Shown here: piece after piece, positions 1 through 64,000 of the stretch | Numbering within the stretch: the first letter of the stretch is position 1 | Layout of the letters: each line of letters begins with the position of its first letter | NCBI RefSeq assembly: GCF_001517975.1 | Contig: NZ_KQ950181.1 | Location: 18,023-82,022 of the forward strand | Direction of reading: 5' to 3' | Length of the DNA: 64,000 nt | Origin: Thermobifida cellulosilytica TB100 | GTDB lineage: Bacteria; Actinomycetota; Actinomycetes; Streptosporangiales; Streptosporangiaceae | Notes under the pieces: model-generated | Seen by the model: the letters and a program-made list of their open reading frames with translations, nothing else | Database searches by the model: none | Told to the model about the DNA's origin: nothing | Made by a program: the position numbers and the translations under genes

Positions 1-810
1 CTGGCCGCGCTGAGCCGCCCGGCCGCGCCGCTGGTGGCCACCCTGCACAACGCCCCGCCCGCGGGGGTCGGGGCGTGGCTGTTCGGGGTGCTGGAGCGGA
101 TCCTGGCCCGCCGCGCCGACCTGGTGCTGGGTGTCTCCGGCGACCTGGTGGAGCGGTCGCGTGCGCGGGGGGCGCGGCGGGTGGGGCGGGCCCTGGTGCC
201 CGCGCCCGCCGCACCCCCCGCGGAGCGCAGCCCCGACCAGGTGCGCGCCGAGCTGGGAGTGGGGCCGGAGCGGCCGCTGCTGGTGACCGTGGCCCGGCTG
301 GCCGAGCAGAAGGGACTGCCCCTGCTGCTGGACGCGGCCCGGGTGTGGGCGCGGCGCACCCCGCCGCCGCTGGTGGCGGTCGCCGGGGAGGGGCCCCTGC
401 GCGGGCGGCTCGCCGCGCGGATCGCCGCGGAGCAGCTCCCGGTGCGGCTGCTGGGGCGGCGCGACGACGTGCCCTGCCTGCTGGCCGCGGCCGACGTGTT
501 CGTCCTCGCCAGCGTGTGGGAGGGGCAGCCGCTGGTGGTGCAGGAGGCGCTGCGGGCCGGGACGCCCGTGGTGGCCACCGACGTGGGAGGCGTCGCGGAG
601 CTGGTGGGGGACGCCGCGGTCCTGGTTCCTCCGGGGGACGCCGCCGCGCTGGCGGAGGGGGTGGCGCGGGTCCTGGACGACGCCGCGCTCGCCGCGCGGA
701 TGCGGCTGCGCTCCCGGGCCGCGGCGGCCGTGCTGCCGCAGCCCGGAGCCGACTGCGACCAGGTGGTCGGCTACTACACGGAACTCGTGGACCGCGGTGC
801 GTGCCGGTGA
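1..810 (+). CDS. Glycosyltransferase family 4 (GT-B), 5'-truncated
   Basis: The reading frame is open from base 1, so the N-terminus lies outside the window; 269 residues are visible. It looks like the C-terminal part of a GT-B retaining glycosyltransferase (Glycos_transf_1). The segment LVTVARLAEQKGLPLLLDA is the typical start of the donor-binding half. GEGPLRGRL and DVFVLASVWEGQPLVVQEAL follow, with the E-x7-E pair (WE...QE) that contacts the nucleotide sugar, then GTPVVATDVGGVAELV. The family transfers sugars from nucleotide donors to lipids, glycans or small molecules, normally at the cytoplasmic face of the membrane. Donor and acceptor cannot be told from what is visible, and neither downstream neighbour (terC, uvrA) gives a pathway hint. 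Confidence 0.85.
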   Translation: MAALSRPAAPLVATLHNAPPAGVGAWLFGVLERILARRADLVLGVSGDLVERSRARGARRVGRALVPAPAAPPAERSPDQVRAELGVGPERPLLVTVARLAEQKGLPLLLDAARVWARRTPPPLVAVAGEGPLRGRLAARIAAEQLPVRLLGRRDDVPCLLAAADVFVLASVWEGQPLVVQEALRAGTPVVATDVGGVAELVGDAAVLVPPGDAAALAEGVARVLDDAALAARMRLRSRAAAAVLPQPGADCDQVVGYYTELVDRGACR

Positions 811-924
811 GGCTAGGCTCACTCTGCGGAAGGACAGGAATGTCGGAGGCGATGGTTCTCCGCGCTCCGAAGCGGTGGCATCATAGAGCCGGTGCCGAAA
901 GGCGGAATTTTTTCGGTTTCGCCT

Positions 925-1050
925 CGTTGCACCTTTCGGTAGGGGAGTATCCCTTCGCGGCGGCGTCGTCACCACGGAACGCAACGGCGCGGTCCCGGTG
1001 CCGTCGGTCCACGACCTGCGGGTTCGTGGGCGGGAGAGACCTCCGGTTCC
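925..1050 (+). promoter_or_regulatory. yybP-ykoY family manganese riboswitch upstream of terC
   Basis: The leader of the TerC gene carries the conserved blocks of the yybP-ykoY aptamer in the right order: GGGGAGTA at 942-949 (loop L1), GTCGTCA at 965-971 (the start of the conserved GUCGUCA block) and GAGAGACC at 1034-1041 (loop L3 side and 3' closing strand). A P1 helix can be drawn between CGG-T-AGG (937-943) and CCTCCG (1040-1045). This class senses Mn2+ and often precedes TerC-type genes. A GGAGGAGAGG ribosome-binding stretch and the terC start follow about 50 nt later, so translational or transcriptional control is possible. Motif identification is by eye; outer boundaries are approximate. 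Confidence 0.75.
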
Positions 1051-1104
1051 TGACGTGTCCGCGCACAGAGAGCGGCCGCCGCAGCCGGAGGAGAGGATCC
1101 CCAA

Positions 1105-2118
1105 ATGGACGTGCCCCTGTGGGTCTGGGTGGCGACCATCGTCGGCATCGTCGTTGTCCTGGCGGCCGACCTGGCCATCGTCGACCACCCGTGGAGCAAG
1201 AAGCGAGAGCCCAAAGAGCTCTCGATGAAGGAGGCCACCTGGTGGTCGGTCTTCTACATCGCCCTGGCGATCGCCTTCGGGCTCGGCATCTGGTACTTCG
1301 CCGGCGGGGAGAAGGCCGGTGAGTACTTCGCCGGGTACGTCACCGAGAAGAGCCTCAGCGTCGACAACCTCTTCGTCTTCTACCTGATCCTCACCTCCTT
1401 CGCGGTGCCCAGGAAGTACCAGCACGAGGTGCTGCTGATCGGGATCGTGCTGGCGCTGGCCATGCGCGGCGTCTTCATCGCCGTCGGCGCGCAGGCCGTC
1501 AACGCCTGGAGCGAGGTCTTCTACCTGTTCGGCGCGTTCCTCATCTACACCGCGGTCAAGATCGTCCGCGACAACATCAAGGGCTCCGAGGAAGAGGAGA
1601 CCGACTACACCGACAGCTTCGCGGTGCGCATGGTCCGCAAGGTCTGGCCGGTCACCGACGGATACCACGGCTCCCGCCTGACCGCGAAGATCGACGGCCG
1701 CCGCCACGTCACCCCGATGCTCATGGTCATCGTCGCCGTCGGCGTCACCGACCTGATCTTCGCGGTCGACTCGATCCCGGCGATCTTCGGCCTCACCCAG
1801 GACGCCTACCTGGTGTTCACCGCCAACGCCTTCGCGCTGCTGGGCCTGCGGGTGCTGTACTTCCTGCTGGCCGGGCTCATGGACAAGCTGGCCTACCTCA
1901 GTTGGGGGCTGGCCGCGATCATGGTGTTCATCGGCGTCAAGATGCTGCTGCACGCGCTGCACGAGAACGGCGTGGCGGTCCCCGAGATCGGCATCGGCCT
2001 GTCGTTGACCGTCATCCTCGGTGTGATGACCGTCACGGTTGTCGCCAGCGTGCTGAAGTCCCGCAGCGACGCCAGGCGGCTGAAGTCCCGCACGGGCAGC
2101 ATCGCGCCCGGCGAGTGA
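1105..2118 (+). CDS. TerC family integral membrane protein
   Basis: A 337-residue polytopic membrane protein of the TerC/Alx family (PF03741). About nine hydrophobic segments are visible. It carries the family's acidic membrane motifs SVDNLFVFYLI (near residue 90) and VTDLIFAVDSIPAI (near residue 215), whose Asp residues are thought to bind metal. Members are linked to tellurite resistance and, for Alx/YkoY types, to Mn2+ export. The Mn2+ riboswitch-like leader directly upstream favours a manganese-efflux role here. The start ATG at 1105 is preceded by GGAGGAGAGG. The hydrophilic loop around residues 160-180 (EEEETDYTDSF) is normal for actinobacterial members. The next gene, uvrA, is 285 nt away and unrelated. 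Confidence 0.93.
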   Translation: MDVPLWVWVATIVGIVVVLAADLAIVDHPWSKKREPKELSMKEATWWSVFYIALAIAFGLGIWYFAGGEKAGEYFAGYVTEKSLSVDNLFVFYLILTSFAVPRKYQHEVLLIGIVLALAMRGVFIAVGAQAVNAWSEVFYLFGAFLIYTAVKIVRDNIKGSEEEETDYTDSFAVRMVRKVWPVTDGYHGSRLTAKIDGRRHVTPMLMVIVAVGVTDLIFAVDSIPAIFGLTQDAYLVFTANAFALLGLRVLYFLLAGLMDKLAYLSWGLAAIMVFIGVKMLLHALHENGVAVPEIGIGLSLTVILGVMTVTVVASVLKSRSDARRLKSRTGSIAPGE

Positions 2119-2149
2119 TCGGGACACCCGGCCAGCGAAAGCACAACAA

Positions 2150-2172
2150 TCGAACACGCGTACCCATAGAAT
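2150..2172 (+). promoter_or_regulatory. Possible degenerate LexA half-site and -10 box before uvrA
   Basis: TCGAAC at 2150-2155 matches the left half of the actinobacterial SOS box (TCGAAC-N4-GTTCGA), but the right half (GTACCC, 2160-2165) keeps only three of six bases. TAGAAT at 2167-2172 could be a -10 hexamer. uvrA is LexA-controlled in many bacteria, so the position is sensible, but the site is weak. Confidence 0.3.
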
Positions 2173-2403
2173 GGGGTCCCGGTCGGAATGCCGCCGGGAC
2201 TCCGCTGGTTACCGTGGACAGACCCCCGGCGGCGCGCGGAGCGGACAGGCGGCGCGCACCTGCGTACCTCCGACCCGCCCGAAGCAGCACCACAGGCCCG
2301 CGGCGCGGACACGACACGCACCGCCGCGGCCCGCACACCCCTCGACGAGGAAGGATGGAGCGCACCGGCGCCGGGGCGGCCCGGCGGCCACGCGCGAAGA
2401 GAC

Positions 2404-5241
<2,838 letters not shown>

Positions 5242-5442
5242 GACGGCCCCCAGGCCGGTCGGGGCGGCCGGTCGTGGCCACTGTGGGACACATCGGCGGG
5301 ACGGGGCGGACGGAGGCCGCCCCCGACGGCGCCCCTCCGTAGGATCGGCAGCGGACGAATGGACAGCGGAACCCCGCGCAGCGCCCCGGCCCGCGTTCCG
5401 GGGCGCTGCGCGGCGTCCGTACCGACCCCGGAGGCCTCCCCC

Positions 5443-6078
5443 ATGACCCACCCCCCGCCGTGGGACCCCCGAACGACCGTGACGCGCGGCCCCGGGCGGT
5501 GGCCGGTGCCACCGCCCCAGCCACCGCCCCGGCCGGGCGGCACGTTCCCGGCGCCCGGCCCGCCTCCCGGGCCGGGACCGTACCGTCCGGCCTCGTGGGG
5601 CCAGCGGGCCCTGGCCCGCCTGCTCGACTCCTTGTTCGTGAGCATTCCGCTGGGCACGGTCCTGTTCTTCGCCTGGCTGTTCTGGCTCTTCTTCGCGGTG
5701 CTGGCGGGCCGGACCCTGGAGGGGGCGGACACCGGCGCCATGATCTTCGCCAGCGTGTGCGGGTTCCTGGTCTGCACGGCCTACGACGCGGTCTGCCTGC
5801 GTGTCTGGGGGCGCACCCCGGGCAAGATGATCGTCAAGATCGTGGTGGTGCCCGACCCCGCGCCGGGACGGCCGGAGCGGATCCCCCTCGACGCGGTCAT
5901 GGTCCGCGCCGCGCTGTACTGGCTCCCGCTCCTGGTCATGTGGACGCCCCTGTGGGTGCAGGTCCTGGTCAACGGAGTGTGGCTGGTGCCGATCGCGCTG
6001 TGGCCGCTGTGGGACCTGCCCAAGCGGCAGGCCGTCCACGACAAGATCGTCCGGACCGTGGTGCTGCGACGGGACTGA
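5443..6078 (+). CDS. RDD family membrane protein
   Basis: A 211-residue protein with a Pro/Gly-rich cytoplasmic N-terminus (about residues 1-45) followed by an RDD domain (PF06271). The first helix region reads SWGQRALARLLDSL, containing the R...RLLD signature. Further hydrophobic segments lie at about residues 66-90, 103-125 and 155-185, and the C-terminus ends with the typical DLPKRQAVHDKIVRTVV. RDD proteins are small membrane proteins of mostly unknown role; a few act in ion transport. The ATG at 5443 has GGAGG about eight bases upstream and is preferred over an in-frame ATG at 5359. It stands alone between uvrA and the Rieske gene. Confidence 0.85.
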   Translation: MTHPPPWDPRTTVTRGPGRWPVPPPQPPPRPGGTFPAPGPPPGPGPYRPASWGQRALARLLDSLFVSIPLGTVLFFAWLFWLFFAVLAGRTLEGADTGAMIFASVCGFLVCTAYDAVCLRVWGRTPGKMIVKIVVVPDPAPGRPERIPLDAVMVRAALYWLPLLVMWTPLWVQVLVNGVWLVPIALWPLWDLPKRQAVHDKIVRTVVLRRD

Positions 6079-6118
6079 GTCGGCACCCCCACCCTGCGAC
6101 GATCCACTCCCGCACCCG

Positions 6119-6135
6119 TACTACATTGCGTAGTA
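6119..6135. promoter_or_regulatory. BlaI/CopY-type inverted repeat before the Rieske gene
   Basis: TACTACATTGCGTAGTA is an inverted repeat with perfect 6-bp arms (TACTAC/GTAGTA) and a 5-bp centre, 31 nt upstream of the Rieske start codon. It closely resembles operators of BlaI/MecI/CopY repressors, which are built on TACTAC...GTAGTA halves. The regulator itself is not in this window. Confidence 0.5.
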
Positions 6136-6166
6136 GTCCTGTTCGACCATTCCAGGGAGCCTTCTC

Positions 6167-6583
6167 ATGACAACGGAGCCGTCACCGCGCGTCTGCCGGA
6201 TGAGCCGCCGCACGATGCTGGCGGGTACGGGGGCCGCGGGAGCGGTGGCGCTCACCGCCGCGGCCTGCACCGCCGCACCGAAGCCGCAGGACGCGCTGCG
6301 CGGACAGGTGGTGGCGCAGACCACCGACGTCCCCGAGGGCGGCGGTCTGCTGGTGATCGACGCCAAGCTGGTGATCACCCAGCCCGAGCCGGGGAAGTTC
6401 CAGGCGTTCAGCGCCACGTGCACCCACGGGGGCTGCACCGTGCAGGAGGTCACCACCGAGATCCTCTGCCTGTGCCACCACAGCAAGTTCGGGCTCGACG
6501 GCGAGGTGCTCCAGGGGCCGGCCGTCGACCCGCTGGAGCCGTTCGAGGTGCGGGTGGAGGGCACCGACATCATCCTGGTCTGA
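6167..6583 (+). CDS. Tat-exported Rieske [2Fe-2S] protein
   Basis: A 138-residue protein with an N-terminal twin-arginine signal (SRRTMLAGTGAAGAVAL, residues 14-30) and a Rieske domain. The cluster ligands are C-T-H (CTHGGC) and C-x-x-H (CLCHHSKFGLDG), followed by the usual proline-rich closure. The Tat signal indicates export with the cluster already inserted. AAAC after the hydrophobic stretch could be lipidated, but its -3 residue is not a classical lipobox residue. Small exported Rieske proteins of this type are common in actinomycetes, and their redox partners are mostly unknown; this is not the QcrA subunit, which is much longer. A BlaI-like inverted repeat lies in the promoter. The downstream gene is convergent, so it is probably monocistronic. 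Confidence 0.88.
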   Translation: MTTEPSPRVCRMSRRTMLAGTGAAGAVALTAAACTAAPKPQDALRGQVVAQTTDVPEGGGLLVIDAKLVITQPEPGKFQAFSATCTHGGCTVQEVTTEILCLCHHSKFGLDGEVLQGPAVDPLEPFEVRVEGTDIILV

Positions 6584-6597
6584 GCCCGGCGGAGGGC

Positions 6598-7731
6598 TCA
6601 GCCGGACTCCGCGGTCTCCTCGCCGTTCCTGCGGGAGACGGGGGAGCGGCGGAACGCCGAGGCGGGCCACATCGCGGCGTACTGCTGCTCCTCGTCCATC
6701 CCGGTGAACTCGGTGCGGTTGCGCGGCAGCGCCTGGGGGAAGTTCTCGCGGATGTAGCCGAGCATGTGCTCACGCAGCTCGACCGTGAGCTTCCACCGGG
6801 CGCTGGAGTCGGCGGCGCTCACGGTCGCGCGCAGCTCGATCAGCCCGGAGTCCAGCATGTCGGTGACCTCCAGCGCCCAGTTGCGGCCGTCCCACAGGGG
6901 GTGGTTGGTCACGAACGACTCGACCTCGGCGCGCAACTGCTCCACCGGGACCTCCCAGTCGACGCGGAACATCACCACCCCGGTGATGCTGCTGCCGTGC
7001 TTGGTCCAGTTCTCGAACGGCCGGGTGGTGAAGTAGGACACGGGGAAGACCAGGCGGCGTTCGTCCCAGGTGCGCACGGTCACGTTGGTGAGCGTCAGCT
7101 CCTCGATGCGGCCCCACTCTCCCTCCACGACCACCACGTCGTTGATGCGCAGCGAGTCGCTGAACGCCAGTTGCAGGCCGGCGAACATGTTGCCCAGCGT
7201 GGCCTGCGCCGCCACACCGGCGATGATGCCGATCAGACCGGCGGACGCCAGGATCCCGGCGCCGAGCGCGGCGACGGCGGGGAAGGTGAACAGGATCGCC
7301 GCGACCGCCAGCAGGCCCAGCAGCGTGGCCGCGACCCGTCGCAGCAGCCGCACCTGCGTTTGCAGGCGGCGGGAGCGCCGGTCGGCGTCGCCGTTGCGCA
7401 CCGACAGCCGGGCCAGCACGGTGTCGGTGACGGCGTAGGCCACGGTCAGCCCCAGCCAGGTCAGCGAGGCGATCATCGCGATGCGCATGCCGTGCTGGAA
7501 GATGGGGTACCAGAAACGGGGGTTCTCGAATCCGCTGGCGTTGGGAAGCGCGAGGTTCACCCCCAGTACGGTGGCCGCCGCGTACGCCGAATAGCGGCAG
7601 CGCCGGACCAGGTGCTCGGCTGCGCTCCACACCTTGGACAACTGGTGGGTCAGCAGCCAGTGCAGCACCGTGACCAGGAGCACCGAGACCGCGACGGCGA
7701 CGCCCACCGCGATCCAGTTGCCGATCGACAT
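6598..7731 (-). CDS. MscS-family mechanosensitive ion channel
   Basis: A 377-residue small-conductance mechanosensitive channel family protein (PF00924). Transmembrane stretches lie at about residues 5-28, 52-75, 90-110 and 135-160. The pore-lining helix reads ASAGLIGIIAGVAAQATLGN, followed by the beta domain FSDSLRINDVVVVEGEWGRIEEL and the C-terminal cytoplasmic vestibule. Such channels open on hypo-osmotic membrane tension and release solutes. The frame is open 16 codons further upstream, but AGGGGG about eight bases before the ATG at 7731 supports the shorter form. It is convergent with the Rieske gene (14 nt apart) and divergent from uvrC. Confidence 0.88.
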   Translation of the reverse strand: MSIGNWIAVGVAVAVSVLLVTVLHWLLTHQLSKVWSAAEHLVRRCRYSAYAAATVLGVNLALPNASGFENPRFWYPIFQHGMRIAMIASLTWLGLTVAYAVTDTVLARLSVRNGDADRRSRRLQTQVRLLRRVAATLLGLLAVAAILFTFPAVAALGAGILASAGLIGIIAGVAAQATLGNMFAGLQLAFSDSLRINDVVVVEGEWGRIEELTLTNVTVRTWDERRLVFPVSYFTTRPFENWTKHGSSITGVVMFRVDWEVPVEQLRAEVESFVTNHPLWDGRNWALEVTDMLDSGLIELRATVSAADSSARWKLTVELREHMLGYIRENFPQALPRNRTEFTGMDEEQQYAAMWPASAFRRSPVSRRNGEETAESG

Positions 7732-7918
7732 CACTGGAGAGTCCCCCTTGCACGGAGTCGGAAGCGGAAAGTGGTGCAACGCAGATACAGGGACAACCTA
7801 GAACATCCCGCTACCGGACCGTGACGCTTGCGGAGGTGAGGAAGCGCATGGCCAGGAAGGCCCGGCCGGGCGTCCGGTGCTGGCACGCACTGTCCGATCC
7901 GGCGACCACAATGGGACC

Positions 7919-9916
7919 ATGACCGTCCGCCCCACCCTGCGCCCCGAACCCGGATCGATCCCCACCGACCCCGGGGTCTACCGCTTCCGGGACGAGCACG
8001 GCCGCGTGATCTACGTTGGAAAGGCGAAGAACCTGCGCGCCCGGCTGTCCTCCTACTTCCAGGACTTCAGCGCGCTGCACCCGCGGACCCAGACCATGGT
8101 CTCCACGGCCGCCGAGGTGGACTGGACGGTGGTGGGCACCGAGGTGGAGGCCCTGCAGTTGGAGTACTCCTGGATCAAGGAGTACTCCCCGCGCTTCAAC
8201 GTCCGCTACCGCGACGACAAGAGCTACCCCTACCTGGCGGTCACGCTCAACGAGGAGTTCCCCCGGGTCCAGGTGATGCGCGGGGCGCGGCGCCGCGGGG
8301 TGCGCTACTTCGGCCCCTACTCCTACGCCTGGGCCATCCGCGACACCGTGGACCTGCTGCTGCGGGTGTTCCCGGTGCGCACCTGCTCGGCCGGGGTGTT
8401 CAAGCGCGCCCGCTCCAGCGGTCGGCCCTGCCTGCTCGGCTACATCGACAAGTGCTCCGCGCCCTGCGTGGGGCGCGTCGACGCGGCCGAGCACCGCGCG
8501 CTCGCCGAGGACTTCTGCGCCTTCATGGCGGGCGAGACCGGCCGCTTCCTGCGGGCGCTGGAGGCCGAGATGAAGCAGGCCGCCGCCGAGCAGGAGTACG
8601 AGCGTGCCGCGCGCCTGCGCGACAACATCCAGGCGCTGCGCACGGTCATGGAGAAGCAGGCTGTGGTCCTCGGCGACGGCACCGACTGCGACGTCATCGC
8701 CATCGCCGAGGACCCGCTGGAGGCGGCCGTCCAGGTGTTCTACGTGCGCGGCGGGCGCATCCGCGGCGAGCGCGGCTGGGTGGTCGACAAGGTCGAGGAG
8801 GTCTCCACCGGCCAGCTCGTCGAGCAGTTCCTCGCCCAGACCTACGGCGCGGCCGAGGGCACGTCGGCCATCCCCCGCGAGGTGCTGGTCTCGGCCGAGC
8901 CCGCCGACCTCCCCGCCGTCACCGCCTGGCTGGCCGAGCGCCGCGGCGCGGCGGTGGACGTGCGGGTGCCCCGGCGCGGCGACAAGCGCGCCCTGATGGA
9001 GACCGTCGCCAAGAACGCCGAGCAGGCGCTGGCCCGCCACAAGAGCCAGCGCGCCTCCGATCTGACCACGCGCTCCCGGGCGCTCTCGGAGATCGCCGAG
9101 GCGCTGGGCCTGGCGGAGGCCCCGCTGCGCATCGAGTGCTTCGACATCTCCACCCTCCAGGGCGAGCACGCGGTGGCGTCCATGGTGGTGTTCGAGGACG
9201 GCCTGGCCCGCAAGTCCGAGTACCGGCGGTTCAGCATCCGCGGGGCGGCGGGCGCCGAGCACAGCGACGTCGCGGCGATGCACGAGGTCATCACCCGCCG
9301 CTTCACCCGCTACCTGGAGGAGAGCCAGCGCTCCGGAGAACTGGACACGCTGGGCGAGAGCGGCGCCCCGCCCGCCGCGGGCCGCGCCGCGCGGGGCGCC
9401 GCACCCCGGTTCGCCTACCCGCCCAACCTGGTGGTGGTGGACGGCGGCCGCCCCCAGGTCGCGGCCGCCCAGCGGGCGCTGGAGGAGCTGGGGATCGAGG
9501 ACGTGGCCGTGTGCGGGCTGGCCAAGCGGCTGGAGGAGGTGTGGGTGCCCGACGAGGAGGACCCGATCATCCTGCCGCGCGCCAGCGAGGGGCTCTACCT
9601 GTTGCAGCGGGTCCGTGACGAGGCGCACCGGTTCGCGATCTCCTACCATCGACGCAAGAGGGCCGGGGCGCTCACCGCCAGTGCTCTGGACGACATTCCC
9701 GGCCTGGGGCCCGCCCGGCGCGCCGCGTTGATCAAGCACTTCGGGTCGGTGCGCCGCCTGGCGCGGGCCACGGTCGCCGAGATCGCCGAGGTGCCCGGGA
9801 TCGGGGAGCGGATCGCTCGGACGGTCCACGAGCGGCTCGGCGGGGCCGGGGAGGAGCAGGGAGGGTCGGACGGCAGCGGTCCGGACAACCGAGAGCACAG
9901 GGGGAAGAAGACGTGA
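7919..9916 (+). CDS. uvrC: Excinuclease ABC subunit C (UvrC)
   Basis: The nuclease of nucleotide excision repair: it cuts both sides of a UvrB-bound lesion. The 665-residue protein begins with the GIY-YIG domain ([21 protein letters not shown], 3' incision), followed by a CxxC region ([13 protein letters not shown]), a UVR motif near residues 205-240 ([20 protein letters not shown]) and the RNase H-like domain for the 5' cut ([16 protein letters not shown]). It closes with a C-terminal helix-hairpin-helix pair ([27 protein letters not shown]). The ATG at 7919 is chosen because [21 protein letters not shown] matches the family start. Its stop overlaps the GTG of rapZ, so the four genes uvrC-rapZ-yvcK-whiA are likely co-transcribed. 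Confidence 0.97.
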
Positions 9917-10797
9917 CGACCAGTCGGGTAGACGGCCTCCCACCGGAGATCGTCGTGGTGACAGGCATGTCGGGAGCGGGGCGCAGCACCGCGGCGCGGG
10001 CGTTGGAGGACCTCGACTGGTTCGTCGTCGACAACCTCCCGCCGGGGCTGCTGCCCACCATGATCGACCTGGCCGGACGCACCCAGGGAGCGGTGTCGCG
10101 GGTGGCTGCCGTGGTGGACGTGCGCAGCATGGCCTTCACCGAGGACCTGCTGTCTTCCGTGAAGGATCTGCGCGGTCGCGGTATCGTCGCCCGCGTGGTG
10201 TTCCTGGAGGCATCGGACGAGACCCTGGTGCGCCGCTTCGAGAGCGTGCGGCGCCCGCACCCGCTCCAGGGTGAGGGGCGGCTGACCGACGGGATCAGCC
10301 GCGAGCGCGGTCTGCTGCGCTCCATCCGTGGCGAGGCCGACCTGGTCATCGACACCTCCCAGCTCAACGTGCACCAGCTCAAGGCGAAGATGGTGGGGTT
10401 CTTCGGGAAGGCCCGGGAGGCCCACCTGCGCGCCAACGTGGTCTCCTTCGGGTTCAAGCACGGCCTGCCGATCGACGCCGACCTGGTGCTGGACTGCCGG
10501 TTCCTGCCCAACCCGCACTGGGTTCCGGAACTGCGTCCGCTGACGGGGCAGGACGACCCGGTGCGCGACTACGTACTGGCCCAGCGCGGAGCCAAGGAGC
10601 TGCTGGACTCCTACACCGAGGTGCTGCGGCTGCTGGTCGCCGGGTACCAGCGCGAGGGCAAGCACTACATGACGCTCGCGGTGGGCTGCACCGGCGGCAA
10701 GCACCGCAGTGTCGCCATGTCCGAGCAGCTCGCCGCCCGTCTGCGCGACGAGGGGGTGGAGGTGAACATCATCCACCGCGACCTGGGGCGCGAATAG
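9913..10797 (+). CDS. rapZ: RapZ/YvcJ-family nucleotide-binding protein
   Basis: A 294-residue RapZ-family (YvcJ) P-loop protein. Walker A is [16 protein letters not shown] (near residue 19), followed by [14 protein letters not shown]; the C-terminal domain carries [12 protein letters not shown]. In E. coli RapZ is an RNase adaptor controlling glmZ/glmS and thus amino-sugar synthesis. In Gram-positives YvcJ binds nucleotides and its role is less clear. The GTG start overlaps the uvrC stop by 4 nt (GTGA). The gene belongs to the conserved rapZ-yvcK-whiA trio of Gram-positive bacteria. The symbol follows family naming; the sRNA adaptor function is not established in actinobacteria. Confidence 0.93.
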
Positions 10798-10870
10798 GCG
10801 GCGCGGGCCGCGGCACACGCCCCGGGACGTCCGGCGGACCGGGGGAGGGGAATGAGGGACGCGTAGACCG

Positions 10871-11860
10871 ATGGCGGGTTACGAGGACTCTTGGGAGAGA
10901 CCGCGCGGAGACGACGGGACCGCGCCGCCGCGCGTGGTCGCGCTGGGCGGAGGACACGGGCTGTACGCGTCGCTGTCCGCGCTGCGCCGGGTCACCACCG
11001 ACGTGACCGCGGTGGTGACGGTGGCCGACGACGGCGGCTCCAGCGGGCGGCTGCGGCGGGAGCTGGGCGTGCTGCCGCCGGGCGACCTGCGGATGGCGCT
11101 GGCGGCGCTGTGCGGTGACGACGAGTGGGGCAGCACCTGGAGCGAGGTGGTGCAGCACCGGTTCCGCTCCGGGGGCGAGCTGCACGGGCACGCGGTGGGC
11201 AACCTGCTCATCGTGGCGCTGTGGGAGCTGCTGGGCGACTCGGTCGCGGCACTGGACTGGGTGGGGCAGCTCCTCGGCGCGCACGGCCGGGTGCTGCCGA
11301 TGTCGTCGGTCCCGCTGGACATCGTGGCCGAGGTGGAGGGCGCCGACCCGGACCGTCCCGACGAGGTGGTGACCGTGCGCGGCCAGGTGGCCTGCGCCAG
11401 CACCCGGGGGCGGGTGCGGTCCATCTCGCTGATCCCGGACCGGCCGCCGGTGCCCAGCCAGGTGATCCGGGCGGTGCACGAGGCCGACTGGGTGGTGTTC
11501 GGCCCCGGGTCGTGGTTCACCAGCGTGCTGCCGCACCTGCTGGTTCCGGATCTGGCGCGGGCGCTGGTGACGACGCGGGCGCGGCGGCTGGTGGCGCTCA
11601 ACCTGTCCCCGCAGCGGGGGGAGACCGACGGGTTCGCCGCGCACACCTATCTGGAGGTGCTCGCCGACCACGCGCCCGAGCTGCGGGTGGACGTGGTGCT
11701 GGCGGACCGCAAGGGCGTGGAGGACGCGGTCAGGCTGGAGCGGGTGGCGGCGGGGCTGGGAGCCCGGCTGGTGCTGGCCGACCTGGCCGTGGACGACGGG
11801 TCGCCGCGGCACGACCCGGACCGGTTCGCGGAGGCGTTCGATCAGGTATTCGCGGATTGA
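10871..11860 (+). CDS. yvcK: Gluconeogenesis factor YvcK (CofD-like / YvcK family)
   Basis: A 329-residue protein of the YvcK/CofD-like family (UPF0052), which binds UDP-sugars. It shows VVALGGGHGLYASLSALRR near residue 17, VVTVADDGGSSGRLRRELG, PPGDLRMAL and HAVGNLLIVALWE, the diagnostic nucleotide-sugar binding blocks. In Bacillus YvcK is required on gluconeogenic carbon and influences cell-wall synthesis; the mycobacterial homologue CuvA acts at the cell wall. It sits between rapZ (73 nt away) and whiA. The C-terminus ends at DQVFAD, about the normal length. Confidence 0.93.
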   Translation: MAGYEDSWERPRGDDGTAPPRVVALGGGHGLYASLSALRRVTTDVTAVVTVADDGGSSGRLRRELGVLPPGDLRMALAALCGDDEWGSTWSEVVQHRFRSGGELHGHAVGNLLIVALWELLGDSVAALDWVGQLLGAHGRVLPMSSVPLDIVAEVEGADPDRPDEVVTVRGQVACASTRGRVRSISLIPDRPPVPSQVIRAVHEADWVVFGPGSWFTSVLPHLLVPDLARALVTTRARRLVALNLSPQRGETDGFAAHTYLEVLADHAPELRVDVVLADRKGVEDAVRLERVAAGLGARLVLADLAVDDGSPRHDPDRFAEAFDQVFAD

Positions 11861-12032
11861 GCGGACCCGGCCGCAAAGGTTCGGGAAAGCGCCGGGCTGC
11901 CGGACCGGTCAAGGCAGCGGACACACGCTCGCGCGGCATGGAGTTGGCCGCGCGGGCAAGTAGTCTGCCACGAAGGGCGCTGCTTGGCCGCGGCGCGCAG
12001 TGTGCGTTCTACTGGGGGAAGGGGCCGCATCC

Positions 12033-13013
12033 ATGGCGATGACCGGCGTGGTGAAGGACGAGTTGAGCCGACTGACCGTTCTCAAGCCATGCTGCCGCAA
12101 AGCGGAAGTCTCGACGATTCTGCGTTTCACCGGCGGACTGCACCTGGTCGGCGGGCGTATCGTGATCGAGGCCGAGCTCGACACGGGAGCGGCCGCACGC
12201 CGACTGCGCAAGGACGTCTCCGAGGTGTTCGGACACGAGTCCGAGGTGGTGGTCCTGGCCCCCAGCGGTCTGCGCAAGGGCAACCGCTACGTGGTCCGGG
12301 TCATCAAGGACGGCGAGAGCCTGGCCCGCCAGACCGGACTGATCGACAACTACGGCCGCCCGGTGCGCGGCCTGCCCCGCCACGTCGTGGCGGGCGGGGC
12401 GTGCGACGCGGAGTCGGCGTGGCGCGGCGCGTTCATCGCGCACGGCTCGCTCACCGAGCCCGGGCGGTCCATGTCGCTGGAGATCACCTGTCCGGGGCCG
12501 GAGGCGGCGCTGGCCCTGGTGGGCGCGGCCCGGCGGCTCAAGGTGCACGCCAAGGCCCGCGAGGTGCGCGGGGTGGACCGTGTGGTGGTGCGCGACGGCG
12601 ACTCCATCAGCGCGCTGCTGACGCTGCTGGGCGCCCACCAGAGCGTGCTGGCCTGGGAGGAGCGGCGGATGCGCCGCGAGGTCCGGGCCACCGCCAACCG
12701 GCTGGCCAACTTCGACGACGCGAACCTGCGGCGCAGCGCCCGGGCCGCGGTCGCCGCGGGGGCCCGGGTGGAGCGCGCCCTGGAGATCCTCGCCGACGAC
12801 GCTCCCGAGCACCTGGTGGCCGCGGGCAAGCTGCGCCTGGAGCACAAGCAGGCGTCGCTGGAGGAGCTGGGACAGCTCGCCGACCCGCCGCTGACCAAGG
12901 ACGCCATCGCGGGCCGGATCCGGCGCCTGCTGGCCATGGCGGACAAGCGCGCGGCGGATCTGGGCATCCCCAACACCGAGGCGAACCTCACGCCTGACAT
13001 GCTCGTTCCATGA
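12033..13013 (+). CDS. whiA: Sporulation/cell-division regulator WhiA
   Basis: A 326-residue WhiA: two degenerate LAGLIDADG-type halves plus a C-terminal helix-turn-helix. The start [14 protein letters not shown] matches actinobacterial WhiA; the middle contains [21 protein letters not shown]; the C-terminal HTH is around [26 protein letters not shown]. In Streptomyces WhiA works with WhiB to switch on septation genes in aerial hyphae; outside sporulating species it affects division and segregation. The ATG at 12033 is preceded by GGGGGAAGGGG. It is the last gene of the uvrC-rapZ-yvcK-whiA run. Confidence 0.96.
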
Positions 13014-14432
<1,419 letters not shown>

Positions 14433-14537
14433 ACCGCGCCGCCCACGGCACCGGCGACGCCCTCGCACCCGGCACCTCCGCGCCGGCAGGGGGCGTCGCC
14501 GCCCATGTAGACCGCTTCCAGAAAGAGAAGTAGAGAC

Positions 14538-15725
14538 ATGCGGACGATCGAGGACCTCGACGTCGCGGGCAAGCGTGTTTTTGTCCGGGCCGATCTCAAC
14601 GTGCCGCTCGACGGTGAGCGCATCACCGACGACGGCCGCATCCGGGCCAGCCTGCCCACCATCACCAGGCTTCGCGAGCGGGGCGCGCGCGTGATCGTCG
14701 GCGCCCACCTGGGCCGCCCCAAGGGCAAGGTCGACCCCGCCTACTCGCTGCGCCCCGTCGCCGCCCGGCTGGGCGAGCTGCTGGGCACCGAGGTGCGCTT
14801 CGCCACCGACACCGCGGGCGAGTCCGCCCTCGCGGTCAGCCGCGAACTCGCCGACGGCGAGGTCGCCCTGGTGGAGAACCTGCGCTTCGAGCCGGGCGAG
14901 ACCAGCAAGGACGACGCCGAGCGCGGCGCGTTCGCCGACCGGCTGGCCGCGCTGGCCGAGCTGTACGTCGGCGACGGCTTCGGTGCGGTGCACCGCAAGC
15001 ACGCCAGCGTCTACGACCTGCCCAAGCGCCTTCCGCACGCCGCGGGCGGACTGGTGTTCACCGAGGTCGACGTGCTGCGGCGGCTGACCGAGTCCCCGCA
15101 GCGCCCCTACGTGGTGGTGCTGGGCGGCTCCAAGGTCTCCGACAAGCTGGGCGTCATCGACAACCTGCTCAACACCGCCGACCGCATCCTCATCGGCGGC
15201 GGCATGGCCTACACCTTCCTCGCCGCCAAGGGCTACGAGGTCGGCAACAGCCTGCTGGAGCGCGACCAGATCGAGACGGTCAACGGCTACCTGCGCCGCG
15301 CCGAGGAGCGCGGGGTGGAGTTCGTGCTGCCCGTCGACGTGGTGGCCGCGGAGAAGTTCGCCGCCGACGCCGCCCACGACGTGGTCAGCGTCGAGCAGAT
15401 CCCCGCCGACCGGATGGGCCTGGACATCGGCACGGCCTCGGCCAAGCTGTTCGCCGAGAAGCTGGCCGACGCGGCCACGGTGTTCTGGAACGGCCCGATG
15501 GGCGTGTTCGAGATGGAGCCGTACGCCAACGGCACCCGCGCGGTGGCCCAGGCGCTGGCCGACTCCGACGCCTTCACGGTGGTCGGCGGCGGCGACTCGG
15601 CGGCGGCCGTGCGCGCGCTCGGATTCGACGAGAAGGCGTTCGGGCACATCTCCACCGGCGGCGGCGCCAGCCTGGAGTACCTCGAAGGCAAGACCCTGCC
15701 CGGTATCGCGGCACTGGAGGACTAG
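14538..15725 (+). CDS. pgk: Phosphoglycerate kinase
   Basis: Converts 1,3-bisphosphoglycerate plus ADP to 3-phosphoglycerate plus ATP. The 395-residue protein has the signature [15 protein letters not shown] near residue 12, the substrate-binding [10 protein letters not shown], the LRFEPGE hinge region, [13 protein letters not shown] and the C-terminal nucleotide-binding [13 protein letters not shown]...[15 protein letters not shown]. The ATG at 14538 follows AAGAGAAGTAGAG. It lies 105 nt after gap and 7 nt before tpiA, consistent with one transcript. Confidence 0.97.
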
Positions 15726-15732
15726 GACGACC

Positions 15733-16518
15733 ATGGCAACCGCCGAACGCAAGCCGCTGATCGCGGGCAACTGGAAGCTGCACAACAACCACCTCGAGGC
15801 CATCGCCCTGGTGCAGAAGCTGGCCTTCGCCCTCAACGACGCCGACTACGACGCGGCGGACATCGCGGTGCTGCCGCCGTTCACCGCCATCCGCAGCGTG
15901 CAGACGCTGGTGGAGGGCGACAAGCTGCGGATCGCCTACGGCGCCCAGGACATCTCCCAGCACGAGAAGGGCGCCTACACCGGCGAGGTGTCCGGCCCGA
16001 TGCTGGCCAAGCTCAACTGCTCCTACGTGCTCGCCGGGCACTCGGAGCGGCGCGAGTACCACCACGAGGACGACGCGATCGTCAACGCGAAGGTCCGGGC
16101 GGCCTTCGCCAGCGGCATCACGCCGATCCTGTGCCTGGGCGAGGGGCTGGACGTCCGCCGCGAGGGGCGCCAGGTCGAGTACACCCTGGCCCAACTGGAG
16201 GGCGCGCTCAAGGGCGTGACCGAGGAGCAGGTCCGCGAGCTGGTCATCGCCTACGAGCCGGTGTGGGCGATCGGCACCGGGGAGGTCGCCACCCCCGAGG
16301 ACGCCCAGGAGGTGTGCGCCGCGCTGCGCGGCCGGATCGCCGGGCTGTACTCCGCCGAGGCCGCGGGGCGCACCCGCATCCTCTACGGCGGCTCGGTCAA
16401 GAGCGGCAACGTCGCGGCGATCATGGCCCAGCCGGACGTCGACGGCGCGCTGGTGGGCGGGGCGAGCCTGCAGGCCGACGAGTTCGTCGCCCTGATCCGC
16501 GCCGCGGTGCAGGGCTGA
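15733..16518 (+). CDS. tpiA: Triose-phosphate isomerase
   Basis: Interconverts dihydroxyacetone phosphate and glyceraldehyde-3-phosphate. The 261-residue TIM barrel shows GNWKLHNN with the catalytic Lys, the electrophilic His in [10 protein letters not shown], the catalytic Glu in [11 protein letters not shown] and the phosphate-binding [11 protein letters not shown] and [10 protein letters not shown]. Slightly longer than the 250-residue norm because of an internal insert typical of actinobacteria. It starts 7 nt after the pgk stop and is followed by a strong hairpin. Confidence 0.97.
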
Positions 16519-16526
16519 GTCCCGGT

Positions 16527-16564
16527 TGTCGGCGGGCTGCGCCGGAGGCGGCGGCCCGCCGACA
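16527..16564 (+). terminator. Hairpin terminator after tpiA
   Basis: A perfect 11-bp stem (16527-16537 with 16554-16564, TGTCGGCGGGC paired to its complement) with a 16-nt loop, 8 nt after the tpiA stop. There is no T-tract, as is usual in very GC-rich actinomycetes. Confidence 0.6.
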
Positions 16565-16726
16565 CGCGGTTCCGGGGGTTTCGCTCAGGAGCGGCTCTGG
16601 GGCCTACTGTGTCGGGGGTAAAATCAGGTAATGTTCCCGATACCCTGTCCGGGTTCTCGCTTTCTCGCAGGTGTGCGGGTCTGGACGGGAGTTCTGGTCG
16701 TTCGGATTCCCCCTCGTCGGGGTTGA

Positions 16727-16981
16727 GTGACGGGTGAGCGTGTGATTATCGTCGGTCTTTCCATTGCCCTGATGATCGTCAGCGTCCTGATGATCATGCT
16801 GGTGCTGCTCCACAAGGGCAAAGGCGGTGGCCTCTCCGACCTGTTCGGCGGCGGCGTCACCTCCTCCCTCGGAGGATCCTCGGTGGTCGAGCGCAACCTC
16901 GACCGGCTGACCGTTGCCACCGGTCTGGTGTGGACCGTCGGCATCGTCGCGCTCGGCCTGCTCATCCTCCGTCAGGGCTAG
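16727..16981 (+). CDS. secG: Preprotein translocase subunit SecG
   Basis: A small 84-residue membrane subunit of the SecYEG channel. Two transmembrane helices (about residues 6-25 and 62-81) bracket the conserved cytoplasmic loop LLHKGKGGGLSDLFGGG...SVVERNLDRLT. The start is uncertain between GTG at 16727 and GTG at 16742; the first is listed. Its place after tpiA and before an RbpA-family gene is the usual actinobacterial arrangement. Confidence 0.92.
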   Translation: MTGERVIIVGLSIALMIVSVLMIMLVLLHKGKGGGLSDLFGGGVTSSLGGSSVVERNLDRLTVATGLVWTVGIVALGLLILRQG

Positions 16982-17095
16982 TCCACAGCATCGCGATCCT
17001 GCGCCCGCAGGCCCCGGGCATGCGCGCTCGGTGCTGTGCGTTCCGCGGAGCGTGCGACAGCGTCCCCGGGGCACATCACGCTGAAGGAGTTTTTC

Positions 17096-17467
17096 GTGGG
17101 TAGTGGCAGTGCCATCCGCGGTAGTCGTGTCGGTGCCGGCCCGATGGGCGAGGCCGAGCGCGGTGAGGCGGCGCCGCGGATTCGTGTCGCGTTCTACTGT
17201 GCCAACAAGCACGAAGTGGTTCCGAGCTTCTCGCACGAGGCTCAGGTCCCGGACGAATGGGACTGCCCCCGTTGCGGTTTCCCCGCGGGTAAGGACCCGG
17301 AGAACCCCCCGGCTCCCCCGAAGACCGAGCCCTACAAGACCCACCTGGCCTACGTGAAGGAGCGGCGCAGCGACGCCGACGGCCAGGCCATTCTGGAAGA
17401 GGCGCTGGCCAAGCTGCGTGCCGAGCGAGCCGCGATGTCGGCCGCCTTCAAGCCTCTGAACGACTGA
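17096..17467 (+). CDS. rbpA: RbpA-family RNA polymerase-binding protein
   Basis: A 123-residue protein of family PF13397. It starts GSGSAIRGSRVGAGPMGEAERG, has a zinc-ribbon-like centre (CANKHE...CPRCG), and a C-terminal part YKTHLAYVKERRSDADGQ resembling the sigma-interacting domain of RbpA. RbpA binds RNA polymerase and the group 1/2 sigma factor and stimulates transcription initiation in actinobacteria. Many actinomycetes carry two members of this family; this one is the secG-linked type, which differs from the best-studied RbpA sequence, so the symbol is by family. The GTG at 17096 has AAGGAG 8 nt upstream. A strong terminator follows. Confidence 0.85.
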   Translation: MGSGSAIRGSRVGAGPMGEAERGEAAPRIRVAFYCANKHEVVPSFSHEAQVPDEWDCPRCGFPAGKDPENPPAPPKTEPYKTHLAYVKERRSDADGQAILEEALAKLRAERAAMSAAFKPLND

Positions 17468-17549
17468 AGCTCCGGTGAGGAAGCCCTCGCCGGAGGGTGA
17501 CGGCCCGGGCGGCCTGCCCGCCTCCCCTCCCGCGTGGAGCACAGCACCA

Positions 17550-17588
17550 CGGCGAAGCCCCCGCGTATCGGACGCGGGGGCTTCGCCG
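17550..17588 (+). terminator. Strong hairpin terminator after the rbpA-family gene
   Basis: A perfect 17-bp stem (17550-17566 with 17572-17588) closes a 5-nt ATCGG loop. It ends the secG/rbpA unit and separates the conserved block from the accessory block. There is no U-tract. Confidence 0.8.
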
Positions 17589-17632
17589 TGTCCGGAGCCG
17601 GTCACGGGAGGGGTGGAGCATTGCCGGAATAA

Positions 17633-17648
17633 AGTTTAAATTTCAACT
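17633..17648. promoter_or_regulatory. AT-rich palindrome upstream of the mhq-like pair
   Basis: AGTTTAAATTTCAACT is a 16-bp palindrome with 14 of 16 symmetric positions, 44 nt before the dioxygenase start. Its A+T richness stands out in GC-rich surroundings. It looks like a MarR-type operator; B. subtilis mhq genes are controlled by the MarR-family repressor MhqR. No regulator gene is adjacent. Confidence 0.5.
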
Positions 17649-17691
17649 GTTTGTGCGGTGTAGACAGGCCGCCCGGACCAGGAGGAGCGCC

Positions 17692-18642
17692 ATGAGCGTA
17701 CGCCCCGCAGGAATCCACCACGTCACCGCGATCGCCGGAGACCCGCTCGCCAACGCCGACTTCTACCGCAACGTGCTGGGCATGCGGCTGGTCAAGCAGA
17801 CGGTCAACTTCGACTCGCCCGACACCTACCACCTGTACTACGGCGACCGCGCGGGCAACCCGGGCACCGTCATGACGTTCTTCCCCTGGCCGGAGGCGCC
17901 CCGGGGACGGCTCGGCGCGGGCCAGGCCACCGTCACCTCCTTCTCCGTGCCCGAAGGATCGCTCGGCTGGTGGCAGCGGCACCTGGCGGCACTGGGGGTG
18001 CCCGCCAGCCGTCCCGCCGAGCGGATCGGGGAGGACGTGCTGAGCCTGCGCGACCCCGACGGCCTCGTCCTCGAACTGGTGGCCAGCCCCGACCACCACG
18101 ACACCGACCCCTGGGACGGCGGCGGCGTCCCGGCCGAGCACGCCGTCCGCGGCATCCGCGCGGTCACCCTCACCGAACGCAACCCCGAGCCCACCGCCGC
18201 CATGCTCCAGGAGCAGCTCGGCTTCACCCTGACCGAGGAGGAGGGCGACCGCCTGCGCTTCCGCACCGGCGCCGCGGGGGAGGCCGTCGGCACCGTCCTG
18301 GACGTCGTCGCCGCGCCCACCGCCCGCATCGGGGAGGTCGCCGTGGGCACCGTGCACCACGTCGCCTACCGCGCCCCCGACCAGCAGGTCCAGCTCGACT
18401 GGCGGCGGGAGCTGCTGGAGGCGGGCGTGCGCGTGACCGAGGTACGCGACCGCTCCTACTTCACCTCGATCTACTTCCGCGAACCCGGAGGGGTGCTGCT
18501 GGAGATCGCCACCGACGGCCCCGGGTTCGACTACGACGAGCCGCTGCTGGAGCTGGGCCGCAGGCTCCGGCTGCCGCCGTGGCTGGAGCCCCGGCGCGAC
18601 CAGATCCTGCGGGCCCTGCCCGAACTGACGATCCCGGAGTGA
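17692..18642 (+). CDS. Ring-cleaving dioxygenase, VOC superfamily (MhqO/MhqE-like)
   Basis: A 316-residue protein of two glyoxalase/extradiol-dioxygenase (VOC) modules. The N-terminal module runs HHVTAIAGDPLANADFYRNVLGMRLVKQTVNFD; the C-terminal one includes VGTVHHVAYRAPD and YFREPGGVLLEIATDGPGF. Metal ligands would be the His of each HHV motif and the Glu of LLEIATDGPGF. It strongly resembles MhqO/MhqE, which in Bacillus detoxify hydroquinones and catechols. The ATG at 17692 has a perfect AGGAGG 6 nt upstream. The next gene is an MhqD-like esterase 3 nt away, so the two form a pair like B. subtilis mhqED. Confidence 0.85.
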   Translation: MSVRPAGIHHVTAIAGDPLANADFYRNVLGMRLVKQTVNFDSPDTYHLYYGDRAGNPGTVMTFFPWPEAPRGRLGAGQATVTSFSVPEGSLGWWQRHLAALGVPASRPAERIGEDVLSLRDPDGLVLELVASPDHHDTDPWDGGGVPAEHAVRGIRAVTLTERNPEPTAAMLQEQLGFTLTEEEGDRLRFRTGAAGEAVGTVLDVVAAPTARIGEVAVGTVHHVAYRAPDQQVQLDWRRELLEAGVRVTEVRDRSYFTSIYFREPGGVLLEIATDGPGFDYDEPLLELGRRLRLPPWLEPRRDQILRALPELTIPE

Positions 18643-18645
18643 CCG

Positions 18646-19275
18646 TTGACCGATCTCGGCTTCACCCACGTGTTCCGCCCGGCAACGCGGCCCGGCGCGC
18701 CCACCCTGCTCCTGCTGCACGGCACCGGAGCCGACGAGTACGACCTGCTGGGCCTGGGACACTCCCTGGCCCCCGGCGCTGCGCTGCTGTCGCCGCGCGG
18801 CCGGGTCGACGAGAACGGCGCCGCCCGCTGGTTCCGCCGCCTGCGCGAGGGCGTCTTCGACGTCGACGACGTCGTCGCCCGCGCCGCCGAACTGGCCGGT
18901 TTCGTGCGCGCGGCCACCGCCGCCTACGACCTGGACCCCGCGTCCGTGACCGCCGTCGGCTTCTCCAACGGGGCGAACATGGCCGCGGCGACCCTGCTGC
19001 TCCACCCGGGCCTGCTGCGCCGGGCGGCCCTGTTCGCGGCCGCCGCGCCGTTGCAGGGACGCCCGCTCCCCGCGGCCGACCTCACCGGTGTCCAGGTGTT
19101 TCTCAGCGCGGGGGCAGCCGATTCCCTCACGCCCCTCGAACAGGCTCGCCTCTTGGCCGAACAACTGCGACAATGCTCAGCGGTCGTGCAGATGCACGAG
19201 CACCCGGGTGGGCACGGCCTCCCCCCGGAGGCTCTGCACCGGGCCCGGCAGTGGTTCGCCGCGACCACGAGGTAG
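18646..19275 (+). CDS. Phospholipase/carboxylesterase family hydrolase (MhqD-like)
   Basis: A 209-residue alpha/beta hydrolase. The oxyanion-side motif is LLLLHGTGADEYDL, the nucleophile elbow is GFSNGAN (Ser), the acid is likely Asp in SAGAADSLTP and the base is His in HPGGHGLPPE. The family (PF02230) includes MhqD, which accompanies the quinone-inducible dioxygenases. Start codon TTG at 18646 lies 3 nt after the dioxygenase stop, implying translational coupling. Substrate unknown. A strong hairpin follows. Confidence 0.82.
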   Translation: MTDLGFTHVFRPATRPGAPTLLLLHGTGADEYDLLGLGHSLAPGAALLSPRGRVDENGAARWFRRLREGVFDVDDVVARAAELAGFVRAATAAYDLDPASVTAVGFSNGANMAAATLLLHPGLLRRAALFAAAAPLQGRPLPAADLTGVQVFLSAGAADSLTPLEQARLLAEQLRQCSAVVQMHEHPGGHGLPPEALHRARQWFAATTR

Positions 19276-19312
19276 ACCTTTCTCACACTGTGCGTGTCCG
19301 TCCCACGCACAC

Positions 19313-19353
19313 CGGCGGGCGCCCACCGAATCCGTCCTGGTGGGCGCCCGCCG
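19313..19353 (+). terminator. Hairpin terminator after the mhq-like pair
   Basis: A perfect 15-bp stem (19313-19327 with 19339-19353) with an 11-nt loop, 37 nt downstream of the hydrolase stop. A second small hairpin, CCTCGC/GCGAGG, follows at 19396-19410. Confidence 0.75.
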
Positions 19354-19570
19354 CGCTGCGGGGCACGGAGCCGGGGAGGGGAGTGCGGCAGTGCGCCTCG
19401 CAAGGCGAGGTGCTACGACTGGAGGGGGGCGCCCGAAAGAGCGGAGAACCGTAGCGGCGCGGCCGGTACGGGAGCTCGCTTTCCCGGAGTGACCGGTTCG
19501 GGAGACTTGGGGAGGCGGTGCACGCCGCCCAGCCCGACAGTCAGAACCCAGTGACGATGAGGAGCGACCC

Positions 19571-20794
19571 GTGAGCGACACCTTCGACCGGTTGTGGGCC
19601 GGTCTCGCCCCGCTGGGACGCGACCGCACCACAGGCGGCTACCGGCGCCTCTCCTGGACGCCGGTCGACGCCGAGCTTCGGGCCTGGTTCGCCGGAGAGG
19701 CCGACGCCCGGGGGATGACCGTGGAGACCGACCGCAACGGCAACCTGTGGGCCTGGCTGGGCGAGCCCGGCCCCGACGCCGTCGTCACCGGGTCGCACCT
19801 GGACTCGGTCCCCAACGGGGGAGGATTCGACGGCCCCCTCGGCGTGGTCAGCGCACTGGCCGCCGTCGACGAGCTCAACCGGCGCGGACTGCGCCCCCGG
19901 CGCCCCCTGGCCATTGTCGTCTTCGTCGAGGAGGAGGGCGCCCGCTTCGGCGTGCCCAGGCTCGGATCGCGCCTGCTCACCGGGGCCATCACCGCCGACC
20001 GTGCCCGCGGCCTCACCGACTCCGACGGCGTCACCTGGGCGCGGGCCATGGCCGATGCCGGCCTGGACCCCGACCGCATGGGCGCCGACCCCGACCGCCT
20101 CTCCCGTATCGGCGTCTTCGTGGAGCTCCACATCGAGCAGGGGCGCTCCCTGGCCCGCCACGGCGCCCCGGTGGGGGTGGCCGCCACGGTCTGGCCGCAC
20201 GGCCGGTGGCGCCTGGACTTCTCCGGCCAGGCCGACCACGCCGGGACCACCCGCATCGCCGACCGCAACGACCCCATGCTGCCGTTCGCGGAGACGGTCG
20301 CCGCGGTGCGCCGCGCCGCCGTCGAGCACGACGCCGTGGCCACCATCGGCCGGGTGTGGCTGAGCCCCAACACCAGCAACTCGATCCCCTCCAGGGTGCG
20401 CGCCTGGCTGGACGCGCGCGCCCCGCAGGAGGCCGCACTGCGCGCGGTCGTCGCCGGGGTGGACACGGCGGCCCGCCTCGCCGCGGCCCAGCACGGGGTC
20501 AGCCTGAGCAACTTCCAGGAGTCCTTCTTCCCCCGCGTGGACTTCCCCCGCGACCTGTGCCACCGGCTGGCCGCCCTCGTCGGAGGGGAGGACACGCCCG
20601 CACCCCTGCTGTCCACCGGGGCCGGACACGACGCGGCCATCCTCGCCTCGGCGGTGCCCGCCACCATGCTCTTCGTGCGCAACCCCACCGGCATCTCCCA
20701 CGCCCCCGAGGAGCGCGCCGACCCCGCCGACTGCCATGCCGGGGTCACCGCGCTCACCGAGGTCCTCGCCGACCTCACCGACGCCAAGAGTTGA
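19571..20794 (+). CDS. M20-family amidohydrolase (allantoate amidohydrolase / N-carbamoyl-L-amino acid hydrolase type)
   Basis: A 407-residue binuclear metallohydrolase of the AllC/HyuC group, which splits ureido bonds such as those in allantoate or N-carbamoyl-amino acids. Metal-binding blocks are visible: GSHLDSVPNGGGFDGPLG (His, Asp), VEEEGARFG (Glu pair), ELHIEQGR (His) and GISHAPEERAD (C-terminal His). The dimerisation domain is around residues 210-330 (GQADHAGTTRIADRNDP). Start GTG at 19571 follows GAGGAG. No other purine- or hydantoin-degradation gene is adjacent, so the exact substrate stays open. Confidence 0.85.
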   Translation: MSDTFDRLWAGLAPLGRDRTTGGYRRLSWTPVDAELRAWFAGEADARGMTVETDRNGNLWAWLGEPGPDAVVTGSHLDSVPNGGGFDGPLGVVSALAAVDELNRRGLRPRRPLAIVVFVEEEGARFGVPRLGSRLLTGAITADRARGLTDSDGVTWARAMADAGLDPDRMGADPDRLSRIGVFVELHIEQGRSLARHGAPVGVAATVWPHGRWRLDFSGQADHAGTTRIADRNDPMLPFAETVAAVRRAAVEHDAVATIGRVWLSPNTSNSIPSRVRAWLDARAPQEAALRAVVAGVDTAARLAAAQHGVSLSNFQESFFPRVDFPRDLCHRLAALVGGEDTPAPLLSTGAGHDAAILASAVPATMLFVRNPTGISHAPEERADPADCHAGVTALTEVLADLTDAKS

Positions 20795-20837
20795 CGGCCC
20801 CCGTCGGCGGGCGCGCAGCCGAGCTTCGCCCGCCTCT

Positions 20838-20849
20838 TACACCCGTGTA
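20838..20849. promoter_or_regulatory. Short inverted repeat before the ACT-GNAT gene
   Basis: TACACCCGTGTA has perfect 5-bp arms around a CC centre, about 70 nt upstream of the start. It may be an operator or part of the promoter; nothing else supports it. Confidence 0.25.
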
Positions 20850-20916
20850 GTGCGTCGGAAACATCCGCTGCCGAGACTGGGCGACCGAGGCTGGAAGGGT
20901 CCAGGGGGTGGTGGAG

Positions 20917-22017
20917 ATGAGTCTGTGGCGCATCCGCGTGGCGGTCGACGACCGTCCCGGCGAGCTGGCCAGGATCGTCCAGGTCATGGCCGACCACGGG
21001 GGCAACGTCGCGGGGGTGTCCATCCACACCGATGCTGTCGGAGCGGTCGACGAGTTCATCGTCGACGTTCCCGGATCCCACCACCGCCTGGTCGCCGACC
21101 TCGCCGCGCGCAGCCGCGACGGCGACGTCCTGGCGGTGCCCGCCGCCCCCCGCGACGTGGGCGACGACGTCACCCGTTCGCTGCTGCTCACCGCACGGCT
21201 GCGCTCGGAGCCGAACCGGCTGCCCGAGGCGCTGCGGGAGCTCCTGGGCGCCGACGAGGCCCGCTGGACCACCCTCGGCACGCCCGTCCCCGACTTCCCC
21301 GAGGAGCCCGAGAGCGTCCTGCTGGTCCCGGTGGGACCGCTGCGCGCGGTCCGCCTGCGCCGCGTGGACCGCCCCTTCACCTGGACGGAGTCGGCCCGCG
21401 CCGACGCCCTGGTGCGGTCGGTGCTGCCGCCCACCGGGCCGGCGCCCACCCGGGGGACGGTCGTCACCCACCGCGGCACCGAGCTGTTCGTCTGGCAGGT
21501 CGGCCCGGAGGACTCCGAAGCGCTGCAACGCCTGCACCGGCGCTCCTCCGCCGAGACGAAGCGCCGCCGCTACCTGTCAGCGGTCGACGAGCTGAGCGCC
21601 CGGCTGCTCAACGTCTTCTGCGACCGGGAGCGCGGACTCACCCTCGCCGCCCGGCCCATGAACGGGGACCAGCCGGTCGCGCTGGCACACCTGATGTACA
21701 CGATGGACCCGGGCGTCGGCGAGATCGCGTTCCTGGTGGAGGACGTCTGGCAGGGCAACGGCATCGGCACCTGCATGGCCCGGGTGCTCACCGCCATCGC
21801 CGCCGACTGGGGGCTGGCCGAGGTGCGCGCCGAGACCCTGCCCGGCAACGAGCCGATGCAGCGGATCATGCGGCGGCTGGGTGCGACCGTCTCCCCGCCC
21901 CGCGGCGGCGTCGTCCAGGCCCGCATGCCGGTCGCGGGCACTGTGCCGTCCCGGCGGCCGGGACGGCTGATGACGCTGCTCGGCCAGGCGGGCGCTCCGG
22001 GCAACACGTACCTGTAG
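20917..22017 (+). CDS. ACT domain - GNAT acetyltransferase fusion protein
   Basis: A 366-residue two-part protein. The N-terminal part (residues 1-75, WRIRVAVDDRPGELARIVQVMADHGGNVAGVS) has the beta-alpha-beta pattern and DRPGELARI...GGNV signature of an ACT ligand-binding domain. The C-terminal part (residues 185-335) is a GNAT fold: LHRRSSAETKRRRYL, then GEIAFLVEDVWQGNGIGTCMARVL as the acetyl-CoA pyrophosphate loop (QGNGIG) and AETLPGNEPMQRIMRRLGA. ACT domains usually bind amino acids, suggesting an acetyltransferase allosterically tuned by an amino acid. Fused acetyltransferases are known in actinobacteria for protein-lysine acetylation, but the target here is unknown. GTG codons at 20908 and 20911 are alternative starts. 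Confidence 0.8.
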   Translation: MSLWRIRVAVDDRPGELARIVQVMADHGGNVAGVSIHTDAVGAVDEFIVDVPGSHHRLVADLAARSRDGDVLAVPAAPRDVGDDVTRSLLLTARLRSEPNRLPEALRELLGADEARWTTLGTPVPDFPEEPESVLLVPVGPLRAVRLRRVDRPFTWTESARADALVRSVLPPTGPAPTRGTVVTHRGTELFVWQVGPEDSEALQRLHRRSSAETKRRRYLSAVDELSARLLNVFCDRERGLTLAARPMNGDQPVALAHLMYTMDPGVGEIAFLVEDVWQGNGIGTCMARVLTAIAADWGLAEVRAETLPGNEPMQRIMRRLGATVSPPRGGVVQARMPVAGTVPSRRPGRLMTLLGQAGAPGNTYL

Positions 22018-22026
22018 GCGAGCCGC

Positions 22027-23502
22027 TCACACCCCCTCGGTCCGGGGCCGGGAGAGCTCGGCGAGCCGACTGCGGCGCATGCCGTAGCAGAAGTAGACGG
22101 TCACGCCCAGCGCCATCCACACCGCGAACCGGATCCAGGTGAGCGCGGTCAGGTTCAGCATCAGCCACAGGCAGGCCAGCGCGGCCAGGAGCGGCAGGAC
22201 CGGGACCCACGGCACCCGGAAGGCGCGCGGCAGGTCGGGGCGGGTCCGGCGCAGCACCACCACGCCCACCGACACCACCACGAACGCGAACAGGGTGCCG
22301 ATGTTCACCATCTCCTCCAGGGCGCCGATGGGGACCAGGCCGGCCAGCAGCGCCACCACGGCGGTGGTCAGCAGCGCCGTCACGTACGGCGTGCCGAACC
22401 GGGGGTGGGTGCGCGACAGCGCGCGCGGCAGCAGTCCGTCGCGGGACATGGCGAACGCCACCCGGGACTGGCCCATCAGCAGCACCAGGATGACGGTGGT
22501 GATGCCGACGACGCCGCCCAGGGAGATAAGCGACGCGGCCCAGTCGGCGCCCACCGACCGGAAGGAGTCGGACAGGGGCGCCTCCACGTTCAGGTCCGGG
22601 TAGGGGCGCATCCCGGTGACGACCGCGGCCACCGCCATGTACAGCACGGTGACCACGATCAGCGCCCCGAAGATGCCCACGGGCATGTCCCGTTTGGGGT
22701 TGCGGGTCTCCTCGGCGGTGGTGGCGACGATGTCGAAGCCGATGAAGGAGAAGAACACCACGGAGGCGGCGGAGATCACCCCCCACAGGCCGAAGGAGGT
22801 GGGCTCCAGGCCGAGCAGGAGCTGGGTGAGCGGGATGTCGCTCGCACCCGACCCCGCGCTCCCGGCGGGCACGGGTTCGGAGGGGGGCACGAACGGCGTC
22901 CAGTTGGCGGGGTCCACGTAGGTGAGGCCCGCGACGATGATGAACAGCACGATGCCGACCTTGACCGCCACGACGGCCGCGGTGACCCGCCCCGACAGCT
23001 TGGCGCCCAGCATGCCGACGACCCCCAGGACCACCGCGACGGCCATCGCGCCGAGGTTCACCGGATAGCCCGCCACCGGCACGGACAGGGGGAACCCGGC
23101 CAGGTCGCCCGCGTACTCCGACCACCCCACCGACACCACGGAGGCCGCCAGGGTGAACTCCAGGATCAGGTCCCAGCCGATGACCCAGGCGACGAACTCG
23201 CCGAGGGTGGCGTAGCCGAACGTGTAGGCGCTGCCCGCCACCGGCACGGTGGAGGCGAACTCGGCGTAGCACATGGCCGCCAGCGCGCACACCGCCCCGG
23301 CGATGAGGAAGGACAGCACGATGGCGGGTCCGGCGTTCTCGGCGGCCTGCCGCCCGGTGACCACGAAGATGCCGGTCCCGATGATGACGCCGATGCCGAA
23401 GACGACCAGGTCGAAGCCGTTCAGGTCGCGGCGGAGGCGGTGGCCGGGTTCGTCGGTGTCCCTGATCGACTGCTCGATGCTCTTGGTGCGCCAGATGCTC
23501 AA
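22027..23502 (-). CDS. APC-family amino acid permease
   Basis: A 491-residue amino acid/polyamine/cation permease with about twelve membrane helices. The N-terminal tail SIWRTKSIEQSIRDTDEPGHRLRRDL and the motif FGIGVIIGTGIFVVTG (substrate-binding unwound helix 1) place it with the cationic amino acid transporter (CAT/YfnA-like) branch. FFSFIGFDIVATTAEETRNPKRDMP is the conserved helix 6/loop. The frame is open far upstream, but TTG at 23502 preceded by GGAGAG and the family N-terminus mark the start. It lies 9 nt from the convergent ACT-GNAT gene. Confidence 0.9.
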   Translation of the reverse strand: MSIWRTKSIEQSIRDTDEPGHRLRRDLNGFDLVVFGIGVIIGTGIFVVTGRQAAENAGPAIVLSFLIAGAVCALAAMCYAEFASTVPVAGSAYTFGYATLGEFVAWVIGWDLILEFTLAASVVSVGWSEYAGDLAGFPLSVPVAGYPVNLGAMAVAVVLGVVGMLGAKLSGRVTAAVVAVKVGIVLFIIVAGLTYVDPANWTPFVPPSEPVPAGSAGSGASDIPLTQLLLGLEPTSFGLWGVISAASVVFFSFIGFDIVATTAEETRNPKRDMPVGIFGALIVVTVLYMAVAAVVTGMRPYPDLNVEAPLSDSFRSVGADWAASLISLGGVVGITTVILVLLMGQSRVAFAMSRDGLLPRALSRTHPRFGTPYVTALLTTAVVALLAGLVPIGALEEMVNIGTLFAFVVVSVGVVVLRRTRPDLPRAFRVPWVPVLPLLAALACLWLMLNLTALTWIRFAVWMALGVTVYFCYGMRRSRLAELSRPRTEGV

Positions 23503-23594
23503 GTGCTCTCCAGTCCCGTCTGCCCGCCCGGCACCGCCGGGCGGTCGGCCTGCTACCCGGGAACGGGGCGGAGAATTCCCCTGATACGACAAAG

Positions 23595-23627
23595 GCGGCC
23601 GGAGCCGCGGAGAGCGGCCCCGGCCGC
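23595..23627 (-). terminator. Hairpin terminator after the Lsr2-like small gene
   Basis: GCGGCCGG (23595-23602) pairs with CCGGCCGC (23620-23627), with a further inner CCGC/GCGG helix. Read on the minus strand it is followed by CTTTG. It lies 46 nt after the stop of the small gene and upstream of the permease. Confidence 0.65.
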
Positions 23628-23672
23628 GTGGCACAGCCGAGGGGTGCGCTGGAGTGTGGGGCGCGAGGCCGG

Positions 23673-23915
23673 TCAGCCTTCGACGGGGGCGTCGGTGGAC
23701 TCGGCCTTCTTGACGGTGCGGCGCTTCTTCACCGGGCGGGAGTAGTCCAGCAGCGGCTCGAACCTGGTGTCGTAGTCCTTCTTGCACTCCTCGCAGGCGT
23801 CCACCTCGCGGACCACGCCGTCCCAGGCGAACTGGATGACCTCGGTGGCCTCGACCTTCTCGCCGTTGACGGCGTGCGGGTCGCAGTACTTACGGGTGAA
23901 GACCTCGGTGACCAC
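23673..23915 (-). CDS. Small cysteine-containing protein with Lsr2-like core
   Basis: An 80-residue protein. Residues 22-60 (EATEVIQFAWDGVVREVD, then ACEECKKDYDTRFEPLLDYSRPV) resemble the N-terminal dimerisation domain of the nucleoid protein Lsr2 (ETVEFGLDGVTYEIDL...KLRGDL). The C-terminal DNA-binding domain of Lsr2 is missing and replaced by a short basic tail (KKRRTVKK) and an acidic end. Cys in KYCDPH and CEEC could bind zinc. GTG at 23915 with AAGGGGAG 8 nt upstream is preferred; an ATG 16 codons earlier lacks a ribosome-binding site. It could interact with Lsr2 or be a separate zinc-binding family. The family name is inference. Confidence 0.6.
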   Translation of the reverse strand: MVTEVFTRKYCDPHAVNGEKVEATEVIQFAWDGVVREVDACEECKKDYDTRFEPLLDYSRPVKKRRTVKKAESTDAPVEG

Positions 23916-24082
23916 GATGCGGCTCCCCTTCGGTAGCGGTACGGGTACTGGCACCGTGATCATACACGTGTTCGAATGCCGTCCTGGGTCTTCGTGCAGG
24001 CCCGGGGCGGGGACGCAGTCCCCAAGAGACTAGCGGAGTCCGGCGCCCGTTGTGTCGGTTCTTCCCGGTTCGGGGTGGCCCT

Positions 24083-24130
24083 GCCGGGCGCGGCGCACGG
24101 GCGGAGCCCCCGCCGTGCGCCGCGCCCGGC
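24083..24130 (-). terminator. Long hairpin terminator after the zinc-ribbon gene
   Basis: A perfect 18-bp stem (24083-24100 with 24113-24130) around a 12-nt loop, 9 nt past the stop of the minus-strand zinc-ribbon gene. Confidence 0.75.
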
Positions 24131-24139
24131 GGGAGGGCG

Positions 24140-24421
24140 TCATTCGAAGATCTCGTCCAGGAAGCTCTGCTGACGCTTGCGCCGCTCCCCCTGGTAGTCC
24201 TTGTCGTGGTCGTCGTCGGAGTCGTCGGTGCGGCGGCGCCGCCCTCCGGTGTAGCCGCCCTCGAAGCCGCGGGTCCAGCGGTGTTCGGCCTCCAGCAGCT
24301 CCTCCAGTTCGCCGCGGTCGAGGAAGAGCCCTCGGCACTGGGAGCACTTCTCCACCGTCACTCCGGCGAGGGTCTGCCGTACGAGGATGCCGGGGCACTT
24401 GGGACAGGAGATCCCGGTCAT
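24140..24421 (-). CDS. TFIIB-type zinc-ribbon protein (zf-TFIIB family)
   Basis: A 93-residue protein. The N-terminus carries the zinc ribbon CPKCPGILVRQTLAGVTVEKCSQCRGLFLDRGELEELL-type pattern of PF13453: a CPxC pair and a CxxC pair followed by the conserved G-x-[FW]-LDRGEL. The rest is a charged, Asp/Arg-rich tail ending QQSFLDEIFE. Such proteins are common in actinobacteria and their role is unknown, possibly nucleic-acid or partner-protein binding. It is divergent from the secreted lyase gene 195 nt away. Confidence 0.82.
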   Translation of the reverse strand: MTGISCPKCPGILVRQTLAGVTVEKCSQCRGLFLDRGELEELLEAEHRWTRGFEGGYTGGRRRRTDDSDDDHDKDYQGERRKRQQSFLDEIFE

Positions 24422-24509
24422 ACCCCTTCAGATCCGGCGCGCGACCGGTCGGTTCCCGCCTCAGGGGGACTTCCCTCCGGGGTTCCGGGCTGCGGCGCAG
24501 GGTTTGGAA

Positions 24510-24549
24510 AACCTTTTCCCCAGTGTGTTCGGTGTGTTACTTTCTGTGC
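24510..24549 (+). promoter_or_regulatory. Promoter-like repeat element, copy A (before the lyase)
   Basis: Contains TTTTCCC (24514-24520), a 17-nt spacer and TACTTT (24538-24543), within a block from AACC to CTGTGC that recurs at 27565-27604. Spacing fits a -35/-10 pair whose -10 matches TAnnnT. Predicted transcription start is near 24550, just before the CelR-like palindrome, so a repressor bound there would block elongation or initiation. Confidence 0.55.
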
Positions 24550-24560
24550 ACACGTCGTTT

Positions 24561-24574
24561 TGGGAGCGATCCCA
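24561..24574. promoter_or_regulatory. CelR-type operator
   Basis: TGGGAGCGATCCCA differs by one base from TGGGAGCGCTCCCA, the 14-bp palindrome bound by the LacI-family cellulase regulator CelR of Thermobifida fusca. It lies 43 nt upstream of the lyase start. CelR binding is released by cellobiose, so the lyase would be induced with the cellulases. Confidence 0.8.
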
Positions 24575-24616
24575 AACACGAGTTCCTCCTGACACCAATC
24601 CCCACCGGGAGTCCTC

Positions 24617-26884
24617 GTGCAGCATCTTCCCCCCGGGACCCGGCGGCGCGGCTCCACGTGCGCCCTCGCGGTCCTCACCGCTCTCACCCTGGGCGTCACC
24701 GGCGCCGCCGTGCTCAGCGGCCCGGCCCACGCCGCCGCCGGATGCAGCGTCGACTACACCGTCAACCAGTGGAACACCGGGTTCACCGGCAACGTCACCG
24801 TCACCAACCTCGGCGATCCCGTCAACGGCTGGACCGTGCGGTGGACCTTCCCCTCCGGAGAACGCCTCAGCCAGGGCTGGAACGCCGAGTTCAGCACCTC
24901 CGGAGCCGAGGTCACCGCCGCCAACACCGCCTGGAACGCCGCCATCCCCACCGGCGGCACGGTCAGCTTCGGCTTCAACGCCACCCACAACGGGACCGTC
25001 GGCATCCCCGCCTCCTTCACCCTCAACGGCACCGTCTGCACCGGCCAGACCGACCCCGGCGGCCCCCAGAACCCCGAACAGCCGGAACAGCCGGAGGAGC
25101 CGGGGACGTCCGACCCCCAGCCCGACCCCGGCGGCACCCGCCAGGCCGAACGGCTCGACCGCGGCCTGATCAGCGTGCGCAGCGGCAACGGCAACCTGGT
25201 GAGCTGGCGGCTGCTCGGGTCCGACCCGCGGAACGTCGCCTTCAACGTCTACCGCGGCTCCACCCGGCTCAACTCCACCCCGCTCACCTCCGCCACCTCC
25301 TACTACGACTCCGGAGCCCCGGCGAACGCCTCCTACACGGTGCGCCCGGTCGTCGGCGGCGTCGAGCAGGCCGCCTCGCCCGCCTCCCTCAACTTCACCG
25401 ACGGCTACCTGGACGTGCCGCTCCAGCGCCCCCAGGGCGGCAGCGTCAACGGCTCCTCCTACACCTACGACGCCAACGACGCCAGCGTCGGCGACCTCGA
25501 CGGCGACGGCCGCTACGAGATCGTCCTCAAGTGGGAGCCCACCAACGCCAAGGACAACTCCCAGTCCGGCTACACCGGCCCGGTGCTCATCGACGCCTAC
25601 GAACTCGACGGCACCCGGCTGTGGCGCATCGACCTGGGCCGCAACATCCGCGCCGGCGCCCACTACACCCAGTTCCAGGTCTACGACTACGACGGCGACG
25701 GGCGCGCCGAGGTCGCCATGAAGACCGCCGACGGCACCCGCGACGGTGCGGGCACGGTCATCGGCTCGGCCTCCGCCGACTACCGCAACTCCTCCGGCTA
25801 CGTGCTGTCCGGCCCCGAGTACCTCACCGTCTTCGACGGGCGCACCGGCCGCGCCCTGGACACCGTCGACTACGTGCCCGCCCGCGGCACCGTGTCGTCG
25901 TGGGGCGACTCCTACGGAAACCGGGTCGACCGCTTCCTCGCCGGAACCGCCTACCTGGACGGGCGGCGGCCCAGCATGATCTTCTCCCGCGGCTACTACA
26001 CCCGGACCGTCATCACGGCGTGGGACTTCCGCAACGGGCGGCTGAGCAGGCGCTGGACCTTCGACACCAACAGTTCCACCAACGTCGGACGCGGCTACGA
26101 CGGCCAGGGCTTCCACTCCCTGTCCATCGCCGACGCCGACGGCGACGGCCGCGACGAGGTCATGTTCGGCGCGATGGCCGTCGACGACAACGGAAACGGC
26201 ATGTGGACCACCGGGTACGGGCACGGCGACGCCCTGCACGTCGGCGACTTCGTGCCCAACCGTCCCGGACTGGAGGTCTACGGCGTCTCCGAGAGCACCT
26301 CCCAGCCCGATGCGTGGCTCGCCGACGCGCGTACCGGGTCCACTCTGTGGCGCACCGCCCCCGGCAGCGACAACGGCCGCGGCGTCGCGGGGGACATCTG
26401 GGCGGGCAGCCCCGGGGCGGAGTTCTGGTCCTCCAGCGTCAGCGGCCTGCTCAACACCTCCGGGAGCAACGTCGGACGCAAGCCGAGCTCGACCAACTTC
26501 CTGGTCTGGTGGGACGGCGACCCCAGCCGGGAACTGCTCGACCAGACCCGCATCGACAAGTACGGCCCGAGCGGCGACACCCGACTGCTCACCGGCAGCG
26601 GCGTGGCCTCCAACAACGGCACCAAGGCCACCCCGGCGCTGTCCGGCGACATCCTCGGCGACTGGCGCGAAGAGGTCATCTGGCGCACCAGCGACAACTC
26701 GGCGCTGCGCATCTACGCCAGTCCGCACCCGACCGACCTGCGTATCCCCACCCTGATGCACGACACCCAGTACCGGGTGGCGATCGCCTGGCAGAACACC
26801 GCCTACAACCAGCCGCCGCACCCGTCCTTCCACATCGGCGACGGCATGGCCACACCGCCGTGGCCCGACATCTACTACCCCTGA
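24617..26884 (+). CDS. Secreted CBM2 - PL11 rhamnogalacturonan lyase
   Basis: A 755-residue secreted polysaccharide lyase. A signal peptide (about residues 1-40, hydrophobic core ALAVLTALTLGVTGAAVL, cleavage near AHAAAG) leads into a family 2 carbohydrate-binding module (residues 42-143) bounded by Cys in AGCSVDYTVNQW and GTVCTG, with exposed Trp residues. A Pro/Glu linker (PEQPEQPEEPG) follows. The catalytic part from about residue 175 begins RLDRGLISVRSGNGNLVSWRLL and contains repeated Asp-rich calcium sites (GDLDGDGRYEIVLKWE, DYDGDGRAEVAMKTADG, ADADGDGRDEVMFG), matching PL11 (YesW-like) endo-lyases that cleave rhamnogalacturonan I. CBM2 anchors it to cellulose. Start is GTG. A CelR-like site precedes it and a hairpin follows. 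Confidence 0.92.
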   Translation: MQHLPPGTRRRGSTCALAVLTALTLGVTGAAVLSGPAHAAAGCSVDYTVNQWNTGFTGNVTVTNLGDPVNGWTVRWTFPSGERLSQGWNAEFSTSGAEVTAANTAWNAAIPTGGTVSFGFNATHNGTVGIPASFTLNGTVCTGQTDPGGPQNPEQPEQPEEPGTSDPQPDPGGTRQAERLDRGLISVRSGNGNLVSWRLLGSDPRNVAFNVYRGSTRLNSTPLTSATSYYDSGAPANASYTVRPVVGGVEQAASPASLNFTDGYLDVPLQRPQGGSVNGSSYTYDANDASVGDLDGDGRYEIVLKWEPTNAKDNSQSGYTGPVLIDAYELDGTRLWRIDLGRNIRAGAHYTQFQVYDYDGDGRAEVAMKTADGTRDGAGTVIGSASADYRNSSGYVLSGPEYLTVFDGRTGRALDTVDYVPARGTVSSWGDSYGNRVDRFLAGTAYLDGRRPSMIFSRGYYTRTVITAWDFRNGRLSRRWTFDTNSSTNVGRGYDGQGFHSLSIADADGDGRDEVMFGAMAVDDNGNGMWTTGYGHGDALHVGDFVPNRPGLEVYGVSESTSQPDAWLADARTGSTLWRTAPGSDNGRGVAGDIWAGSPGAEFWSSSVSGLLNTSGSNVGRKPSSTNFLVWWDGDPSRELLDQTRIDKYGPSGDTRLLTGSGVASNNGTKATPALSGDILGDWREEVIWRTSDNSALRIYASPHPTDLRIPTLMHDTQYRVAIAWQNTAYNQPPHPSFHIGDGMATPPWPDIYYP

Positions 26885-26901
26885 CCGGCAGGCAGACCGA
26901 A

Positions 26902-26927
26902 GGCGGGCCGCCGTGCGGCGGCCCGCC
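26902..26927 (+). terminator. Hairpin terminator after the lyase
   Basis: A perfect 11-bp stem (26902-26912 with 26917-26927) with a GTGC tetraloop, 17 nt after the stop codon. Confidence 0.75.
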
Positions 26928-27150
26928 CCCAGTAGGCCTCGCCCCGCCGCCGACACGTCGTCGGCCGACGCCGCGCGGCGCGCCCGGATGCCGGGGGACA
27001 GCCGGTCGGCCTGGCCCGCCTCTCGGACATTCCAGGCCGCGGGGTTTCGGCGCGGCCCGAACCCGCTTTGCCGTGTTGTCCGAGAGGGACAGGAGACCTT
27101 TTGCGTTTCGTGTGGCCCCTGGCCCGCACCCACGGTGAGAGAGAACCCGG

Positions 27151-27534
27151 ATGCCGCTGCTCAACCTGACACCGCACGAGGTGACGGTCCTCTCCGACGA
27201 CGCTCGGGTGATCGGGCGCTACCCCGCCGCGGCCCGGCCGGTGCGGGTGCCGGTGGTCCGGGTGCGGGTCGGCGAGGTCGACGGGGTCCCCCTGGTCCGC
27301 CAGTACCACGGGCGCACCGTACTGCCGGAGGAGCGCCCGGGGACCTGGTACATCGTCTCCACCCTGGTCGCCGCGGCCCACCCGGGGCGCCGCGACCTGC
27401 TGGTCCCCACGGACCTGGTGCGCTCCGCCGACGGCACGGTCGTCGGGTGCCGTGCGCTCGACTGCCACACCGGACCGGAACTGCGCCGAATGGTGTGCGA
27501 AGAGCCGGGAGCGGGAGAGGTAACGGAACCGTAG
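27151..27534 (+). CDS. Hypothetical protein of the LTPHE family, phage-like
   Basis: A 127-residue protein without recognised domain. It begins MPLLNLTPHEVTVLSDD and contains GVPLVRQYHGRTVLPEERPGTWYIVSTLVAAAHPGRRDLLVPTDLVR. Short proteins with the N-terminal LTPH motif and a central P-G-T-x-Y-I-V-S-x-L-V block are frequent in phages and scattered in actinobacterial chromosomes; their function is unknown. GAGAGAGAACCCGG precedes the ATG as a weak ribosome-binding site. It stands alone between the lyase and the intergenic region with the orphan promoter element, and may be a remnant of a mobile element. Function not assigned. Confidence 0.65.
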   Translation: MPLLNLTPHEVTVLSDDARVIGRYPAAARPVRVPVVRVRVGEVDGVPLVRQYHGRTVLPEERPGTWYIVSTLVAAAHPGRRDLLVPTDLVRSADGTVVGCRALDCHTGPELRRMVCEEPGAGEVTEP

Positions 27535-27564
27535 TTGCAGAAATAAATCAGAAAATAAAGCCTT

Positions 27565-27604
27565 AACCCTTTTCCCTGTTGTGTTTGTCATGTTACTCTC
27601 TGTT
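27565..27604 (+). promoter_or_regulatory. Promoter-like repeat element, copy B (orphan)
   Basis: TTTTCCC (27570-27576), a 17-nt spacer and TACTCT (27594-27599) repeat the layout of copy A. The flanking AACC and TCTGTnC bases are conserved too, whereas the spacer differs more. An AT-rich stretch directly upstream could act as an UP element. No CelR-like palindrome follows this copy. Confidence 0.5.
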
Positions 27605-27605
27605 C

Positions 27606-27840
27606 TGATCGGTGCTGGAAAACGCTGATCCGACCACTCTGCGTGTTGCCCGCGCCGACAACGCCGTGCCCCGACCGGCCCGCAGTTCTCCCGGCGTGCG
27701 GCACCGCGGGCCGTCCCGGCGGCCACAAGCCTGATACCGCACCCCTCAGCCGACACCAGCTTCGCCGCACCGTTGCTGCCGACCACCGCCGGGATGGGAG
27801 GAGAAGAGGGGCGGACGACCGCGGTCGTCCGCCCCCTTTC
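27606..27840 (+). ncRNA. Candidate small RNA between orphan promoter and hairpin
   Basis: If copy B of the promoter element is active, transcription would start near 27606 and end at the 14-bp hairpin at 27808-27835, followed by CTTTC, giving an RNA of about 230 nt. No plausible start codon with ribosome-binding site and actinomycete-like codon use is visible inside. The boundaries are predictions from promoter and terminator only; no known RNA family was recognised. Confidence 0.3.
27808..27835. terminator. Perfect 28-bp palindrome, probably bidirectional terminator
   Basis: GGGGCGGACGACCG and its exact complement form a 14-bp stem with no fixed loop. It lies 39 nt past the pgl stop (minus strand) and would also stop plus-strand transcription, where CTTTC follows. 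Confidence 0.7.
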
Positions 27841-27873
27841 CCGTTCGGCCCCGACAGCGCCGCCCCCGCGGCG

Positions 27874-28662
27874 TCACGCCGTGCCGGGAACGGAGAAGCC
27901 CGGCGGCAGCGCCCCCGCCGCCGCCCGGTCCAGCAGGAACAGGGTGCGGGAGCGGCCCCGCGCGCCCGCCGCGGGCACCTGCACCGGCCCGGCCTTGTCC
28001 AGCGCCAGACGCACCGCATGGGCCTTGGCCTCCCCCGCGGCGAGCAGCCACACCTCGCGGGCCGAACGGATCGCGGGCAGCGTCAGCGAGATCCGCACCG
28101 GCGGCGGCTTGGGCGATCCGTGCACCGCGACCACGGTCCGCTCGGTCTCGTACATCGCGGGCCGCTCCGGGAAGAGCGAGGCCACGTGCGCGTCCGGCCC
28201 CACCCCCAGCAGGCACACGTCGAACACCGGCACCGGGTCGCCGTACTCGGCGGCCTCCCGCAGCTCGTCGGCGTAGCGGCGCGCCCCCGCCTCCGGGTCG
28301 TCGCCGTCCGCCCCGTCCGACGCCGCCATCGGGTGCACCCGCTCGGCGGACACCGGCACGTGGTCCAGCAGCGCGCGGCGCGCCTGCGTCTCGTTGCGGT
28401 CGGCGTGGCCGGACGGCAGGAACCGCTCGTCACCCCACCACACGTCCACCCGCGACCAGTCGACGGCGTCGCGCGCCGGGGAGAGCGCCAACTGCTCCAG
28501 GACCGCGATGCCGATGCCGCCGCCGGTCAGCACCACCGACGCAGTGCCCCGCAGCGCCTGGGCGTCCACCAGACGGGTGACCAGGCGCGCCGCAGCGGCC
28601 TTGGCGAGCAGGTCCGCGTCGGGCTGCACCACCACGGTGGGCGGGGTGACGATCCGGCTCAC
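27874..28662 (-). CDS. pgl: 6-phosphogluconolactonase
   Basis: Hydrolyses 6-phosphogluconolactone to 6-phosphogluconate, the second step of the oxidative pentose phosphate pathway. The 262-residue DevB-type protein shows VVLTGGGIGIAVLEQL, VDVWWGDERFLPSGHADRNETQARRALLD (the WGDER signature) and CLLGVGPDAHVASLFPE. The GTG at 28662 overlaps the opcA stop (GTGA), so translation is coupled. It is the last gene of the minus-strand sugar-phosphate cluster and is followed by a 28-bp palindrome. Confidence 0.94.
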   Translation of the reverse strand: MSRIVTPPTVVVQPDADLLAKAAAARLVTRLVDAQALRGTASVVLTGGGIGIAVLEQLALSPARDAVDWSRVDVWWGDERFLPSGHADRNETQARRALLDHVPVSAERVHPMAASDGADGDDPEAGARRYADELREAAEYGDPVPVFDVCLLGVGPDAHVASLFPERPAMYETERTVVAVHGSPKPPPVRISLTLPAIRSAREVWLLAAGEAKAHAVRLALDKAGPVQVPAAGARGRSRTLFLLDRAAAGALPPGFSVPGTA

Positions 28663-29585
28663 GACGGCACCTCCGCTTCGCTCAACCGCTCCACCATGGC
28701 CTTCGCCGCGGCCTCGTACATCTCGTCGGAATCCAGGCGGCGCAGCTCCTCGGCGAGGTACTCGGCGGTGCGGCGCCGCGACAGCGCCACCGTCTGCGCC
28801 GGACGGCCCGGGCGGTGCAGGGTGGCCACCCGGCCGTCCTTGCGGCTGATGGTGATGGGGCCGTCCTCGGTGTACAGGACCGCCTCGGTGATGCCGGGGC
28901 CGGTGGAGACGCGGCGCCGCGCCGGGACCTCCAGTTGCCGCGCCAGCCATGCGGCCAGCAGGTCGGCGCTGGGCAGGTGCGCCTCGGCGGCGACCTCCAC
29001 GCCGGTGATCCAACTGCACGGCTGGTCCATGGTGGAGGCCAGCAGGGAGCGCCACGGCGTGGTGCGGGTCCAGGACAGGTCGGTGTCGCCGGGATGGTAG
29101 TGGCGGACGCGCTCCACCAGGTCGGCGACCGGGTCGGCGGCGCGGTGGGAGTCGGTGATGCGCCGGTTGGCGAGCCGCCCCACCGGGTCGGCCACCGGAT
29201 TGGCGGGGCCGACGCCCGGCCACCACGCCACCACCGGGGAGTCGGGCACCAGCAGCGGCGTGACCACCGAGTCGGCGTGCTCGGCGAGCGGCCCGTACAG
29301 CCGCAGCAGCAGGGTCTCGCCCGGACCGGACGTGCCGGGGCGGCGGATCTCGGCGTCGATCGCCGGTTCGGTGTCGGGATCGCGCAGGATCAGCGCGATC
29401 ACCCGGCTGGGGTGTTCGCGCCCGGCCTCGGTGGCGGCCTGCACCGCGTCGTAGTGGTCGGCCTCGTCGGTGACGATGACCAGGGTGAGGACGAGGTTCA
29501 TCGCGCCGCCGCCGACACTGCGCCGCTCGGCGGCCAGCTCCTCGACGATCTGCGCGGTCGTGGTTCGCGGAAGATACAGGGTCAA
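28659..29585 (-). CDS. opcA: Glucose-6-phosphate dehydrogenase assembly protein OpcA
   Basis: A 308-residue OpcA protein, found with Zwf in cyanobacteria and actinobacteria. In cyanobacteria it activates and oligomerises glucose-6-phosphate dehydrogenase in response to redox state. Actinobacterial features are the start MTLYLPRTTTAQIVEELA, LVLTLVIVTDEADHYDAV, and VVAWWPGVGPANP. The start codon is TTG at 29585. Zwf lies 106 nt upstream and pgl overlaps downstream, the usual zwf-opcA-pgl order. Confidence 0.94.
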   Translation of the reverse strand: MTLYLPRTTTAQIVEELAAERRSVGGGAMNLVLTLVIVTDEADHYDAVQAATEAGREHPSRVIALILRDPDTEPAIDAEIRRPGTSGPGETLLLRLYGPLAEHADSVVTPLLVPDSPVVAWWPGVGPANPVADPVGRLANRRITDSHRAADPVADLVERVRHYHPGDTDLSWTRTTPWRSLLASTMDQPCSWITGVEVAAEAHLPSADLLAAWLARQLEVPARRRVSTGPGITEAVLYTEDGPITISRKDGRVATLHRPGRPAQTVALSRRRTAEYLAEELRRLDSDEMYEAAAKAMVERLSEAEVPS

Positions 29586-29691
29586 CGGTCCTCCCCGGAA
29601 CGGGTGGTCGCCCGCGGGCGGCCGACGGGCAGCGGGCGCAACGGCCGCCCCGCGTCCCGGACCCGGCCCGGGACGCGCGGCCTGTCCCGCG

Positions 29692-31236
29692 TCACGGCCT
29701 GCGCCACTGGCGGCCGTCGCGGGCCAGCAGTTCGTGTCCGGACCTGGGCCCCCAGGTGCCCGCCTCGTACGGTTCGGGACGGCCGCTCTTGGCCCAGAAC
29801 TCCTCGATGGGGTCGAGAATCCGCCACGACAGCTCCACCTCCTCCTGGCGGGGGAACAGCGGCGGGTCGCCGATGAGCACGTCCAGGATCAGCCGCTCGT
29901 ACGCCTCGGGGCTGGCCTCGGTGAAGGACGCGCCGTAGCTGAAGTCCATGCTGACGTCGCGCACCTCCATGGTGGGGCCCGGCACCTTGGAGCCGAACCG
30001 CAGGGTCACGCCCTCGTCCGGCTGGATCCGGATCACCAGCGAGTTCGCGCCCTGCTCCTCGGTGACGACGTGGTCGAACACCTGGTTGGCGGTGCGCTGG
30101 AAGATCAGCGCGACCTCGGTGACCCGCCGTCCCAGCCGTTTGCCGGTGCGCAGGTAGAACGGCACGCCCGCCCAGCGGCGCGTGTTCACGCCCAGCTTCA
30201 CCGCCGCGTAGGTCTCGGTGGTGGAGTCGGGGGAGATGCCCTCCTCCTCCAGGTAGCCCACCACCCGTGCGCCGCCCTGCCACCCGGCGGCGTACTGGCC
30301 GCGCGCCGTGCCGGTGGCCAGGTCCTCGGGCAGCCGCACCGCGGAGAGCGCCTTGACCTTCTCGGCGCGGATCGCGTCCGCGGTGAACGACAGCGGCTCC
30401 TCCATCGCCACCAGCGCCAGCAGTTGCAGCAGGTGGTTCTGGATGACGTCACGCGCCGCGCCGATGCCGTCGTAGTAGCCGGCCCGTCCGCCCACCCCGA
30501 TGTCCTCGGCCATCGTGATCTGCACGTGGTCGATGTAGGACCGGTTCCAGATCGGCTCGAACAGGGTGTTGGCGAACCGCAGCGCCAGCAGGTTCTGGAC
30601 GGTCTCCTTGCCCAGGTAGTGGTCGATGCGGAACACCTCGTGCGGCGGGAAGACGTCGTCGACGATCGCGTTCAGCTCCTGGGCGCTGGCCAGGTCGTGG
30701 CCGAACGGCTTCTCGATGACGACGCGCCGCCAGGAGTCGCCGGTGCTCTGCGCCAGCCCGCACCGCTTCAACTGGGTGAGCACCGTGGGGAACAGCTTCG
30801 GAGGCAGCGACAGGTAGAACGCGTAGTTGCCGCCGGTGCCCCGGACGGCGTCCAGCTCCCGCACGGACCGTGCCAGCGCGTCGAACGCCTCGTCGTCGTG
30901 CAGTTCTCCCGGCACGAACCGGAAGCCCTCGCTGAGCTGGCGCCACACGTCCTCGCGGAACGGGGTGCGCGAGTAGGTGCGCACGGCGTCGTGGGCGACC
31001 TGGGCGAAGTCCTGGTCGGCCCAGTCGCGGCGGGCGAAGCCCACCAGGCCGAAGCCGGGCGGCAGCAGACCCCGGTTGGCCAGGTCGTAGATGGCGGGCA
31101 GGAGTTTCTTGCGGGACAGGTCGCCGGTCACCCCGAACAGCACCAGCACACTGGGGCCCGCGATACGCGGCAACCGCCGGTCCAGCGCGCTGCGCAGCGG
31201 GTTGGGGACCGCCCCCGGCATCACCGGTTCTCTCAC
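29692..31236 (-). CDS. zwf: Glucose-6-phosphate 1-dehydrogenase
   Basis: Oxidises glucose-6-phosphate to the lactone with NADP reduction. The 514-residue product has the dinucleotide motif VLFGVTGDLSRKKLLPAIYDL (near residue 31), the substrate signature RIDHYLGKETVQNLLALRF and the C-terminal LFPRQEEVELSWRILDPIEE. Start GTG at 31236 has GGAGG 8 nt upstream. A hairpin at 31280-31312 separates it from pgi upstream, so it may have its own promoter besides read-through. Confidence 0.96.
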   Translation of the reverse strand: MREPVMPGAVPNPLRSALDRRLPRIAGPSVLVLFGVTGDLSRKKLLPAIYDLANRGLLPPGFGLVGFARRDWADQDFAQVAHDAVRTYSRTPFREDVWRQLSEGFRFVPGELHDDEAFDALARSVRELDAVRGTGGNYAFYLSLPPKLFPTVLTQLKRCGLAQSTGDSWRRVVIEKPFGHDLASAQELNAIVDDVFPPHEVFRIDHYLGKETVQNLLALRFANTLFEPIWNRSYIDHVQITMAEDIGVGGRAGYYDGIGAARDVIQNHLLQLLALVAMEEPLSFTADAIRAEKVKALSAVRLPEDLATGTARGQYAAGWQGGARVVGYLEEEGISPDSTTETYAAVKLGVNTRRWAGVPFYLRTGKRLGRRVTEVALIFQRTANQVFDHVVTEEQGANSLVIRIQPDEGVTLRFGSKVPGPTMEVRDVSMDFSYGASFTEASPEAYERLILDVLIGDPPLFPRQEEVELSWRILDPIEEFWAKSGRPEPYEAGTWGPRSGHELLARDGRQWRRP

Positions 31237-31279
31237 GTCGCCGTCCTCCTGTCGGGTTGGGATCGCGGCCGGTCCGGCG

Positions 31280-31312
31280 GGCGCCGCCGCGGCCGCGGAC
31301 CGCGGCGGCGCC
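31280..31312 (-). terminator. Hairpin between pgi and zwf
   Basis: A perfect 13-bp stem (31280-31292 with 31300-31312) with a 7-nt loop, directly after the pgi stop at 31325. It may terminate pgi or attenuate read-through into zwf. Confidence 0.6.
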
Positions 31313-31324
31313 GGAGCGTACGGG

Positions 31325-32959
31325 TCAGGGCCGAAGGTCGCCCAGCGCCCGGGTCAGCGCCTCCAGGCCCGCGGCCCGGTCGCGCAGGTGCAGGCGGACC
31401 GTGGGACGGGAGCGTTCGGCCAGCGCGTTGAAGTCGCCCAGCGCCTGGGCCAGTTGCAGGCGGGAGAACGAGTACGGCTTGCCGGCGATCGCCAGGTCGT
31501 CGGCGACGTCCCCGGTGATCTGCACGAACACCCCGTTGGCGGGGCCGCCCTTGTGGTACTGCCCGGTGGAGTGCAGGAAACGCGGACCCCACCCGAAGGT
31601 GACCGGGCGCGGGGTGAGCGCGGCCAGGGCGGAGCGCAGCGCGGCGGCGTTCCCGTCGCCCGCCGCGTCGCGGTCGAGGTAGGCCATCACCGCGAGGTAG
31701 CCGTCCTCGGGCACCGACCGCAGCAGGGACTGCAACACCGAGGAGAGGTCCTTGGCGTCGGCGAGTCCGGCCGCCTCGGAGGCGTACACCTCGACCGCGC
31801 CGTCGGTGAGCAGCGGGGTCCCGGTGGGCAGGTCGCCGCTGCCGGACGACTCCAGCAGGGCCTTGGTGTTGTCCTTGGACTCCTGCACGTTGGGCTGGTC
31901 GAACGGGTTGATGGCGAGCAGGCGGCCCGCCACCGCGGTGGCGTACTCCCAGGCGAGGAACTGGGCGCCGAGCGGGCCGGTGACGACCGTGTCGGCGGTC
32001 TCGGGCGCCTGCGGCTCGGTCTCGCCGTAGACCACCAGGTGGGTGTCGGGGCCGGGGGTGAAGCCGGGCGCGGAGGTGCCCTCCACGACCACCGGAAGCA
32101 GGCCGACGCCGTCCTTGCCGGTGGACTCGGCGACCAGTTGCTCGATCCAGTCGCCCAGGCCCACCGGGGTGTCGCCGGCCAGCACCACCTTGTCGTGGCC
32201 GCCGAAGCCGCCCAGGGCCGCGCCCAGCACCAGCGCCGGGTTGGTGTCCTCGGCGAGCGTGGCGGCGAGGGCGGCGGCCTCGTCCAGCAGGGCGGCGACG
32301 TCCACTCCGGCCAGCGCGCTGGGCACCAGGCCGAACGCGCTGAGCGCGCTGTAGCGGCCGCCGACGTTGGGGTCGGCCAGCACCGTCGGGTAGCCGCGCT
32401 CGGCGGCCAGCTCGGCCAGCGGCGAGCCCGGGTCGGTGACCACGACGATCCGCTCGACCGGGTCGATGCCGGCGTCGGTGAAGGCCTGCTCGAAGGCGCG
32501 GCGGTGGCTGTCGGTCTCGATGGTCCCGCCGCTCTTGGAGGCGACCACCACGACCGTGCGCTCGAGGTCGGTCTCGATCGCGCGGCGAACCTGCTGGGCG
32601 TCGGTGGTGTCCAGGGTGACCAGGCGGGCTCCCCGGCTCGCGGCGATCACCTCGGGGGCCAGGGAGGAGCCGCCCATGCCGGCCAGCACCACCCGGTCCA
32701 GTCCGGCCTCGCGCTTGGCCCGCGCGATCTCGTCGATCTGCGGCAGCAGAGCCCGCGAGCGCTCCGGCAGGTCCACCCAGCCCAGCCGGATCGACGCTTC
32801 GGGCTCGGCCGCGGGCCCCCACAGGGTGGCGTCCTTGGCGGCCAGCCGGGACGCCACCCTGTCGGCCCGCAGCTTCTCCAGCGCGCTCTGGGCCGCGTCG
32901 CGCACCGCGCCGCGCAGGGTGACGGTGAGGCCCCCGGCCTGTACCTGATCGCTGCTCAA
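31325..32959 (-). CDS. pgi: Glucose-6-phosphate isomerase
   Basis: Interconverts glucose-6-phosphate and fructose-6-phosphate. The 544-residue protein shows VLAGMGGSSLAPEVI, VVVASKSGGTIETDSHRRAFEQA (sugar-phosphate loop) and FLAWEYATAVAGRLLAINPFDQPNVQESK, typical of the actinobacterial long form. The frame is open nine codons upstream to a GTG, but GAGGAAGGA lies inside that extension, about nine bases before TTG at 32959, so the TTG start is preferred. Its position between tal and zwf puts it inside the pentose-phosphate cluster. Confidence 0.93.
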   Translation of the reverse strand: MSSDQVQAGGLTVTLRGAVRDAAQSALEKLRADRVASRLAAKDATLWGPAAEPEASIRLGWVDLPERSRALLPQIDEIARAKREAGLDRVVLAGMGGSSLAPEVIAASRGARLVTLDTTDAQQVRRAIETDLERTVVVVASKSGGTIETDSHRRAFEQAFTDAGIDPVERIVVVTDPGSPLAELAAERGYPTVLADPNVGGRYSALSAFGLVPSALAGVDVAALLDEAAALAATLAEDTNPALVLGAALGGFGGHDKVVLAGDTPVGLGDWIEQLVAESTGKDGVGLLPVVVEGTSAPGFTPGPDTHLVVYGETEPQAPETADTVVTGPLGAQFLAWEYATAVAGRLLAINPFDQPNVQESKDNTKALLESSGSGDLPTGTPLLTDGAVEVYASEAAGLADAKDLSSVLQSLLRSVPEDGYLAVMAYLDRDAAGDGNAAALRSALAALTPRPVTFGWGPRFLHSTGQYHKGGPANGVFVQITGDVADDLAIAGKPYSFSRLQLAQALGDFNALAERSRPTVRLHLRDRAAGLEALTRALGDLRP

Positions 32960-33017
32960 GGCGATTGGTCCTTCCTCTTCTCGCACACGGTCACTGCAAT
33001 TGTTGCCGTCCGCGGCA

Positions 33018-33032
33018 CCGAATGGAATTCGG
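33018..33032. promoter_or_regulatory. Inverted repeat upstream of pgi
   Basis: CCGAATGGAATTCGG has perfect 6-bp arms around a GGA centre, 59 nt upstream of the pgi start in the 154-nt tal-pgi gap. It may be an operator for a sugar-responsive regulator; no partner gene is adjacent. Confidence 0.3.
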
Positions 33033-33113
33033 AGAGAGGGGATGGGCGGGGGCTCCGTCGCCCCGTTCCGGCAAAAAGGCTGATGGCGGTGGAACGGAGG
33101 AGAAAGTGAATTC

Positions 33114-34220
33114 TCAGGAGTGCGCGGCGAGCTGCTGGGAGACGCGCTCCAGCAGCTCCTCCCAGGACGTGACGAACTTGTCGACGCCCTCGGCCTCCAG
33201 TTTCTCCACCACGTCGGCCAGGTTCACGCCGACCGCCTCCACCGCGTCCAGGTGGGCGCGCGCTGCCTCGTAACTGCCGCGCACCGTGTCGCCGGTGATC
33301 CGGGCGTGGTCGGCCACCGCCTCCAGCGTGGCCCGCGGCATGGTGTTCACCGTGCCGGGGGCGACCAGCTCGGTCACGTACAGGGTGTCCGGCAGCTCCG
33401 GGTCCTTCACGCCGGTGGACGCCCACAGGGGGCGCTGCGGACGCGCCCCGGCCGCCGCCAGCGCGGCCCACCGCTCGCCGGAGAAGACCTCCTCGTAGGC
33501 GGCGTAGGCGAGCCGGGCGTTGGCCAGCGCGGTCTTGCCGCGCAGCGCCACCGCCTCCTCGGTGCCGATCTTCGCCAGCCGCGCGTCCACCTCGGTGTCC
33601 ACCCGGCTGACGAAGAACGACGCCACCGAGTGGATCGAGGACAGGTCGCGGCCGGCCTCGCGGGCCTGCTCCAAGCCGGCGAGGAACGCCTCCATCACCG
33701 CCCGGTAGCGCTCCAGCGAGAAGATCAGGGTCACGTTGACGCTGATGCCCTCGGCCAGGGCGGCGGTGATGGCGGGCAGGCCCTCGACCGTCGCGGGGAT
33801 CTTGATCATCAGGTTGGGCCGGTCCACCAGCCACCACAGCGCCCGCGCCTCGGCGAGGGTCCGCTCGGTGTCGCGCGCCAGGCGGGGGTCGACCTCCAGC
33901 GACACGCGGCCGTCCACGCCGCCGCTGGCCTCGTAGACCGGGCGCAGCACGTCCGCACCCCAGCGGATGTCGTAGGCGGTGACGGAGCGCACCGCCTCCT
34001 CCACCGACACCCCGCGCACCGCCAGGTCGCGCAGTTGGGAGTCGTAGGCGTCGCCCTCGGACAAGGCCTTGGCGAAGATCGTGGGATTGGAGGTGACCCC
34101 CACGACGCCGCGTTCGGCGACCAGCGCGGCCAGGCCGCCGCTGCGCAGTTGCTGCCTGCTGATGTCGTCCAACCAGACGGACACGCCTGCGTCGGAGAGC
34201 TGCTGAAGTGGGCTGCCCAT
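33114..34220 (-). CDS. tal: Transaldolase
   Basis: Transfers a three-carbon dihydroxyacetone unit between sugar phosphates in the non-oxidative pentose phosphate pathway. The 368-residue protein has [13 protein letters not shown] near residue 50 and the Schiff-base Lys in [13 protein letters not shown]. The substrate loop is [17 protein letters not shown]. The ATG at 34220 matches the family start ([22 protein letters not shown]), with GAGGAG 11 nt upstream. It follows tkt with a hairpin in between. Confidence 0.95.
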
Positions 34221-34244
34221 CGCTTCTCGTACTCCTCGAAGATG

Positions 34245-34275
34245 CGGGGAGGGCCGCATGCGGCGACCCTCCCCG
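34245..34275 (-). terminator. Hairpin between tkt and tal
   Basis: CGGGGAGGG (34245-34253) pairs with CCCTCCCCG (34267-34275); the interior CCGCATGCGG is itself palindromic. It lies 6 nt after the tkt stop. It could terminate or attenuate transcription, or protect the tkt 3' end. Confidence 0.6.
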
Positions 34276-34280
34276 AACGG

Positions 34281-36401
34281 TCAGTTGCCGGTCGTCGATC
34301 CCCGGTCGCCGCCGAGCTTGGCGATGCTGGCGTGGACCGCCGCCACCACCCGGTCGGGGGTGATCCCGAACTGCTCGTACAGGGTCGCGTAGGGCGCCGA
34401 GGCGCCGAAGTGCTCCAGGCTCACCGACTCGCCCGCCTCGCCGATCAGGTCGCGCCAGCCCAGGGCGAGCCCGGCCTCCACCGAGACGCGCACCCGGACC
34501 GACGGCGGCAGCACCTGCTGGCGGTAGGCGTCGTCCTGTTCGTTGAACCACTCCAGGCACGGCATCGACACCACACGGGTGGGCGTACCCGACTCCTCCA
34601 GCCGGGAACGCGCCTCCAGTGCGATCTGCACCTCACTTCCGGTGGCGATGATGATCGCCTGGGGCCGTCCGTCGCTCGCCTCGGCCAGCACGTAGCCGCC
34701 GCGGGCGGTCAGCTCCGCCGATGCCAGCTCGGAGCGGTCCAGGACCGGCACCGCCTGGCGGGTCAGCGCCAGCGCGGCCGGGCCGTCGCCGCGCTCCAGG
34801 ATGGTGCGCCAGGCCACCGCCGTCTCGTTGGCGTCGGCGGGGCGCACGACCGCCAGGCCGGGGATGGCGCGCAGCGACCACAGGTGCTCCACCGGCTGGT
34901 GGGTGGGGCCGTCCTCGCCCAGGCCGATGGAGTCGTGCGTCCACACGTAGGTCACCGGCAGCTTCATCAGCGCCGCCAGCCGCACCGACGGGCGCATGTA
35001 GTCGCTGAACACCAGGAACGTGCCGCCGTAGGGGCGGGTGGGGCCGTGCAGCGCGATGCCGTTGAGGATCGCGCCCATGCCGTGCTCGCGCACGCCGAAG
35101 TGCAGCACCCGGCCGTAGCGGTGCCCGGAGAACGCCTTGGTGGAGCGCTCCTCGGGGATGAACGACGGCTCGCCCTTGGGCGTGGTGTTGTTGGAGCCGG
35201 CCAGGTCCGCCGAACCGCCCCACAGCTCCGGCAGCACCGGCGCGATCGCGCTCAGCACGCTGCCCGAGGCGCTGCGGGTGGCCACGCCCTTGCCGCCGGG
35301 CTCGAAGGTCGGAATGGCCTTCTCCCAGCCGTCGGGCAGGGTGCCCGCCGACAGCCGGTCGAACAGCGCGGCCCGCTCGCCGGCGCCCTCACGCCACTTG
35401 GCCAGGGCGCCCTCCCATTCCTGGCGGGCGGCGCGTCCCCGCGCCACCGCGCCGCGGGCGTGCTCCAGCAGCTCGTCGGGGACGTCGAAGCGCGCCTCGG
35501 GGTTGAGGCCCATCACCCGCTTGGTGGCGGCGACCTCCTCGGCGCCCAGCGCGGCGCCGTGGATGCCGCCGGTGTTCTGCTTGTTCGGCGAGGGCCAGCC
35601 GATGATGGTGCGCAGCCGGATGAAGGACGGGCGCTCGGTCTCGGCCTGGGCCGCGAGGATCGCGTCGTACAGCGCCGCGACGTCCTCGTGGTAGCCGTCC
35701 TCGCCGACCCAGTCGACCTCCTGGACGTGCCAGCCGTAGGCGGCGTAGCGGGCGACCACGTCCTCGGTGAACGCGATCTGGGTGTCGTCCTCGATGGAGA
35801 TCCGGTTGTCGTCCCAGATCACGATCAGGTTGCCGAGCTTCTGGGTGCCGGCCAGGGCGCTCGCCTCGTGGCTGACGCCCTCCTGGACGTCGCCGTCGGA
35901 GCACAGAGCGTAGATGTAGTGGTCGAAGGGGCTCTCCCCGGGGGCCGCGTCGGGGTCGAACAGGCCCCGCTCGCGGCGTGCGGCCATGGCCATGCCGACC
36001 GCGTTGCCGATGCCCTGCCCCAGGGGGCCGGTGGTGGTCTCCACCCCGGCGGTGTGCCCGTACTCGGGGTGGCCGGGAGTGAGGCTGCCCCACTGGCGCA
36101 GCCGCTTGATGTCGTCGAGGCTCAGACCGTAGCCGGCCAGGTAAAGCTGGATGTAGAGGGTCAGGCTGGAGTGGCCGCAGGACAGCACGAAGCGGTCCCG
36201 GCCGACCCAGGTCGGCTCGCTCGGATCGTGCCGCATCACCTTCTGGAACAGCAGGTAGGCTGCGGGAGCCAGGCTCATCGCGGTTCCGGGGTGGCCGGAA
36301 CCCGCCTCCTCGACCGCATCCATCGCCAGGGCGCGGACCACGTCGACGGTACGCCGGTCCAGCTCCGACCATTCCAAGGTCTTCGGGGTGCCGATGTTCA
36401 C
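34281..36401 (-). CDS. tkt: Transketolase
   Basis: Thiamine-diphosphate enzyme moving two-carbon ketol units in the pentose phosphate pathway. The 706-residue protein has [34 protein letters not shown], the ThDP/Mg site [19 protein letters not shown]...WDDNRIS, and the pyrimidine-domain [22 protein letters not shown] at 36401 is chosen because [16 protein letters not shown] matches the family start; an ATG nine codons upstream is possible, but AAAGGAG lies between the two. Divergent from ctaB. Confidence 0.95.
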
Positions 36402-36918
36402 GCGGGCTTCAGGGCTCCTTTCGCGCATCCAGGCCAGTGCGCAGACATGGTGGCCGGAAGAACAAGGGTGGGTTCACCGTGACCCGCACCCGAAGGTCCG
36501 CGGGGCGGTCACACCGCACACAGGGATGCGTGTCGCGGTGACGGACACCCGAGGGCTGGTGACTAACCCAGACCCTATCGTCGAAACCCCCGCGTCGAAT
36601 CACTGGCCTAGGGAGTCGGCGCTGCGCGGTGTAACGGCCCCGGTGAGAGCCCGTCGAGGCCTAGCACTACACTCTGTCGTTGACGGTATCGTGCGCCTTT
36701 GCCAGGTGCGCGAGGGGTCACCAGCGCCGCACCGCGACGCGCGTCCCGTGGTGAGCAGCCATGAACAACTGATGCCCTGACTCCCAGTTCTTTCGAGGTT
36801 TGAGCGTGTCTGTGTCCGTAGAACGGGTGGAGGCCGTGCGTTCCGCGCCGCACGGCCGGCGACCCGAGCAGCAGCCGAGAACGGCGAAGTGGCGCGCGGC
36901 CTGGATACGGCGGCGGCC
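36402..36918. other. 517-nt divergent promoter region tkt / ctaB
   Basis: No gene is seen. It must hold the divergent promoters of tkt (minus) and ctaB (plus). TTGACG at 36683 and the AT-richer CACTACACT stretch near 36664 are possible promoter parts, but no convincing -35/-10 pair could be fixed by eye. The short reading frames here have non-actinomycete codon patterns and look spurious. Confidence 0.4.
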
Positions 36919-37896
36919 ATGACGCTTCTCGACCGCTCCTCCGCCGCCCCCGGCACCGACGCGGCAACCGACGTTCCCGAGGCCGCGCCCCGCTCCTCCT
37001 CGTTCGGCGCCTACGTGCGCGCCTACGTCGCGCTGTCCAAGCCGCGGGTCATCGAACTGCTGCTGATCACCACCATCCCGGTGATGTTCGTGGCGGCCCA
37101 GGGGGTCCCGCCGCTGGGCACCGCCCTGGCCACGCTGGTGTTCGGCACCATGTCGGCGGCCAGCGCCAACGCCATCAACTGCTACATCGACCGCGACATC
37201 GACCGCGCGATGCGGCGCACCCGCCGCAGGCCCACGGCCATGCAGCAGGTCACCCCGCGCGGCACGATGATCTACGGGCTGGTCATGGCGGCGCTGTCCA
37301 CGATCGGCTTCGTGGTGTTCGTGAACTGGCTGGCGGCGGCGCTGTCGCTGTTCGCGATCGCGTTCTACATCTTCGTCTACACCCTGCTGCTCAAGCGCCG
37401 CACCGCCCAGAACGTCGTGTGGGGCGGCATCGCGGGCTGCATGCCGGTGCTCATCGGCTGGGCGGCGATCACCGAACGCCTCGACTGGGCGCCGTTCATC
37501 CTGTTCCTGGTGGTGTTCTTCTGGACGCCGCCGCACACCTGGGCGCTGGCCGTGCGCTACCGCGAGGACTACGCCGCCGCGAACGTCCCCATGCTGCCGG
37601 TGGTGGCCAGCGACCGCCGGGTGATGCTGGAGTGCGTCCTGTACTCGTGGGCGACCGTGGCGGTCTCGCTGCTGCTGTGGCCGGTCGCCGACACCACGCT
37701 GCTGTACCCGGCGGCCGCCGCGGTGCTGGGCGCGGTCCTGCTGGCCCAGGCGCACCGCCTCTACCACCAGGTCCGCTGTGGCGTGACCGGGGCCAAGCTC
37801 AAGACGATGGGCTTCTTCCACCTGTCCAACGCCTACCTGGCCCTGCTGTTCGTCGCGGTGACGGTGGACCCGCTGCTGGCCAACGCCCTCGGCTGA
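36919..37896 (+). CDS. ctaB: Protoheme IX farnesyltransferase (heme O synthase)
   Basis: A UbiA-family prenyltransferase adding farnesyl to protoheme to make heme O for cytochrome oxidase. The 325-residue membrane protein has about nine helices. The Asp-rich substrate site [22 protein letters not shown] near residue 85 and the second site [16 protein letters not shown] are the conserved catalytic loops. The ATG at 36919 is listed; a GTG at 36889 is an alternative. ctaA, the next enzyme of heme A synthesis, lies 8 kb away on the other strand. Confidence 0.94.
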
Positions 37897-37915
37897 GCCG
37901 ACTGCCGACACGGCG

Positions 37916-37941
37916 ACGGGAGGCCTCCGGGCCTCCCGTTT
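37916..37941 (+). terminator. Hairpin terminator after ctaB
   Basis: A 10-bp stem (37916-37925 with 37930-37939) with a TCCG loop followed by TT, 20 nt after the ctaB stop. Confidence 0.75.
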
Positions 37942-38085
37942 CCGTGTGCGCTCCCGGGCGGCCCAGGCGGGCCCGGTCCGCCTGAGCCGGCAGCACCAGC
38001 GTCCGCGTCTCTGCCTCCGCGGGTCGGTCGGCGGAGGAGGCCACCTGCTCGGGCGCTGGCGGCACACGGCTGAGAGGCTGGGGCC

Positions 38086-38721
38086 ATGAGACGGATCACC
38101 CGATGGGAGGCCCGGGTCCGGGAGAATCCCGGGCATTCCCGCTGGTATGTGGAGCGTTTCCGGGCCATGGCCGCGCAGGGGCGGGACCTGGCGGGCGAGG
38201 CCCGACTGCTCGACGCGATGCTGGAACGCGGGTCGCGGGTCCTGGACGCGGGGTGCGGACCGGGGCGCGTGGGCGGCGAGCTGGCCGTGCGCGGTCACCG
38301 CGTGGTGGGCGTGGACATCGACCCCTACCTGATCGCCGCGGCGCGCGAGGACCATCCGGGCGCCGACTGGCGGGTCGGCGACCTGGCAGAACTCGACCTG
38401 GTGGAACAGGGCGAGGAGCCCTTCGACGCGGTGGTCTGCGCGGGCAACGTGATGACCTTCCTGGCACCCGGCACCGAGGTGGAGGTACTGCGCAGGATGG
38501 GCGCCCAGGTGCGGGCGGACGGCCGGGTGGTGGTGGGCTTCGGCGCGGGCCGCGGCTACCCGTTCGACCGGTTCTTCGCCGACGCGGCGGAGGCCGGGCT
38601 GGTCGTCGACCTGCGGCTGGCCACCTGGGACCTGCGTCCCTTCACCGCGGACTCCGACTTCCTGGTGGCCGTGCTGCGGCGGCCCGCCGCAGGCCCGGAG
38701 GACACGGCCCCGGCCGGGTGA
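38086..38721 (+). CDS. Class I SAM-dependent methyltransferase
   Basis: A 211-residue protein with the Rossmann SAM-binding motif VLDAGCGPGRVGGEL (near residue 51), acidic motif II in VVGVDIDPYLI, and DAVVCAGNVMTFLAPG as the motif IV region. It belongs to the general methyltransferase group (PF13649/PF08241). The N-terminal RENPGHSRWYVERFRAMAAQGRDL precedes the fold. The substrate cannot be inferred; it is not part of an evident operon. Its stop codon lies inside a shared bidirectional hairpin. Confidence 0.85.
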   Translation: MRRITRWEARVRENPGHSRWYVERFRAMAAQGRDLAGEARLLDAMLERGSRVLDAGCGPGRVGGELAVRGHRVVGVDIDPYLIAAAREDHPGADWRVGDLAELDLVEQGEEPFDAVVCAGNVMTFLAPGTEVEVLRRMGAQVRADGRVVVGFGAGRGYPFDRFFADAAEAGLVVDLRLATWDLRPFTADSDFLVAVLRRPAAGPEDTAPAG

Positions 38722-38734
38722 CCGGACGGGGCCG
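38705..38734. terminator. Bidirectional hairpin between two convergent methyltransferase genes
   Basis: CGGCCCCG-g-CCGG (38705-38717) pairs with CCGG-a-CGGGGCCG (38722-38734) around a GTGA loop. It overlaps the end of the plus-strand gene and lies 8 nt past the minus-strand stop at 38743, so it can serve both. Confidence 0.65.
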
Positions 38735-38742
38735 GGACGGCG

Positions 38743-39609
38743 TCAGGGCTTGACGGCCACGCCTGCGTGCTCCCAGATCTTCTGGTCCGGGTCCGCGGGG
38801 CGGGGGGTCGGGGCGGCGTCCTCGTTGCGCCAGGTGTGGCAGTCCACCGGCATCGGGGCGACCGAGTCGTCGACGGCGGGGGAGAGCAGCTCCAGGCCGG
38901 CGAAGAGGCGCTCCACGTCTGCGGGGCTGCGCACGTGCCCCCACGGCATCCCCAGCTCCCGGATGCAGGTGGTGAGCGACTGGGCCGCCGCGTCGTCGTC
39001 GGAGGCCAGGTGGGACAGGATCAGCACCGATCCGGGGACGAGCCGGTGGAAGTAGCGGCACACCAGCCCCCACGGGTCGTCGGAGTCGGGAATGCAGTGC
39101 AGCAGGCTGACCAGCATGAGGCAGACCGGCCGGTCGAGGTCGAGCAGCCGGTTGACCTCGGGGCAGCCCAGGATCCCGTCGACGTCGCGGACGTCGCCGG
39201 AGGCGGCCGTGGTCAGCACGTGGTCGGCCAGCAGCGCGTGGCTGTGGGCGAGGACGATCGGGTCGGTGTCGACGTAGACGACCCGCGCGTGGGGGAGGTG
39301 GCGCTGCGCGATCTGATGGGTGTTCTCCATGGTCGGCATGCCCGACCCCACGTCGATGAACTGGTCGATGCCCAGGACCCCCGCGACGTGCCCCACCGCG
39401 CGGGACAGGAATCTGCGGCTCTGGCGGACCAGGACTTTTGCCCACGGATTGATGGATTCGATGATCTGCGCCGCCATGCGGTCGGCTTCGAAGTTGTCCT
39501 TTCCGCCCCGTAGCGCATCGTAGGTGCGTGCCACCGTGGGAACGCTCAGATCGATGTCCGGAATAGGTTCAGTTTCCTGAGAGTACCCGAAGAAGGCGTG
39601 GTCTGCCAC
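38743..39609 (-). CDS. SAM-dependent methyltransferase, PF04672 (DUF574) family
   Basis: A 288-residue protein of the S-adenosyl methyltransferase family that is almost confined to filamentous actinobacteria, where many paralogues occur. Visible family marks are IDLSVPTVARTYDALRGGKDNFEADR, QFIDVGSGMPTMENTHQIAQ (SAM motif I), VVYVDTDPIVLAHS (motif II) and LDLDRPVCLMLVSLLHCIPD. GTG at 39609 is preferred over ATG at 39663: GGAGG lies about 10 nt before the GTG, and a TATAGT -10 hexamer (minus strand, 39666-39671) sits right against the ATG, placing the transcript start downstream of it. Substrate unknown. Confidence 0.87.
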   Translation of the reverse strand: MADHAFFGYSQETEPIPDIDLSVPTVARTYDALRGGKDNFEADRMAAQIIESINPWAKVLVRQSRRFLSRAVGHVAGVLGIDQFIDVGSGMPTMENTHQIAQRHLPHARVVYVDTDPIVLAHSHALLADHVLTTAASGDVRDVDGILGCPEVNRLLDLDRPVCLMLVSLLHCIPDSDDPWGLVCRYFHRLVPGSVLILSHLASDDDAAAQSLTTCIRELGMPWGHVRSPADVERLFAGLELLSPAVDDSVAPMPVDCHTWRNEDAAPTPRPADPDQKIWEHAGVAVKP

Positions 39610-39911
39610 GGGGTCTTGTCCTCCAGAGTGCCCTGTCCGCAGAGATTCTCCTATGACCGACATTGACTATACGGACAGGACGGAGGAATGGTCGGGAAAA
39701 CCAGGTATTTGAAGAAGGGAATGGCTCTGGGGCGGGCTTCTGGGGGCAGAAATTCCGAAGTCTTCGTTTCGGGTAAAGAATTTTATTCCCTGGATTCTCT
39801 GGTGTCCCCTATGGGGAGTATGTCATTGTTTTTGGCGGTTTGTGGACTGCGGGGTTCCCGTGACGGAAGGCCGGAGGGGCGGCCCCGTGCGGCCGCCCCT
39901 CCCGCCCTCGC
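39610..39911. other. 302-nt AT-richer intergenic region
   Basis: It contains the probable minus-strand promoter of the PF04672 gene (TATAGT at 39666-39671) and the terminator of the acyl-CoA dehydrogenase (39873-39902). The stretch 39690-39850 is clearly more AT-rich than its surroundings, with a CCCCTATGGGG palindrome near 39809. No credible gene. Confidence 0.5.
39873..39902 (-). terminator. Hairpin terminator after the acyl-CoA dehydrogenase
   Basis: A perfect 12-bp stem (39873-39884 with 39891-39902) with a 6-nt loop, 9 nt past the minus-strand stop. Confidence 0.75.
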
Positions 39912-41087
39912 TCAGCCCAGCGTGGCACCCACCTTCACGTATCCCTTGAGCAGGTCGCGTGCGATGGTGCGGCGCTGGATCTCGTCGGTCCCCTCGTAGA
40001 TGCGCAGCAGCCGCAGCTCCCGGTACCAGCGCTCGATGGGGAGTTCGCGGGTGTAGCCCATGCCCCCGTGGATCTGCAGCACCCGGTCGACGATCTCGTT
40101 GGCCTTCAGACCGCCGTACAGCTTGGCGATGGACTGGGCGTGCCGGGAGTCCCGGTTGTTGTCCACCTGCCAGGCGGCGTTGAGCACCAGCAGGCGCAGC
40201 GCCTCGATCTCCACCTGGGAGTCGGCGATCATCCACTGGATGGCCTGGCGCTCGGCGATCGGCTTGCCGAAGGTCTCGCGCGTGTTGGCGTAGTCGATGG
40301 CCATGGTCAGCAGCCGCTCGCAGGCGCCCAGGGCGCGCGCCGGAAGCAGGTAGCGGCCCCGGCCGATCCACTGCATCGCCAGCGCGAAGCCCTGGCCGAC
40401 CTCGCCGAGCACGTTGGACTCGGGCACCCGGACGTTGTCGAAGACCAGGGAGGCCGGACCCCACTCGCCCATGGTGGGGATGGGCTCGGAGCGCCATCCC
40501 GCCTCGCGGTCCACCAGGAAGCAGGTGACCCCGCCGTCGGCGCTCTTCTCCGGGTCGGTGACGGCGAACACCATCGCGAAGTCGGCCTCGTTGCCGCCGG
40601 TGATGAACGTCTTCTCCCCGTTGATCACCCAGTGGTCGCCGTCCTTGTGCGCCCGGGTGCGGATCGCCTTGGCGTCCGACCCCGCGCCCGGCTCGGTGAT
40701 GGCGAAGCAGGACCTGCGCTCCCCCGCGATCGTGGGCAGCAGGTAGCGCCGCTTCTGCTCCTCGTTGGCGTGGTAGAGGATGTTGTCGGCGCTGCCGCCG
40801 AAGCTGAACGGCACGAACGTGCGCCCCAGCTCGATCTCCACCAGTGCCGTGGTGACCGCGTCCAGCCCCATGCCCCCGTACTCGACGGGGGTCTGGATCC
40901 CCCAGAAGTCGGACTTCTTGGCGAGCTGGCGGAGGTCGTGCAGCTCCTGGGGGGTCAGCCCGTGCCCCTCACCGGTGCGCTCGCGGCGCAGCACCTCCTG
41001 TTCGAGCGGCATGAGCTCGCGCTCGACGAAGGTGCGCACCCAGTTGCGGATCTCCCGCTGTTCCTCGGTCAGTGCGAAGTCGACCAT
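39912..41087 (-). CDS. Acyl-CoA dehydrogenase
   Basis: A 391-residue FAD enzyme introducing the alpha-beta double bond in acyl-CoA. Flavin and substrate blocks are CFAITEPGAGSDAKAIRTRA, WVINGEKTFITGGNEADF and, at the C-terminus, LRIYEGTDEIQRRTIARDLL; the catalytic Glu is expected in IYEGTDE, as in related long-branched-chain types. QIHGGMGYTRELPIERWYRE is the conserved FAD-dimer loop. It lies 5 nt after an acyl-CoA ligase gene on the same strand, so both likely degrade one fatty or branched acid under control of the divergent TetR regulator. Chain length is not predictable here. Confidence 0.92.
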   Translation of the reverse strand: MVDFALTEEQREIRNWVRTFVERELMPLEQEVLRRERTGEGHGLTPQELHDLRQLAKKSDFWGIQTPVEYGGMGLDAVTTALVEIELGRTFVPFSFGGSADNILYHANEEQKRRYLLPTIAGERRSCFAITEPGAGSDAKAIRTRAHKDGDHWVINGEKTFITGGNEADFAMVFAVTDPEKSADGGVTCFLVDREAGWRSEPIPTMGEWGPASLVFDNVRVPESNVLGEVGQGFALAMQWIGRGRYLLPARALGACERLLTMAIDYANTRETFGKPIAERQAIQWMIADSQVEIEALRLLVLNAAWQVDNNRDSRHAQSIAKLYGGLKANEIVDRVLQIHGGMGYTRELPIERWYRELRLLRIYEGTDEIQRRTIARDLLKGYVKVGATLG

Positions 41088-41092
41088 GTCCC

Positions 41093-42619
<1,527 letters not shown>

Positions 42620-42708
42620 GGGGGTGCTCCTTCGGTACGGCTGGCCCTCGGGTGCGGCGGGAGACACCGCAGACCGGGTGATGGGGAGTCGCACGTCACA
42701 TTTAATCT

Positions 42709-42717
42709 AACAGTGTT
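42709..42717. promoter_or_regulatory. Putative TetR operator in the divergent promoter
   Basis: AACAGTGTT is a perfect 9-bp palindrome in an AT-rich patch (42699-42725) between the divergent ligase and TetR genes; some outer positions (42705/42721, 42704/42722) are also symmetric. Location and composition suit an autoregulatory operator. Confidence 0.45.
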
Positions 42718-42838
42718 CGGTTTGTGAAGACCGACCGGGATGCCGTCCCGTCCTCGTTCCTGGCCGATACTTGAGGCGATCCGAGCTGAGCGCCCACACG
42801 GGGGAGCGCCGGTCACGAGGGGAAGGACGGGGTTTGCT

Positions 42839-43516
42839 GTGGCTCGACCCAGGACACCGCTGCTGAGTCGGATGCGCATCCAGGAGGCCGCGCTGGTCCT
42901 GGTCGACCGCGACGGCCTGGAGGGGCTGTCCATGCGCAAGCTCGCCCAGGAGCTCGGTGTCCAGGCCCCGTCGCTGTACAGCCACTACAGCACCAAGGAG
43001 GAGCTGCTCAACGACGTCGTCGACCGCATCACCGAAGGCATCGACGTCTCCGGCTTCAAGGACGGCGACTGGAAGCGCGGGCTCACCGTGTGGGCGCGCT
43101 CCTACCGCGACGCCCTGGCCGCCCACCCCAACATGGTCGCCTTCATCGCCTCCGGGCCGGGCCGCCGCGAAGAGGCGCTGCGCCGCGCCGACGCGATCCA
43201 CGGCGGCCTCGTCTCCGCGGGCTGGCCCGCCCGGCTGGCCACCATGATCGGCGCGTCCATCCGCTACCTGGTGGTCGGCGCCGCGATCAACTCCTTCGCC
43301 CGCGGCTTCGACGCCGACGCCCGCGTCTACCAGGACCGCTACCCGAACCTCTCGCAGGCCCACCGCCTGCCCGAACTCGCCGCCCGGATCGACCGCGACA
43401 GCTTCGAACTGGCCCTGAACGCGTTCCTCACCGGACTGGAGGCGCTCTACCCCCGGAAGAGGACCGACTCCGGGCCCGTCCCCCCGGGGCCGGACGGCGC
43501 CGACGGCGGGGAGTGA
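42839..43516 (+). CDS. TetR-family transcriptional regulator
   Basis: A 225-residue repressor. The N-terminal HTH reads RIQEAALVLVDRDGLEGLSMRKLAQELGVQAPSLYSHYSTKEELLNDV-type, the TetR signature. The rest is helical, with a ligand domain resembling TetR_C (PF02909). GTG at 42839 is the likely start, with GGGGAAGG upstream. It is divergent from an acyl-CoA ligase/dehydrogenase pair and probably senses their acyl-CoA substrate or product. The tail is Pro/Gly/Asp rich. Confidence 0.88.
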   Translation: MARPRTPLLSRMRIQEAALVLVDRDGLEGLSMRKLAQELGVQAPSLYSHYSTKEELLNDVVDRITEGIDVSGFKDGDWKRGLTVWARSYRDALAAHPNMVAFIASGPGRREEALRRADAIHGGLVSAGWPARLATMIGASIRYLVVGAAINSFARGFDADARVYQDRYPNLSQAHRLPELAARIDRDSFELALNAFLTGLEALYPRKRTDSGPVPPGPDGADGGE

Positions 43517-43597
43517 CGGCCGCCGGGCGGACCGGAAGCGGTCTCACCTGCTCCCGCCTCTCGGCACCGTCGCCTCCAGCGGTTACGCTCCAATACC

Positions 43598-44920
43598 ATG
43601 CGCCCCCTAGACACCAAAGCGATCCTGGAAGGTCGCACGCCCGGACGCCACTCCGTCGGGCTGATCGTCGGCATCGTGGTCAGCATCCTGTGCATGGTGC
43701 TGATGCTCGGCTACCTGCTGCTCAGCGGCTTCGCCGGGGCCGGGAGCGCGGGAGTGACCGCATTCCTGGTCAGCCTGGCCGCGGCCGTCATCCCCGTCGC
43801 CGTCCTGGTCCCCCTCATCCTGCTGCTGGACCGGCTGGAGCCGGAGCCGGCCTCGGTCCTGCTGTTCGCCTTCCTGTGGGGCGCCGGCGTGGCCGTGTTC
43901 TCCTCGTTCGTGCTCAACACCCTGGGCATGGAGCTGTACACCGTACCGGTGTTCGGAGAGGACCTGGGCGGCTACCTGAGCGCCGCCGTGGGGGCGCCGC
44001 TGGTGGAGGAGAGCGCCAAGGGGCTGGCCCTGCTGTTGCTGCTGTGGCGGCGCCGCAACGAGATCGACACGGCCACCGACGGCATCATCTACGCGGCCAT
44101 GGTCGCCACCGGCTTCGCCTTCGTGGAGAACGTCTCCTACTTCCTCGACGCCCTGTTCACCGAGGGGGCCGCCGGGTTCGCCCTCACCTTCGTGCTGCGC
44201 GGCGTCATCGCGCCGCTGGGCCACCCCCTCTACACCGCGATGACCGGGCTGGGGGTCGCCTACGCCGCCACCCACGCGGGCGGGGTGGGCCGCCTGTTCA
44301 TGCCGGTGCTCGGCTGGACCGGCGCGGTCGTGCTGCACGCGCTGTGGAACGGCTCCACCGCGTTCGGCTGGACCGGGCTGGGGGTGGTCTACGCGCTGCT
44401 GTTCTGCGTGCTGGTGGCGCTCATCGTGGTGGCAGTGCGCGACCGTCACCGCCAGGTCGCGGCCATCGCCACCTACCTGCCCCCCTACATCCCCACCGGC
44501 CTGGTCACCCCGGCGGACATCCAGATGCTCAGCACCATGGGGGGACGCAAGCGGGCACGCGCCTGGGCCCGGCACGCCGCCGGGAGCCGGGGACGCCGGG
44601 CGATGGAGGACTACCAGTTGGCCGCCACCGAACTCGCCCTGCTGCACCGGCGGCTGGACCGCGGCGTGGCGGTACCCGCCTGGTGGGAGCGGCGCGACGC
44701 CATCCTGGCGCTCATGCACATGGCCCGCGAGGCGTTCCTGGGCCGCGCCGCCCGTCCCGTGGCGCCCGCCTGGGCGCCGCAGCCCACCGACTCCGGGTTC
44801 CTGCGGCGGGCGGACTTCCAGCACGTCATCGCCCAGGCGCACGCCCAGCGCGGCGGCCTGCCGCAGCAGCCCCCCGTTACGGGGTCGCAGCAGGGGCCGC
44901 CGCAGCGGCCCGGCTGGTGA
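43598..44920 (+). CDS. PrsW-family intramembrane metalloprotease
   Basis: A 440-residue membrane protein with about eight helices in the first 280 residues. It carries the PrsW motifs (PF13367): EESAKGLALLLLLWRR (glutamyl motif), GFAFVENVSYFLDA and LGHPLYTAMTGLGVAYA with metal-binding His. B. subtilis PrsW cuts the anti-sigma factor RsiW; actinobacterial homologues are inferred proteases with unknown targets. The C-terminal 150 residues are soluble and Arg/Ala-rich. Its last 44 nt overlap the 3' end of convergent ctaA. Confidence 0.87.
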   Translation: MRPLDTKAILEGRTPGRHSVGLIVGIVVSILCMVLMLGYLLLSGFAGAGSAGVTAFLVSLAAAVIPVAVLVPLILLLDRLEPEPASVLLFAFLWGAGVAVFSSFVLNTLGMELYTVPVFGEDLGGYLSAAVGAPLVEESAKGLALLLLLWRRRNEIDTATDGIIYAAMVATGFAFVENVSYFLDALFTEGAAGFALTFVLRGVIAPLGHPLYTAMTGLGVAYAATHAGGVGRLFMPVLGWTGAVVLHALWNGSTAFGWTGLGVVYALLFCVLVALIVVAVRDRHRQVAAIATYLPPYIPTGLVTPADIQMLSTMGGRKRARAWARHAAGSRGRRAMEDYQLAATELALLHRRLDRGVAVPAWWERRDAILALMHMAREAFLGRAARPVAPAWAPQPTDSGFLRRADFQHVIAQAHAQRGGLPQQPPVTGSQQGPPQRPGW

Positions 44921-45932
44921 CGGCCACCCGCTCGGCGGTGGCGTAGTACAGCCGCAGGATCGCCGTCCAGGTCAGCAGCGAACCCAGCACGTGCAGCACG
45001 ACCATCCAGGCGGGCAGGCCCAGCAGGTACTGTGCGTAGCCGAGCGCGCCCTGGGCGAGCAGCACGGCCAGCAGCAGCCACGCCTGGACGCGCACCGGGC
45101 GGGGCGCCGCCGAGCGCAGCGCCATGACGAGCACCGCCACGGTCAGCGCGGTGGTGAGCCACGCCAGGAGCGAGTGGACGCGGGTCACCGACTCCAGGGG
45201 GAAGTCCCAGCGGGGAGCGGCGGCGTCGCCGCCGTGCGGACCGGTTCCGGTGACCACGACACCGGCGACGATGAGGACCAGGCCCACCGGCACCAGCGCG
45301 GTGGCGGTCAGGCGCAGCAGCGGCCCCACGGTGGGCCGCAGCCTCCCCTGCGGCTCGCGGCAGCGCACGTAGTAGGCCATCGTGAGGATCACCACGAGGA
45401 CCGACAGCACGAAGTGCGCGCCCACCGAGGCCGGGTGCAGGTCGCTCCAGACCGTGATGCCGCCGACGACCGCCTGGCCGAACACGCCGACCGGCACCAG
45501 GGCGGCCATGACGAGCAGGTCGCGCCTGCGCGGCCGCATGCGCACCGTCGCCACCAGCACGATCACTCCGACGGCGAGCACCAGGAACGTCAGGGTGCGG
45601 TTGCCGAACTCGATGGCCGCGTGGAACGCCGAGTGGCCGGTGCCCACCGGCACGAAGCTCTCCGGGGTGCACTTGGGCCACTCCGAGCAGCCCAGTCCCG
45701 AGGAGGTGACGCGCACCGTCGCCCCGGTCACCGCGATCCCGGAGTTGACGACGACGTTGCCCAGCGCCCACCAGCGCAGCGACGCGGTCGTGGGATGCCA
45801 GATCGTGCGGGCCAACAGCGCCAGCGCCACCACGCCGACGACGCAGAACGCCACCTGCCACGCCCACAGCGGCAGGTTCAGGATCGTGATGTCGTCCGCC
45901 GCGAGCGCGACAGACCGGGGAGAGGCTGTCAT
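44877..45932 (-). CDS. ctaA: Heme A synthase (CtaA/COX15)
   Basis: Oxidises the heme O methyl group to the formyl group of heme A, serving aa3-type cytochrome oxidase. The 351-residue protein has eight helices. Conserved sites are GNVVVNSGIAVTGATVRVTSSGLGCSEWPKC (Cys pair with the GLGCPxWPxC-type motif), FHAAIEFGNRTLTF (heme His), HPASVGAHFVLS and RVHSLLAWLT. Start is ATG. It is convergent with the PrsW gene with a 44-nt overlap of the coding ends. ctaB lies in the same window. Confidence 0.94.
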   Translation of the reverse strand: MTASPRSVALAADDITILNLPLWAWQVAFCVVGVVALALLARTIWHPTTASLRWWALGNVVVNSGIAVTGATVRVTSSGLGCSEWPKCTPESFVPVGTGHSAFHAAIEFGNRTLTFLVLAVGVIVLVATVRMRPRRRDLLVMAALVPVGVFGQAVVGGITVWSDLHPASVGAHFVLSVLVVILTMAYYVRCREPQGRLRPTVGPLLRLTATALVPVGLVLIVAGVVVTGTGPHGGDAAAPRWDFPLESVTRVHSLLAWLTTALTVAVLVMALRSAAPRPVRVQAWLLLAVLLAQGALGYAQYLLGLPAWMVVLHVLGSLLTWTAILRLYYATAERVAVTSRAAAAAPAATP

Positions 45933-46010
45933 ACGACAGATCGTAGTAGAGGGCCGGCGAGGCTTCGGCCGGGGTCCGTACCAGCGGTGAGCTGCTGCGA
46001 CACGGGACCC

Positions 46011-46057
46011 CTCGGGCGGGCTCAGGCCCGCGCGGAGCGGGTCGCGCCCACGCTGGC
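46011..46057. repeat. 47-bp direct repeat, copy 1 (distal)
   Basis: Identical base for base to 47230-47276. It reproduces the last 36 bp of the EamA transporter gene plus 11 bp of its downstream flank, but here without the rest of the gene, 79 nt upstream of the ctaA start. Together the two copies enclose the toxin-antitoxin pair. This is the layout of attachment sites left by an element inserted at a gene's 3' end. Confidence 0.9.
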
Positions 46058-46115
46058 CTCGGGGCCTGGGCAGGGGGCGTCGGCAGCTGAGGAGGCGGAA
46101 AGGTGACGCACGCTG

Positions 46116-46152
46116 TTGCGTTTACTTCGTCTGTTTCGGATAATGCGTTTAC
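46116..46152 (+). promoter_or_regulatory. Promoter and repeats of the toxin-antitoxin pair
   Basis: TTGCGT (46116-46121), a 17-nt spacer and GATAAT (46139-46144) form a good -35/-10 pair. The 9-bp repeat TGCGTTTAC occurs twice, at 46117-46125 on the -35 box and at 46144-46152 just after the -10 box. These direct repeats are likely the autoregulatory operator of the antitoxin. Confidence 0.6.
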
Positions 46153-46190
46153 AGGGGATGGTTGGTCACCTGATCGGGTGAGGAGGAAGC

Positions 46191-46640
46191 ATGGTCGCGC
46201 TGTCGTCCCGCCCCGGAGCGGATGACGTACGAATCGCTCGGAACGCCCTGCCCCGTGTCCGCCGGTATCTGCAGGACCATCCGGAGAATCCGTCGATCGT
46301 TCCGGTTGTCGTCGAGGACGACGGTGAGAAGTTGGTCCTGCCCCGTGCGGCGCTGGAACTGCTGGCCGGGGTGCTCGCTCACATGGCGGCCGGACGGGGG
46401 GTCTCCATCGTTCCCGCACACGCCGAGTTGACCACCCAGGAGGCGGCAGACCTGCTGAACGTTTCGCGGCCGCACCTCATCGGTCTGCTCAACGCCGGAG
46501 AGATCGAGTACCGGAAGGTGGGGACACATCGTCGGGTGCGGGCCGACTCCCTGTTGGACTACATGCGCCGTGACGACCAACGGAGACGCGAGGCCGCTGA
46601 CGAGCTGTCGGCCTTGAACAGGGAGTTGGGGCTCGACTGA
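46191..46640 (+). CDS. HTH (excisionase-type) antitoxin
   Basis: A 149-residue protein with a helix-turn-helix of the excisionase/MerR-like HTH_17 type in the second half (ELTTQEAADLLNVSRPHLIGLLNAGEIEYRKVGTHRRVR). The first half (residues 1-75) is probably oligomerisation and the C-terminal tail probably wraps the toxin. It is followed 1 nt later by a PIN-domain gene, the standard antitoxin-toxin order. The start ATG has AGGAGG 6 nt upstream. Codon use is visibly less GC-rich than in neighbouring genes, and the pair sits between 47-bp direct repeats, so it is likely acquired. Confidence 0.85.
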   Translation: MVALSSRPGADDVRIARNALPRVRRYLQDHPENPSIVPVVVEDDGEKLVLPRAALELLAGVLAHMAAGRGVSIVPAHAELTTQEAADLLNVSRPHLIGLLNAGEIEYRKVGTHRRVRADSLLDYMRRDDQRRREAADELSALNRELGLD

Positions 46641-46641
46641 C

Positions 46642-47196
46642 ATGGCCTTCGTCGTGGTCTACGACGCCAGCGTCCTCTATCCGAGCACACTGCGTGATCT
46701 TCTCATCAGAGTGGCTCAAGCCGGTCTCGTCCAAGCCAAGTGGACTCACCAGATCCTCGACGAGGTCTTCAGGAACCTTCGGAGAGACAGACCGGACATC
46801 CCGCCGGAGGCACTCGATCGCACGCGTACACTCATGCTCGCCGCGGTCCGGGACTGCCTTGTCACCGGCTACGAGCCACTGATCGAGTCACTGCAGCTTC
46901 CCGATTCCGATGACCGGCATGTTCTCGCTGCGGCGATCCGGGCACGTGCCCAGGTCATTGTCACGTCGAATCTCCGCGACTTCCCTCGGTCTGTACTGGC
47001 GGACTGGGACATTGAGGCCAAGAGCCCCGACGACTTCGTCGTCGACCAGATCCACCTGGACCGGAAAGTCGTCTGGTCCTGTGCCCAGCAGATCGCTGAC
47101 TCCTGGCGCAATCCCCCCGGAACCGTCGGTGACGTCCTGTCCCGCCTCGAACGCAGCGGACTGGTCCAGGCCGTCGCGGAACTCCGTTCGGAATAG
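46642..47196 (+). CDS. PIN-domain toxin (VapC-like ribonuclease)
   Basis: A 184-residue PIN-domain protein, predicted Mg2+-dependent endoribonuclease. The acidic residues fit: Asp in VVYDASVLYPS (residue 8), Glu in QILDEVFRNL, Asp residues in LPDSDDRHVLAAAIRARA and Asn/Asp in VTSNLRDFP. It is longer than classical VapC (about 130 residues) owing to a C-terminal extension after residue 130, a feature of PIN proteins that pair with HTH_17 antitoxins. Toxicity is inferred from family and gene pairing only. Confidence 0.85.
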   Translation: MAFVVVYDASVLYPSTLRDLLIRVAQAGLVQAKWTHQILDEVFRNLRRDRPDIPPEALDRTRTLMLAAVRDCLVTGYEPLIESLQLPDSDDRHVLAAAIRARAQVIVTSNLRDFPRSVLADWDIEAKSPDDFVVDQIHLDRKVVWSCAQQIADSWRNPPGTVGDVLSRLERSGLVQAVAELRSE

Positions 47197-47229
47197 GGGC
47201 TGCCCCGCCGCTGTCGGAAGGGCCACGGA

Positions 47230-47276
47230 CTCGGGCGGGCTCAGGCCCGCGCGGAGCGGGTCGCGCCCACGCTGGC
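47230..47276. repeat. 47-bp direct repeat, copy 2 (gene-proximal)
   Basis: Identical to 46011-46057. It covers the last 36 bp of the EamA gene (stop at 47241-47243 on the minus strand) and 11 bp beyond. Because the gene remains intact, insertion at this site would be harmless, as for many site-specific integrations. Confidence 0.9.
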
Positions 47277-48143
47277 GGCGACCACGCAGGCCACCGCGGC
47301 CCACTGGGCGGCGGTGAGGAACTCGCCCAGCACCACCAGGCCCACCAGCGCGGCGGCGGCCGGTTCCAGGCTCATCAGGATGCCGAACACCCGCGGCGGG
47401 ATGCGGCGCAGCGCCCGCAACTCCAGGGAGTAGGGGATCGTCGAGGACAGCAGACCCACGACCAGCCCGAACAGCAGCACCTTCGGTTCGAGCAGGTCCG
47501 CGCCCCCCTGGCCGATCCCGATCGGGGCGATCAGCAGCGCGCCGACCACGGAGGCCGCGGTCAGTCCGGAGGCGCCGGGGAAGCGGCGGCCGGTGGCCGC
47601 GCTGAGCAGGATGTAGGCGGCCCAGGCAGCCCCCGCCAGCACCGCGAACGCCGCCCCCGCGAGGGTCACCCCGCCCTCGCCCCAGCCCAGCAGCGCCACT
47701 CCCGTCCCGGCCAGCGCCACCCACACCAGGTCGCTCCAGCGGCGCGACCCGGCCACCGCCACCGCCAGCGGCCCCAGGAACTCGATGGTCACCGCCACGC
47801 CCAGGGGGATGCGGGCGAACGACTCGTAGATGGCGTAGTTCATGGTGGCCAGCGACGCCCCGAAGCCGACCGCCACCAGCCAGTCGGAGCGGCTGCGGCC
47901 GCGCAGCGCGGGCCGGGCGAGAGCCAGCAGCACCAGGGCGGAGGCGAGCAGGCGCAGCCAGACCACGGCGCCGGGCGGCAGCACCGCGAACAGGTTCTTG
48001 GCCACGCCCGCGCCGAGCTGCACCGACAGGATGCTCACGCCGACCAGCCAGGTCGGGGGGACGGCACCGCCCGCGGTGCGGGCCAGCGCCGCGGTACGGG
48101 CGAGCGGCCCCGGCGCGGAACGTCGAAGGGAGTCGCCGGTCAT
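47241..48143 (-). CDS. EamA-family (RhtA-like) exporter
   Basis: A 300-residue drug/metabolite transporter with ten predicted helices in two EamA repeats. [30 protein letters not shown] is typical of the RhtA-type threonine/homoserine exporters, and [36 protein letters not shown] closes the second repeat. Substrate is uncertain. Its 3' end is one copy of the 47-bp direct repeat. It is divergent from arcA, 134 nt away. Confidence 0.87.
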
Positions 48144-48277
48144 CCAGTCATCCTACGAGGGCGGGGGCGGGAGTGGGGGAAGGGACTGGAGGGAAGGCAT
48201 TCGGTGCGTGGTCGAATCGCGTCGTGTGGTCCGGAACGCCGGCGACGGCCCGAGATCCGGACGGTGAGGAGGCAGTC

Positions 48278-49498
48278 GTGGCTTTCCGTGTCGACTCCGA
48301 GATCGGCCGCCTGCGCCAGGTCCTGGTGCACCGGCCGGACCTGGAACTGCAGCGTCTGACCCCGAGGAACAAGGACGCGCTCCTCTTCGACGACGTGCTG
48401 TGGGTGGAGCGCGCCCGGGAGGAGCACGACCTGTTCGTCCAGCACCTGCGCGACCGGGGCGTGACCGTGCACGTGTTCGGCGATCTGCTGGAGGAGACCC
48501 TGCGCGTGCCCGAGGCCGAGACCTTCATCCTCGACCACGTGCTGGACGAGCGCTTCTACGGCCCCATGGCCCTGGACGCCATCCGCGACTGCCTGGACGC
48601 GATGGACGCCGCCGAGCTGCGCCACTTCCTCGTCGGCGGCATCACCAAGCGGGAGCTGCTGGACCGGGTCCCCGAACCCCGGTCGGTGTGGTTCCACACC
48701 CTCGACCTGGACGCGTTCGTGCTGCCGCCGCTGCCCAACCTCATCTTCACCCGCGACACCTCGAGCTGGATCGGCCGCGGGGTGTCCATCAACGTCATGC
48801 GCAGACGCGCCCGCATGCGCGAGACCACCCTCTACGAGGCGGTCTACCGGTGGCACCCGATGTTCGCCGAGGCCGACTTCGAGGTGTGGAACCCGGGGGT
48901 GGCCTGGGCCCCCGCCACCATCGAGGGCGGCGACGTCATGCCGGTGGGCAACGGCTCGGTGCTGGTCGGGCTGAGCGAGCGCACCCGGCCCCAGGCGGTG
49001 GAGCTGCTCGCGCGGGAGCTGTTCGCCCGCGGCGGCGCCCGGCGCATCCTGGGCATCTGGATGCCCAAGGCGCGTGCCGTCATGCACCTGGACACCGTCA
49101 TGACCAACGTGGACCACGGGGTCTTCACCAAGTACGCGGGGCTGGGCATGCTGCCCTCCTACACGATCGAGCCGGGCGACAGCGACAAGGAGCTGAAGAT
49201 CACCGACCACGCGCCCGAGGACATGCACCGCGCCATCGCCGCCGCGGTGGGGGTCGACGACATCAAGGTGCTCACCCCCACCCAGGACGTCTTCTCCTCC
49301 GAGCGCGAGCAGTGGGACGACGGCTGCAACGTCTTCGCGCTGGAGCCGGGCGTGGTGCTGGCCTACGAGCGCAACGTCTCCTCCAACGCCTACCTGCGGG
49401 CCAACGGCGTCGAGGTCATCACCACCCCGGGCAACGAACTGGGCCGCGGGCGCGGCGGGCCGCACTGCATGACCTGCCCGCTGGAGCGGGACGGCTGA
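48278..49498 (+). CDS. arcA: Arginine deiminase
   Basis: Hydrolyses arginine to citrulline and ammonia. The 406-residue protein starts [22 protein letters not shown] and has the guanidine-binding [42 protein letters not shown] (catalytic Asp/Glu region), [12 protein letters not shown] (catalytic His) and the nucleophile Cys in [19 protein letters not shown] at 48278 has AGGAGG 6-7 nt upstream and replaces a longer open frame. The next gene is an ornithine carbamoyltransferase, so the two form most of the arginine deiminase pathway; carbamate kinase is not in the window. Confidence 0.95.
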
Positions 49499-49585
49499 GC
49501 ACCGCCTCCGCACTCCGAATGAGTATTCGGTACGATGAATATCTTTCCGGCAGTGTTGGTGTGACGGACAGGAGAGCCAGCCGCG

Positions 49586-50587
49586 ATGGCGTTCAACCTG
49601 CGCAACCGCAGTTTCGTCAAGGAACTCGACTTCACCCCCCAGGAACTGGTGTTTCTGATCAGGCTGGCAGCCGACCTGAAGGCCGCCAAGTACGCGGGGA
49701 CCGAGCAGCCACGGCTCAGGGGCAAGAACATCGCCCTGATCTTCGAGAAGACCTCCACCCGGACCCGGTGCGCCTTCGAGGTGGCCGCCCACGACCAGGG
49801 CGCCCACGTCACCTACCTGGACCCGGCGGGATCGCAGATCGGCCACAAGGAGTCCATCAAGGACACCGCCCGCGTCCTGGGGCGGATGTTCGACGGCATC
49901 GAGTACCGCGGCTCCAGCCAGGAGCTGGTGGAGGAGCTCGCCGAGTACGCGGGCGTGCCGGTGTGGAACGGCCTCACCGACGAGTGGCACCCCACCCAGA
50001 TGCTCGCCGACTTCCTCACCATCACCGAGCACACCGACAAGCCGCTGCGCGAGGTCACCCTCGCCTACATGGGCGACGCCCGCAACAACCTCGGCAACTC
50101 CCTGACCGTCACCGGGGCCATGCTCGGCCTGGACGTGCGCATGGTCGCCCCCCGCGAACTGTGGCCCGACGAGGAGAGGGTGGCCGCGCCCGCCCGCGCG
50201 ATCGCCGAGACCACCGGGGGCCGCGTCACCTTCACCGAGGACGTGGCCGAGGGCCTGGCCGGGGCCGACTTCGTCTACACCGACGTGTGGGTGTCGATGG
50301 GCGAGCCCGCCGAGGTGTGGGACGAGCGCATCCGCCAGCTCCTGCCCTACCAGGTCAACGCCGAGGCGCTCAAGGCCACCGGCAACCCCGACGTCAAGTT
50401 CCTGCACTGCCTGCCCGCCTTCCACGACCTGGGCACCCAGGTCGCCCGCGACATCCACGCCCGCACCGGACTGAGCGAGCTGGAGGTCACCGACGAGGTG
50501 TTCGAGTCGCCCGCCTCCGTGGTCTTCGACCAGGCCGAGAACCGGATGCACACGATCAAGGCGCTCATGGTCGCCACGCTGGGCTGA
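49586..50587 (+). CDS. Ornithine carbamoyltransferase (probably catabolic ArcB)
   Basis: Interconverts ornithine plus carbamoyl phosphate and citrulline. The 333-residue protein has the carbamoyl-phosphate loop [20 protein letters not shown], the [11 protein letters not shown] motif, [15 protein letters not shown] and the ornithine site [10 protein letters not shown]. Long length and location 87 nt after arcA favour the catabolic role, making ATP from citrulline through carbamoyl phosphate, but the sequence alone cannot exclude the biosynthetic ArgF. Upstream, TATTC (49524-49528) and GAATA (49537-49541) form a small inverted repeat. Confidence 0.9.
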
Positions 50588-50596
50588 GCCGCGACG

Positions 50597-50632
50597 GGAG
50601 CGGCCCGCCCCGCGCGGCGGGCTACCCGCTCC
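50597..50632 (+). terminator. Branched hairpin terminator after the carbamoyltransferase
   Basis: Outer arms GGAGCGG/CCGCTCC (50597-50603, 50626-50632) enclose an inner GCCCGCC/GGCGGGC stem (50603-50609, 50616-50622). It lies 9 nt after the stop. Confidence 0.6.
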
Positions 50633-50676
50633 ACGGCGGGGGAGCAGGGCCGGCGGAGGGGAGGGACCGGGACCGG

Positions 50677-51015
50677 TCAGCGCGCCGTCCGGTCGTCGGC
50701 GACGGCGTGCCCCGTGGCCTCCCCCGCCGTGACGGCGACCAGCAGCAGCATCCAGGCGGTGAACGAGACCAGCGGTTGCAGCCCGGTCATGACGAGTCCG
50801 GCGGCGCTGCTCGTGCCCAGACCGGTGGCCGTCTGCAGGGCGATCCACAGGAAGGGGAGCGCTGCGGCCAGCAGGTTCACGCACAGCGCGGCGACGACCA
50901 GGCCCCTGCGCGGGGGCCTGCGCCACCGCACCAGTACGCCGCCGACGACCAGCAGCACCAGGGGCGGGCCGAGGTGGCGCACCAGGACGAACCAGGGGAC
51001 ACCGAGGGATTCCAC
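50677..51015 (-). CDS. Small membrane protein of unknown function
   Basis: A 112-residue protein with three hydrophobic segments (about residues 10-28, 38-60, 78-98) and no recognised domain. The start GTG at 51015 lacks a ribosome-binding site; a TAGACT hexamer ends 6 nt before it on the minus strand, so the message may be leaderless, which is common in actinobacteria. It lies 53 nt after the ABC-2 permease gene on the same strand, and might belong to that exporter. Function is not known. Confidence 0.6.
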   Translation of the reverse strand: MESLGVPWFVLVRHLGPPLVLLVVGGVLVRWRRPPRRGLVVAALCVNLLAAALPFLWIALQTATGLGTSSAAGLVMTGLQPLVSFTAWMLLLVAVTAGEATGHAVADDRTAR

Positions 51016-51068
51016 GGGGGGAGTCTAGTGTTCCGGGCGGGCCGGGCGGCCGGTGCCGCGTCGGGGAC

Positions 51069-51857
51069 TCACTCCCAGCGGAAGAACCGGCCGGCCAGGA
51101 CCGTGCCGACCGCGGCCCAGGCGAGCAGCACCAGCACGGGGCCGAGCGGCAGCGCCGCCCCGTCGGCCAGGACCGTGCGCAGCCCCGTCGACAGGGCGGT
51201 GATGGGCAGGGCCTCGACCAGGGACAGCAGCGCCGCGGGGAAGCGGTCGACGGGGAAGACCACCCCGCCCAGTCCCAGCAGCACCACGTAGACCAGGTTG
51301 GCGGCGGCCAGCGTGGCCTCGGCGCGCAGGGTCCCGGCCATCAGCAGGGCCAGGGAGCTGAACGCGGCGGTGGCCAGCACCATGAGCAGCGCCGCGCTCA
51401 GCGCACCGCCCGGGCCGCCCTCGGGGGACCAGCCCAGGGCCAGCGCCACCGCGCAGATGACCGCGGCCTGCAACACCTGGACCGCCAGCACCGCCAGGGT
51501 CTTGGCGGCCAGCAGCCCCGGCCGCGACAGGGGGGTGGCTCCCAGGCGTTTGAGCACGCCGTAGCTCCGCTCGAAGCCGGTGCCGATGGCCTGTCCGGTG
51601 AACGCGGTGGACATCGTCGCCAGTGCCAGCACGCCCGGCGCCAGGAAGTCCACCCGGGAGCCGGAGCCCAGGTCCAGCAGCGGGACGGTGCCGAAGCCGA
51701 CCAGCAGGATCACCGGGATGACGAGGGTCAGCAGCAACTGCTCGCCGTTGCGCAGCAGCAGCCGCAGCTCCAGGTCGGTCTGGGCGAGCACCCGGCGGAG
51801 GGGCGGGGCCGCGCCCGGGCTGGGGGTGAAGTCGATCGGTGGGGTGGAGGTGGACAT
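51069..51857 (-). CDS. ABC-2 type transporter permease
   Basis: A 262-residue membrane subunit with about six helices (PF12698/PF01061 type). It begins MSTSTPPIDFTPSPG and has LAQTDLELRLLLRNGEQLLLTLVIPVILLVGFG, the usual first helix, and TGQAIGTGFERSYGVLKRLGATPLSRPGLLAAK. Its ATG overlaps the stop of the ATPase gene (ATGA), so the two are made together. It likely exports a drug, peptide or lipid; the substrate is unknown. Confidence 0.88.
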   Translation of the reverse strand: MSTSTPPIDFTPSPGAAPPLRRVLAQTDLELRLLLRNGEQLLLTLVIPVILLVGFGTVPLLDLGSGSRVDFLAPGVLALATMSTAFTGQAIGTGFERSYGVLKRLGATPLSRPGLLAAKTLAVLAVQVLQAAVICAVALALGWSPEGGPGGALSAALLMVLATAAFSSLALLMAGTLRAEATLAAANLVYVVLLGLGGVVFPVDRFPAALLSLVEALPITALSTGLRTVLADGAALPLGPVLVLLAWAAVGTVLAGRFFRWE

Positions 51858-52786
51858 CAGTTGCGCAGATCCCGGCCGGTGAGTTCGAGGAAGACGTCTT
51901 CGAGGGTACGGCGGTGCACGCGCAGGTCCTCGGGGATGACGTCGTGGGCCGCACACCAGGTGGTCACGGTCGCCACCAGACCCGGGCTCGGTCCGGCGGG
52001 GTCGGCGCAGGTCACCGTGTAGTGGCCGGCGCCGTGCTCGGCGACGGCGCAGCCCGCGGGCAGCGCCGCGGCGAGGGCGGACACGTCCAGCCCCGTCCTG
52101 GTGCGGAAGCGCAGCTCCTGGCCGCCGCGGGTGAGGTCGGAGGTGGGCCCGTCGGCGACCACCCGGCCGTGGTCGATGATGACCACGTGGTCGGAGAGCC
52201 GTTCGGCCTCCTCCATGTAGTGGGTGGTCAGCACCACGCCCACGCCCGCCGCGCGCAGGTCGCCGATCAGCTCCCAGGTGGCCATGCGGGCCTGCGGGTC
52301 CAGGCCGGCGGTGGGCTCGTCCAGGAACACCAGCTCGGGGCGGCCGATGACGGCGGCGGCCAGGGACAGGCGCTGCTGCTGGCCGCCGGACAGCCGCCGG
52401 AAGGGGGTGCGCTCCACCGCGGACAGGCCCAGCCGCTCCAGCAGTGCTTCGGGGGGGACGGGACGGGCGTGCAGGGCGGCCATCAGGCGCAGCCACTCGC
52501 CCGCGCGCACGCCGGTGGGCACCCCTCCGCTCTGCGGCATGACGCCGACCCGGGGCTTGAGCGCCCGGGAGTCGCGGACCGGGTCGAGGCCGAGGACGCG
52601 GACGCGGCCCGCGTCGGCGCGGCGGAACCCTTCGCAGATCTCGATCGTCGAGGTCTTGCCCGCGCCGTTGGGGCCCAGCAGCGCGGTCACCGCCCCCCGG
52701 GCGGCCGTGAACGACAGTCCGGCCACCGCGGTGACGTCGCCGTAACGCTTGACCAGGTCGGTGACCTCGACGGCAGGGGTGTCCAT
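51857..52786 (-). CDS. ABC transporter ATP-binding protein (exporter type)
   Basis: A 309-residue nucleotide-binding subunit. Walker A is LLGPNGAGKTSTIEI, the Q-loop is VMPQSGG, the signature is LSGGQQQRLSLAAAV, Walker B is LVFLDEPTAGLDP, and the switch His is in LTTHYMEEAERLSDHV. The C-terminal 80 residues resemble the regulatory tail of drug-exporter ATPases (DrrA-like). It is coupled to the permease by a 4-nt overlap. Divergent from sufR; the 290-nt gap between them holds several regulatory-looking repeats. Confidence 0.93.
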   Translation of the reverse strand: MDTPAVEVTDLVKRYGDVTAVAGLSFTAARGAVTALLGPNGAGKTSTIEICEGFRRADAGRVRVLGLDPVRDSRALKPRVGVMPQSGGVPTGVRAGEWLRLMAALHARPVPPEALLERLGLSAVERTPFRRLSGGQQQRLSLAAAVIGRPELVFLDEPTAGLDPQARMATWELIGDLRAAGVGVVLTTHYMEEAERLSDHVVIIDHGRVVADGPTSDLTRGGQELRFRTRTGLDVSALAAALPAGCAVAEHGAGHYTVTCADPAGPSPGLVATVTTWCAAHDVIPEDLRVHRRTLEDVFLELTGRDLRN

Positions 52787-52862
52787 GGCAAAGAGTCTAC
52801 GGCCGTGTCACCGGGCGGGCGCACGGGGTCGCCGGGGCGCCGGACGGCCCGGGGGCCCGCGC

Positions 52863-52893
52863 AGAGTGTTTCACTCTATGAGAAAGAATTCTT
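52863..52893. promoter_or_regulatory. AT-rich repeats between the ABC and suf units
   Basis: AGAGTG-TTT-CACTCT (52863-52877) is an inverted repeat, directly followed by the palindrome AAGAATTCTT (52884-52893). ATGAGA occurs at 52878-52883 and again at about 52900. These probably lie in the ABC promoter (minus strand). The controlling protein is unknown. Confidence 0.4.
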
Positions 52894-52970
52894 GTCATAT
52901 GAGACGCCGGAAGCGGGTGCGGGGTAAGGTCCGGCTGTCGTCGCGGTCAGGTTGTCCATGAAAATCCCTG

Positions 52971-52989
52971 TAAGGGAAGGCTAACTTGT
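52971..52989. promoter_or_regulatory. IdeR/DtxR-like iron box upstream of sufR
   Basis: TAAGGGAAGGCTAACTTGT matches 13 of 19 positions of the actinobacterial iron-box consensus (TTAGGTTAGGCTAACCTAA), including the full core AGGCTAAC. It lies 88 nt upstream of the chosen sufR start. IdeR/DmdR control of suf would tie Fe-S assembly to iron supply. Score is by eye only. Confidence 0.45.
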
Positions 52990-53042
52990 GTGGCCTACCG
53001 CACTCGACGTGGTTTGCTCAATGGGACGCAATTAGGCCACAC
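52988..53042. promoter_or_regulatory. Wide inverted repeat in the sufR promoter
   Basis: GTGTGGCCTA (52988-52997) and TAGGCCACAC (53033-53042) are perfect 10-bp complements, 35 nt apart, just before sufR. They may be two half-operators for the SufR repressor itself; the spacing equals about 4.5 helical turns between centres. Confidence 0.5.
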
Positions 53043-53076
53043 TGATGTTGTGAAAAACACGGGCGGGGAACAGCGT

Positions 53077-53850
53077 GTGAAGGGGACGGTCGGCATCGGC
53101 AAGTCCCGGACGCCCGCTGCCCACGATCTGGGCGCCGAGACCGGCACCCGGGCACGGGTCGCCCGGCTCATACTCGAACATGGTCCGATCACCGCGTCCG
53201 CGTTGGGAGAGCGGCTCGGGCTGACGTCGGCGGCCATCCGCCGCCACCTCGACCACCTGGTCGGCGAGGGCATGGTCGAGGCCCGTGACGCCTCGCCGGT
53301 CGGACGGCGCCGCAGAGGCCGGCCCGCCCGAGTCTTCGTGATCACCGGGGCCGGACGGGACGCGTTCGTGCACGGCTACGACGACCTCGCGGCCAGCGCA
53401 CTGCGCTTCCTCGCCGAGAAGGCGGGGCCGCAGGCCGTCGCCGAGTTCGCGCGCCGACAGGTCGCCGACCTGGAACACCGGTACCGGCCGGTGCTCGCCG
53501 CCGCACCTCCGCAGCAACGGGTGCGGCTGCTCGCCGAGGCGCTGTCCAACGACGGCTACGCCGCCTCGTCGGGGTCGGCCCCGGCCGGGGGAGAGCAGTT
53601 GTGCCAGCACCACTGCCCGGTCGCCCACGTGGCGGCGGAGTTCCCCGAGCTGTGCGACGCCGAGGTCGAGGCGTTCGCCCGCTTACTGGGCACACCGGTG
53701 CGCCGCCTCGCCACCATCGCGCACGGCGACGGCGTCTGCACCACCCACGTCAGCTCCCGAGACATCGGCTCCCTGGGGACCGGGACCCGCACCCGGCGGG
53801 AACCGGAACCGGGCCACAACAGGACGTCCTGTCCAGGAGGATCCGCGTAA
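53077..53850 (+). CDS. sufR: SufR-family Fe-S-responsive repressor
   Basis: A 257-residue winged-helix regulator heading the suf operon. The DNA-binding domain is [40 protein letters not shown] followed by the wing [15 protein letters not shown]. The C-terminal part contains [21 protein letters not shown], the cluster-binding Cys pattern (C-x3-C...C) of SufR. Apo-SufR derepresses suf genes when clusters are scarce. GTG at 53077 with GGGGAA upstream is chosen; GTG at 53050 is in frame but has no site. Its stop overlaps the sufB start by 1 nt (TAATG). Confidence 0.92.
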
Positions 53851-55262
53851 TGACGTCTACCGCGCACCCCGAGCTCGAAGGGCTCGGTACCTATGAGTAC
53901 GGCTGGGCCGACCCCGACGTGGCCGGCGCCTCGGCGCGCCGCGGCCTCGACGAGGAGGTCGTCCGTGACATCTCCAGCAAGAAGAACGAGCCCGAGTGGA
54001 TGCTGGACCTGCGCCTGAAGGCGCTCCGGCTGTTCACCAAGAAGCCGCTGCCGAACTGGGGTGCCGACCTGTCGAAGATCGACTTCGACAACATCAAGTA
54101 CTTCGTGCGGTCCACGGAGAAGCAGGCCACCTCCTGGGAGGAGCTGCCCGAGGACATCCGCCGCACCTACGACAAGCTGGGCATCCCCGAGGCCGAGAAG
54201 CAGCGCCTGGTCGCCGGGGTGGCCGCGCAGTACGAGTCCGAGGTCGTCTACCACCAGATCCGCGAGGACCTGGAGGCCCAGGGCGTCATCTTCCTGGACA
54301 CCGACACCGCGCTCAAGGAGCACCCCGAGCTGTTCCAGGAGTACTTCGGCACCGTCATCCCGCCCGGCGACAACAAGTTCGCCGCGCTGAACACCGCGGT
54401 GTGGAGCGGCGGCTCCTTCGTCTACGTGCCCAAGAACGTGCACGTGGAGATCCCGTTGCAGGCCTACTTCCGGATCAACACCGAGAACATGGGCCAGTTC
54501 GAGCGGACGCTGATCATCGTGGACGAGGGCGCCTACGTCCACTACGTCGAGGGCTGCACCGCGCCGATCTACAAGTCGGACTCGCTGCACTCCGCGGTCG
54601 TCGAGATCATCGTCAAGAAGAACGCCCGCTGCCGCTACACGACCATCCAGAACTGGTCGAACAACGTCTACAACCTGGTCACCAAGCGCGCCGTCGCCTA
54701 CGAGGGCGCCACCATGGAGTGGATCGACGGCAACATTGGCTCCCAGGTCACCATGAAGTACCCGGCGGTCTACCTGATGGGCGAGCACGCCAAGGGCGAG
54801 ACCCTGTCCATCGCCTTCGCCGGGGCGGGCCAGCACCAGGACACCGGCTCCAAGATGGTGCACTGCGCGCCGCACACCTCCTCGACCATCGTCTCCAAGT
54901 CGGTGGCCCGGGGCGGCGGCCGCACCTCCTACCGCGGACTGGTCCAGATCCAGGAGGGCGCCGACCACTCCAAGTCCAACGTGGAGTGCGACGCGCTGCT
55001 GATCGACACGATCAGCCGCTCCGACACCTACCCGTACGTGGACGTCCGCGAGGACAACGTGGAGATGGGCCACGAGGCCAAGGTCTCCAAGGTCAGCGAG
55101 GACCAGCTCTTCTACCTGATGAGCCGGGGCCTGGCCGAGGAGGAGGCGATGGCGATGATCGTCCGCGGCTTCGTCGAACCCATCGCGCGGGAGCTCCCCA
55201 TGGAGTACGCGCTGGAACTGAACCGGCTCATCGAGCTGCAGATGGAAGGAGCGGTCGGCTGA
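53850..55262 (+). CDS. sufB: Fe-S cluster assembly protein SufB
   Basis: The scaffold subunit of the SufBCD complex where clusters are built. The 470-residue protein has the long beta-helix and conserved C-terminal region [23 protein letters not shown], with Cys in VECDALL as a sulfur acceptor candidate, and ending [24 protein letters not shown]-type strands ([47 protein letters not shown]) are diagnostic. AGGAGG is 9 nt before the ATG. It starts on the last base of the sufR stop codon. Confidence 0.97.
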
Positions 55263-55264
55263 CC

Positions 55265-56425
55265 ATGGCCACCCCTAACCTCGGAATCAAGGAGCACAGC
55301 CACGGCGGCGGCCTCCCCGTTTCCAAACTCGACGTCCACGGGTCGTTCGACCCCAACGACTTCCCCAAGCCCACCGGGCGCGAGGAGGAGTGGCGCTTCA
55401 CCCCGCTGCGGCGGCTGCGCGGCCTGCACGACGGCCGCAACATCGCCGACGGCGTGGTGAAGGTCGAGATGAGCGCGCCCGAGGGGGTCACCGTCGAGAC
55501 CGTGGGCCGCGACGACGAGCGGCTGGCCCGCTCCTTCCTGCCCACCGACCGGGTCAGCGCCCTGGCCTACCAGTCCTTCACCGAGGCCGTCGTCGTCACG
55601 GTGGGCAAGGACACCCGGGCCGACGAGCCGGTGTTCATCAGGGTCACCGGCACCGAGCAGGGCGACGCCTACGGCCACGTCCTGGTCCGGGCCGAGCAGT
55701 TCAGCTCCGCCACCGTGGTCCTGGAGTACGCGGGCACCTCGATCTACGCCGACAACGTCGAGTTCGTCGTCGACGACGGCGCCCGGCTCGACGTGGTCAG
55801 CCTCCAGGACTGGGACCGCGACTCCGTCCACGTGTCGCACCAGTACACCAAGGTCGGCCGCGACGCCCACTACCGCAGCGTCGTGATCACCCTCGGCGGC
55901 GACCTCGTGCGGCTGTCGCCCAAGGTGGGCTACACCGGCCCCGGCGGCAACGCCGAGCTGTACGGCCTGTACTTCACCGGCGCCGGCCAGCACCACGAGC
56001 ACCGCTCGCTGGTCGACCACAACGTCTCCCACACCCGCAGCAGGGTCGACTACAAGGGAGCGCTCAGCGGCGAGGACGCCCACTCGGTGTGGATTGGCGA
56101 CGTGATCATCGGCGAGGACACCAAGGGCACCGACTCCTACGAGAACAACCGCAACCTGGTGCTCACCGACGGCGCCCGCGTGGACTCCGTGCCCAACCTG
56201 GAGATCTTCAGCGGTGAGGTCGAGGGGGCGGGGCACGCCAGCACCAGCGGACGCCTCGACGACATCCACCTCTTCTACCTCCAGTCGCGCGGCATCCCCG
56301 CCGACGAGGCCCGGCGGCTGGTGATCCGCGGCTTCTTCGCCGAGATCATCAACCGGATCGAGGTTCCCGAACTGCGTCAGCGCATCACGGACGAGGTCGA
56401 GGAGAAACTGGCGTTCCATGACTAG
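55265..56425 (+). CDS. sufD: Fe-S cluster assembly protein SufD
   Basis: SufB paralogue and partner in SufBC2D; 386 residues. The N-terminus has the RREEEWRFTPLRRLRGL pattern (EEEWR), the centre is a beta-helix, and the C-terminus carries YTGPGGNAELYGLYF, HHEHRSLVDHNVSHTRSRVDYKGAL (conserved His interface with SufB) and IPADEARRLVIRGFFAEI. It starts 2 nt after the sufB stop and its last 8 nt overlap the Rieske ferredoxin gene. Confidence 0.96.
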   Translation: MATPNLGIKEHSHGGGLPVSKLDVHGSFDPNDFPKPTGREEEWRFTPLRRLRGLHDGRNIADGVVKVEMSAPEGVTVETVGRDDERLARSFLPTDRVSALAYQSFTEAVVVTVGKDTRADEPVFIRVTGTEQGDAYGHVLVRAEQFSSATVVLEYAGTSIYADNVEFVVDDGARLDVVSLQDWDRDSVHVSHQYTKVGRDAHYRSVVITLGGDLVRLSPKVGYTGPGGNAELYGLYFTGAGQHHEHRSLVDHNVSHTRSRVDYKGALSGEDAHSVWIGDVIIGEDTKGTDSYENNRNLVLTDGARVDSVPNLEIFSGEVEGAGHASTSGRLDDIHLFYLQSRGIPADEARRLVIRGFFAEIINRIEVPELRQRITDEVEEKLAFHD

Positions 56426-56750
56426 CGAAGGCGCCTACACCAGGGTCTGCTCGCTCGGCGACCTCCCAGAGGAGGGCGCGCTGAGCGTGGAGATCGGCGA
56501 CACCCCGGTGGCGGTGGTGCGCAGCGAGGGCCAGGTGTACGCGATCAGCGACATCTGCTCGCACGCCGAGGTGAACCTGTCCGAGGGCGAGGTCGAGGAC
56601 GGCACCATCGAGTGCTGGCTGCACGGCTCGTGCTTCGACCTGCGCTCGGGCAAGCCGCTCAACCCGCCGGCGACCCAGGCGGTCCCCACATACGCTGTGA
56701 AGATCGACGGTGACGACGTGCTCGTCTCGTTGGACCCCACGAACCCGTAG
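56418..56750 (+). CDS. Rieske-type [2Fe-2S] ferredoxin in the suf operon
   Basis: A 110-residue soluble Rieske domain: ligands C-x-H in DICSHAEVNLSEG and C-x2-H in ECWLHGSCFDLRSG, ending in PATQAVPTYAVKIDGDDVLV. It resembles the ferredoxin components of non-heme oxygenases (NirD/BphF type). In actinobacteria this gene commonly sits between sufD and sufC, overlapping sufD by 8 nt here. It probably supplies electrons for cluster assembly or is an early client protein; no experimental role is known to me. Confidence 0.92.
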   Translation: MTSEGAYTRVCSLGDLPEEGALSVEIGDTPVAVVRSEGQVYAISDICSHAEVNLSEGEVEDGTIECWLHGSCFDLRSGKPLNPPATQAVPTYAVKIDGDDVLVSLDPTNP

Positions 56751-56767
56751 AGGCTGAAGAAAAGACC

Positions 56768-58809
<2,042 letters not shown>

Positions 58810-58821
58810 GAGAGGCGTGCC

Positions 58822-59298
58822 ATGAAACTCGACGCGATGTACCAGGAGATCATCCTGGACCACTACCGCAATCCGCACCACAAGGGCCTGCGGGAGCCGT
58901 TCGACGCCGAGAGCCACCACATCAACCCCACCTGCGGCGACGAGGTCACCCTCCGGGTGCTGCTCGAGTCCGCGGAGGACGGCAAGGACGCCCTCACGGT
59001 CGCCGACATCTCCTACGACAGCATGGGCTGCTCCATCAGCCAGGCCAGCGCCTCGGTCATGACCGACCTGCTCATCGGCAAGACCGTCGACGAGGCGATG
59101 GCCGTCCTGGAGGAGTTCACCGCGCTCATGCAGTCCAAGGGGAAGGGCGAGCCCGACGAGGGCGTGCTGGAGGACGCGGTGGCCTTCGCCGGGGTGTCGA
59201 AGTACCCCGCCCGGGTCAAGTGCGCGCTGCTCGCCTGGATGGCGTGGAAGGACGCGACCGTCAAGTCCCTGGCGACCCAGAAGGAGGGGGCGGTATGA
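58822..59298 (+). CDS. sufU: Fe-S assembly sulfurtransferase SufU
   Basis: A 158-residue IscU-like protein that takes sulfur from SufS in Gram-positives. Zinc/sulfur ligands are Cys in NPTCGDEVTL, the DSMGCSISQASASVM motif, and Cys in ARVKCALLAWMAW. The Gram-positive insert is present around EEFTALMQSKGKGEPDEGVLED (about residues 95-115). Its stop overlaps the sufT start by 4 nt (ATGA). Confidence 0.96.
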   Translation: MKLDAMYQEIILDHYRNPHHKGLREPFDAESHHINPTCGDEVTLRVLLESAEDGKDALTVADISYDSMGCSISQASASVMTDLLIGKTVDEAMAVLEEFTALMQSKGKGEPDEGVLEDAVAFAGVSKYPARVKCALLAWMAWKDATVKSLATQKEGAV

Positions 59299-59657
59299 CC
59301 GACGGAAACGAGACCGCCCAGAGCACGCAGGCTCCGGCCGCCGAGGTGGACGAGGCGCTGCTGGAGGAGATCACCGACGCCCTCAAGGACGTCATCGACC
59401 CCGAGCTGGGGGTCAACGTCGTCGACCTCGGTCTGGTCTACGGCATCAAGGCCGACGACCGCGACATCGTGATCGACATGACGCTGACCAGTGCCGCCTG
59501 TCCGCTCACCGACGTGCTGGAGGACCAGGCCGCCAACGCGCTGGAGGAGTTCGGCCGCGAGGTCAAGATCAACTGGGTCTGGATGCCGCCGTGGGGTCCG
59601 GACAAGATCACCGAGGACGGCCGGGACCAGTTGCGGATGCTCGGCTTCAACGTCTGA
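59295..59657 (+). CDS. SufT-like MIP18/DUF59 Fe-S assembly factor
   Basis: A 120-residue protein with a DUF59/MIP18 domain (PF01883): EEITDALKDVIDPELGVNVVDLGLVYGI, TLTSAACPLTDVLEDQA with the conserved Cys in ACPL, and VWMPPWGPDKITEDGRDQLRMLGF. SufT-type proteins help maturation of Fe-S enzymes. It closes the suf operon and a 15-bp terminator follows. The N-terminal 20 residues are a Thr/Ala/Gln-rich tail. Confidence 0.93.
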   Translation: MTDGNETAQSTQAPAAEVDEALLEEITDALKDVIDPELGVNVVDLGLVYGIKADDRDIVIDMTLTSAACPLTDVLEDQAANALEEFGREVKINWVWMPPWGPDKITEDGRDQLRMLGFNV

Positions 59658-59694
59658 GGCCGCCGCGGTCCGGGCGCCCCTCGGGGCCCGGACC

Positions 59695-59739
59695 CGGCAG
59701 ACGCCCGCGTGCCCGCCCGGCCGCGGGCGTCTGCCGTTT
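59695..59739 (+). terminator. Terminator of the suf operon
   Basis: A perfect 15-bp stem (59695-59709 with 59722-59736) with a 12-nt loop followed by TTT, 38 nt after the sufT stop. Confidence 0.85.
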
Positions 59740-60135
59740 CCCGGCCCACGCCCGGGTGAGAGGGGAGGACGCCCCGGACAGGGGGCGGGCAGGGCGTACA
59801 GGACCGGGGAAGAACACGGAGGCCCTCCCGGGCACACCTGGTGGTGGGCGGTGCGGCCGGGCGGAGCAGGCCCTGGGGAGCGCCGCCGACCCGGCCCGGC
59901 GCGAGCTGCCGGGCCTGGAGGACGCCGCCCACGCCTTCGGGGACCGCCGGGGCAGGCCGCGCCTCCAGCAGACGCTGAGCGCGACCGGCGTGGGGCGCGG
60001 GCAGACCGACCGATGTCGGTGGCGACGACGGCCGGGCCCGGTGATCCTCCCGGTCCGCTCGGCCGCCCGGACCGCGCCGTCGGGGCGTTCCGGCCGCTGC
60101 CCCCGGCCTCACCCGCCGCGACGAGGAGCCCGTCG

Positions 60136-60204
60136 CGGCGTTGCGCGGCGGTGCGGCGCCGTCCCCCGGACCGGGAGGTGACGGGGCGCCGCCGCGCAAC
60201 GCCG
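60136..60204 (-). terminator. Long hairpin after the 714-residue gene
   Basis: A perfect 16-bp outer stem (60136-60151 with 60189-60204) with further pairing of GGCGCC inside, 11 nt past the minus-strand stop at 60215. Confidence 0.65.
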
Positions 60205-60214
60205 GGAGGCGGGG

Positions 60215-62359
60215 TCAGGCCAGCCGCTGCTGGGTCTGGAGCGGGGCGGAGTGCAGGGACAGGCGAAGCTGCTCGGCGATGTCCTCGTCGCCGCGGCTGC
60301 TCAACAGGTTGATCAGCTCCGCCGGGGTGCTGGTGAAGCCCTCGTCGGTCTCGTTGATCCGGCGGAAGATGATGTCGAGGGCCTCCTCGGGGGTGGCCGG
60401 AGCGGTGTAGCCGGTCAGGCTCAGCGCCAGGCCCAGCGGGCCGCTGTCGGAGGGGACCGCGGATGCCTGGAGCAGGCGGGCGTCCAGCCGGTCCCCGTTG
60501 ACGGTGATGAACAGCCGGTCCCCGGGCTGGGCGCCCAGCCTGCGCAGCAGCGGACGCAGCGAGTCGAACGCGGCCTGGTCCCGCCAGACCAGGACCAGCA
60601 GGTCCGCGCCGGGGCCGGTGAGGCACAGCAGGCGTCCCGGCTGTAGCCCGAGGTGTGCGGCGTACCCCGGGGGCACGGCGACCGGGGCGCCGTTGAGCTG
60701 GTCGATGGTGACGTCGACGCGGTGCCACCAGCGTCCGTCGGGGGCGCGGAAGCAGCGCGTCGAGGTGGCCACCGTCGGCTTCGGCGGCGCGCTCTTGGCC
60801 CCCCCGGAGCGGCGGCGGATGGGCAGGCCGTTGGTGGTGGTCATGGCCTGGGGGGAGGAGTACGCGGCGTGTCCGCCCGCGGGCTCGGCGGCGTTCAGCG
60901 GCACGCTCTCGTCGACCAGCACCTGTCCGTCCTGGATGCTGACCCCCGGGGTGCTCTGTAGCCATGCCCGCAGCACCGGGGGGCGGATGCCGATCTTGCC
61001 CAGGCGGCTCTCGGCCTCGCTCAGGCTGGGCTGGTCGGACAGGAGCTGGCGGGTCTGTCGGCGCAGGTGCCCGGTGTCGGTGGCGAGCAGCCAGTTGTCG
61101 TCCAGCCGCCGGTCGGTGAACAGCGTCATGACGACCCGCCACAGCGGGATGCCGAGCGAGGGCACGTCGACCGAGTGGTCGGGATGGGCGCTGACCAGGT
61201 AGTCGATGGTGGTGGCCACGCCTATGGTGTCGGCCAGGTCGCGCAGGTGCCGGGCCATCGGCGCGCCCACCGGGGAGTTGAGCCACTGCAGCAGGCGCTC
61301 CTCGACGGTGCGCTGCGCGCTGCGCAGTTCGCCGATGTCCATCTGGAGCTGGTCGGCGAGCAGGCGGATGCTGGTCGGCTCGGCGGTGAACAGCCGCTCG
61401 GTGGCGATGAGCCGCTCCAGGTCGTTCCAGTCCCGGCACAACTGCTCGAACAGGTCGATCAGCGGGTGCGTCCCCAGTGCCGGGGCCGCCTGCTTGGCCG
61501 GGGCCTCCTCGGAGGCGGAGGCCGTGGACTGGACGCGCAGCGCCTTGGGCGGTCCGAACGCCGGGCGGCGCAGGGTGCCGCCGGGGCCGAGCAGAGGGCT
61601 GCCGCCGCGCCGGGCCAGCAGCGGGACCGGCTCCTCGGAGGCCGGGGAGCGGGAGGAGGAGGGCGTGGTGGAGCTGTTCTCCTTCGCGGCGAGATCGCGG
61701 TCGCGCTGGGCGCGCAGGGCCCGCAGCGTCCGGATGGCGCGGGTGGCCGGCGTCTGCGTGTTCTTGGCGGTGTCGGTGGTGGGACCGGAGGAGTCGGCGC
61801 CGGTGGCGTCGGTGAGGTAGGCCAGCGCGTTGCGCACGTGCTCCGGGGCGGAGGCGGGCATCCAGTTCGCGATGGTGCGCACGGCCTCGATCATCAGGGC
61901 GGGGGAGGGGGCGGGGCCGCTGAGCGGCCCGCCGGTGAACGGCAGGATCGACTGCCACATGATCGTGCCGACCACCTCCAGCACGTCGCAGTTGCTGGGG
62001 AAGTCCCAGGAACGCATCGTCTGGGGGGAGGCGCGGACCAGCCGGTCCCAGTCGCCCGCGGTGGCCTGTACCGCGCCGCGTACGGGCTCGGCGACCTCCG
62101 ACAGGTCCACCGTGATCCCGCGCAGTGTCGGTACGAACTCGCAGACCTCCAGGTGGTCCCACTGTTCCACGGAGAGGCGGGCCATGCAGTGCGCCAGCCA
62201 GGCGGGGCCGGCGATGTCGAGCACCCGGGGAAGGGGGAGCGACCGCCACCAGCCGTCCACCAGCCGGGGATGCCGCAGGATCGCGGTGGTGCCGGGCGAC
62301 TTGCTCCACCGCAGGGCGGGAACGAGGTCGGTGAGGCTGATCGGCGAAACGGCGTTCAT
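60215..62359 (-). CDS. Large actinobacterial protein with possible sigma-region-4-like segment
   Basis: A 714-residue protein not assigned to a named family. Three parts are visible. Residues 1-185 are mixed helical (DIAGPAWLAHCMARLSVEQWDHLEVCEFVP). Residues 190-295 are a Ser/Thr/Pro/Glu-rich disordered linker. Residues 295-470 are helical; TERLFTAEPTSIRLLADQLQMDIGELRSAQ-type sequence there looks like the sigma factor region 4 or helicase-linked HTH, followed by SVDVPSLGIPLWRVVMTLFTD. A second linker precedes a beta-rich C-terminal domain (about 530-640, WWHRVDVTIDQLNGAPVAVPPGYAAHLGLQPG). ATG at 62359 fits a family-like start, with GGAGG 16 nt upstream. A nucleic-acid-binding role is possible but unproven. 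Confidence 0.75.
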   Translation of the reverse strand: MNAVSPISLTDLVPALRWSKSPGTTAILRHPRLVDGWWRSLPLPRVLDIAGPAWLAHCMARLSVEQWDHLEVCEFVPTLRGITVDLSEVAEPVRGAVQATAGDWDRLVRASPQTMRSWDFPSNCDVLEVVGTIMWQSILPFTGGPLSGPAPSPALMIEAVRTIANWMPASAPEHVRNALAYLTDATGADSSGPTTDTAKNTQTPATRAIRTLRALRAQRDRDLAAKENSSTTPSSSRSPASEEPVPLLARRGGSPLLGPGGTLRRPAFGPPKALRVQSTASASEEAPAKQAAPALGTHPLIDLFEQLCRDWNDLERLIATERLFTAEPTSIRLLADQLQMDIGELRSAQRTVEERLLQWLNSPVGAPMARHLRDLADTIGVATTIDYLVSAHPDHSVDVPSLGIPLWRVVMTLFTDRRLDDNWLLATDTGHLRRQTRQLLSDQPSLSEAESRLGKIGIRPPVLRAWLQSTPGVSIQDGQVLVDESVPLNAAEPAGGHAAYSSPQAMTTTNGLPIRRRSGGAKSAPPKPTVATSTRCFRAPDGRWWHRVDVTIDQLNGAPVAVPPGYAAHLGLQPGRLLCLTGPGADLLVLVWRDQAAFDSLRPLLRRLGAQPGDRLFITVNGDRLDARLLQASAVPSDSGPLGLALSLTGYTAPATPEEALDIIFRRINETDEGFTSTPAELINLLSSRGDEDIAEQLRLSLHSAPLQTQQRLA

Positions 62360-63285
62360 CGACGGGGGACCTCGACCTCCTGGCACATGGCACGCTAAAT
62401 GTGCGAGAACGACACGGATGTCCGGTTATGCGCTACACATTACGCCCCTCGGGACGGTAAGGGCAGCGAACCGGGCGGGTCCCCGTCGACCGGGTGCGGT
62501 GCGAGCGGAGGGCCGCACTGCCTCGAGGCCGACGGTGTCGATCCCTCGCAGATCGTACGTGGGGGCTACGCATCCTGTGTAGTGCCCAACAGGAAATCCT
62601 GAGAGTACCCTAAGAAGGTGCCTGGCAGACAATCTGTACATATATCTTGTCAGGCCTCATAAGTGACATTTCTGTGACCCGTGTGCCGTCGGATACGTCA
62701 CACGCCCGCCCCGGGAGGAGGCGGGCGACAGGCCCCGGCCGAGGCGGGACACCGGCCGCCGCGGGAGCCTGACAGAGCAGCGGTCGGGGAACACCCCTCA
62801 ACCCCCCGCGCGGGCGGCAGCCCGCGGCCTCCCGCGGTGCGGGCCGCGCCCGGTCGGATCTGCCTCCACCGGCCGTCCGTGTCCGGCGGCGGTATGCTTG
62901 TCTGGTCTTTCGTACCCCCCGCACCCTCCTGATCATCGGCCGTGGCACGGAAGGCCGTCCGCGCACCGGCCGCGGCGCGTCCCCCAGCGGGCGCTGGCGG
63001 CGGGACAGCGCGGGCGGGGGTACGGCACGGAGCACACGCGGAGCCCGAGGAGGCGCGTTCCGCGGGGTGCCGCACACCCCGAGCCGGAGAGAGAGCCGAT
63101 CCCCGGAGTATTCAGATGGAACGCCCCGAAGCCTCCCGGACTCCCGGGAGCGTGCCGCCGCGCACCCCCACAGGCCGCCTCGGCGGCCGTTTCCGCGTTC
63201 CGGGGGCCGGCCCCGCCCCCGAGCCAGGGCGCGACGACCGCACGAAGACCCGTAAGCGCCGACCACCTGAGAAAGAGAGGGTCAC
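62360..63285. other. 926-nt gene-poor region
   Basis: No supported gene. 62590-62700 is an AT-rich island containing GCCTG...GACAA and TTGTCAGGC as an imperfect inverted repeat around the ACATATATC stretch, with possible promoter boxes for either direction. 62700-63280 is GC-rich, with a possible TATGCT -10 near 62893. Reading frames of 70-220 codons occur on both strands but lack ribosome-binding sites and recognisable protein sequence. Confidence 0.5.
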
Positions 63286-64000
63286 TTGACCGGCTCAGAC
63301 AAGGGAATCCCCCTCCTCCGGCCGGGAGCGGACGCCAACGGTTCCACGGGGGAGCTATCCCACCGCCCGCCAGCGGCCCGGCCCGCGGTCATCCGTTCCT
63401 ACGTGGCCATCGGGGACAGCCTCACCGAGGGGCTGGACGACCCCGGCCCCGACGGCACCTACCAGGGCTTCGCCGACCGGCTCGCCGAGCACCTCAGCAC
63501 CCTGACCCCGGGGTTTCGCTACGCCAACCTCGCGGTGCGCGGACGGCGGATCCACCACATCTTCGGCGAGCAGTTGGAACAGACCCTGGACTTCGCCCCC
63601 GACCTGGTGACCGTGCACGCCGGAGGCAACGACGTGCTGCGGCCCAACACCAACCTGGACCGGCTCGCCCGCCAGTACGAGCGGGGCATCCGCCGCCTGC
63701 TCGACGCGGGCATCCGGGTGGTCATGCTCTCGGGGCACGACACCGGCTGGGTGCCGGTGCTGCGGGTCTACCGCGGGCGCATCGCGGTGTTCAGTATGCA
63801 CCTGCACGCCATCGCCCAGCGCAACGGCGTCGACATCGTGGACCTGTGGGCGCTGGAGTCCCTCAACGACCCGCGCGCCTGGAGCGTGGACCGCCTGCAC
63901 TTCAACTCCGCCGGACACCAGATCGTCGCGGCCCGCATCGCCGACCTGCTCGGCCACCCCATCGGCCCCAGGGAGCTGTGGGAGCGCCCCTGGGCCACCC
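63286..64000 (+). CDS. SGNH/GDSL-type hydrolase, 3'-truncated
   Basis: The coding frame starts at TTG 63286 (GAAAGAGAGG upstream) and runs off the window end; 238 codons are visible. The first 40 residues are variable; then SYVAIGDSLTEGLDD holds the block I nucleophile Ser (GDSLTEG). NLAVRGRRIHHI supplies the block II Gly, VTVHAGGNDVLRP the block III GxND Asn, and SVDRLHFNSAGHQIVA the block V Asp-x-x-His. No signal peptide is seen, so it is likely cytoplasmic. The family (PF13472) comprises esterases and lipases; the substrate is unknown. The upstream region may hold its promoter. Confidence 0.9.
   Translation, partial: MTGSDKGIPLLRPGADANGSTGELSHRPPAARPAVIRSYVAIGDSLTEGLDDPGPDGTYQGFADRLAEHLSTLTPGFRYANLAVRGRRIHHIFGEQLEQTLDFAPDLVTVHAGGNDVLRPNTNLDRLARQYERGIRRLLDAGIRVVMLSGHDTGWVPVLRVYRGRIAVFSMHLHAIAQRNGVDIVDLWALESLNDPRAWSVDRLHFNSAGHQIVAARIADLLGHPIGPRELWERPWAT

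Follow-up and report, generated by a model that had tools for sequence, protein, structure and literature searches.

A predicted small RNA gene between a PL11 lyase gene and the convergent pgl operon in Thermobifida

The locus and its repeated promoter block

The window analyzed here is a 64-kb stretch (64,000 nucleotides) of the Thermobifida cellulosilytica TB100 genome. Within it, a gene for a PL11 lyase is followed by a small gene, by a second copy of the lyase promoter element (the orphan copy), and by pgl on the opposite strand. The features of this region are as follows, with a dot in place of the strand where none is assigned.

24506 to 24519 (.): inverted repeat GGAAAACCTTTTCC over the lyase -35 region; kept at all four lyases of the genus and in G067, absent at the orphan copy
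24510 to 24549 (+): lyase promoter element, with the extended -10 TGTTACTTT at 24535-24543
24561 to 24574 (.): CelR-like site TGGGAGCGATCCCA downstream of the lyase promoter, from a consensus scan
24617 to 26884 (+): PL11 rhamnogalacturonan lyase with CBM2 (Pfam PF21348, PF18370, PF00553)
27151 to 27534 (+): 127-aa protein between the lyase and the orphan copy, without a Pfam match
27543 to 27560 (+): A-rich tract ATAAATCAGAAAATAAAG upstream of the orphan promoter, presumably UP-element-like; largely conserved in all four genus members and bordering the aligned unit on its left
27565 to 27604 (+): orphan promoter element, with -35-like TTTTCC (27570-27575), GTGT, the extended -10 TGTTACTCT (27591-27599) and CTGT
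27606 to 27840 (+): predicted small RNA of about 235 nt, postulated from promoter, hairpin and conservation
27606 to 27655 (+): conserved block at the 5' end of the predicted transcript, whose start is placed 7-8 nt after the -10
27780 to 27804 (+): 3' conserved block CGACCACCGCCGGGATGGGAGGAGA, with a 16-nt core, GCCGGGATGGGAGGAG, invariant in four of four genus members
27808 to 27835 (.): palindromic hairpin, its T-tracts weak; in the alignment 51 of 52 cells are paired, and 3 of 13 pairs have changes on both sides
27874 to 29226 (-): open reading frame holding pgl (6-phosphogluconolactonase; Pfam PF01182, residues 202-427), convergent with the unit; its start as listed overlaps the opcA frame

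A first-pass annotation had proposed that a block of about 40 bp before the lyase recurs at 27565, and this repeat held up. The lyase copy (24509-24547) and the orphan copy (27565-27603) are identical at 30 of 39 bases, while the second-best place for the 39-base block in the 64-kb window reaches 21/39 and the top score in 200 Markov sequences of 128 kb was 24/39. The two-box pattern ascribed to both copies, TTTTCCC-N16-18-TTACTYT, is present twice in the window, and none of 100 shuffles contains it. Conservation between the two copies extends past the -35 and -10, into GTGT in the spacer and CTGT after the -10. The annotation had also suggested a search for further copies, and this search yielded a third: with at most one mismatch, the core TGTTACTYTCTGT has three sites in the organism's own 4.43-Mb genome (G000), which are the lyase copy, the orphan copy and a site upstream of cstA. 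Downstream of the orphan copy, where a hairpin had been reported at about 200 nt, there is a perfect 28-bp palindrome (27808-27835), 203 nt past the end of the element.

Conservation, coding potential and folding of the unit

Conservation was examined in the three other genus members (G001, G002 and G003) and beyond. A blastn search with 27540-27810 against 60 genomes (E <= 0.001) gave matches in 12. These are the four of the genus, among them the own genome and G003, whose match is split in two, plus eight others, each matching once over 33-60 bases. With the longer query 27535-27876, the aligned part runs from 27543 to 27841 or 27842, at 76% identity in G002, 70% in G001 and 62% in G003, so that the segment that the annotation wished to see followed in related genomes is kept in all four members of the genus. 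The ends of the aligned unit fall near the promoter and the hairpin. The unit is flanked by pgl in its own genome and by pgl, opcA and zwf in the three relatives. Among three 10-kb stretches from those relatives, the gene for the 127-aa protein is present solely in that of G001, and the unit, which is present in all three, is thus independent of that neighbor. A profile of the first 111 positions of the unit, which include the 5' conserved block, matched all four genus members, with one extra match in G002 at its lyase copy. Among 96 other genomes, its sole match at E <= 0.01 was the lyase copy in G067, under strict filters that lose weak matches.

As a control, 17 stretches longer than 100 bp were taken from the window as intergenic. 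One of these is opcA and another comes from the orphan region, which was measured separately because the gene caller took 26875-27759 for a gene. Among the rest, at least four are equally or more conserved (53851-53995, 59299-59437, 42623-42751 and 32981-33128): in G002 and in G001 alike, 90% or more of their length aligns, at 75-95% identity. The conservation of the unit is therefore no proof of function by itself. Three stretches returned by a scan of genome contigs, from a Firmicutes MAG, a Ruminococcus MAG and a Treponema record, were set aside as chance-like (near records may be omitted from that scan), and nothing in the plasmid collection matched.

The orphan copy had been described as preceding no recognizable gene. 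This agrees with a Pfam scan of the seven mechanically listed open reading frames that overlap 27606-27835, none of which matched at E 0.01. Indels in the body of the unit break reading frames, and a test for conserved reading frames found none that is kept; a 12-codon frame fails in two of the four genomes. The frame-breaking indels and the empty Pfam scan argue against coding.

With the hairpin included, the predicted RNAs of all four genus members fold better than shuffles (z -2.2 to -2.8), and with the hairpin removed they fold like shuffles (z -0.02, -0.66, 0.11 and 0.33), which rules out a stable fold of the RNA body. The alignment fold hints at a 5' stem with a few two-sided changes, but 5' pieces folded alone do no better than shuffles. 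The middle of the predicted RNA is variable, with indels. Rfam returned nothing at gathering score and nothing credible at relaxed thresholds. Across the family, the 3' block has matches in 85 of 150 genomes at three or fewer mismatches, which we read as noise; among the matches listed, pgl is nearby solely in the loci of the genus.

The pairing in the hairpin stands out from its surroundings, since positions slid along the alignment are at most 67% paired. On the pgl side, a T-tract of four or five is present in G001 and G002. The hairpin faces the convergent pgl and so may serve the pgl operon too; a two-way terminator for small RNA and pgl is its probable role. The annotation's central picture, a promoter and a terminator without a gene between them, is borne out to the extent that the unit is kept in all four genomes, ends near promoter and hairpin, and has a hairpin that covaries.

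Promoter type, separate control and origin

The element stands upstream of the lyase and at the orphan position in all four genus members, and a weaker form stands upstream of cstA in all four (gene identity from Pfam CstA). Over 40 bases, mean identity is 26.6 between orphan and lyase copies and 22.9 between orphan and cstA copies, the ends of the latter being padded. The -10 variants among the copies are TACTTT, TACTCT, TACGGT, TACGTT and TACCTT, with TGC sometimes replacing TGT, and TGN-TANNNT is always intact. Because the substitutions preserve TGN-TANNNT, we read the element as an extended -10 promoter. A YTTT box lies 18-19 nt upstream of the -10 and takes the form YTTTCC at the lyase and orphan copies. 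A simple standard scan detected neither a sigma-70 promoter nor a T-tailed terminator in the orphan unit, whose extended -10 element is kept in all four genomes. When the genus was searched with up to two mismatches, sites with none or one were found solely at lyase, orphan and cstA, the G001 lyase copy having two. Outside the genus, the lyase/orphan pattern had a hit in a single genome out of 96, where its spacer is unrelated; another pattern, matched by the lyase and cstA copies and not by the orphan one, had none in 196. The three copies form a candidate promoter family (lyase, small RNA, cstA) that points to carbon-linked control.

Two observations adjoin this family. The cstA upstream core is found at L022:1476-1515 and in L129-L132, with a weaker version, TGCTACCTT, in G001. 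In three genus members (L088, L090 and L082, near position 1500), TGNTACTTTCNGT with GTG upstream precedes a frame starting MTLWxWAEETA, and this site is a possible fourth promoter of the extended -10 type.

The lyase promoter carries sequences of its own. GGAAARCCYTTTCC lies over the -35 in all four genus lyases and in that of G067, a genome from another genus, and the inverted repeat GGAAAACCTTTTCC is a possible operator of a pectin-related regulator. The site at 24561-24574 is called CelR-like by a scan with a consensus that we take to be that of CelR. With at most two mismatches, this site follows the lyase promoter in G000, G001, G003 and G067, and the G002 site is more divergent; inspection by eye showed none in the promoter sequences of the orphan. 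The lyase copy thus resembles the CelR-regulated Thermobifida promoters, whose CelR sites are discussed in the available text of PMC3377646, in having a CelR-like site downstream of the promoter, while the orphan copy differs from them.

The suggestion that the RNA is expressed together with the lyase stood only in part. The core promoter is common to both, but the orphan copy has neither the CelR-like site, so that co-expression does not follow, nor the GGAAARCCYTTTCC repeat, and the same promoter core also precedes cstA. The simplest reading of these sequences would be a shared core promoter with separate control for lyase and orphan.

To place the unit in time, we turned to relatives of the lyase. 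At E <= 1e-100, PL11 relatives were found in 19 of 100 genomes, at 20 loci. Within about 1 kb upstream, TGTTANNNT is present at six of these (the four genus members, G067 and G079) and was not found at the remaining 14. The G067 lyase has the whole element and the CelR-like site, and the G079 version reads GTGTTACGTTCTGT. In G067 the lyase match (57062-59302, plus strand) and the pgl match (59550-60323, minus strand) are convergent and 247 bp apart, and no orphan unit was seen in the gap. In G079 a coding-looking stretch lies between lyase and pgl, again with no orphan unit found. Since both genomes have lyase and pgl near each other without the unit, this neighborhood and the lyase promoter look older than the orphan. 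The unit was probably acquired by the ancestor of the genus, perhaps when the lyase promoter was copied; loss of the unit in other genera and convergent evolution of a similar promoter are the alternatives. If transcribed, the locus could be a datable case of a small RNA gene arising beside a gene with a similar promoter, given a relative with lyase and pgl and no orphan. The G067 gap itself holds an inverted repeat, GATCTTGACGTCAGCG/CGCTGACGTCAAGATC (L169:1373-1428), which is probably a two-way terminator.

Interpretation and comparison with known RNAs

The block match, the conservation of the unit, the promoter-type substitutions, the covariation of the hairpin and the cstA copy together make a small RNA gene the best reading of the locus. 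We give a probability of about 0.6 to 27543-27842 being a stand-alone small RNA gene. It is probably a genus-specific gene of an ordinary kind, of interest for its promoter link and its origin.

In the mechanism that we infer from sequence comparison, for transcription and its start point as for regulation, pairing and origin, the A-rich tract and the extended -10 (weak -35 TTTTCC, TG-T-TACTCT) would start a non-coding RNA near 27606. This RNA of about 235 nt would end at the hairpin at 27808-27835, a probable terminator for the convergent pgl operon as well. Because the promoter family is common to the PL11 lyase and cstA, the RNA would be made when carbon supply changes. The purine-rich stretch GGGAUGGGAGGAG, which is invariant and directly precedes the terminator, is the likely working part of the RNA and would base-pair with C/U-rich sites in mRNAs. 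The unit would have arisen in the ancestor of the genus, between the older lyase and pgl.

Pairing with the 5' regions of lyase or cstA was tried and is not consistent across the four genus members. For the 3' block against the lyase, shuffles did as well in 2/200 cases in the own genome, 10/200 in G002, 119/200 in G001 and 84/200 in G003, and the sites differ between genomes. Against cstA, the 3' block showed no unusual pairing in any of the four, and the 5' block was unusual in G002 alone (2/200 shuffles). Sites complementary to the 3' block with at most two mismatches number 25 in G000, 40 in G002, 16 in G003 and 37 in G001, against 6, 7, 9 and 10 with a reversed control, in counts that do not control for base composition. 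As no pairing target is consistent across the genus, trans-pairing of the RNA is a guess from its conserved purine-rich stretch.

The strongest competitor, to which we give perhaps one chance in four, is that there is no small RNA with a role: the hairpin would be the terminator of the pgl operon, the element a leftover or spurious copy of the lyase promoter, and any transcript at most short and unstable. The convergent pgl in all four genomes, the T-tract of four or five on its side in G001 and G002, the unstructured RNA body and an ordinary level of intergenic conservation all fit this account. It leaves unexplained that the promoter is among the best-kept parts in all four, that a conserved 3' block lies outside the hairpin, past the expected end of pgl transcripts, and that the ends of the aligned unit lie close to promoter and hairpin. 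We consider it improbable that a regulator binds the shared block as its operator and that the block is no promoter, with the orphan as a decoy or distant binding site. At lyase and orphan, the conserved positions go beyond the -35 and -10 to GTGT within the spacer and to the CTGT that follows the -10, which would suit an operator, but the variation follows the extended -10 rule, the other copies lie at promoter distance from lyase and cstA, and a conserved unit ending in a hairpin follows the orphan. Slightly less probable still is that the element opens a very short protein, ATGTTACTCTCTGTTCTGATCGGTGCTGGAAAACGCTGA (27590-27628) giving MLLSVLIGAGKR, as a peptide or dual-function RNA: G002 has MLLSVLVGAGKR followed by a stop, and its codons, compared by eye, differ by four synonymous changes and one I-to-V, but the 12-codon frame is broken by one base in G001, its stop is absent in G003, no ribosome site was seen upstream, and its letters vary at the lyase and cstA copies as a -10 promoter does.

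A more ambitious version of the small RNA reading is speculative, and we think it unlikely: a recently born regulatory RNA gene, in which the pectin-lyase promoter was copied before pgl in the genus ancestor and drives a trans-acting RNA through which carbon starvation (cstA) and the breakdown of plant polymers would be linked to the pentose phosphate operon. If transcribed, the RNA would be an undescribed small RNA of Thermobifida, a plant-biomass degrader, as far as our literature searches show; the titles and abstract openings of the papers found on Thermobifida small RNAs, CelR or the lyase mention no small or non-coding RNA of this kind.

Several known RNAs invite comparison. 6S RNA is a non-coding RNA with its own promoter, and the candidate is likewise predicted to be non-coding with a promoter of its own. 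Identity with 6S RNA (RF00013) was rejected, as the score of 10.5 (E 9.1) stays below the gathering score of 46.4. Ms1 RNA/scr3559, the actinobacterial small RNA that binds core RNA polymerase, is similar in being intergenic, in its size class and in being found by place. According to the available text of PMC9130861, the search for Ms1 relies on a neighboring HAD hydrolase gene, and Thermobifida appears in a table of genera, taken here as those with candidates. Our unit lies between pgl and either the lyase or the 127-aa gene; this place, with no HAD hydrolase beside the unit, argues against Ms1 identity, though the authors allow for loss of the HAD-hydrolase placing. Finally, the cutoRNAs of Streptomyces, as presented in the available part of PMC3765725, have a convergent 3' overlap such as the small RNA and pgl would have at the hairpin. 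The Thermobifida pair differs from these in that one partner would be non-coding with its own predicted promoter, and not the 3' end of a gene.
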